This document shows, piece by piece, positions 1-34,467 of a stretch of 34,467 nucleotides of DNA. The position numbers were made by a program, and so were the translations under genes. The stretch's first letter is position 1. Each line of letters opens with the position of its first letter. The stretch is from a bacterium. GTDB taxonomy: Bacteria; Bacteroidota; Rhodothermia; Rhodothermales; UBA10348. The notes beneath the pieces were generated by a model. The model was not told the origin of the DNA, ran no database searches, and worked only from the letters and a program-made list of their open reading frames with translations. The stretch lies in contig JABMOI010000139.1 of assembly GCA_013204185.1 (NCBI GenBank), forward strand, positions 1 through 34,467, in the 5' to 3' direction.

Positions 1-1111
1 CGGTAATGTGAAGCAGACCATCAACACCGCCAAGATCAATAAACACACCGAAGTCGGTGATGTTTTTGACAATTCCTTCTAGAATTTGACCTGGCTCCAT
101 CGTCAACAGAATCTTCTCGCGCTGCGCCATGAGATCTTTTTCGATCAGCGCTTTGTGAGAAACGACGATGTTTTCGTTCGTCGGATTGAGTTTTACGATC
201 TTGAACTCCATCCGTTTTTCTAGATACGCATCGAAATCGCGCACCGGACGAACGTCTATCTGAGATCCTGGAAGGAATGCTTCCATTCCGTCTAGCAACT
301 CTACAATCATACCGCCTTTGATTCGGCGAACGATCAAACCTTCAAGGACTTCTTCATTATTGAAGGCATCCTCGATACGGCGCCAGCGGCGAACCGTATC
401 TGCTTTGGTCTTCGATAGAACCAACTGACCATGATAGTCTTCGATTCGTTCGAGATAGACCTCGGCGTCTTGTCCGGCTTCGAGTTCTGGTCCGAACTCG
501 CTGCGCGAAACAATACCGTCCGATTTGAATCCGATGTCGATGACGACATCTTTTTCGCCCACGCTTACAACTTTACCTGTTACAATTTCATGCTCAGATA
601 CGTTAGTAAGGGTGTTTTCGACCAATTTGCGTAGATCGTCCAGTCCGACATTCCAGTCTTCAGGATCTACAACCTTGTCGAGGTCTGCTAATGAGTATAC
701 CTGACCGGTGATCTCACCTGTAAAGCCGAGCATTCCTGCTCGCGGAGGTGAAGGCAGCTGTTTTTCAAATTCAACAGTTTCTTCGTCGTCGTCCGAATCG
801 TCTTCCTTTTCGTCAGAATCAGCCATTACGACTTCTTCTGTTGAATCGGTGGATACTTCGGCCGCTTCCTCTTCTACTACAGGGGCACTTGCCTCAACTG
901 GAGCAGCTTCAACGGGTGGGGTTTCTTCGGTCTCAGGTTCTGCCGGACTTGCTTCGGCAGGCGCGGATTCTTCTACCACAGCTTCTGGGGCTTCAGTCGT
1001 TTCAGCTTCTGCTTTAACGGGTGCCTCAGTAGGTGTTTCGGTAGCCGCGGCTTCTGGAGAAGAGACTACTTCTTCATTCTCCGGCGCATCTTTTTGCTGA
1101 TCTTCAGCCAT
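1..1111 (-). CDS. rpsA: 30S ribosomal protein S1, N-terminal 370 residues (runs off left edge)
   Basis: Ribosomal protein S1 binds mRNA on the 30S subunit and helps initiation on weakly structured or SD-poor messages. Reading the minus strand from the ATG at 1111 gives an open frame to the window edge. Residues 1-118 are a low-complexity extension rich in Glu, Ala, Pro and Thr, becoming very acidic at 97-117. S1 (OB-fold) repeats then follow: about 174-236, with the signature VVIDIGFKSDGIVS; about 254-320, ending IVVSHKAL; and a third from about 341 with ITDFGVFIDLGGVDGLLHIT at the cut end. Usual S1 proteins carry four to six repeats, so the rest lies to the left. An internal ATG at residue 96 is an alternative start just before the acidic block. 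It lies downstream of cmk on the same strand, the classical cmk-rpsA pairing. No strong SD is visible. Confidence 0.95.
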   Translation of the reverse strand, partial: MAEDQQKDAPENEEVVSSPEAAATETPTEAPVKAEAETTEAPEAVVEESAPAEASPAEPETEETPPVEAAPVEASAPVVEEEAAEVSTDSTEEVVMADSDEKEDDSDDDEETVEFEKQLPSPPRAGMLGFTGEITGQVYSLADLDKVVDPEDWNVGLDDLRKLVENTLTNVSEHEIVTGKVVSVGEKDVVIDIGFKSDGIVSRSEFGPELEAGQDAEVYLERIEDYHGQLVLSKTKADTVRRWRRIEDAFNNEEVLEGLIVRRIKGGMIVELLDGMEAFLPGSQIDVRPVRDFDAYLEKRMEFKIVKLNPTNENIVVSHKALIEKDLMAQREKILLTMEPGQILEGIVKNITDFGVFIDLGGVDGLLHIT

Positions 1112-1187
1112 AGTGCTACACGGGAGCCACAATCCGAACAGCTACAGATGGGAATCGTTCGGACGGCTCAGTTTAGTTCAGTGTTAT

Positions 1188-1214
1188 CCCGAAGATATCC
1201 CATATGCCTTCGGG
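1188..1214 (-). promoter_or_regulatory. Hairpin in the cmk-rpsA intergenic leader
   Basis: The 146-bp gap between cmk and rpsA contains a perfect 7-bp inverted repeat, CCCGAAG at 1188-1194 and CTTCGGG at 1208-1214, with a 13-nt loop. It lies about 77-103 nt upstream of the rpsA start. There is no T-run after it on the minus strand, so it is not a standard terminator. S1 autoregulates its own mRNA in other bacteria, which makes a leader structure plausible here, but that role is only inferred. Confidence 0.25.
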
Positions 1215-1257
1215 CCTGGGCCGATTTGGCGCAGACCGAGTAAAACACGTATTAGGC

Positions 1258-1929
1258 CTATCCGTTCCCGTGAATCACGCTTAAGATATTCTCCACCTGT
1301 TCTTCAAATGAGAGACTGGACGTGTCAATGGCAATCGCATCGGATGCTCTAATCAAAGGAGACGTCGATCGAGATTCGTCTCTCGCATCTCTGGCAAGTA
1401 TCTCATCAAGTAGCGCCCGGCTATCCACAGGGACGCCTTTTTCCTCCATTTGCAACGCGCGGCGTTCGGCACGCACTTTGGGATCCGCAATCAGAAAAAA
1501 CTTGAACTCCGCATCGGGAAACACCACACTTCCAATGTCTCTCCCCTCCATCACAACCGATCCACCTCTGCTCAATGCTTCAGAGGCCATCTCCCGCTGC
1601 ATATCAACCATTTTCACCCGTACTCGCACATCGCTGCTAACAATAGAAGACAATTCGCTAACAGTTGATGACCGAATCTCATCGCTCACATCCTCGCCAT
1701 TCAACCAGACGGCTATCCCGCTTTCTGAAGATTTGAGTGAAATACTGAGCCCATTCAAATACGTATCAAAATCGGGTTGCGACGTGTCAATTCCTTTGCG
1801 CAAACAAAACAATGCGACCGCTCGATACATGGCCCCGGTGTCGATATAAAGCGAGTCTGTTCTCTTTGCTACTTCACGAGCAGTTGAACTTTTTCCAGAC
1901 CCTGCCGGGCCGTCGATAGCAATGATCAC
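1258..1929 (-). CDS. cmk: Cytidylate kinase
   Basis: Cytidylate kinase phosphorylates CMP and dCMP with ATP in the cytoplasm, as part of pyrimidine nucleotide recycling. The protein is 223 residues, the normal size for bacterial Cmk. The N-terminus MIIAIDGPAGSGKSS carries the P-loop (G7 to S14, Lys13). It is followed by the family signature YIDTGAMYRAVAL and later by MEGRDIGSVVFPDAEFKFFL, where the arginine and aspartate contact CMP. The start codon is GTG (read as Met) at 1927-1929. It is chosen because the P-loop begins at once, as in other Cmk proteins, and no upstream ATG fits. It lies 146 bp before rpsA on the same strand. Its start faces the TrmH-like gene across a 167-bp divergent region. 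Confidence 0.95.
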   Translation of the reverse strand: MIIAIDGPAGSGKSSTAREVAKRTDSLYIDTGAMYRAVALFCLRKGIDTSQPDFDTYLNGLSISLKSSESGIAVWLNGEDVSDEIRSSTVSELSSIVSSDVRVRVKMVDMQREMASEALSRGGSVVMEGRDIGSVVFPDAEFKFFLIADPKVRAERRALQMEEKGVPVDSRALLDEILARDARDESRSTSPLIRASDAIAIDTSSLSFEEQVENILSVIHGNG

Positions 1930-1954
1930 GATCTATTGACTTGTTTTTTGGGGT

Positions 1955-1962
1955 TACGTTTG
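1955..1962 (+). promoter_or_regulatory. Candidate Bacteroidota-type -7 element
   Basis: TACGTTTG matches the Bacteroidota housekeeping -7 consensus TAnnTTTG exactly. A TTG lies at 1936-1938, only 16 nt upstream, which is a little short for the usual -33 spacing. It would drive the TrmH-like/mut operon with a leader of about 130 nt. An exact match to this short motif is only modest evidence. Confidence 0.25.
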
Positions 1963-1980
1963 GTCCGGAGAAAGTTAGCT

Positions 1981-1998
1981 GGATCATTTGCGCGATCC
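1981..1998. repeat. Small inverted repeat in the divergent cmk/TrmH region
   Basis: GGATC at 1981-1985 pairs with GATCC at 1994-1998 across an 8-nt loop. It sits just downstream of the candidate TACGTTTG element, between two divergent genes. It could be an operator half-site pair or chance; nothing else supports a role. Confidence 0.2.
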
Positions 1999-2009
1999 AA
2001 TTCTTAGTT

Positions 2010-2050
2010 GTGCCGTATTCTGTGAATTGATTTTGCGCCTGATACGGCAC
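2010..2050. repeat. 9-bp perfect inverted repeat in the TrmH-like gene leader
   Basis: GTGCCGTAT (2010-2018) is the exact reverse complement of ATACGGCAC (2042-2050), separated by 23 nt. It lies 47-87 bp before the start codon at 2097, in the likely 5' leader. It could be an RNA hairpin or a dyad operator; no T-tract follows, so a terminator is unlikely. Confidence 0.4.
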
Positions 2051-2061
2051 CATGTGGGCTC

Positions 2062-2095
2062 CCACTTTTATTGAGACCTGCCACTTTTATTGAGA
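2062..2095 (+). repeat. 15-bp direct repeat abutting the TrmH-like start codon
   Basis: CCACTTTTATTGAGA occurs at 2062-2076 and again at 2081-2095 (19-bp period), the second copy ending one base before the ATG at 2097. It occupies the place where a ribosome-binding site would sit, and contains no SD-like sequence. It may be a recent local duplication, or a pair of binding sites controlling the operon. Confidence 0.6.
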
Positions 2096-2096
2096 T

Positions 2097-2627
2097 ATGA
2101 GAAAACTAGATCACCTCGAAATACCCCGCTTAAGCCCGGACAACCTCGATGAACACGTCCGCCATCCTATTCGAGTCTTGCTGCACGATATCCGTTCTGC
2201 GCACAATGTTGGCGCGGTTTTGCGGACGGCAGACGGAGCATTTATCGAAGAGGTCATGCTTTCAGGGTTCACGCCGACACCTGACCATAAGTCGGTAATC
2301 AAAACGGCACTCGGAGCTCAGGATTTTGTGCCTTGGAGGCACATATCAGACGTTCCATCTGAGATAAATAGCCTTAAACAACAAGGCTATTTGATTGCAG
2401 CCCTTGAGATTACAACTGATTCCATTGAAATAGACTCCCTAACTCAAGCCCACTTTCCTATCTGTTTGATTGCAGGAAATGAGGTGGAAGGAGTTGAGGA
2501 TTCACTGATCGAATTGGCTGACGTGGCTCTCGAGATTCCTCAATACGGCGCAAAGCAGTCCTTAAATGTATCGGTCGCAGTCGGAATCGCGCTGTTCGAT
2601 CTCGTCCGGCAATTCCGTAGATTCTAG
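2097..2627 (+). CDS. TrmH/SpoU-family RNA 2'-O-methyltransferase
   Basis: A SAM-dependent RNA ribose 2'-O-methyltransferase of the SPOUT superfamily, expected to act on tRNA or rRNA in the cytoplasm. At 176 residues it is a compact catalytic domain without the N-terminal RNA-binding extension of RlmB/TsnR. Three family motifs are visible: motif 1 around 37-45 (NVGAVLRTAD, with the conserved Asn37 and Arg43), motif 2 at 127-132 (GNEVEG), and motif 3 at 147-168 (IPQYGAKQSLNVSVAVGIAL), which forms the knotted SAM site. The substrate cannot be told from sequence; TrmH-like Gm18 tRNA modification is one possibility. It opens the plus-strand run leading into mutA (30-bp gap), so the genes are probably co-transcribed although not functionally related. 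Confidence 0.88.
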   Translation: MRKLDHLEIPRLSPDNLDEHVRHPIRVLLHDIRSAHNVGAVLRTADGAFIEEVMLSGFTPTPDHKSVIKTALGAQDFVPWRHISDVPSEINSLKQQGYLIAALEITTDSIEIDSLTQAHFPICLIAGNEVEGVEDSLIELADVALEIPQYGAKQSLNVSVAVGIALFDLVRQFRRF

Positions 2628-2657
2628 AAGAGCACTCCAAGTAATACACCCTGTTTT

Positions 2658-3845
2658 ATGTGGGAAGATCTTATCCAGTCTGAATCAAAAGGAAAACGTA
2701 GTGCAGAAGACCTGTCATGGTTTCCTGACACCCACATTAAGATGCCGGCCTATGTTCATTCTGGGGATGACCACTGGGATGCAACAAGACAGGATGCAAA
2801 ACCGGATGCTGTCCCTACATCGTCGTCCAGGTACCTAGCGCTCTCAGCCACTGAAAACAACGGCGTACTGCTTCTTCAAGCCCGTAAAAGCTCGCCGAAC
2901 GATTCGACTAATCTGGCTGAGCATTCCATCAAATGGATTTCGCCCTACCGCCAATTCCAACCGTCAAGAGAAGCAACTGCTGCCCAAGCTCACTTGTATG
3001 ACTGCTGGACTTCAAAGCTGATTGGAAACGAACATGCCCATATCTCAGGCCCCCCAGCCGTAGACGCCTATTTCTGGGACCATTTAGGCGCAGGATCCAC
3101 AACTCAGTTGGCCCTCATGCTTTGGTCCGCCAATATGTGGATGCAACGCGAAAAGACACCTGAATTCTGCATTCTTCCTGTTCGGACACAATTCAATTCT
3201 GAAACAGCAAAGTTGAGAGCGGCTCGGGTCCTTTTGAATCATTTGGTGAGTCTGTACGGATCGCTGCAAAGTGAAACAAAAGCGGCTAACGAGATGAGAT
3301 GGAATGGGAAACTGCTCGCCGTTACTTCTATGCACACGCTGAGCGCGGTTGACCCCGCTAACAACATGGTGCGCAACACAATATCGGCGGTAGCCAGCCT
3401 GTGCGGCGGTGCCGATGTTTTGGCAATTCAGCCATGGAATGTGTTTGAAATGGGCTATTCAGACCCGGAAGCGGCATTGTTGTCAGAGAACCTTTACCAT
3501 TTGTTGATTGATGAAGGCCGGCTCGGTGATGTTGCAGATCCGCTTTCCGGTTCCTACTTCATCGAGTCCTTAACCGGAAAGATGGTTGAAGCAGCATGGA
3601 CCTTGTTTCTAAGACTGAAAGATGAGTCTATAGAATCCATTCAGGCCTTGCTCCGGGATGAACTATTTCCGGAGGACAGGAAATTTTTCCGAGAAGGTGA
3701 ATCTGAATCAGGAGTCCGTCAGGTCATTGGCGAAACCCTTTATGTTGACGCTGAACGAACCGAGGTAGCGCGCTCTGCCTCTGCGTTCCCTCTGATTGAC
3801 CCTTTTGATTTTGAACCGCGCATTTCGCCTGAGGTGGCTTTATGA
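2658..3845 (+). CDS. mutA: Methylmalonyl-CoA mutase small (beta) subunit, compact form
   Basis: The non-catalytic partner of MutB in the heterodimeric adenosylcobalamin enzyme interconverting succinyl-CoA and (R)-methylmalonyl-CoA. At 395 residues it covers only the TIM-barrel-like part. Family landmarks include the opening [90 protein letters not shown]. It stops soon after the barrel and lacks the degenerate cobalamin-binding-like C-terminal domain of the roughly 620-640-residue actinobacterial MutA. Shorter beta subunits are common in Bacteroidota, but this one is at the short end. Its TGA overlaps the mutB ATG (ATGA), implying translational coupling and equal subunit supply. No internal frameshift was seen. 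Confidence 0.9.
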
Positions 3846-5905
3846 GTAAGCCTAACTTTTCCGTTTTCCCTCAAGGCTCCACAAAGCCAAAGGCAACTTT
3901 GGAGCTTAATCATCTTGGAAGTCTTCCCGGACAGGCGCCATTTACGCGAGGAATCTATGCCAGCATGTATACCTCGCGGCCTTGGACCGTTCGGCAATAT
4001 GCCGGGTTTTCGACCGCCGAGGAGTCTAATGCCTTTTACAAACGAAACTTAGAAGCTGGGCAGAAAGGACTATCCGTTGCGTTTGATTTGGCAACACATC
4101 GAGGATACGACTCAGACCATGAACGCGTAACGGGCGACGTTGGGATGGCTGGCGTAGCTATTGATTCCGTCGAAGACATGAAGGTGTTGTTCGAGGGCAT
4201 TCCGTTGTCTTCGATGAGTGTTTCTATGACCATGAACGGGGCGGTTCTTCCCATTATGGCATTTTTTATCGTAGCTGCCCAAGAGCAAGGCGTTTCGCCG
4301 AAGGATCTAGCGGGGACCATTCAGAATGACATCCTGAAGGAGTTCATGGTACGGAACACCTTTATCTACCCTCCTGCCCCCTCAATGCGCATTGTAAGCG
4401 ATATCATGCGCTATGCGGCTCACAACATGCCCCGATTTAATGCGATTAGCGTAAGCGGATATCATATGCTAGAGGCCGGCGCCTCCCCCGACCTTGAATT
4501 GGCATATACGCTTTCCGACGGCCTCGAATATGTGCGCGCCGCCCTGTCGCAAGGTTTAGATATTGATGAGTTTGCGCCCCGCGTGTCCTTCTTTTTTGGG
4601 ATCGGGATGAACCTGTTTGTTGAAGCGGCTAAACTTAGGGCTGCTCGCACAATTTGGTCTGAACTCATGGCAGAGTTCAAGCCCCAAAACCCGAAGACGC
4701 TTATGCTTCGAACCCATTGCCAGACATCAGGTTGGTCGCTTACCGCTCAAGATCCGTACAACAACGTCGGGCGTACGTGCGTCGAAGCAATGGCCGCCGT
4801 ACTGGGGCACACTCAATCGCTGCATACAAACGCCCTGGATGAGGCAATTGCTCTACCGACTGATGCCTCTGCTAAGATTGCTCGGAATACCCAGCTGATT
4901 TTGCAGCACGAAACGGATTTAACTCGGGTAGTGGACCCTCTTGGTGGATCGCAGCACGTCGAAAGCCTAACTGCCGACTTAATATCTCAGGCACGGGTTC
5001 ACATGGCAGAAATCGAAAAACTTGGTGGGATGGCGCAGGCAATCTCGTTGGGAATTCCGAAACAACGCATCGAACAATCTGCAGCACGTCGTCAAGCACG
5101 GATCGATTCAGGTAAAGATCTGATTGTGGGCATAAACTCCTATCAACCGAAGTCAAAACAAAAACTGGATGTCCGTCAAGTCGACAATTCAAAGGTGAGA
5201 TCTGCTCAAGTTGGCAGATTGAACGAGCTAAAAACCTCGCGCGACGCGGCCGGGGTTCAAAAAGCACTTGAAAACCTTATCGCGGTCGCCCGTTCAGAAG
5301 GCAGCCCGCTCATGGAGGCTTGCATTGAAGCTGCTCGAGCCAGAGCAACGCTGGGTGAAATATCCTCGGCGCTCGAGTCCGTATTCAGCCGCCACACAGC
5401 ACAAACTTCTTCATTTTCTGGTGTATACTCTTCAGAGTATGGTGGAAATCAATCGTTAGATCACGTGACTTCTCTTTCCGATCAATTTGTAGATCTGGTG
5501 GGTAGGCGTCCCCGGATTTTGATAGCCAAGCTAGGACAGGACGGGCACGATCGTGGCGCGAGGGTCATTGCTACGGCGTTCGCCGACATGGGCTTTGACG
5601 TAGACATTGGACCTCTTTTCCAAACCCCAAAAGAAACCGCCGTTCAAGCACTCGAAAACGACGTTCATGTTGTGGGTGTTTCTAGTTTGGCAGGTGGTCA
5701 TAAGACACTCATTCCCGAGTTGATCAATGCGCTCAAAGACCTTAATCGGCCAGATATTTTAGTCGTTGCCGGAGGTGTAATTCCGGACCAAGATATACCC
5801 TCTTTGAAATCGGCCGGGGTTTCCCATGTTTTTGGACCAGGTACTGTGATTCCGGAAGCTGCCTCCGACCTGCTAAACACGTTGCTCAAAAACCAATCTG
5901 CCTGA
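3842..5905 (+). CDS. mutB: Methylmalonyl-CoA mutase large (alpha) catalytic subunit
   Basis: Catalytic subunit of adenosylcobalamin-dependent methylmalonyl-CoA mutase, used for propionyl-CoA breakdown or, in reverse, propionate formation. The 687-residue protein has an N-terminal TIM barrel with family signatures [47 protein letters not shown], and [20 protein letters not shown]. The C-terminal B12 domain has the base-off/His-on motif D567-x-H569-x-x-G572, followed by S614-S615-L616 and the GG pair at 618-619. These are the cobalt-ligating and nucleotide-loop residues, so the enzyme appears competent. It overlaps mutA by 4 bp (ATGA), with GAGGTGG just upstream as a possible ribosome-binding site, and is followed 4 bp later by meaB. 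Length is slightly below the typical 700-730 residues. Confidence 0.96.
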
Positions 5906-5909
5906 CACG

Positions 5910-6947
5910 ATGAAAGACCACAAGGCACGGTTGGACGAAGCGGCCATAAAGGGTGACGAAAGCACGGATAACCGTGTAAATCAACTTGCAAATCAGGTCA
6001 TTGAAGGCAGTCGAAGCGCCTTGGCACAAGCCATCACGCTCCTTGAAAGCAGCAGAGCCTCAGACGTCGACCTTAAATCAGCGTTGCTTGAACGATTTCA
6101 AAGAAAATCGGGTAGCGCTATTCGCCTCGCCGTTACCGGCGCACCTGGAGTCGGGAAGAGTTCTTTGATAGAATTACTTGGGTTGTCTCTGGTTAAGAGA
6201 GGGCAAAAGATTGCCGTACTCGCCATTGACCCCTCCAGCTCCCGGTCGGGCGGAAGCATTCTGGGTGACAAAACGCGGATGACTCATCTTAGTAAATCTG
6301 CTGGTGCTTTCATTCGGCCTTCTCCAACTTCTGGCGTGCTTGGCGGCGTAGCAGACTCTACACGAGAAACTATAATGGCTTGCGAGGCAGCTGGTTACGA
6401 CTGGGTCCTCGTGGAAACCGTAGGCGTAGGCCAGTCCGAAACTACAGTTGCTTCGCTTACAGATATCGTTTTGTTCACCACAATTGCAGGAAGTGGCGAT
6501 TCCTTGCAGGGCATCAAACGAGGTATCTTGGAATGGGTGGATGTGGTTGCTGTCAATAAATCTGACGGGAATAACATAGCGGCAAGCGCCTCTTTCGCTA
6601 CTGAATTATCTGCCGCCTTGCACTTACTGCACGGCTCAGACACCCCGCCCTCTGTTCTACAAACATCGGCCCTTTCTGACGTAGGAATAGACGAACTACT
6701 CACATCAATCGATGCCATCATCAGTGACCGCCGCCGAACCGGTGCTTGGGATATCCGGAGAAATAAACAACTCGCCCAGTGGTTCGACCACGCGGTTTCA
6801 AACTCTATACTTAAACAGATCAAGCAGAACGAGTCGCTCTCATCCCTAAAGGAAAAGCTCAAGAATGACGTTGCCCTCGGAAACGTTCATCCGTTCGCCG
6901 CTGCCCAAATGTTCGTAAGACAACTCCTGCCCAAAGACGAAAACTAG
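5910..6947 (+). CDS. meaB: Methylmalonyl-CoA mutase-associated G-protein chaperone MeaB
   Basis: A G3E-family P-loop GTPase (MeaB/ArgK, human MMAA) that gates cofactor loading onto the mutase and protects it from inactivation. The 345-residue protein has an N-terminal helical region, Walker A G77-APGVGKSS, the Mg/switch stretch LAIDPSSSRSGGSILGDKTRM, DWVLVETVGVGQSE (Walker B/switch III area), and NKSDGNN as the guanine-specificity NKxD motif. A C-terminal helical dimerisation arm ends at residue 345. Starting 4 bp after mutB and being the last gene of the unit, it is clearly dedicated to this mutase. No methylmalonyl-CoA epimerase or propionyl-CoA carboxylase gene is in the window. It ends tail-to-tail, 8 bp from gltX. 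Confidence 0.95.
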   Translation: MKDHKARLDEAAIKGDESTDNRVNQLANQVIEGSRSALAQAITLLESSRASDVDLKSALLERFQRKSGSAIRLAVTGAPGVGKSSLIELLGLSLVKRGQKIAVLAIDPSSSRSGGSILGDKTRMTHLSKSAGAFIRPSPTSGVLGGVADSTRETIMACEAAGYDWVLVETVGVGQSETTVASLTDIVLFTTIAGSGDSLQGIKRGILEWVDVVAVNKSDGNNIAASASFATELSAALHLLHGSDTPPSVLQTSALSDVGIDELLTSIDAIISDRRRTGAWDIRRNKQLAQWFDHAVSNSILKQIKQNESLSSLKEKLKNDVALGNVHPFAAAQMFVRQLLPKDEN

Positions 6948-6955
6948 CACGAAAC

Positions 6956-8422
6956 CTAGCGCAGCTCATTAGCCGCTTTCTGCATGCGTGCTAAGACCTC
7001 GTTCTTCCCAAGAAGCTCCATCATTCCAAATAGGTCTGGGCCAGAAGGTTCGCCGGTCAAGCTTAGCCGAACTGGAAACATAATACTGCCTAGTCCTAGG
7101 GCGTCGCGCTCTACTTTGGCCTTGAGACAGCCTTCAATAGAGGCTGCATCCCAGGACGACAATGATTCAAACTCGCTTGAAAAGGCAGTCAACAAATCAG
7201 AAGAGTCCGTTTTCCATCGTTTTTGAACTGATTTTTCGTCATATGCGGTAGGTGCTTCAAAGAGGTACGGCGCGTCAAGGATGTCCTTCTCAAACGTCAT
7301 GCGTTCAATCATGAGCTTAACAGCCCCTTCCACATGACCCAGCGAATAGTCACCGAACCGATCCTTAACCAACGGCAGAACGGACTCGGCTATGTCCTTT
7401 GTGTTCTTGGCTCTTAAATACTGTTCATTAAACCAAGAAAGCTTCTGAAGATCGAATTGAACCCCTGCCTGCCCTACGCGGTCTAGGCTAAATACCGAAG
7501 CCATTTCCTCCAGGTCCATGATTTCTTGATCATTCCCTGGATTCCAACCTAACAGAGCCAAAAAGTTTAGTAACGCGCCAGGTTCATACCCATGCTGGAT
7601 GTATTGCTGAACTGAAACCGGAATCCCTTGTTTTTCGGCGTTCCTTTTGGACAACTTCCCGCCAGTTGGGCTCAAGATTAGCGGTAAATGGGCCATCTGA
7701 GGTGCAGACCAGCCTAGCGCGTTGTACAGAAGAATATGCTTAGGTGTTGAAGACAACCACTCTTCGCCCCGAATTACATGGGTGATTTGCATATCGTGAT
7801 CGTCCACGATGTTTGCCAAGTGATACGTCGGTAATCCATCCGACTTAACGAGCACTTGGTCATCCACTGCTTGACTGTCAAAAGAGACGTTTCCTCGAAC
7901 TGCATCTTGGAACGAAACGACCTGCCCTGGCTCAACTAAAAGGCGAACAACAAACTCATCTCCTCGATCCAATCGGGCCTTAACATCCGCTTCAGACAGT
8001 GTTAATGAGTTCACCATTTCCAAGCGCGTGTTAAAGTCGTAGCGTGGAGTTGGGTTTTCAGCCGTTGTATGACGGCCCTTCATGGCCTCGATTTCTTCCG
8101 AAGAATCAAATGCGAAATACGCTTTCCCAAGCCGCACCAGCTCTTCTGCCACTTCTTTATACCGAGCGGAACGTTCTGACTGTCTGTATGGACCAAATGC
8201 TCCTCCAACTCCTGGCCCCTCTTCAAACGAGAGCCCTGCCCATGATAAGCTATCCAGGATGTCTTGCTCTGCGTCCGCTACAAAACGAGTTTGATCAGTG
8301 TCCTCAACACGCAGCACGAACACTCCACCGTGCCGTTTTGCAAGCAAATAATTGTAGAGGGCTGTTCTTAAACCGCCAATGTGAAGGTATCCGGTTGGAC
8401 TGGGAGCAAAACGAACGCGCAT
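6956..8422 (-). CDS. gltX: Glutamyl-tRNA synthetase
   Basis: Class I aminoacyl-tRNA synthetase charging tRNA-Glu in the cytoplasm. The 488-residue length is normal. The N-terminus MRVRFAPSPTGYLHIGGLRTALYN holds the HIGH-class motif (H14-I-G-G). The KMSKS-class motif is KLSKR at 256-260, followed by NAEKQG rather than the commoner HG context. DTDQTR and the FVLRVEDTD stretch also match the family. Whether it is discriminating or also charges tRNA-Gln cannot be decided here. It is a single gene, convergent with meaB (8-bp gap) and 126 bp downstream of the anti-sigma gene. That 126-bp stretch shows no gene or convincing promoter. Confidence 0.95.
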   Translation of the reverse strand: MRVRFAPSPTGYLHIGGLRTALYNYLLAKRHGGVFVLRVEDTDQTRFVADAEQDILDSLSWAGLSFEEGPGVGGAFGPYRQSERSARYKEVAEELVRLGKAYFAFDSSEEIEAMKGRHTTAENPTPRYDFNTRLEMVNSLTLSEADVKARLDRGDEFVVRLLVEPGQVVSFQDAVRGNVSFDSQAVDDQVLVKSDGLPTYHLANIVDDHDMQITHVIRGEEWLSSTPKHILLYNALGWSAPQMAHLPLILSPTGGKLSKRNAEKQGIPVSVQQYIQHGYEPGALLNFLALLGWNPGNDQEIMDLEEMASVFSLDRVGQAGVQFDLQKLSWFNEQYLRAKNTKDIAESVLPLVKDRFGDYSLGHVEGAVKLMIERMTFEKDILDAPYLFEAPTAYDEKSVQKRWKTDSSDLLTAFSSEFESLSSWDAASIEGCLKAKVERDALGLGSIMFPVRLSLTGEPSGPDLFGMMELLGKNEVLARMQKAANELR

Positions 8423-8548
8423 AGGGACTACTATAGAAAGAGTGAATCAACTTAGGAAAGATACTGCTTCCTCTAAGGATTGATGCCTGCTCATCCCCAG
8501 AATCCCTTGCAAAGCGTGTGAAAAGAAGAAACTAGAACCCGACAGCTT

Positions 8549-9091
8549 TCACTCTCTACCTGGCAAACCCGATTCGGATTGATCCGCTTCGATCGTTAAG
8601 CCAGGCTCAAAAACGTAGATATAGGATTGTAAGACACGGGTTTGTGGTGTGTCGAACGTTACATGCTCCTCTTCTTGGGCAATAAACCGCGTGGAGCCAT
8701 TTGTCCCCGACATTGGAAGCAGCAAGCCAATTACAAAGACCGCAGTTACCGCAGCCAAAGCAGATCGAATAGAGACGGACCGATTTGCTCTCCAGAGGGG
8801 CTGCCGGTCTTCTGCTCTATTGAACCGCTCATTCCCCTGCTTTAGCTCTGCTAATCTCGCAAAAAATCGATCGTCTGCCGAAGGTGGAAGGGCAATAATT
8901 TCCTGACGGCTCATACGCCGAAATAACATGACGGCCTCCATCTGAGAACGTAACGTGGCGTCAGTCGCAAGTTGACCAAATAACGCTGTTTGTTTTGCAG
9001 AAGGAAGTTCTCCGTCCAAATAGAGGTTCAAATCCTCTTCAAACGGTAAAAATTCAGACTCTAACAATTTTTCTGATACCTGTGCACTCAT
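8549..9091 (-). CDS. Putative membrane-bound anti-sigma factor for the upstream ECF sigma
   Basis: Probably holds the adjacent sigma factor inactive at the inner membrane. The 180-residue protein has an N-terminal cytoplasmic domain (about 1-105) with the anti-sigma-like helix FEEDLNLYLDGELP. One transmembrane helix follows at about 109-127 (SALAAVTAVFVIGLLLP), then a periplasmic tail of about 50 residues. There are no Cys residues and no HxxxCxxC, so it is not a zinc (ZAS-type) anti-sigma factor. The start is the ATG at 9089-9091, 1 bp after the sigma stop codon. An in-frame TTG at 9107-9109 would add six residues inside the sigma gene and is less likely. The call rests on position, topology and the short N-terminal motif, since this family is poorly conserved. 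Confidence 0.75.
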   Translation of the reverse strand: MSAQVSEKLLESEFLPFEEDLNLYLDGELPSAKQTALFGQLATDATLRSQMEAVMLFRRMSRQEIIALPPSADDRFFARLAELKQGNERFNRAEDRQPLWRANRSVSIRSALAAVTAVFVIGLLLPMSGTNGSTRFIAQEEEHVTFDTPQTRVLQSYIYVFEPGLTIEADQSESGLPGRE

Positions 9092-9092
9092 A

Positions 9093-9734
9093 CTATCTTT
9101 TAACTTCAATTGAAGCCGCTACCACGCCTCGTTCTGGTCTGTTTTGTGTGACATTGACTGCGCCGGACGCAGCCGGATCCAAAACATTAATTCCATATTG
9201 TCCGACAACCGATTCCATTAATTGAGCAAGTTTTTTCCGTGCTTTGAAAAGCCGTGACTTTACTGCACTTATTGAAGTCCGAGTAATGGACGCTATTTCT
9301 TCGTATGAGAGGTTTTGATACTCTCGAAGAATGATTATCTCACGGTAGTCAGGTTTCAGAGATTCTAAGAACTTAGAAACGAACTGGACTTGTTCAGATT
9401 TCTCCATTTCGGAAAAAGGCGTGTCATGAGATACTAAAAGACCTGATGGGTCGTCCTTCAGCCCAACATGTTTTCCGCTTCGACGAATTGAATTCAAACA
9501 CTGGTTTCTGGCAATCGTGAATAGCCAAGACTTGAAAGCACTCGTTTTTAGCAGCCTATCTCTGTTCTCATATATCCGTAAGAAGGTTTCTTGCATCACA
9601 TCTTCAGCTGCATCTGAATCCAGAAGCATCTTGTAACAAAAGGAATAGACAGGCCCTTTGAAACGATTGTAGATACCTACAAACGCGAATTCATCTCCAG
9701 CCTGAAATGATTCTATGAGGGCATATTCCGTCAT
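9093..9734 (-). CDS. ECF-type RNA polymerase sigma factor (sigma-E-like)
   Basis: Extracytoplasmic-function sigma factor directing RNA polymerase to stress promoters. From the ATG at 9734 it has 213 residues. Region 2 spans about 17-85 (FCYKMLLDSDAAEDVMQETF; FKSWLFTIARNQCLNSIR). Region 4 spans about 118-170 (LKPDYREIIILREYQNLSYEEIA, then the helix-turn-helix TSISAVKSRLFKARKKL). A GTG at 9809 extends the frame by 25 residues without family similarity, so 9734 is preferred. The anti-sigma gene follows after 1 bp, so the two are co-transcribed. A sigmaE-like motif at 9813-9840 could be its own promoter. It is divergent from the foldase genes at 9999-14415, a plausible target set. The C-terminal 30 residues are not part of a known domain. 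Confidence 0.92.
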   Translation of the reverse strand: MTEYALIESFQAGDEFAFVGIYNRFKGPVYSFCYKMLLDSDAAEDVMQETFLRIYENRDRLLKTSAFKSWLFTIARNQCLNSIRRSGKHVGLKDDPSGLLVSHDTPFSEMEKSEQVQFVSKFLESLKPDYREIIILREYQNLSYEEIASITRTSISAVKSRLFKARKKLAQLMESVVGQYGINVLDPAASGAVNVTQNRPERGVVAASIEVKR

Positions 9735-9812
9735 GAAAGCTTGCTCAATATGTGCACTTTCCGATGTGTTACGTTGCGCCGCGGACAGATCGAACCAACC
9801 CGCAGACACCTA

Positions 9813-9840
9813 TATGACAATGTGGCTTCTGCAAAGTTGC
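9813..9840 (-). promoter_or_regulatory. Candidate ECF (sigmaE-like) promoter for the sigma/anti-sigma operon
   Basis: On the minus strand GCAACTT (9840-9834), then a 15-nt spacer, then GTCATA (9818-9813). This is close to the enterobacterial sigmaE pattern GGAACTT-N15/16-GTCnnA and has the right spacing. It lies about 80 nt before the sigma start codon, as expected for autoregulation. Bacteroidota ECF specificities vary, so this is a motif match only. Confidence 0.4.
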
Positions 9841-9903
9841 TCTAAAAAGTCGATGAATCTTAGCCTTTTTTACTTTTGTCGGAGCGTTGTCTTGTCGGAT
9901 TTC

Positions 9904-9931
9904 GGAACCAAGTCCTCTCGGATTGCGTGGA
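9904..9931 (+). promoter_or_regulatory. Weak candidate ECF promoter for the foldase operon
   Basis: GGAACCA (9904-9910), about 15 nt, then CGTGGA (9926-9931), 67 bp before the lipoprotein-foldase ATG. The -35 half resembles GGAAC; the -10 half is only a partial match. An 8-bp direct repeat TTGTCGGA (9876-9883 and 9892-9899) lies just upstream. Together they hint at regulation of the divergent operon but are not strong. Confidence 0.22.
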
Positions 9932-9998
9932 TGCGCCAGTATTTTGACCATTCAACGATGCGCGTTGGCTTTACTTGCCGCGTCGAACCGAAACACAC

Positions 9999-12041
9999 AT
10001 GCTACCCTATCGCTTCTTTTTGGCCAGTTTGTTTGCACTGGCTCTGTTTGTTACATCGTGTACCAGCTCGACAAATATTCAGGAAAGTCAGTCTGGATCT
10101 GCACTTAAAGGCCCTCTCGCCATTGTGAACGGTCAGTCCATTGATGTCGAAGAGTTTACTCATCAGTTTTCTAGAACGGTATCCAACTTAGATGAAGTTA
10201 GATTCGATTCCCTAGAGGCGTTAGAGGATTTTCTCACCCGCTATGTAGACTTCAAAGTCAAAGTGCTTGAAGCAAGAGAGGCCAAGTACCAATTTCTTCC
10301 TGAACTTGTTGACGAGATAGGTCAATACAAAACTCAGTTGGCTCGTCCGTTTTTACTTGAACGAAAAGTTTTTGAGCCCCTTGTACGGCAAATGTATGAG
10401 CGCCGGTCTGAAGCTGTAGATGCAAGTCACATTCTGATCACCGTTGCAGAAGATGCTTCCCCTGCAGATACCTTGGCAGCTTACGGCCAAGTTTCCAGTC
10501 TACGTGATTCTGTTCTAGCTGGAGTCGACTTTTCTTCCTTGGCTGCTCGGTATTCAATGGATCCGAGCGCAAAAGGAGCTCCTGGTTCGCCCGGCGCTGG
10601 CGGCAACCTAGGCTTCTTTGGTGGAGGCCGCATGGTCGACTCCTTCGAAAACCAAGCGTTTAAAACGCCGGTAGATGGAGTTTCTGAAATATTCAGGTCA
10701 CAGTTCGGCTACCACATATTAAAAGTGAATGACCGCATGGAAATGCCGGATGATCGTATTTTGGCTCACATCATGGTTCGTCCTCGCGGTCAAACCGCAG
10801 CAGATGTCGCAGACGCGGATCAGCGACTCTCTAAAGTGACGAGTAGATTGGCAGCCGGGGAGGACTTTGCAGTTGTTGCGAACGATCTTTCTGACGATCG
10901 GCAATCTGCGACCAACGGTGGTCAACTCGGACTCATCTCATTTGACGCAGGCTTGCCCTTTTCGTTTAGAGATGCGGGATTTGGCTTAACAAAGGTAGGT
11001 GAATATGTAGGTCCTGTTCAAACTCCGTTTGGCTCTCATTTCATCAAGCTCATTGAAATTCAGCCGTTGAAGTCGTTCGAAGAGGAGTATGAGAACCTCA
11101 AAAGCCAAGTGAATCGACTTCCCCGTGCTGCGGCTGCCGAAAAGGCCTTCGCCGAAGATTTGCGTGATCAAATGGGCTACTGGATTGATTCCACTCGAAT
11201 TAGCTTGTGGAGTTCGGCAATGAGCCAAGACTCGCTCTTTAGAATGTTGGCTTCTAAATCCTTTTCGCCAGAGGATTCAGCGCACGTCTTATTATCCTTA
11301 GGTGATCGCGCTTATACCTCGTATCAGTTTGCTGAATACGTTGCTTCAAACAAGCTTCCTCAAGGTGAACAATCACAAGCTCGTCTGTTCTCCATTGCCG
11401 AATCGTTTCTGAATTCAGAGGCCATAAATCACGAAATCGACCTCTTGGAGACTCGAGAACCAGAGTTTGCACAGACCATGCAAGACTTTAGAGATGGACT
11501 TATCCTCTTTCGGCTCATGGAGGACTCTGTTTGGACGGCTGCTGCCTCTGATTCGACTGGCCTAAAAGCATATTTCGAATCAAATAAGGCGAACTACAGC
11601 TTCCCGGACCGCATTCGGGTCGTTAGTTTTTCGGCCGTAACAGATTCTCTGGTCAATGGGGTCGTTCAAAGATACCAGACCGAATCTGGCGAAGAGGCCC
11701 TTTCGTGGGCCAAAGAAGCGGCGAATATGGCCATACGAATCGACACGGCCTACGTTGAAGAATTATCTGGGTCCATTTATGACCAAGTGTTTGATTTGAA
11801 AGAAGGCCAAATCACCCCTTCAACAGCATATAATAGAGGGTTTATTGCGCTGGCACATGCTGGTGTGGACGCCGCGCATCCAATGACCTACGATGAGGCC
11901 AGAGCGATTGTGCTGAATGCTTACCAAGCCGATATAGAAGCTCGATTGCTAAAGAAATTGCACAAGAAATATCAGGTCCGACTATTTCCCGAGCGCCTCG
12001 AAACTCTTATTCAATCGTCCCAAACGGCTGCAAAAGAGTAA
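9999..12041 (+). CDS. Lipoprotein peptidyl-prolyl cis-trans isomerase with two PpiC domains
   Basis: A large periplasmic, lipid-anchored foldase expected to help outer-membrane or surface proteins fold. From the ATG at 9999 it has 680 residues. The N-terminus MLPYRFFLASLFALALFVTSC is a lipoprotein signal with its cysteine at 21; this decides the start over an in-frame TTG at 9975. A SurA/PrsA-like helical region (about 35-135) is followed by one PpiC/parvulin domain at 142-245 (ASHILITV ... FGYHILKVND) and a second at about 253-350 (HIMVRPRG ... FGSHFIKLIE). A long C-terminal part (350-680) of unclear fold may be a further chaperone region. The next foldase starts 4 bp after its stop codon. 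It is divergent from the ECF sigma gene, suggesting envelope-stress control. Confidence 0.88.
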   Translation: MLPYRFFLASLFALALFVTSCTSSTNIQESQSGSALKGPLAIVNGQSIDVEEFTHQFSRTVSNLDEVRFDSLEALEDFLTRYVDFKVKVLEAREAKYQFLPELVDEIGQYKTQLARPFLLERKVFEPLVRQMYERRSEAVDASHILITVAEDASPADTLAAYGQVSSLRDSVLAGVDFSSLAARYSMDPSAKGAPGSPGAGGNLGFFGGGRMVDSFENQAFKTPVDGVSEIFRSQFGYHILKVNDRMEMPDDRILAHIMVRPRGQTAADVADADQRLSKVTSRLAAGEDFAVVANDLSDDRQSATNGGQLGLISFDAGLPFSFRDAGFGLTKVGEYVGPVQTPFGSHFIKLIEIQPLKSFEEEYENLKSQVNRLPRAAAAEKAFAEDLRDQMGYWIDSTRISLWSSAMSQDSLFRMLASKSFSPEDSAHVLLSLGDRAYTSYQFAEYVASNKLPQGEQSQARLFSIAESFLNSEAINHEIDLLETREPEFAQTMQDFRDGLILFRLMEDSVWTAAASDSTGLKAYFESNKANYSFPDRIRVVSFSAVTDSLVNGVVQRYQTESGEEALSWAKEAANMAIRIDTAYVEELSGSIYDQVFDLKEGQITPSTAYNRGFIALAHAGVDAAHPMTYDEARAIVLNAYQADIEARLLKKLHKKYQVRLFPERLETLIQSSQTAAKE

Positions 12042-12045
12042 TTCC

Positions 12046-12894
12046 ATGAAATCATGCTCGATCGGGGCTTTATACTTATTGGTCTCCCTTTTGGGTATGG
12101 GGTGCGGAAAAGAGACGTATCCCGTCGATTTTGTCGCTCGAGTTGGATCTTCGGTATTGACACCAGAAGATGTTCGGCGATCGCTTCAAGACCAAACAGC
12201 CTTTGTCGATTCTGCCGACGCAGCTTCTCAAATTATAGAGCGATGGGTTACGAACGAACTGCTGTTTCAAGAGGCGCTCAGCCAAGGACTCAAATCAGAC
12301 GAGCAGGTTCAGCGACTTCTTGCTGACAATGAGCGGTCCGTTCTAATTAGCGCGTTGGTCAATAAAATGACGACCGAAGATCTTGAAGGCGGGCCAGACG
12401 ATGACGCAATCAGGACGTATTATGAACAAAACCGGGACCAACTTGCCCTGAGAGAGCCATACGTACAGGTAAGGCATCTTGCATTTTCTTCGCCAGATTC
12501 TGCAGCTATATTCAGAAAGTCGGTCTCTGATATGGGTCTTGGTGATCTCGGCAGGGCCCAGTTTAGTCGATTAGCATCGGTCTACGGAGAAGACGGTCCC
12601 AATCCGGACACGTATTACCCTCAAAGCCAATTGTTTTCAACGATTCCTGGTCTTGTCGAGGCCGTTAGCACGATGCGGCCGGGGGAAACCCTGCCAGTTG
12701 TGAACGACTCGGGCCGGTACCACGTGATTCAGCTGGTACGCAGACTTGAAATAGGCACCGTGCCAGCAATGGAGCTCATTATAGATGATTTGCGTGCAAA
12801 AGTGTCTATACAACTGCGGAAACAGTTGTATGCACGACAGGTTCAACAACTCCGAACTCGGGCGCAGTCAAGAGATGAATTGGAAATAAAGTAG
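12046..12894 (+). CDS. Putative lipoprotein peptidyl-prolyl isomerase (PpiC type)
   Basis: A second foldase of 282 residues, 4 bp after the first. The N-terminus MKSCSIGALYLLVSLLGMGCG reads as a short lipoprotein signal with Cys20. The -3 residue is Gly, so the lipobox is imperfect. A SurA-like N-terminal helical segment (about 35-110) contains ERWVTNELLFQEALSQGL. The PpiC-like domain starts near 140 (VQVRHLAF, His144) and ends near YHVIQLVRRLE at about 235. The catalytic-site sequence is more divergent than in the first gene, so it may act mainly as a chaperone. It is probably co-transcribed with its upstream neighbour. The 171-bp gap before the next gene holds a hairpin and a tandem repeat. 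Confidence 0.78.
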   Translation: MKSCSIGALYLLVSLLGMGCGKETYPVDFVARVGSSVLTPEDVRRSLQDQTAFVDSADAASQIIERWVTNELLFQEALSQGLKSDEQVQRLLADNERSVLISALVNKMTTEDLEGGPDDDAIRTYYEQNRDQLALREPYVQVRHLAFSSPDSAAIFRKSVSDMGLGDLGRAQFSRLASVYGEDGPNPDTYYPQSQLFSTIPGLVEAVSTMRPGETLPVVNDSGRYHVIQLVRRLEIGTVPAMELIIDDLRAKVSIQLRKQLYARQVQQLRTRAQSRDELEIK

Positions 12895-12944
12895 TCCATT
12901 CGTCCCCCCGAAATACTATTCAAGAAAGCCGTTCGTTTCTACTG

Positions 12945-12976
12945 GTGCGGTCACTTTTTTAACTCCACGATCGCAC
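12945..12976 (+). repeat. Inverted repeat upstream of surA-like gene
   Basis: GTGCGGTC (12945-12952) pairs with GATCGCAC (12969-12976), 8 bp with one G-U pair, around a 16-nt loop containing six T residues. The T-run is inside the loop, so this is not a normal intrinsic terminator. It directly precedes the 12-bp tandem repeat and may be part of a leader structure. Confidence 0.3.
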
Positions 12977-13023
12977 AGTATTTGAAATTGTATTTGAAAC
13001 TGTATTTGAAACTGTATTTGAAC
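12976..13023 (+). repeat. Four tandem 12-bp repeats in the surA-like leader
   Basis: Four head-to-tail copies of a 12-bp unit, close to CTGTATTTGAAA: 12976-12987 (CAGTATTTGAAA), 12988-12999 (TTGTATTTGAAA), 13000-13011 (CTGTATTTGAAA) and 13012-13023 (CTGTATTTGAAC). They end 42 bp before the likely start at 13066. In frame with the gene they would read as repeated KLYL, which does not look like a signal peptide. Each unit holds TGTATTTG or a near variant, one base off the Bacteroidota -7 consensus TAnnTTTG. The tract could change copy number by slippage. Confidence 0.75.
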
Positions 13024-13065
13024 TTGAAACCCTTCTTCTGCTTTCAAAAATCTCCTGCCACTCGA

Positions 13066-14415
13066 ATGACGTTATCTGTCCGAATTACCCTTTTGGTTGC
13101 CTTTATTCTAAGCGTATTCCCTTCGCAAAGTTTTGCTCAGGACGAACGAGTCTTAGATGAGATTGTAGCCGTTGTTGGAAGCAATATTATCCTCCAGTCC
13201 GAAGTCGATGGGTACGTTCTTGGAGTTATTACTCAGCAACAATTGAGTTACTCAGATGATCTCTGGAAAAGTGCTCTAGACCAACTCATCAACGAAAAAA
13301 TCTTGGTGATCCACGCGAAAAGGGATACCAACTTGGTCGTAACGGATCAGGAAGTGGATCAAGGACTTGACTCGCGCATCAATGCCATGCAAGCTCAATT
13401 TGGTGGACAGGCAAGGCTAGAAGAACTGTATGGAAAGTCGGTCCTCGAGATTAAAGCAGAACTCAGAGAAGATTATCGGGATCAGATTCTGGCTGAAAAC
13501 TTCAGAAGGCAAAAATTAGGCTCCATCAAAGCAACGCCAACAGATGTTCAGGCCTGGTTTGACCTCTTCCCCACCGATTCGCTACCAACGCTGCCAGATA
13601 TGGTCCGCGTCTCTCATCTCGTTCGCATGCCAATCGTAACGCAAGCGGCGAGAAACGAGGCCTTGGAAATAATTACAGCAATTCGTGATTCAGTTATTGC
13701 CGGTGTAATCGAAATGGAAGACATGGCTGAGCTATTTTCGGACGATCCAGGTTCAGCCGAAAAAGGTGGGTTATATGAAGACATGTCCCTTGGTGAAGTC
13801 GTGCCGGAATTTGCGGCAGTAGCTGCGCGCAGTCCAATTGGTGCGTATTCCCGAGTATTCGAAACTCAGTTTGGTCTCCATTTCTTGAGAGTCAACGCAC
13901 GCCGAGGGGACAAAATTGATTACAATCATATTTTGATTTCATTCGATGAGCGTAAAGTGGATCCAGCTCCAGCTCTTGCTTATTTGACAACCATGCGTGA
14001 TTCGGTGTTAAATAAAGGCGCTTCATTCTATGCACTTGCTGCACAAAACTCCGAAGAGGAAGTATCCAAAGCCAGAGGAGGACGCGTTGCCGATCCTCAA
14101 TCAGGAGAGCGAAACTTGTATATGGAGGCTCTTGGCGCTTTGTGGCAGAAAACGCTTCTAACGATGGAAGAAGGCGATGTTTCTGAGCCAAGTGAAGTGC
14201 AACTGATCGATGGAAGGCGGGCTTTTCACATCGTTAAGTTAGAGGCCCGCATTCCGAGTCACCGGGTCGATATCGTTTCGGACTACAAATTAATTTCTGA
14301 AAAGGCCCTTCAGTATAAACAAGCTGATGAAATGGAAGAATGGCTTTCTGAGTTAAAGAAATCGGTGTATATCGATCTTCGCGGAAAAGCACGCACCCTT
14401 GCTGAGAACAACTAG
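13066..14415 (+). CDS. surA: SurA-like periplasmic chaperone/peptidyl-prolyl isomerase
   Basis: Periplasmic chaperone that escorts outer-membrane proteins to the BAM machinery. From the ATG at 13066 it has 449 residues, with a Sec signal peptide of about 24 residues ending SQSFAQ. The SurA N-terminal domain follows at about 25-160 (LDEIVAVVGSNIILQSEVD; LINEKILVIHAKRD). The first parvulin domain lies at about 178-278 (VSHLV, His184; FGLHFLRVN) and the second at about 285-390 (YNHILISF, His288; FHIVKLEAR). In-frame TTG codons upstream, within the 12-bp repeat, would give a longer form without a proper signal; 13066 is preferred. It is the third foldase in a row. The gene symbol is used by similarity of architecture; direct equivalence to E. 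coli SurA is inferred. Confidence 0.88.
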   Translation: MTLSVRITLLVAFILSVFPSQSFAQDERVLDEIVAVVGSNIILQSEVDGYVLGVITQQQLSYSDDLWKSALDQLINEKILVIHAKRDTNLVVTDQEVDQGLDSRINAMQAQFGGQARLEELYGKSVLEIKAELREDYRDQILAENFRRQKLGSIKATPTDVQAWFDLFPTDSLPTLPDMVRVSHLVRMPIVTQAARNEALEIITAIRDSVIAGVIEMEDMAELFSDDPGSAEKGGLYEDMSLGEVVPEFAAVAARSPIGAYSRVFETQFGLHFLRVNARRGDKIDYNHILISFDERKVDPAPALAYLTTMRDSVLNKGASFYALAAQNSEEEVSKARGGRVADPQSGERNLYMEALGALWQKTLLTMEEGDVSEPSEVQLIDGRRAFHIVKLEARIPSHRVDIVSDYKLISEKALQYKQADEMEEWLSELKKSVYIDLRGKARTLAENN

Positions 14416-14503
14416 AGCATGAAGTCGAGATAAACCTTGTCTCGTACGCCTCTCCGTTAGTATGTTGAAGAGCTGAACTAACCTATCTAACCCACTGTCC
14501 TAC

Positions 14504-15493
14504 ATGGAAATTACGACCTCCCCTCAAACGGTAGAAGAGCTTCACGCCGGTTACAAAACGCTGGCCAATGAAGTCGGTAAAGTAATCGTTGGACAAGAGC
14601 ATATCATTCAGCAGATTTTTATCAGCATGATATGCCGAGGTCACGCTTTGTTAGTAGGTGTTCCTGGATTAGCAAAGACCCTGCTTATCCATACCATCGC
14701 GGATGTCATGGACCTGGACTTTTCTAGGATTCAATTCACGCCGGACCTGATGCCCAGTGATATAACTGGGACTGAGATTATCGAGGAAGATGCCACTACC
14801 GGACGGCGCCAGTTTAAATTCGTCAAAGGACCTGTATTCGCGAATGTGGTGTTGGCGGATGAAATAAACCGTACACCGCCAAAAACTCAAGCTGCATTGC
14901 TAGAAGCCATGCAGGAGCACAGAGTGACTGCGGCAGGCCATACATATTCTCTTCCAGAGCCATTCTTTGTTTTGGCAACTCAGAACCCAATTGAACAAGA
15001 AGGCACCTACCCCCTTCCAGAGGCCCAGTTGGACCGTTTTATGTTCAACTTGTGGCTTGACTACCCCACTTTTGATCAAGAAGTTGAGGTAGTTAGGCAG
15101 ACAACCAGTGCATCTAAGCCGCAGCTGAATAACATCATGACGGCAGCCGATATCCAACGATATCAGCAAGTTGTACGCCAGATACCTGTGGCCGACAACG
15201 TAATTGAATATGCCGTTGGATTGGTCAGCAGAACTCGACCAGCTGGAGACAAAGCTCCTGCGTTCGTGAAAGAGTACCTGAACTACGGAGCCGGGCCACG
15301 CGCTTCTCAATACTTGATACTTGGCGCAAAAGCTACGGCGGCTTTAGATGGCCGGCTTACACCGAGCATCAAAGATGTAAATTCCATCGCCGTTTCCGTT
15401 CTGCGTCACCGTATTGTGACTAACTTTAACGCTGAAGCAGAAGGAATCAACTCGGTTGAAATCATCAATCGTCTGTTGAGCTCGGAATCCTAG
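14504..15493 (+). CDS. MoxR-family AAA+ ATPase
   Basis: A MoxR-type AAA+ ATPase, a chaperone-like class often paired with von Willebrand A proteins to mature enzymes or surface systems. The 329-residue length is typical. Walker A is GVPGLAKT at 52-59. Walker B and the following stretch VVLADEINRTPPKTQAALLEAMQEHRVT are almost consensus for the family, and sensor 1 is VLATQNPIEQEGTYPLPEAQLDRF. No DUF58 or VWA partner gene is in the window, which is unusual since these commonly follow moxR. It begins 88 bp after the surA-like gene; that gap has a 5-bp inverted repeat (CGAGA/TCTCG) and no clear terminator. hutF starts 11 bp after its stop. Confidence 0.92.
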   Translation: MEITTSPQTVEELHAGYKTLANEVGKVIVGQEHIIQQIFISMICRGHALLVGVPGLAKTLLIHTIADVMDLDFSRIQFTPDLMPSDITGTEIIEEDATTGRRQFKFVKGPVFANVVLADEINRTPPKTQAALLEAMQEHRVTAAGHTYSLPEPFFVLATQNPIEQEGTYPLPEAQLDRFMFNLWLDYPTFDQEVEVVRQTTSASKPQLNNIMTAADIQRYQQVVRQIPVADNVIEYAVGLVSRTRPAGDKAPAFVKEYLNYGAGPRASQYLILGAKATAALDGRLTPSIKDVNSIAVSVLRHRIVTNFNAEAEGINSVEIINRLLSSES

Positions 15494-15504
15494 GGATAAT
15501 CTGA

Positions 15505-16821
15505 ATGAGTGTAACGTCGGGCAGTCGGTTCATACACGCTGAATGGGCGCTGCTACCCGATGGATGGCGTCAAGCGAATTTGTTTGAAGTTGATTCGTCT
15601 GGTTGCATTCTTTCTGTTGGCTCTTCCCTGAACAAAGCTTCTGACGCACAGCTGGATGTCGTCATACCCGGAATGATTAATGTTCATTCCCACGCATTTC
15701 AGCGCAGATTGGTCGGAAGAACGCAGCGTTTCAGCAAACCGAACGACGATTTTTGGTCCTGGCGAACTCAGATGTATGCCGAAGTTGATGGCCTGACGCC
15801 GCAGGATCAACGAGTAGGAGCGCTTGAGTTGTATCGAGAAATGGTCGCCAACGGATATACCACGGTCTGCGAGTTTCAATATGCCCACGGCGCTGTAAGC
15901 CGAGACAATGCTGAGATACCCGCTCTAATGGCCGATTCCCTGATTGGGGCGAGCAAGGAGGCTGGTATCAGGCAATTGTTGCTACCCGTCCTGTATCAGC
16001 AAGCTGGAATTGGAGAGCAGCCACCAACGAAGGACCAGCGCTCGTTCGTATTGGACACGCGAGTCTATCTGGGTCTTATGGACCACTTGTTTGAGACCTA
16101 TGGAAGCGAAGCCTCCGTTTCAATTGGTTATGCTCCCCATTCGCTTCGTGCTGTTGGATACGACGCACTGTCTGACTTGATAGACCACAGACAAGACAAC
16201 AGTCCCGATTCCCCTCTGCATATCCATGTCTCAGAACAAGTTAGGGAAGTAAACGAATGCATCTTGGGAACGGGTAAAAGGCCGATAGAATGGCTTTATC
16301 AAAACTTCAGCCCCAATTCCTCGTGGGTGTTCATACACTCAACTCATGCCTCGCGGGATGAGCTCAACATGATTATCAAGTCCGGTGCCACGGTTGGTTT
16401 ATGCCCGAGCACAGAAGGCGACCTGGGAGACGGAGCATTTCCCTTAGCGGAGTTTATTCAGTCTAAAGGCACGTTTGGCATTGGGACAGACAGTAACGTC
16501 ATTGTTTCGCCTGTCGATGAACTGCGTTTTATTGACTATCAAGCCCGCATTCGAGCCCGGAAAAGAAATGCATTCGCATTCGACGGCCTCATAGGATCTG
16601 GCACTCGGTTATATCAGAAAGCGCTAGAAGGTGGTAGAAAAGCATCTGGGCAACCTGTAGGACGCTTAGAATCCGGTTCTTTCTTTGATCTGGTTGAATT
16701 GACAACAGACCACCCACTCACGGCAGACCGTTCGCCAGATGAAGTACTGAACGCCTATGTCTATTCAGGAGGCAAAGACGTAATTAAAAGCGTCTGGATG
16801 GGCGGAAAACCCGTCGGTTAA
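15505..16821 (+). CDS. hutF: Formimidoylglutamate deiminase (HutF)
   Basis: A zinc amidohydrolase that converts N-formimidoyl-L-glutamate to N-formyl-L-glutamate and ammonia in the HutF/HutG branch of histidine degradation. The 438-residue length fits. The metal-binding HSHAFQR (H61, H63) comes after VIPGMINV. The family-typical substrate-site stretch is HIHVSEQVREVNECILGTG followed by KRPIEWL. FIHSTHAS, GLCPSTEGDLGDGAFPL and GIGTDSNVIVSPVDELR supply the remaining metal and substrate residues. HutF and related guanine or s-triazine deaminases share the fold, but the EVNEC and EGDLGDG signatures favour HutF. None of hutH, hutU or hutG is in the window, so the rest of the pathway must be elsewhere. 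It lies 11 bp after moxR and is probably read through from it. Confidence 0.9.
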   Translation: MSVTSGSRFIHAEWALLPDGWRQANLFEVDSSGCILSVGSSLNKASDAQLDVVIPGMINVHSHAFQRRLVGRTQRFSKPNDDFWSWRTQMYAEVDGLTPQDQRVGALELYREMVANGYTTVCEFQYAHGAVSRDNAEIPALMADSLIGASKEAGIRQLLLPVLYQQAGIGEQPPTKDQRSFVLDTRVYLGLMDHLFETYGSEASVSIGYAPHSLRAVGYDALSDLIDHRQDNSPDSPLHIHVSEQVREVNECILGTGKRPIEWLYQNFSPNSSWVFIHSTHASRDELNMIIKSGATVGLCPSTEGDLGDGAFPLAEFIQSKGTFGIGTDSNVIVSPVDELRFIDYQARIRARKRNAFAFDGLIGSGTRLYQKALEGGRKASGQPVGRLESGSFFDLVELTTDHPLTADRSPDEVLNAYVYSGGKDVIKSVWMGGKPVG

Positions 16822-16833
16822 GCAGGTATATTC

Positions 16834-17886
16834 TTAGTCGACCGATCCATTCATAAGTCGGGCAAATCGCCTTGTAGATTCGAGGTTTTCGAAAACGATT
16901 TTGATGGTTGATGTCAGGGGGACTGCCAGTACCATTCCCCAAACACCCCAAAGCCAACCCCAGAAAATCAGCGAGACGAGAATAAGCAAAGGACTCAAGT
17001 TGAGGGAATACCCCATAATGCGGGGTTCGATCACGTTTCCCATAATCATTTGAATTCCTCCTAGACCTAGAATCACGAGGAGGGGCACAGTAGCTGTTTC
17101 AAATTGCAAAAGGGTCAAACCAAACGGAAACAAGACGGCAACCGTGCTACCCACGTTCGGAATGTAATTCAATACGAATGCGATAAAGCCAAATACTAGG
17201 GGGAAATCGACACCTAATAGTAGCAAGGCGAGCCAAGTGAGAAAGCCTGTGGACAGACTTACCAGTGTTTTCGTCACCAAATACTGACGCACTTGGGAAT
17301 CAACAATCTTGATGACCGAGGCTAATTTCGAAGAGACATCTTCCGGAAACGAAAGACGGACCTTCTTTCCGAGGTCCCCGCTCCCTGCGAGAATGAAGAG
17401 CATAAATAGCACAACCATGAACGTGGTGGCAACAAAGCTCAAGAATGATCCAAGACCGGTGGTTAATGCAGACGTTACCGAATTCAGATCAATGGCATCA
17501 CTCCATTGAAAATCTGAAGTCTGCAAATTAAACCGTTCTGCACCCACCATGAGGGATGCCTCGATTTGGTCGGCAATAACGGCTATCTTGGCTTCGTACT
17601 TTGGAAGTTCTCTTACAAAAGTATCCGCGCTCGCAAATAAAACCCAACCCATTAAGAACAATACGCATAAGAATAGTAGAAGAACTCCAAACAGCGCTAT
17701 TACCATAGGAATACGTTTTTCGCGCAGTCCTAGGATGATGGGTTTAAAAATAATAGACAGCAACATTGCTATCACAAACGGCATTAAAACTGTTTGCAAT
17801 TCCAAGAGCATAACGCCCGTTACAAAAACGGCTATTATGCCCAGGAAGAAGTTTACCAGATTGCTATTTGAGGCATCTTGCACCAT
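16834..17886 (-). CDS. AI-2E family permease (UPF0118)
   Basis: An integral inner-membrane protein of the AI-2E/PerM family, whose members are described as exporters of autoinducer-2 or as Na+/H+ antiporters. The true substrate cannot be read from sequence. The 350-residue protein has about eight hydrophobic segments: a pair near 10-50, one near 60-90, several at about 150-180 and 215-300, and one near 310-330. The C-terminal signature NYIPNVGSTVAVLFPFGL followed by MGNVIEPRIMGYSLNLSPLLIL is characteristic. It starts at the ATG at 17884-17886, only 9 bp from the divergent M23 gene. It ends 12 bp from hutF, tail-to-tail. Confidence 0.9.
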   Translation of the reverse strand: MVQDASNSNLVNFFLGIIAVFVTGVMLLELQTVLMPFVIAMLLSIIFKPIILGLREKRIPMVIALFGVLLLFLCVLFLMGWVLFASADTFVRELPKYEAKIAVIADQIEASLMVGAERFNLQTSDFQWSDAIDLNSVTSALTTGLGSFLSFVATTFMVVLFMLFILAGSGDLGKKVRLSFPEDVSSKLASVIKIVDSQVRQYLVTKTLVSLSTGFLTWLALLLLGVDFPLVFGFIAFVLNYIPNVGSTVAVLFPFGLTLLQFETATVPLLVILGLGGIQMIMGNVIEPRIMGYSLNLSPLLILVSLIFWGWLWGVWGMVLAVPLTSTIKIVFENLESTRRFARLMNGSVD

Positions 17887-17895
17887 AAGCTTACT

Positions 17896-19656
17896 ATGAA
17901 TATCAGATCGTTTTTCGTTGGTATCGCTGCACTCGTTCTATTAGGTAGTGCCAATCCGGATCCGTATCCAGACAATTATTTTCGCTCCCCATTGGGAATT
18001 CCACTGTATTTAGCAGGCGGATTTGCTGAGATGCGCAGTAATCACTTCCACGGTGGACTGGATATTAAAATTCAAGGCCAAACTGGATACCGCGTTTACG
18101 GCGCCGCAGACGGGTGGATATCACGTATTTCTATCTCTGCGTCAGGATACGGAAATGCCCTCTATGTATCACATCCAAATGGGTACATGACGGTATATGG
18201 TCATTTGGACAGCTTTCGTGGTGATGTAAAGGATTTCATGAAGAAGCTTCAGTATGAAAAACAGTCCTTCGCCGTAGAATACTTCCCCTCAAAAGGCGAA
18301 TTCCCCGTAGTTCAGGGAGAAGAAATAGCGCTGTCAGGAAATTCAGGTGGGTCTTCTGGTCCTCACTTGCATTTTGAGATCAGGGACGAACGAACGGGGT
18401 TCCCTGTGAATCCTTTAAAGTGGGGATTCGACATAAAAGATGAAACCGTTCCTCGCATTTTCAGAGTCAAAGTGTATGCATTGGACGATAATTCCGTAGT
18501 GAGATTACATGATAAAAAATCGGGGGGATGGGTAACGGTAAAAGGTGGTGATTCCGCGACAATAGATGTAACCAGGGAAGGTTCAACCAACGTTTTCTCT
18601 AGAATTGACCGGATTGAAGCCGCCGGGGAAATCGCTTTTTCTGTGCAAAGTCACGACTATCACGAAGGGTCAACCAACAGGCTTGGGCTTTACACCATCC
18701 AGCTGACTAATAACGGAAAGCCCTTATTTAAGTCCTCCATGGATCAGTTTTCGTTTGATCAAACGCGGTACCTCAATGCACATGTCGATTACGCGGAGTT
18801 TCGCAGAACGGGTCGCTGGTTTCAGCGAAGCTACGTTCTGCCGGGAAACAAACTTCCGCTGTATCAGGCTGTGAATCGCGGCGTTCTTGCCGTTCGAAAC
18901 CAAGAAAAGCATTCGATGCAGTACGAGGTCACGGATGCGTATGGTAACAATGCGTCACTTCAGTTTTCTGTTACAGGCATAGAGCCCCCTTCAACCATTG
19001 TCTCGGCCTCTTCTCGGACTCTTCCTTATTTCGATTTATCGCCGGAGGAGTCCTTTTCCTTTCGTGCTGAAGGATTTGCACTCAACTTGCCTGCAGGCGC
19101 AGTCTACGACGTGGATCATTTTTCGTACAAGTCAGAAGCATCAACGGCCCAGAATCTGTATTCGGACATCCACGTAGTCCACAAAAGTAATGTCCCACTG
19201 CATTCATGGGCGCCAATGGAAATTGTGCCGACCCGGTTGCCAGCAGAGCTTCGCGATAAAGCCGGTATTGTTCGTGTAAGTTCGAACGGCTCCATTTCAT
19301 GGATGGGCGGCGCGTATGAGCGAGGTGTTGTAAAAACGAACATCCGTGGTTTCGATCGCTTTGCTGTTGGGGTAGACACAGACAAACCCACGATCCGATC
19401 TTTGAATATGAAAGCCAATCAAAACATGACCCATACGAGTCAAATCAGATTGCGCATTGCAGATGGACTTAGCGGAATTTCCTCGTATAATGGCCGAATT
19501 GACGGCAAATGGGTGTTATTTGAGTACGACTCCAAAAACGCGCTCATCTATTACACGTTTGATGGCGGAATTGCCTCAGGAGCTCACATTCTTGAAGTCG
19601 AAGTCATCGACCAAAAGAATAACAAAGCCACGCTGAGTCTACCATTTACTAGATAG
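17896..19656 (+). CDS. M23-family (LytM) metallopeptidase, exported
   Basis: A likely peptidoglycan endopeptidase or a scaffold acting in cell-wall remodelling outside the inner membrane. From the ATG at 17896 it has 586 residues with an N-terminal signal (MNIRSFFVGIAALVLLGSAN). The catalytic domain occupies about 35-175. Zinc ligands are in H52-GGL-D56, and the second metal motif is SSGPHLHFEIRD with H157-L-H159, so the zinc site looks complete. Residues 180-586 are an all-beta-looking extension (possibly several Ig-like domains) of unknown role. An in-frame TTG at 17878 was rejected as start. Its 3' end overlaps the convergent thrC by 18 bp. Confidence 0.88.
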   Translation: MNIRSFFVGIAALVLLGSANPDPYPDNYFRSPLGIPLYLAGGFAEMRSNHFHGGLDIKIQGQTGYRVYGAADGWISRISISASGYGNALYVSHPNGYMTVYGHLDSFRGDVKDFMKKLQYEKQSFAVEYFPSKGEFPVVQGEEIALSGNSGGSSGPHLHFEIRDERTGFPVNPLKWGFDIKDETVPRIFRVKVYALDDNSVVRLHDKKSGGWVTVKGGDSATIDVTREGSTNVFSRIDRIEAAGEIAFSVQSHDYHEGSTNRLGLYTIQLTNNGKPLFKSSMDQFSFDQTRYLNAHVDYAEFRRTGRWFQRSYVLPGNKLPLYQAVNRGVLAVRNQEKHSMQYEVTDAYGNNASLQFSVTGIEPPSTIVSASSRTLPYFDLSPEESFSFRAEGFALNLPAGAVYDVDHFSYKSEASTAQNLYSDIHVVHKSNVPLHSWAPMEIVPTRLPAELRDKAGIVRVSSNGSISWMGGAYERGVVKTNIRGFDRFAVGVDTDKPTIRSLNMKANQNMTHTSQIRLRIADGLSGISSYNGRIDGKWVLFEYDSKNALIYYTFDGGIASGAHILEVEVIDQKNNKATLSLPFTR

Positions 19657-20940
19657 GATCAGCTCGGCGAGTTGCGCTTGCTCAGGATCTAAGTCAATGA
19701 CATTGACTGGCTTCGAATCTAACGCTGAAAGCTGGCTGGGTTCAGGAAGCGCCTTCCCGATCTCTTTTTCTACTATTTCCGGAAACTTTGCTGGGTGAGC
19801 TGTGGAAAGGACAACGATAGGTCCTTTTGCGTGCAGCATACTGCGAGCTTCTTTAGCGGCTACCAATCCAACGGCCGTGTGCGGATCTGCGATATAGCCG
19901 CTTGATTTGTAGACTTCTGAGATACTGGCCCTCGTTTCAGCATCTGAAATAGATAGCCCCGAAACCAACGCTTTCAACGTTTCATACTTCAGCAGAGAGG
20001 TCAAGCGTTCAAAATTTGAAGGGGCTCCGACATCCATTGCGTTTGAAACCGTGCGCTTTGAATCCTTGAAGTGGCTATCAGGATTGTTCAAATACCGTGG
20101 GAAAAAGTCGTTGTCGTTGTGGGCCGCCACAAAATGCGCGACAGGCATTCCAGAAAGATGAGCTATTAATCCAGCCGTTAGGTTTCCCAAATTCCCAGAA
20201 GGGACAACGAAATTGCATCGTTCGCTCATTAGGAGTCGAGTAGCCCAGACGTAATAGAGCATCTGAGGAATTAACCGTCCGATATTGATCGAATTGGCTG
20301 TCGAAAGATGCTCATTCGAGAGTTTAGGATCAGAGAATGACCCCTTCACCATCCGTTGGCAATCATCGAATGTACCTGCAACTCTAACGGAGACAACACC
20401 CGGGCGTTTCGAAATGAGCTGTTTCTCTTGGACCTTACTCACCTGATCCTTTGGATAGAGCAAAACAACCCGGACACCTTCAATCCCGGACAGTCCATCT
20501 GCAACCGCGCTTCCCGTATCTCCAGAAGTGGCAACTAATATGGTAACAGGGGTTTGGGTCTCACGGATTCTTTCCCCCAGCAAAAACGCCATGCTACGGG
20601 CGCCGAAATCTTTAAACGAGAGCGTAGGACCGTGATAAAGCTCTAAAACATGCGTATTCGAATCCCCAAGGGACACAAGCGGTACCGGGAAGTCGAGCGC
20701 AGATTGTACCCACGTTGAAACCTGATCAATCGAGATGGAGCCTGAAAGCCATTGGTTCAAATAGGCTTCAGCGCACTCTTGAAAGGATGTTGATGGAAGT
20801 GAGTGCCACGCAATAGACGGCATGGTTTCTGGCAAAAACAGACCGCCGTCTGGCGCCAATCCTTTTTCAACGGCTTCAAGAAGGCTGTAGCCCACCTGGT
20901 TCTTGTCACGCGTACTTCGAAATTGAACTGCCTGGTTCAT
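19639..20940 (-). CDS. thrC: Threonine synthase
   Basis: PLP-dependent synthase making L-threonine from O-phospho-L-homoserine, the last step of threonine synthesis. The 433-residue protein has the N-terminal signature DGGLFLPETMP and the PLP lysine in HGPTLSFKDFGAR (Lys110). VATSGDTGSAVADGLSG is the phosphate-binding region, and FVVPSGNLGNLTAGLIAHL is also typical. It starts 4 bp after thrB, which makes its substrate, so the pair is functionally coupled. Its last 18 bp overlap the 3' end of the convergent M23 peptidase gene, so neither gene has room for its own terminator there. Confidence 0.96.
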   Translation of the reverse strand: MNQAVQFRSTRDKNQVGYSLLEAVEKGLAPDGGLFLPETMPSIAWHSLPSTSFQECAEAYLNQWLSGSISIDQVSTWVQSALDFPVPLVSLGDSNTHVLELYHGPTLSFKDFGARSMAFLLGERIRETQTPVTILVATSGDTGSAVADGLSGIEGVRVVLLYPKDQVSKVQEKQLISKRPGVVSVRVAGTFDDCQRMVKGSFSDPKLSNEHLSTANSINIGRLIPQMLYYVWATRLLMSERCNFVVPSGNLGNLTAGLIAHLSGMPVAHFVAAHNDNDFFPRYLNNPDSHFKDSKRTVSNAMDVGAPSNFERLTSLLKYETLKALVSGLSISDAETRASISEVYKSSGYIADPHTAVGLVAAKEARSMLHAKGPIVVLSTAHPAKFPEIVEKEIGKALPEPSQLSALDSKPVNVIDLDPEQAQLAELILSSKW

Positions 20941-20944
20941 TAAG

Positions 20945-21886
20945 TCAATCCGTTTTTGTGGCTCCAGTTTGGTTGACCGAATCAGACCGAATCAAACTTT
21001 TAATACCATGTTTTGAGCATGCTAACTGCATTCTTGTCGCTACATCCGATGCAATCTGGGCAGAGTCACAAACGGCGAACATGGCAGGACCAGACCCCGA
21101 TAATGCACAGCCTTTTGCTCCGCCTGAAAGAGCTGCCATTTTAATATCGTGGTAAGGGGCCAGCAACGTTGCTCGAATAGGCTCCACAATTTCATCCGAC
21201 ATCACAAGGTGTCCAATGCGTGAAACATCTTCCGAGTGGATCGCATCGACCAATTGACCAAGCCGGGAAGCCCACACAGACGCAACGTGAAGATCCACGT
21301 GGTGTGGTAATATAGATCGGGCTTGATGAGTCAATACCTCAATAGAAGGCAATATTACCGCCAAATGGAGATTGCCGGGTACCGCGATACGCCTGAATAC
21401 TAATGGATTCCCTGGTTCCACCAACACAATGCCTCCCATGAGGGATGGAATGACATTGTCCCCGTGTTTTGCGCCCGAAACCACAGATTCGCCAGCCAAA
21501 CAAGAATCGATCAGGTCGTGTTTGGCCAGCCTTCCGCCCAAGGCAAGGTTCATGGCTAGTGCGCCTGCGACTGCGCTCGCGGCGCTGCTTCCGAGCCCGC
21601 TACCGGCATGAATTCCTTTGTGGATTTCGATATGGGCGCCACCTTCATACCCAGACACCTCAGCCACATGCATAACGGAAACAGAAGCGGTGTTAGCTTT
21701 GGGATTCGTTGGGCCGCTCCATGCGCCGGCAGGATTGAAGGTAACCTGATAGTCGGGGGCATCCGTTAGCTTCACGCGGACCGTGTCGTGCCAACCATGC
21801 AAAGCGAGCCCCAAACAATCAAAGCCGGGACCCAAATTAGAGATTGATGCGGGTGCTTTGGCAGAGAATACCGTCTTCTTATCCAC
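20945..21886 (-). CDS. thrB: Homoserine kinase
   Basis: GHMP-family kinase phosphorylating L-homoserine to O-phosphohomoserine. The 313-residue protein opens with APASISNLGPGFDCLGLAL. The ATP-binding GHMP motif is HAGSGLGSSAASAVAG, and ALSGSGPAMFAVCD near the C-terminus is the third GHMP motif. The start codon is GTG at 21884-21886, sharing one base with the fbp stop codon (TAGTG on the minus strand). GGAGAGGAG lies directly before it, one of the few convincing SD-like sequences in the window, and supports this start. This implies translational coupling with fbp. thrC follows 4 bp downstream. No homoserine dehydrogenase or aspartokinase gene is nearby. Confidence 0.95.
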   Translation of the reverse strand: MDKKTVFSAKAPASISNLGPGFDCLGLALHGWHDTVRVKLTDAPDYQVTFNPAGAWSGPTNPKANTASVSVMHVAEVSGYEGGAHIEIHKGIHAGSGLGSSAASAVAGALAMNLALGGRLAKHDLIDSCLAGESVVSGAKHGDNVIPSLMGGIVLVEPGNPLVFRRIAVPGNLHLAVILPSIEVLTHQARSILPHHVDLHVASVWASRLGQLVDAIHSEDVSRIGHLVMSDEIVEPIRATLLAPYHDIKMAALSGGAKGCALSGSGPAMFAVCDSAQIASDVATRMQLACSKHGIKSLIRSDSVNQTGATKTD

Positions 21887-22926
21887 TACTCCTCTCCCCT
21901 TTCTCCTGTTAAAAACTGCTCGGCTGTGCGCACCATGTCGATACTACCAATATAAACTGGGGTTCGTTGATGGAGTTTAGTTGGAATTATTTCCATGATT
22001 CGATGCGTTCCGGTCGTAGCCGCGCCGCCAGCTTGTTCTGCAATAAAAGCCAAGGGATTGGCCTCATACATCAACCGTAATTTTCCATTCGGGCTTTTGT
22101 GCGTGGCCGGATATATGTAAAGACCTCCTTTCATCAAGTTGCGATGGAAGTCTGCTACAAAAGAACCGATGTAGCGCGTACTAAGCGGCCTGCCTTCTTC
22201 TTCTTTTTCTTGCTGCATCCACTTGATGTGCTTTTTCAAACCCCGCTCAAAACTCTCATAGTTTCCCTCGTTTACCGAATACATTCCGCCATCGCGAGGC
22301 GTTCGAATATTAGGATGGGAAAGTAGAAATTCACCAATTGACGGATCGAGCGTAAAGCCATTGACGCCTTGGCCGGTTGTATAAACCAAAATGGTTGAAC
22401 TACCGTACACCACATAGCCAGCTCCAATCTGCTTGACTCCTGGCTGCAGTGCGGATTCGAGGGTGGCTTCTGTTACACCATCTGGGAGATGATAAATACT
22501 AAAGATTGTACCGACAGAAACATTCACTTCAATATTCGAGGACCCGTCCAGCGGATCTAGGAGAACAATGTATTTTCCTTCGCTGCCGCTAGCTGTTCTA
22601 ATTGGAATCGCTTCTGAGTGCTCCTCTGAACCGATGAGACAACACTCTCCCCCTCTCCTGAGGGCTCTTACAAACTCTTTATGAGCCAACGCGTCCATAA
22701 TTTGCTGGACTTCACCCTGGACGTTGATTTCACCGGTGTTTCCAAACACATCCACAATGCCAGCCCGGCGCATGTGCCAATTAACCAGCTTCGCAGCAAC
22801 ACTAATGTCTCTAAGTAGGCGAGAAAACGCTCCGGTGGAATGATCAAAAGTGCCTTGTTGTTCAATTATGAACTGTTCTAGCGTCTTAAATGCGCCAATT
22901 TCTTCACGTTTTTGATCAGCCTGCAT
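21886..22926 (-). CDS. fbp: Fructose-1,6-bisphosphatase class I
   Basis: Hydrolyses fructose 1,6-bisphosphate to fructose 6-phosphate in gluconeogenesis. The 346-residue length is typical for class I. The metal-binding signature D124-PLD-GSSN131 is intact, preceded by GSEEHSE at 99-105, another conserved acidic metal-site stretch. The C-terminal GGLYIYPATHKSPNGKLRLM and EANPLAFIAEQAGG are standard. It is the first gene of an fbp-thrB-thrC run and overlaps thrB by one base. The 157-bp gap upstream to the cysteine desulfurase should hold the promoter; I saw no convincing TAnnTTTG element in it. Confidence 0.96.
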   Translation of the reverse strand: MQADQKREEIGAFKTLEQFIIEQQGTFDHSTGAFSRLLRDISVAAKLVNWHMRRAGIVDVFGNTGEINVQGEVQQIMDALAHKEFVRALRRGGECCLIGSEEHSEAIPIRTASGSEGKYIVLLDPLDGSSNIEVNVSVGTIFSIYHLPDGVTEATLESALQPGVKQIGAGYVVYGSSTILVYTTGQGVNGFTLDPSIGEFLLSHPNIRTPRDGGMYSVNEGNYESFERGLKKHIKWMQQEKEEEGRPLSTRYIGSFVADFHRNLMKGGLYIYPATHKSPNGKLRLMYEANPLAFIAEQAGGAATTGTHRIMEIIPTKLHQRTPVYIGSIDMVRTAEQFLTGERGEE

Positions 22927-23083
22927 GGGTACCTAGCGGTCGGCGAATGTCCATAAATAGATAGTAGAATAAGATATTCCTCACCGCATATCGTTCCAAC
23001 CCTCATTCTTTCATTTCACGCAAAAGGCGGTTTGAAAACAGGGCTTTAGATTGACCAAGGAGTTCAGAGCCCAAATCGAGTTG

Positions 23084-24265
23084 TTAACCCCGTTTAGGCT
23101 CAACCGGCGCCCCCGACATACGATTGATTGTCTCTGCAATGCGGGCAACAGCCAAGTCTATTTGCTCTGGAGTCACCGCCGCATTGAGCGAAATCCGAAT
23201 AGCCCCCTTAGCCAGTTTCTCTTCCACTCCGAGTTCAATTAAAACCGAGTTTGCCTTCACTGTGCCCGAAGAGCAAGCCGACCCTGCCGAAACGTAAACT
23301 CCGCTGATATCCAAGCCGAGAATAAGCATTTCCCCATCGAGTCCGACTCCATTTTGATCGGTGCAAACCATGCTAACAATATGGGGAGCAACGGCTTCGG
23401 CCTGGGGACCATTGAATTGAATTTGTCCAGTTAGGGCTCTCGTCAAGCTAGATGTCAGTTGGTTGCGGAGGGCAGTTAACCGTTCTACTGAAGAAATGCG
23501 TTCCTCAGAAGCAAGCCGAAGCGCTTTGCAGAACCCAACGATGGAGGCTACATTTTCTGTTCCTGCTCTTCTGTCTTGCTCTTGGCTTCCACCTCGTACA
23601 AAAGGTTTATACGGAGCTCCAGCTCGAATAACCAATACACCAATCCCTTTAGGCGCACCAATTTTATGTCCAGATAGGGACACATAGTCCACGTGAGGCG
23701 TGATGGTAGCAAGATCCATGATGCCTGCCGCTTGAACAGCATCGGTATGAAACAGATAGCCTCTCGAGTGAATTACTCTACTCAGTGCTTCTATCTGGTT
23801 GACGGACCCTATTTCATTGTTCACGGTCATAATGCTGACCAAACCCGCGATTTCCTTTGAACTAAGATTAGGGGACAATGCGTCTTCCAGCTGGGCAGGA
23901 TCTATTTCACCGAAACGGTTTGCTTCCACCCATGATACCTGTCCAGCATCTTTGTGCAGCAATGGCTCCCGAACTGAATCATGTTCAATTTTACTAGAAA
24001 CGAAGTGCGAAAAGGGCTGTGAAAGCACTGTATTGTTACTTTCACTACCACCTGAGGTAAACAAAATTTCTGCTGGACCAACCCCAAGAAGCTCTGCAAC
24101 TTCCGCCCTACACTTTTCTAGGACATGTCTGGCCTGGCGGCCAGGGCCATATACCGCAGACGGATTTCCAAAGTTAGTCGTGAGAAAAGGCATCATGGCC
24201 TCCAGCACTTCCGAACGAACAGGAGTGGTCGCTGCGTAGTCTAAATAAATGGATTCAGAATGCAT
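23084..24265 (-). CDS. Cysteine desulfurase (NifS/IscS-like)
   Basis: PLP enzyme moving sulfur from L-cysteine as a persulfide to Fe-S cluster or thio-modification acceptors. The 393-residue protein starts with IYLDYAATTPVRSEVLEAM. HTDAVQAAG and the PLP-lysine motif VSLSGHK (Lys201) follow, then GGSQEQDRRAGTENV. The catalytic cysteine lies in VYVSAGSACSSGTVK (Cys331), as in NifS/IscS group I enzymes. No IscU, SufE, or MnmA-like partner is next to it, so its specific role (Fe-S assembly or tRNA thiolation) is open. It is divergent from murA across 136 bp, and both ATG starts are clear. Confidence 0.93.
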   Translation of the reverse strand: MHSESIYLDYAATTPVRSEVLEAMMPFLTTNFGNPSAVYGPGRQARHVLEKCRAEVAELLGVGPAEILFTSGGSESNNTVLSQPFSHFVSSKIEHDSVREPLLHKDAGQVSWVEANRFGEIDPAQLEDALSPNLSSKEIAGLVSIMTVNNEIGSVNQIEALSRVIHSRGYLFHTDAVQAAGIMDLATITPHVDYVSLSGHKIGAPKGIGVLVIRAGAPYKPFVRGGSQEQDRRAGTENVASIVGFCKALRLASEERISSVERLTALRNQLTSSLTRALTGQIQFNGPQAEAVAPHIVSMVCTDQNGVGLDGEMLILGLDISGVYVSAGSACSSGTVKANSVLIELGVEEKLAKGAIRISLNAAVTPEQIDLAVARIAETINRMSGAPVEPKRG

Positions 24266-24401
24266 TTGCTATGGTGGTCGTAAAAATCCGGCACTCCTTT
24301 TTCGATTTTGCCGTGCGTTTTAACCAAACGCTGGAGCGAGTTGCCTGATCCTTCCCTACTTTACGCCCAGTCTAATTTCAAATCTTTTTTCAATCAGGTA
24401 C

Positions 24402-25700
24402 ATGGACAAGTTAGTTGTTAGAGGCGGAAATCCGTTAACGGGGGATTTACACGTAAGTGGATCAAAAAACACTGCGCTCCCCTTAATGGCTATCGGGTTG
24501 CTAACGAATGGCCCCGTTACGATTAGCCACATCCCGGACCTTAAAGACATATCGACCTTTAGAAAGGTCATTGAGGTGACTGGGGCGACTGTAACGGGAA
24601 GTCCAAGTGACCACCAGTTGATCATTGATGCGTCCAATCTGAATCGACCAGAAGCCCCCTATGAGCTCGTTAAGCGCATGCGAGCTTCGTTTTATATGTT
24701 GGGTGCACTTCTTGGAAGGACAGGGCAGGCTCGTGTTTCGTTGCCTGGCGGTTGCGCCTGGGGGCCGCGCCCGGTCGATCTGCACATTGAAGGATTGAAA
24801 GCGCTCGGAGCTGAAATTGAATTAGACGCTGGCTACGTGGTCGCCAAAGCCACTGGCGGAAGACTACTGGGCGGCAGAGTTCGCTTTGAACCTTCGTCTG
24901 TTGGAGCGACCATAAACGTCCTTCTTGGAGCTGTTTTAGCCCGTGGGGAGTCCATTCTGGAGAATGCAGCCATCGAACCAGATGTGGTCGAATGCTGCCT
25001 TATGCTACAGAAAATGGGAGCCAAAATTGACGGCATAGGAAGTAGAACGCTGCACGTCCAAGGATCGGATACTTTAAACCCAGTGTCCTATACGAACTGT
25101 CCTGATCGAATTGAATTGGGAACGTTTATGATTGCTGCCGCAATTTCAGGGATCCCAGGGAAACCGGTCTCGATTCACCATGCCAATCCAGAGCATCTCG
25201 GCGTTTCATTTATGGAATCGTTCGATCGCACTGGCGCCGGTGTGGAGATTGACGGGTCGACCATCCGGGTTACTGCGCCTGAAGAACTGAGGCCGGTTAG
25301 CGTACGAACAGACGTTTACCCTGGCTTCCCAACAGACCTTCAAGCTCAGTGGACGGTGCTTCTTGCTAAAGCCCATGGAAACTCGAAGGTTTTAGAATCG
25401 ATCTATCCAGACCGCTTCAAACATATTCCCGAGCTTCATAGAATGGGTGTGAATGCGATTGTCGTTGGCGATGAGGTTGTCATTGAGGGCGGAAAACGCA
25501 TTCAGGGCACTTCTGTCATGAGTACTGATTTGCGGGCGAGCGTGTCCTTAGTCCTTGCTGGAATGATTGCAGAAGGCGAAACTCAAATATTGAGGGTTTA
25601 CCATCTCGATCGAGGATACGAACGCGTAGAAGAAAAATTGGCCGCAGCCGGCATCGATATCAAACGGGTCAGTTACGATGAGTGGGCAGATCCAAACTAA
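24402..25700 (+). CDS. murA: UDP-N-acetylglucosamine 1-carboxyvinyltransferase
   Basis: First committed step of peptidoglycan synthesis: transfers enolpyruvate from PEP to UDP-GlcNAc in the cytoplasm. The 432-residue protein has the usual inside-out two-domain fold signatures: SGSKNTALPLMA near the N-terminus, KRMRASFYMLGALLGRTG, and the active-site loop LPGGCAWGPRPVDLHIEGL, with Cys118 as the PEP-binding cysteine (the fosfomycin target). TDVYPGFPTDLQAQ and the C-terminal HLDRGYERVEEKLAAAG match the family. Keeping the cysteine rather than Asp predicts fosfomycin sensitivity of the enzyme itself. It stands alone, divergent from the cysteine desulfurase, and ends 44 bp from the convergent large outer-membrane gene. 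Confidence 0.96.
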   Translation: MDKLVVRGGNPLTGDLHVSGSKNTALPLMAIGLLTNGPVTISHIPDLKDISTFRKVIEVTGATVTGSPSDHQLIIDASNLNRPEAPYELVKRMRASFYMLGALLGRTGQARVSLPGGCAWGPRPVDLHIEGLKALGAEIELDAGYVVAKATGGRLLGGRVRFEPSSVGATINVLLGAVLARGESILENAAIEPDVVECCLMLQKMGAKIDGIGSRTLHVQGSDTLNPVSYTNCPDRIELGTFMIAAAISGIPGKPVSIHHANPEHLGVSFMESFDRTGAGVEIDGSTIRVTAPEELRPVSVRTDVYPGFPTDLQAQWTVLLAKAHGNSKVLESIYPDRFKHIPELHRMGVNAIVVGDEVVIEGGKRIQGTSVMSTDLRASVSLVLAGMIAEGETQILRVYHLDRGYERVEEKLAAAGIDIKRVSYDEWADPN

Positions 25701-25725
25701 TTCGTGGCTTCAATTAGCATGACAA

Positions 25726-25742
25726 CCCCCAGGGGCAGGGGG
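25726..25742. terminator. Short GC hairpin between convergent genes
   Basis: CCCCC (25726-25730) and GGGGG (25738-25742) form a 5-bp stem with a 7-nt loop in the 44-bp gap between murA and the convergent outer-membrane gene. No strong T-run follows on the plus strand. On the minus strand the hairpin follows the large gene but also lacks a T-run. It may be a weak bidirectional terminator. Confidence 0.3.
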
Positions 25743-25744
25743 CC

Positions 25745-28700
25745 TCAAAAACGAGCCATAAATTGCACCCGCCCGGTGTGAATTATGGGGCCGTTTGAAG
25801 GTGAACGACCGTCATAGCTAATGGATGACGTTACCACTTCGCTCAGTTGGGCTCTAAAAGAGAGTCCCCAGATCCATGACTTTCCGGGGCCTCTGCCTTC
25901 GGTTAACTGGTAGGTTTGAAGACCTTGAGATAAGCCAGTGATCTGAGCATTTGACCATTCTACCCTTGCCCGAGCGGTCCATCGTGAGGCTACTTGATAT
26001 TGGCCCGTCAATGGAATCTGAACGGCGCTGACCTTTGTATCGTTACGTCTCTCCGTTCGAGCGGCCCACATCAATCCCGACTGAATCATCCAACGGTCCA
26101 TCGGACGAAAAATGACTTCAGGCTGGATTTCGTATCCGTCAATATCAAATGATCGAGATGCATAGGACGCACTCGATATCTCGTTTTTCCTCGTAAGTCT
26201 GGTTGAGGCTGTCCATTTTGAGTTTGGATGGTATCTGACAAACCCTGTTTGTTCGGCCATCTGTGTTTTCTGCAAGCCAGACGAAAGGTCCGAGAAGCCC
26301 CGTACTTCCACCAACGACAGGTCCAGATCCCAGGTGGTATTGGTCGGCATGAGGCTGATGTCTTGAGCCACACGTACGCGTCCATTTACCGTCTGGCCAG
26401 GCGTTCTAAACGTGCCCATTTGCATTAGATAGATGTGAGATCGTACGTCGTCTTTAGACTTTTCTGTTACCTCAAGCGATGTCCCTAGTCCTATGCGGGA
26501 CAACCTGTTACCGCCTCCCCCTCCTGTTCTTCTAAATCGGAATGAGGCGTTTAAGGAGGTGATAGATTCCAATGAGTCAGATGGGAAATAGGTGAGCGCG
26601 TATTCGCCTTCTCCTGGGATTGTCTCGGGTATGAATTCTTCAATTTGGATCACATCGTCCCCATTAAAGTCCTCCCATACATATTGGCCACGTTCCTGCC
26701 CGGTTCGAATGTAAATTTCTTGCATTCGGGCGGACTGTTCCGACTGCACGGAATACGTCCAATTCAACCTGTTTCCGTCCCGTATTTCCCACTCTCCAAT
26801 CAATCCTAGCATGAGTGAGTTGCGCGCGTTAGGCGTCTGGGAAAGGCTGGATTCTGAGCCTGTTCGCCTCCTCAAGCCCAAACTGATCACGGATCGAAGA
26901 GATGACAGTTCGGAAAACGACCACTTTCCTTGAACCGTTTGAATGGAAAGCTGATTTGATCGAAGCAACACTTCGTTCTCAAATCGCTGTTCAATGGTCA
27001 TATTCACATTGTTAGATTCACTTCCAACTAGGCCTGCTACCCGGAATTCGTCGTAGTTTTTGAGTGGTATTTCAGTACTTACTTGAAGCTGATCACCCGA
27101 AAAGCGCTCCGTTTCCCACTCTAATCCTATGTTGTTGAAAACAGACAACTTCCTTTTCGAGAGTCTTGTCAACATGCCTACCCAATCCGACTTTCGCGCA
27201 AGTCTGGAATCTTGACTGGAGACCCACTGGCCTTGCAAATCAATGGAAGGGCGCGTCTGCTCCGGAATGGCCAGCTTCAAGCGAAGCTTATTGGCATCGA
27301 CCACCTGCCCAATATTGAGCCCGTCATAGCCAATTTCGATCGAGCTTGAGTCCCTAGCGAGGATCATCAAAGAGGTTTTATTGCTTCGCTCCGATTGACC
27401 TTCGATCAGACTTTGACTCACAGATTCTGTGGCACGCGTGAGATTCCATTCGCGTTCATATTCAACATCTCTCGTTCGATCAAAGGTAGAAAAATGAGCA
27501 CTCCTACTTCCCCATTCTGTCTCCGCTGAAAATCGAATCCCGTTCCAGCTAATAGGCTTTAAGCTAAACTGAACACGAGAAGCCGTTCCAGCATCATCTA
27601 GTGCATCAAGGGCTGACAACGTGTTCTGATCGTATTTAGATGTCGCATATTCTACGTTGACGGACGCAAAGCGAAAACCGGTAGATTTGAAGCGTAAACC
27701 CAAGAGCTCCTTTCGGCCCGGCGCAGTTAAGGGCTTTACGGAATCGTAATCCCCATTGCCCTGTCCAACATAGGTGAAAACGATGCCGTTGGAAGTGGAG
27801 GCCGTGGTTGAATTGCCGGCGCGCGTGTAGGAGCCCTTGCCAGAGCCAACGCGCGTAAATGTCACTCTATAAACTAACTCATCGAGTGAAGGAGTTCGGT
27901 CTACTGCCTTAAAAGCAGGCATGCCGTCAAACCCTGTTATACTGAAGTATTGAGTAAATAGCGCTTGAGGATCGTATGCGACCTGGACTGCGCTACTTTT
28001 TAGAACTAACTCGTCCCCCGCTTGGCTAATTAGAACGGAGTCTTGAGCAGTAAACCCAAGCTCTTCAGCAAAATTATCCCCATCTGCCTCTCGTATGGCC
28101 GACACGCCAAATGAAAAGCCCAGTCCGCTTCGCGATAACGGCAGGGAAACTTCTGATTCTGCCGCCAGAAGGCTTCTGGTATATTGATTAGTTGTATACT
28201 CGAATTCGACCCTCACACGACTATCCGATCCCACCAACCGGGCGGGTGTAAATGTTATTTCCGCCGTGGTGTAATCAATAATGTAGTCCGCGTCGAACCC
28301 TCGTTCCTGCAATTGCCCATCGATGTAAATTCGCTCAGTGCCAGGCAAGACAAGAATGAACCGTTCGGACGTTTCTCCTTCAAGCCTGTAAGGACCCTGA
28401 ACACCTTCTCGAATGGATATGAACTGTGACCGATATTTCCCTTTTGATGTGCTTCCAATGATTTGAAGCTCACCTTTGGAACGCCCGCTTGAGGATAGAC
28501 TGAACGGGTTTGTAGCCAGTTCAACCCCTTGAATTCGGCGCTTTACGCGCGTGAAATTGCCTTTTTGTAAGGAGATATCAATATCTCCAAGTGAAACGCG
28601 CCCCTTGCCCGATTCTAAGGCGATATACACCTGATCAAACTGATCTAGTCTACTGGTTGTGCCTTCGGGCAAAAGCGGACTGTCCTCATCCGTTAAAACA

Positions 28701-29257
28701 GCTCGGACGTTGATGCTATCCGTTATCTCCCCTTCTACTTCCAACCTTAATCCCGATTCCACAGACGCATCTCGGCCCGTCCCAGACATCACTCCTCGGG
28801 TAATGGACCCTGAACTCCGGATTCGCTGAGAAATCCGTGCCGCGTTCACCCTCGTTTTGCTACCTAATTCACCCGACTCATCCGATTTCTCCCAGAGTCG
28901 GTACTCCTGCTCTAGGTCAAGCGGGATAAACTGATACGAGGCCACAAATGAGAACGATGAATCTGGCCCAACATCGGTAAACGTGATAAATCCCTGCCGA
29001 AAATCCACAACAAAGGAGGTAACCGGCAGCACCCTACCATTGGACCAAACCTTCAGACTCGATTTTACCAGATATGGACGAATCAGAAACGGCCCACCAC
29101 CCGTGACAAAGAGTGTATCTATTCGAGCAGGTAAAGCAGATTTGTATTCTTTCGAAACGGTGCCTTCTTGGGCCCAAGCCGCTTTTGGTAACCAGAAATG
29201 TAAAAAGCACAACATTCCGCAGATCAATAAGACCACCGACGCTCGCCTTTGGGGCAA
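25745..29257 (-). CDS. Large predicted outer-membrane beta-barrel protein, unnamed
   Basis: I do not recognise a named family. The 1170-residue product has a signal peptide (about 1-29, ending AAWA-QEG) and a beta-rich N-terminal region. That region includes RVSLGDIDISLQKGNFTRVKRRIQG (about 215-240), then EGVQGPYRL and VLPGTERIYIDGQ near 300-330, and DYIIDYTTAEITFTP. The rest is long alternating-pattern sequence ending in VQFMARF, a C-terminal Phe typical of BAM substrates. YVWEDFNGDDVIQIEEF carries an EF-hand-like loop (D863, N865, D867, E874), which recalls loops seen in SprA and related Bacteroidota surface proteins. The start is TTG at 29257 (Met by convention); no ATG gives a full signal. 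An export channel or surface scaffold is possible; the function is unknown. Confidence 0.72.
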   Translation of the reverse strand: MPQRRASVVLLICGMLCFLHFWLPKAAWAQEGTVSKEYKSALPARIDTLFVTGGGPFLIRPYLVKSSLKVWSNGRVLPVTSFVVDFRQGFITFTDVGPDSSFSFVASYQFIPLDLEQEYRLWEKSDESGELGSKTRVNAARISQRIRSSGSITRGVMSGTGRDASVESGLRLEVEGEITDSINVRAVLTDEDSPLLPEGTTSRLDQFDQVYIALESGKGRVSLGDIDISLQKGNFTRVKRRIQGVELATNPFSLSSSGRSKGELQIIGSTSKGKYRSQFISIREGVQGPYRLEGETSERFILVLPGTERIYIDGQLQERGFDADYIIDYTTAEITFTPARLVGSDSRVRVEFEYTTNQYTRSLLAAESEVSLPLSRSGLGFSFGVSAIREADGDNFAEELGFTAQDSVLISQAGDELVLKSSAVQVAYDPQALFTQYFSITGFDGMPAFKAVDRTPSLDELVYRVTFTRVGSGKGSYTRAGNSTTASTSNGIVFTYVGQGNGDYDSVKPLTAPGRKELLGLRFKSTGFRFASVNVEYATSKYDQNTLSALDALDDAGTASRVQFSLKPISWNGIRFSAETEWGSRSAHFSTFDRTRDVEYEREWNLTRATESVSQSLIEGQSERSNKTSLMILARDSSSIEIGYDGLNIGQVVDANKLRLKLAIPEQTRPSIDLQGQWVSSQDSRLARKSDWVGMLTRLSKRKLSVFNNIGLEWETERFSGDQLQVSTEIPLKNYDEFRVAGLVGSESNNVNMTIEQRFENEVLLRSNQLSIQTVQGKWSFSELSSLRSVISLGLRRRTGSESSLSQTPNARNSLMLGLIGEWEIRDGNRLNWTYSVQSEQSARMQEIYIRTGQERGQYVWEDFNGDDVIQIEEFIPETIPGEGEYALTYFPSDSLESITSLNASFRFRRTGGGGGNRLSRIGLGTSLEVTEKSKDDVRSHIYLMQMGTFRTPGQTVNGRVRVAQDISLMPTNTTWDLDLSLVEVRGFSDLSSGLQKTQMAEQTGFVRYHPNSKWTASTRLTRKNEISSASYASRSFDIDGYEIQPEVIFRPMDRWMIQSGLMWAARTERRNDTKVSAVQIPLTGQYQVASRWTARARVEWSNAQITGLSQGLQTYQLTEGRGPGKSWIWGLSFRAQLSEVVTSSISYDGRSPSNGPIIHTGRVQFMARF

Positions 29258-29442
29258 TCTTGCGAGTTTTACTTTTCCAGGATGAATAAATGCGCTCAGA
29301 GTCTTACTTGCATGTTGGCATGAATACAGGCTCTACCCCACAATTAGAAGGCGGTTTCCTTTACTCATTGACTGACCTTCTTCGCTTGCTGCATCAAACT
29401 GAACACCCTACATTCATCAGACTTCATCGAACCATAAAAGCC

Positions 29443-30831
29443 ATGTCAACACTAGGAACTGAACAAAACCCCTGGCGCATTGCCGTAATTGGAGCTGGCC
29501 CTGCCGGTTTTTATGCCACCGAGCATTTTTTCAAACAGGCTGAAATCGCAGTGCAAGTCGATGTTTTTGATCGACTTCCGACTCCCTACGGTCTGGTTCG
29601 ATCCGGCGTTGCTCCCGATCACGAGAAAATTAAGAATGTGACCCGTGTCTTCGACAAAACGGCGAGTAACCCGAAATTTCGTTTTTTTGGGAATGTTGAG
29701 TTCGGAAAACATATTTATTTGAAGGACCTGCAGCAATATTATCATGCGGTCTATTTTTCTACAGGCTCCTTGGTCGATCGAAAGTTATCAATTCCTGGGG
29801 AAGACCTGCCGCGGAGCCACTCTGCGACAGAATTTGTCGCGTGGTACAATGGGCATCCAGACTTTCGCGATCTGAATTTTGATTTGAGTCAGGAGACTGT
29901 CGCAGTTGTTGGAGTTGGAAACGTAGCTGTTGACGTTGCCAGAATTCTTTGTAAAACTGTCGAGGAGCTCAAATCCACCGATATTGCAGATTATGCACTT
30001 GATGCTCTCCGTAAAAGCCGGGTCAAAGAAGTGATTTTGATGGGACGGCGAGGTCCGTCTCAAGCCGCTTTTTCGCTCAAAGAAATTAAAGAAATGGGTG
30101 AATTAGAAGATGCTTCTGCACTCACCCTGCCGGAAGAAATGGCGCTCGATGAGCACAGCGCAGCAGCTCTTGAGGCAAACCCCGATAGAATGACGGAAAA
30201 ATCGATTGAGGTACTGAACGGGTTCTTGGGAGGTACTAAAGCAGATGCGTCTAGAACCTGCAGCATTCGTTTTTTAGTTTCTCCCACAGCGCTCAGCCCA
30301 GCCGCTGACGGTGGCGTTGGCTCAATGAGTGTTGTCAGAAACAAAATTGAACCTGGATCACATGGTCGTTTGTCATCAACGGCAACTGATACCACGTTTG
30401 AATGGCCTGTTGGACTGGTATTTCGAAGCGTTGGGTATCGTGGGGAGGCCTTACCAGACATTCCATTCAGGGAAGATTGGGGCGTGATTAGAAACGATAA
30501 GGGACGCATTGTGGCCGAAGACGGAGCGCACCAAATTGGCTGTTATGCAGGAGGCTGGATTAAACGCGGTCCATCGGGAGTCATTGGTACCAATAAACCA
30601 GACGCCGTTGAAACGGTCGAGTGCATGATTGAAGACCTGAATTCAGGCAATCACTTCTCGCCGACTGAATCAGACATTGAAACGTTGGTTCTTCAGAGAC
30701 AGCCGCACCGCTTTACCTATGCAGACTGGCTGGCCCTCAATGAAATCGAGAGTGGCAAAGGAGTTGCAAGCGGACGGCCTCGCGTCAAGTTCACTTCTGC
30801 TGCGGAAATGGTTGCAGCACTGGGAAAATAA
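29443..30831 (+). CDS. Ferredoxin/adrenodoxin-type NADP+ reductase (FprA-like)
   Basis: A flavoprotein passing electrons between NADPH and ferredoxin, of the adrenodoxin-reductase/FprA class rather than the plant-type FNR. From the ATG at 29443 it has 462 residues, normal for the class. The FAD Rossmann motif is G17-AGPAG in RIAVIGAGPAGFYATEHFF, and the NADP-binding motif is VGVGNVAVDVARIL. YGLVRSGVAPDHEKIKNVTRVF and RRGPSQAAFSLKE are family signatures, as is GWIKRGPSGVIGTNKPDA near the C-terminus. A longer frame from an ATG at 29290 adds 51 residues without family similarity and was rejected. The 185 bp upstream, shared with the divergent outer-membrane gene, must hold both promoters. Confidence 0.92.
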   Translation: MSTLGTEQNPWRIAVIGAGPAGFYATEHFFKQAEIAVQVDVFDRLPTPYGLVRSGVAPDHEKIKNVTRVFDKTASNPKFRFFGNVEFGKHIYLKDLQQYYHAVYFSTGSLVDRKLSIPGEDLPRSHSATEFVAWYNGHPDFRDLNFDLSQETVAVVGVGNVAVDVARILCKTVEELKSTDIADYALDALRKSRVKEVILMGRRGPSQAAFSLKEIKEMGELEDASALTLPEEMALDEHSAAALEANPDRMTEKSIEVLNGFLGGTKADASRTCSIRFLVSPTALSPAADGGVGSMSVVRNKIEPGSHGRLSSTATDTTFEWPVGLVFRSVGYRGEALPDIPFREDWGVIRNDKGRIVAEDGAHQIGCYAGGWIKRGPSGVIGTNKPDAVETVECMIEDLNSGNHFSPTESDIETLVLQRQPHRFTYADWLALNEIESGKGVASGRPRVKFTSAAEMVAALGK

Positions 30832-30874
30832 CGGAGCGCTAAGCCCGCGCGTTGACGGCCTTTGCGCTTGCCGC

Positions 30875-31087
30875 TTACACTACTTGACAAGAAACCATCG
30901 GGTAGCCTTCATCCTCCAATACGGTGGTTATTTCGCTGAGCACTTTGTCTATGTGAGCAGATTCCACAATGGCACTGCCTATCTGGACGTGTTCTACTTC
31001 GATTCCGTCAACTGTTGCGAGTGCCTCTTTAACTGCCTTCACGCAGTGACCACAGCTCATTCCTTCTAGGGTAAGTTCGTGTTTCAT
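30875..31087 (-). CDS. copZ: Copper chaperone, HMA-domain (CopZ-like)
   Basis: A 70-residue soluble heavy-metal-associated domain that carries Cu(I) to the adjacent ATPase. The metal motif GMSCGHC (Cys12, Cys15) follows a short beta strand, and the length fits CopZ/Atx1. It lies 52 bp downstream of copA on the same strand and is very likely co-transcribed, which fits a chaperone-exporter pair. A Hg or Zn role is possible but less likely given the CPC-type P1B-1 ATPase next door. Confidence 0.9.
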   Translation of the reverse strand: MKHELTLEGMSCGHCVKAVKEALATVDGIEVEHVQIGSAIVESAHIDKVLSEITTVLEDEGYPMVSCQVV

Positions 31088-31139
31088 GTTCGTTTTGTTG
31101 GATAAGAGTCTACTGAATCTGAATTTGGTACTATGTGGG

Positions 31140-33557
31140 TCAGAGAGACCCTGAATTCTTTAATCTGAGGCTGTTAGTAACCACCGAAACGCTCGAAAGC
31201 GCCATGGCTGCGGAAGCCAAAATAGGGCTGAGTACAATTCCGAAAACAGGGAAAAGCACTCCCGCTGCTATCGGAATACAAATGATGTTGTAAACGAAGG
31301 CAAAAAACAGATTTTGCTTGATCGTCGTCATGGTCTGCCTTGATAAGAGGATGGCCGAGGCAACGAGTTTTAGATCACTTGTCATCAATGTGATATCGGC
31401 GGACTCCATTGCAATGTCTGAGCCACTCCGAACCGCTAGGCCCACATCAGATTGCGTTAGAGCCGGCGCGTCGTTGATTCCATCTCCAACCATGGCAACA
31501 CAGGAATCATTTTCTTGAAGCTTTTTGATAGCGTCTACTTTCTCGCCCGGCAATAACCCGGCGAAATACTTCTTTATCCCAAGAATGTTAGCTACTCGCT
31601 CGGCCGCCACTAGGGAATCCCCGGTAAGCATTACCACTTCAATTTCCATCTCGTTTAGATCGAGAATGGCCGATTGGGTTGATTCCCTAATTTTGTCTCC
31701 GACCTGGATACTGCCAATACATTCGCCATCAAAAGCGACATGAAACACAGAGGTCGCTTCCTCATGAATGTCTGGCTCTTCAACCTGAATGCCTTTCTCG
31801 GTCAAAAACGAATTGCTACCAACAAGAACTTCTTTCCCGTCAACAAATCCACCAGCGCCCTTCCCCGTTTCTGAATAAAACTCTTGAGATGGCGCCCAGT
31901 CGACTGCCTGATCTTTCGCTTCTTTGAGCACCGCACGTCCTAGTGGATGCTCCGAGTGAACTTCGACGGACGAGGCATAAGCAAGCACTTCGTCGGCAGA
32001 AAATGAACCGTTGATTGAAACATGGACCACCTGAGGTTTTCCTTCTGTCAACGTCCCAGTTTTATCCACGGCAACAATCTTGATTTTATTCGCTCGCTGC
32101 AACGCTTCTGCGTTCCTGACTAATATTCCGAGTTTAGCAGCTTTGCCGGTCCCAACAACAATCGCTGTAGGAGTAGCCAAGCCCAAGGCGCAAGGACACG
32201 CAATGATGAGTACCGATACAAACCGAAGTAGTGCATTGGTCGTCACAGGATCTGGCCCATAGACCAGCCAAACAAGCCCTGTGGCTATAGCGATTACTAG
32301 GACGGTGGGTACAAAGATTGCAGATATTCTATCAGCCAAATCCTGAATGGGTGCTTTTGAAGCGGCTGATCTACGTACCAAATCAATGATCTGGTTGAGC
32401 ACGGTGTCTTTTCCCGTTCTCGTTACCTCGACAACGATCGAGCCGGTTGTATTCTGAGTTCCAGTTGAAACCCGGTCCCCTTCTTGCTTTATCGCAGGAA
32501 TTGACTCGCCTGTCAACATGCTTTCGTCTACGGCACTTGAACCCTCTTTAACTCGGCCATCGACGGGTACTTGCTCTCCAGGACGTACTCGCACCCACAT
32601 CCCCAATTCAACGTCAGAAGCGCCAATGGTCTGATCGCCGGCTTTGGTAACCTGCGTAACGGTAGTTGGCTTCAACGCCATAAGGGAAGCAATGGCTTGT
32701 CCCGTCTTTCCCTTTGCACGTTCCTCGAGCAGCCTACCAAATAAAATGAGCGTTACAATGAGCGCTGCCGCTTCAAAATACACCTCTGGCATATCCGAGC
32801 CGGGCGATTGAAACCAGGTCGGAAAAAAGGTTGAACCCGTGCTATATGTGTACGCCGAAGCCACGCCGAGCGCAACCAGCGTGTTCATATCGGCGGCGCC
32901 GTGCTTAAGCGAAGTCCATGCCCCCGAAAAGAAAGGCCAACCCGAATAAAACACGACCGGTGTGGCCAGCACAAACTGAACGAAATGCTCATAAGGGATG
33001 TGAATCAGGCCGTGGCTCATTGCCAATATGGCGAGCGGAACGCTAAGTGCCAGAGCAATCCAAAACCGGCGCTTTGTAACCTTTAGCCTCTTCTTACTAT
33101 CCTCGTGAGGATCAATAACGCCTTCGTCCTGGGAAGCAGAAGACCCGAACTCTCGAAACAACCGGGCCAATTCCCCACCGGATACAATTTGAGTTATGTA
33201 CTGTACAACAACCTCCACTTCGCTACCTTCGCTCTTTAACTGAGCATCCAGTATCCCGTTGGTGCGCAACAACTTATCGACGAGTTCTTGTGCACTTACT
33301 AACGCATTTGGTCCGGCCACTCGCGTTTCGGCAATTGCTTTTCTAACGCCATATCCGGTTTTCTCGATCGTAGAAACCACGTCTCGAAGTGAGGCTCCAC
33401 CTAACCCTGAATGAACGATAGCCTCTTCAGACGCATAGCTTACCGTGGCCGATTTAACACCATCTGATTTGGACAATTTGCGTTCGATACGCAATGCACA
33501 AGCGGCGCACGTCATCCCTTCAACTGGAATGATTACTTCATTTACTTCATCTGCCAT
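31140..33557 (-). CDS. copA: Cu(I)-exporting P1B-type ATPase
   Basis: A membrane ATPase pumping Cu(I) out of the cytoplasm. The 805-residue protein has an N-terminal HMA domain with GMTCAAC (C17, C20). A second HMA-like stretch (about 77-145) has lost its CxxC. Transmembrane pairs start near 165. The actuator TGES (MLTGESIPA) and the metal-translocating CPC in the membrane (C454-P-C456) are present. The phosphorylation motif is DKTGTLT (D498), with the nucleotide-domain HP in [10 protein letters not shown] and the hinge [11 protein letters not shown]-terminal transmembrane metal-site residues YN ([10 protein letters not shown]) and MxxSS (MALSSVS) mark subgroup P1B-1 (Cu+/Ag+). It is transcribed toward copZ. 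No copper regulator (CueR/CsoR) is visible. Confidence 0.95.
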
Positions 33558-33595
33558 AATCTGCCTTCCGCCTTAACATGCTTTGCCCGGGCGCG

Positions 33596-33615
33596 CCTTG
33601 GCGCTCCTTGGCGCT
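33596..33615. repeat. Two tandem 10-bp repeats upstream of copA
   Basis: CCTTGGCGCT occurs twice head-to-tail (33596-33605, 33606-33615) in the 101-bp gap before copA, next to the palindrome-like GGGCGCGCC. It could be a regulator site for the copper genes or a small slippage duplication; only the repeat itself is seen. Confidence 0.35.
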
Positions 33616-33658
33616 CCCGTACTATATACAACTCTTTGACTCAGGCAACGTGTAAACG

Positions 33659-34162
33659 TTACAGCCTTTTTCCAGACAGCGCATCGAAAAAGGAAAGCGC
33701 CTCGGGGTCAAAAGAGAGCTCAATCCGATCGCCATCGGCTGGTAGATTATGTGCCGGTAATCTGGCAACTAATACCGTGTCCTGAACCCTAATATGGACG
33801 ATTGTTTCATTTCCTAACGGTTCGACTACTTCCACGTTGCCAAGTATCTTCTGGGAGAGATGCTGCTCAGGAGTGGGAATAAAAAACGCTTCAGGACGAA
33901 TACCAACCACGACCTTGGTTCCAGACTCAATTGCCGTTTGGGTATCCAAGAGGTCTTCAGCGTTAACGGAGCAGTTTAAATCGACTAAATCAAATTGATT
34001 GGGCCCCTTGGATGAAGCGACAGCTTCAACCAAATTGATAGACGGACTGCCAATGAAGGAGGCCACAAAAATGGATGCAGGCTTGTTATAGACCACTAGG
34101 GGCTCATCCACTTGGAGAATTTCACCTTTTTCCATCACCACAATTCGTTGCCCCATGGTCAT
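33659..34162 (-). CDS. ABC transporter ATPase (MalK/UgpC type), C-terminal part only
   Basis: The C-terminal 167 residues of a carbohydrate-type ABC ATPase with regulatory TOBE/OB domains. The first trusted residues are MTMGQRIVVMEKGEILQVDEP, directly after the family's THDQxEA H-loop. FIGSPSINL, VVGIRPE, VVEPLGNETIVH and the final FDPEALSFFDALSGKRL are typical of the TOBE region. Walker A, signature motif and Walker B are all absent because the sequence changes identity at about 34151-34162. The continuous minus-strand frame extends to 34399, but its first roughly 79 residues are not ATPase-like and belong to the antisense of a different gene. The intact gene would be about 360-370 residues. 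It is upstream of copA on the same strand. Confidence 0.85.
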   Translation of the reverse strand: MTMGQRIVVMEKGEILQVDEPLVVYNKPASIFVASFIGSPSINLVEAVASSKGPNQFDLVDLNCSVNAEDLLDTQTAIESGTKVVVGIRPEAFFIPTPEQHLSQKILGNVEVVEPLGNETIVHIRVQDTVLVARLPAHNLPADGDRIELSFDPEALSFFDALSGKRL

Positions 34163-34467
34163 CGTGGAAGGATTCGACCGCACCAATGCGCGAAACTGGC
34201 CGGAGCTGCGCAATGACCTCATGAAAGACGGCTTTGGCTTGCGGCTGTTGCGCTCCGGCCGTGACCTCGTGCTCCTGAACTTCGAGGATGGCACGACCCA
34301 TATCCAGGCCAATGGCCACGTGTTGACGAAGTTGCTGGAATACGTGAATGCGAACCGGCATGATGCCGACGAACCGCTGGTGGTCATCGGCTTTAGCATG
34401 GGGGGGTTGGTCAGCCGCTACTCCCTGGCCTGGTGCGAGACCAACAGCGTGACCCACGACGTGGACG
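34155..34467 (+). CDS. Alpha/beta-hydrolase (lipase-like) fragment, GC-rich, runs off right edge
   Basis: From 34155 the plus strand is open to the window edge (104 codons). It reads MVIVEGFDRTNARNW near the start and ends with GFSMGGLVSRYSLAW. GFSMGG is the GxSxG nucleophile elbow of an alpha/beta hydrolase. The IVEGFD opening and the SMGGLVSRY context match a class of secreted putative lipases common in Bacteroidota; this is from memory and not database-checked. Hand-counted GC is about 60% over 34201-34440, against about 47% over 33841-34080. The frame is probably internal: its true start is missing at the junction, and its C-terminus lies beyond the window. Confidence 0.7.
   Translation, partial: MVIVEGFDRTNARNWPELRNDLMKDGFGLRLLRSGRDLVLLNFEDGTTHIQANGHVLTKLLEYVNANRHDADEPLVVIGFSMGGLVSRYSLAWCETNSVTHDVD

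Follow-up and report, generated by a model that had tools for sequence, protein, structure and literature searches.

The ECF sigma/anti-sigma pair in the window (the whole analysed stretch of 34,467 nucleotides from a Rhodothermales contig) probably forms a TonB-dedicated system that drives its own operon, exbB(-exbD) and tonB, with the adjacent foldase genes as neighbours and not as targets. This view, drawn from sequence comparison among related genomes, departs from the sequence-only reading, which took the sigma factor to govern the foldases as a self-contained folding stress locus: the promoter-like element of the sigma gene (P1) was found before the first foldase gene, PPI1, in 0/33 sigma-positive rows, and the element of the foldase operon (P2) persists where the pair is lost.

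A conserved divergent locus

All five genes are present in the window, with the anti-sigma/sigma pair lying head-to-head with three foldase genes (Table 1), as had been described earlier. Throughout the order Rhodothermales, relatives keep the divergent arrangement gltX / anti-sigma-sigma / PPI-PPI-SurA-MoxR, and 28 loci, including the window, hold gltX, the anti-sigma gene, the sigma gene and the first foldase gene together. The proposed check of gene order across relatives thus came out in favor of conservation, which excludes a chance arrangement. G012 and G020, two genomes from the same family as the window, have no such pair and retain the foldase operon with its P2. The foldase operon also includes a MoxR ATPase gene, which was missing from the earlier gene list.

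Table 1. Positions of genes and promoter-like elements in the window.
Feature	Position	Strand	Description	Basis
Anti-sigma factor	8549..9109	-	N-terminal anti-sigma domain, one TM helix, ~54-residue periplasmic tail ending YVFEPGLTIEA	
ECF sigma factor	9093..9734	-	213 aa from ATG 9734	Pfam, alignment of relatives
P1	9816..9840	-	Predicted sigma operon promoter; -35 GCAACTTT (9833-9840), -10 GTC (9816-9818)	
P2	9904..9929	+	Conserved promoter-like element of foldase operon; GGAACC-N15-GCGTG (GGAACC-N16-CGT)	
PPI1	9999..12041	+	Predicted lipoprotein PPIase, two PpiC domains and Rotamase_2	Pfam (listed ORF from TTG 9975)
PPI2	12046..12894	+	Predicted lipoprotein, divergent Rotamase_2 domain, 282 aa	Pfam
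SurA-like protein	12982..14415	+	477 aa, two PpiC domains	Pfam, NCBIfam
MoxR-type AAA ATPase	14504..15493	+	Also 3' of the foldases in relatives	Pfam

The assignment as an ECF sigma factor was borne out by Pfam matches over the curated cut-offs (Sigma70_r2, 65.9 bits; Sigma70_r4_2, 60.8 bits) and by TIGR02937 in NCBIfam (106.1 vs a cut-off of 42.9), while the protein stays below the cut-off of the RpoE equivalog TIGR02939 (85.8 vs 236.15 bits). Its nearest PDB sequence relatives are sigma-E factors, and the earlier tie to the envelope holds in that the factor looks envelope-related. The start codon of the sigma gene is most likely ATG 9734 and not GTG 9809 of the listed ORF, because relatives align from M(N/T)EYxLIESF and the promoter core extends to 9816. 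For PPI1, a 688-aa PPIase according to Pfam, ATG 9999 is most likely the start and not TTG 9975, since MLPYRFF...VTSC is a lipobox by inspection. PPIase domains were found in all three of the foldases named before, but the third is SurA-like only and not assignable as SurA on its scores, which fall under the thresholds of PF09312 SurA_N (27.3 vs 30.8) and of the SurA equivalog NF008038 (54.5 vs 394).

Distribution of P1

P1 (GCAAC-N17-GTC) is promoter-like, oriented toward the sigma gene, and its core occurs in 30 of the 31 extracted upstream regions of sigma genes. The same core lies upstream of exbB in 34/35 sigma-positive vs 0/13 sigma-negative genomes and upstream of tonB in 28/31 vs 0/14, with a search reach of up to 700 bp for exbB and of 1500 bp for tonB owing to tandem tonB genes. 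Both counts set aside G003 and G041, where no complete sigma gene is visible because of contig ends, together with G011 and G026, and the scans exclude G035 and the f4 genomes; the exbB count is without G033 (no exbB orthologue region) and the tonB count without G000, G030, G037, G055 and G056 (no usable tonB upstream region). The exceptions are G051, without P1 at exbB, and G015, G019 and G022, with only off-spacing P1 at tonB. In its GCAACTT form, P1 is spaced by N17 only, save two tonB regions at N15. On the antisense strand, P1 was found 0 times. Its motif, orientation and spacing and its loss along with the sigma gene are read directly from the genomes, and we infer from them that the sigma factor of the window recognises P1.

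At the locus itself, P1 precedes PPI1 in 0/33 sigma-positive and 0/18 sigma-negative rows and the SURA gene in 0/32 sigma-positive rows; for eleven other locus genes, the summed counts were 1/242 and 2/90, respectively. The 33-row P1 and P2 counts and the 242-row sum, like the trees, keep G003, in which no complete sigma gene is visible, as sigma-positive, and the P1 rows also keep G041. On the trees, the sigma gene requires four changes, or five with G020 included, and P1 at exbB and tonB tracks it in 4/4 well-supported independent comparisons, with none against. With only four to five independent changes, the sign test gives p 0.125, and the small Fisher p-values therefore come partly from shared ancestry.

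Genome-wide match counts were rejected as evidence for either element, as they showed no excess over a reversed-pattern control: P1 gave 50 matches in 13 genomes vs 68, a strict P1 scan of the 13 genomes classed as sigma-positive (G003 included) gave 26 matches outside sigma promoters vs 26, and a strict P2 scan likewise gave no excess. For this reason, the argument for P1 is built on where it lies, as judged by the genes downstream of it, and on its disappearance together with the sigma gene, and not on how often it occurs.

The anti-sigma tail and its possible link to TonB

The anti-sigma factor contains no cysteine and has a single predicted TM helix (residues 114-130) followed by a tail of ~54 residues, in agreement with its earlier description as cysteine-free and single-pass. 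At a threshold of 1e-3, it matched no family in either Pfam or NCBIfam, and thus neither RseA nor FecR, while its family profile gave weak matches among PDB sequences to DdvA (E 0.0011) and RsiW (E 0.0024), by which an RsiW-like anti-sigma domain is detectable against solved structures. Because the H-x3-C-x2-C zinc ligands are kept in 22/35 relatives and gone from the window protein and 12 relatives, the cysteine-free protein is, judged by its sequence, a descendant of the zinc-finger type, its Cys-less state being derived. In the structure model (pTM 0.31), the anti-sigma helices and the TM helix are the only confident parts, and the tail is predicted to be disordered.

A linear motif is conserved at the end of the tail, PGLTIEA here and LPxVEVxG in the distant pairs. 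With a pattern picked after viewing the tails, the motif matches 33/35 relatives vs 0.1% of shuffled tails, and an aromatic-X-aromatic segment adjoins it in many relatives. The end of the tail resembles published TonB boxes, described as VDEVVV for SusC Bt1763 (PMC7782687) and LDSLTVLGAGG for HasR (PMC3602595), in a short and post hoc likeness. The earlier suggestion that the tail is the sensor is plausible, with some support from the conserved motif.

Of 25 distant pairs examined in the phylum, seven are followed directly by a TonB_C gene, in each case confirmed with PF03544, which independently supports the TonB connection of the pair. The tail pattern is found in 7/7 distant anti-sigma factors with a TonB_C neighbour and in 0/4 short ones without, with a pattern written after viewing the tails, two of the seven matching its loosest letters only and the other 14/25 proteins, which are longer, left out. 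The TonB_C-linked pairs keep the proline/valine segment, mostly without the aromatic pair.

In the proposed mechanism, the sigma factor would recognise P1 and transcribe the operon of the pair, that of exbB(-exbD), and tonB, and the membrane-anchored anti-sigma factor would keep it inactive, as fold and operon order suggest. As the simplest working model, and a tentative one, the disordered tail with its TonB-box-like end may report free TonB or TonB load and so complete a supply loop serving energy transduction at the outer membrane. In a doubtful but specific version, the anti-sigma factor, although a protein of the inner membrane, would itself bear a TonB box, and its periplasmic tail might bind by strand addition to the C-terminal domain of TonB, such that the cell would measure free TonB directly and adjust tonB/exbB transcription; if true, energy transduction at the outer membrane would have its own homeostatic circuit, present in the phylum as sigma-anti-sigma-TonB operons and rewired in Rhodothermales to a scattered regulon.

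Alternative explanations and known systems

Direct control of the divergent foldase operon through P2, and with it the self-contained outer-membrane-protein folding stress locus, would fit the adjacency kept across many families and the ECF-like geometry of P2 (GGAAC-N17-CGT), and an ECF-type motif of Flavobacterium psychrophilum is reported to have CGT as its -10 box (PMC9723704). We nevertheless consider it improbable. P2 precedes the foldase operon in 21/33 sigma-positive and 6/18 sigma-negative rows; it is retained without the sigma pair in five genomes (G012, G020, G039, G049, G058) and missing in 12/33 sigma-positive rows (G030, G032, G033, G034, G036, G037, G045, G046, G047, G054, G055, G056). 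Moreover, P2 is unlike P1 in both boxes and P1 never occurs at the foldase promoter. In a search for a sigma factor that reads P2 and has it at its own promoter, the full P2 was found before 0/25 sigma genes whose upstream sequence could be read (G002, G017, G020), a scan that leaves out 5/30 loci without a sigma-profile match and 7/37 listed matches without a locus; one G002 sigma gene has a loose GGAAC-N16-CGT upstream. Since P1 tracks the sigma gene at exbB and tonB and is never at PPI1, and P2 is independent, the most likely targets of the sigma factor are its own gene, exbB(D) and tonB and not the foldases, whose operon would use P2 as its own promoter.

SurA prefers aromatic-X-aromatic segments, and the foldases could instead act upstream: PpiC/SurA-like proteins would bind the Y-V-F of the tail, and titration by unfolded outer-membrane proteins would expose it to proteolysis, whereupon the sigma factor would raise TonB/ExbB and envelope proteins. 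The conserved adjacency and the aromatic segment beside the tail motif speak for this arrangement, yet it appears unlikely given that the distant TonB_C-linked pairs mostly do without the aromatic pair, that no foldase was matched near the pair of G219 and that the foldases are retained where the pair is lost. P1 might also belong to a different regulator, one that disappeared along with the pair, with the pair only sharing the element. Such a regulator is conceivable insofar as direct recognition by the sigma factor is deduced, but it is very improbable: P1 is the conserved element before the sigma gene itself, with ECF-like geometry and invariant spacing, and a third, unlinked factor would have to have been lost with the pair several times over.

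A TonB-dedicated pair would share features with known systems. In PUMA3 (VreA-VreI-VreR) of Pseudomonas aeruginosa, the sigma/anti-sigma pair has a partner with a C-terminal domain modelled as TolA/TonB-like, and the genes raised by the sigma factor include exbB2-exbD2 and one for a PpiC-type PPIase (PMC2729926). Unlike the window pair, PUMA3 is presented there as a system for cell-surface signalling, with a signalling domain in VreA. The likeness to what is described there lies in the ECF sigma/anti-sigma pair, the TolA/TonB-like partner domain and the exbB-exbD targets, whereas the anti-sigma factor of the window has no FecR match, the scanned window ORFs showed no receptor gene, and the regulon predicted here is a small one around tonB/exbB. 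From FecIR-type cell-surface signalling, the pair differs in the missing FecR match and in that the scanned ORFs of the window contained no domain of a TonB-dependent receptor and no adjacent transducer. In the Has system of Serratia marcescens, the TonB paralogue gene hasB is under a sigma/anti-sigma cascade (PMC3602595), but that system, as described, is heme-specific and signals through the receptor HasR, whereas here a highly conserved exbB and a tonB, unlinked to the pair, are concerned.

The sigma-E/RseA system is similar in its ECF sigma factor, its membrane anti-sigma factor and its promoter geometry, which is like GGAACTT-N-TCTAA, and among PDB sequences a sigma-E factor comes nearest; however, the RpoE equivalog cut-off is missed, RseA is not matched, and surA-type genes show no sign of being targets (P1 0/33 at PPI1, 0/32 at SURA). 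Zinc-binding anti-sigma (ZAS) factors resemble the protein by the weak RsiW and DdvA matches and by the H-x3-C-x2-C of 22/35 relatives, but differ in that the window protein and 12 relatives are without zinc ligands. A literature search (titles and abstract openings of open-licence texts) returned nothing on this pair or on any TonB box in an anti-sigma factor, which does not prove absence.

Usually, tonB/exbBD answer to iron via Fur or are accessory copies in siderophore/heme loci. If a dedicated ECF pair controls a highly conserved exbB and a tonB, TonB supply would be a regulated envelope quantity. The locus also indicates that adjacency can mislead, as a sigma gene that has stayed next to surA-like genes throughout an order seems to have its targets elsewhere, and the repeated joint loss of the sigma gene and its promoters is a natural experiment, testable in a cultured strain.

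For further P1 targets, 20 of 22 unassigned sites were fetched, leaving out the sigma-negative G028 and G038. Several fall within reading frames and are probably chance matches. Recurrent candidates, of which those in G002 and G017 come from a separate scan, are a TonB_C-like lipoprotein in G000, G001, G002, G003, G006 and G014 (Pfam TonB_C 23.2 bits, under the 24.6 cut-off), a 153-154-aa membrane protein in G013, G017, G025 and G044, an FGE-sulfatase-like lipoprotein (G000, G001) and a Lumazine_bd_2 protein (G000, G002), suggesting that in some genomes the sigma factor may also transcribe the TonB_C-like lipoprotein gene and those of other exported proteins.

Gene order of the locus and its conservation

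All five genes named in the sequence-only reading are present in the window, where Pfam typing gave an ECF sigma factor, three PPIases and then a MoxR ATPase; the anti-sigma protein had no family match in Pfam. For PPI1 and PPI2, the predicted lipoprotein signals come from inspection by eye. Among named relatives, Roseithermus sacchariphilus and metagenome assemblies of Rhodothermales stand closest to the window's genome. In order to follow the gene order, 60 stretches from relatives were fetched and the window genes were mapped onto them. The foldase-MoxR order was kept in every stretch long enough to show it except that of G035, where this mapping did not detect the second foldase.

Features of the window
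Feature	Position	Strand	Remark
Methylmalonyl-CoA mutase (two subunits), then MeaB	2658-6947		Ordinary; parts retained beside gltX in many relatives
Sigma gene start	9734		ATG, most likely start
P2, GGAACC-N15/16-CGT	9904-9929		Promoter-like; faces first foldase; conserved in relatives of at least two families
First foldase start	9999		ATG, most likely start
PPI1-PPI2-SurA-like-MoxR	9999-15493		Order retained in almost every Rhodothermales stretch examined
1170-aa reading frame	25748-29257	-	No Pfam match at 1e-3

The sigma/anti-sigma pair is flanked by gltX and the first foldase in 28 loci, window included. A further 15 genomes have gltX next to the first foldase with no pair between them, G040 showing a gap of 1.6 kb at this point. 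Among the pair-less genomes, G012 (99% complete) and G020 (96%) fall within the same family as the window. A search throughout both found no anti-sigma homologue, and the best other ECF factor of G020 scored 115.6 bits against the sigma-family profile, compared with 327.6 for the genuine gene of G017; the pair is therefore absent from these genomes and has not moved.

Promoter-like elements between the sigma gene and the foldases

The intergenic region contains two conserved promoter-like elements, P1 and P2. P1 (GCAAC-N17-GTC, usually GCAACTTT) faces the sigma gene with invariant spacing and was found in 30/31 extracted sigma upstream regions, the exception (G046) being a region shortened by the extraction anchor. 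A promoter motif common to both operons did not emerge: the two elements differ, and P1 was never found within the 700 bp scanned upstream of the first foldase (0/33 sigma-positive and 0/18 sigma-negative rows). P2 survives in G012 and G020 despite their lack of the pair, as it does in G039, G049 and G058, three genomes from a second family without the pair. Many pair-carrying genomes have no P2 (present in 21/33 sigma-positive versus 6/18 sigma-negative rows). P1 and P2 therefore behave independently, the sigma-tied element being absent from the foldases. Among the readable sigma upstream regions of G002, G017 and G020, no sigma gene was found with a full P2 as its own promoter. In its CGT box, P2 resembles SM6, an ECF-type motif of Flavobacterium psychrophilum given in an excerpt of PMC9723704.

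P1 upstream of exbB and tonB

When G002, G007, G017 and G020 were scanned with the P1 pattern somewhat relaxed, few matches resulted, three of which, in three genomes, lie upstream of one gene, exbB (PF01618; followed by exbD, PF02472, as shown for G007), with further matches upstream of tonB (PF03544). The scan was then extended to the regions upstream of the exbB and tonB orthologues detected in the window's genome and 60 relatives. After removal of doubtful genomes, P1 was present upstream of exbB in 34/35 sigma-positive versus 0/13 sigma-negative genomes and upstream of tonB in 28/31 versus 0/14 (Fisher 7.3e-11 and 4.1e-9, values that ignore kinship among genomes). Among sigma-positive genomes, only G051 lacks P1 at exbB; the three that lack it at tonB (G015, G019, G022) contain GCAACTTT with different spacing. 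Both genes also carry P1 in G011 and G003, two genomes in which contig ends leave the sigma gene out of view. As controls, the antisense strand gave no P1, and eleven other locus genes gave P1 in 1/242 sigma-positive and 2/90 sigma-negative rows.

On trees, sigma presence requires 4 to 5 changes, with G012 and G020 nested among sigma-positive relatives. P1 at exbB and at tonB tracks the sigma gene in all four well-supported independent comparisons, which are too few for significance (sign test p 0.125) and uniform in direction. Inside Rhodothermales, the pair is thus associated with TonB by promoter motif, the sequences showing P1 position, spacing, orientation and loss together with the sigma gene. 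In G024 (locus L092), the sigma gene is split over two adjacent reading frames, as a pseudogene or through a stop or assembly error; this genome keeps P1 at exbB and tonB.

Genome-wide, P1 occurred 50 times in 13 genomes classed as sigma-positive (G003 included) versus 68 for the reversed control, without enrichment, and twice versus 18 times in four sigma-negative genomes; the reversed control differs from P1 in oligonucleotide make-up, but on a plain reading totals set against it are no evidence. Most of the extra targets that recur are exported or membrane proteins. A lipoprotein family (IPKGWDGNSxxWWQIGADTTNAFR) has P1 upstream in six genomes (L387, L391, L394, L384, L385, L247) and a weak TonB_C-like match at its C-terminus; it is possibly a new TonB-like lipoprotein. 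A membrane protein of 153-154 aa (MASSSRGVQTALQVVLAIAI...), lacking any Pfam match, has P1 upstream in four (L381, L383, L379, L243). The remaining matches look like chance.

The anti-sigma factor, known systems and distant pairs

By profile, the N-terminal domain of the anti-sigma factor gives weak matches to RsiW and DdvA. H-x3-C-x2-C is present in 22/35 relatives and absent from 13, namely in the window's genus, two related genera (g5, g9) and one family (f9). The zinc ligands were thus probably lost twice. The cysteine-free state is therefore a local change, and it speaks against zinc or a thiol as the signal in this lineage. The structure model shows confident helices over most of residues 22-68, a transmembrane helix at 114-130 and a tail with pLDDT near or under 50.

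The end of this tail is conserved, with [PDH][GD]x[TV][IV]E[ASDG] in 33/35 proteins versus 0.1% in shuffles; the other two, in G004 (PGLMIEA) and G033 (PGIDVEA), are each one position off. Because it resembles published TonB boxes, such as VDEVVV of SusC Bt1763 (excerpt of PMC7782687) and LDSLTVLGAGG of HasR (excerpt of PMC3602595), a likeness of short sequences drawn after the fact, the tail may touch TonB. According to the latter excerpt, the TonB box is predicted to be unstructured in the free receptor and forms a strand with TonB. We propose that the anti-sigma factor holds the sigma factor, with its tail acting as a sensor of TonB or of a state linked to TonB; once released, the sigma factor would read P1 and raise its own gene pair along with exbB(D) and tonB.

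Open-licence texts yielded no literature on this pair. Of the systems described so far, PUMA3 of Pseudomonas aeruginosa and Has come closest. In PUMA3, an ECF factor raises both exbB2-exbD2 and a PPIase of the PpiC type, and the partner VreA bears a TonB-like domain (excerpt of PMC2729926); Has includes the TonB paralogue HasB (excerpt of PMC3602595). Both are described in these excerpts as surface-signalling systems. For the window pair, neither a FecR match nor, among the window ORFs scanned, a receptor gene turned up. Membership in RpoE/RseA was rejected on the sigma equivalog score, the anti-sigma family and the foldase targets.

In a search of 198 genomes of the phylum with the anti-sigma family profile, all strong matches fell within the order apart from one clear exception, G219 (E 6.7e-17). 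At E 1e-3, 62 genomes had a match, and loci from 25 of them, all outside the order, were examined. The anti-sigma gene has a sigma homologue as its neighbour in 24/25, and a TonB_C gene (PF03544, over cut-off) lies directly downstream in 7/25 (G219, G167, G131, G148, G070, G135, G196); therefore, such pairs are associated with TonB outside Rhodothermales too, there by gene order. Four longer stretches, from G219, G167, G199 and G145, were read; of the window genes, the pair alone was matched in them, and no foldase. The tails of the seven TonB-linked proteins have ends of the LPPVEVIG, LPEVEVTG, MPAVEVEG, LPQVDVSG and LPGVEVRA type, plus two looser ones.
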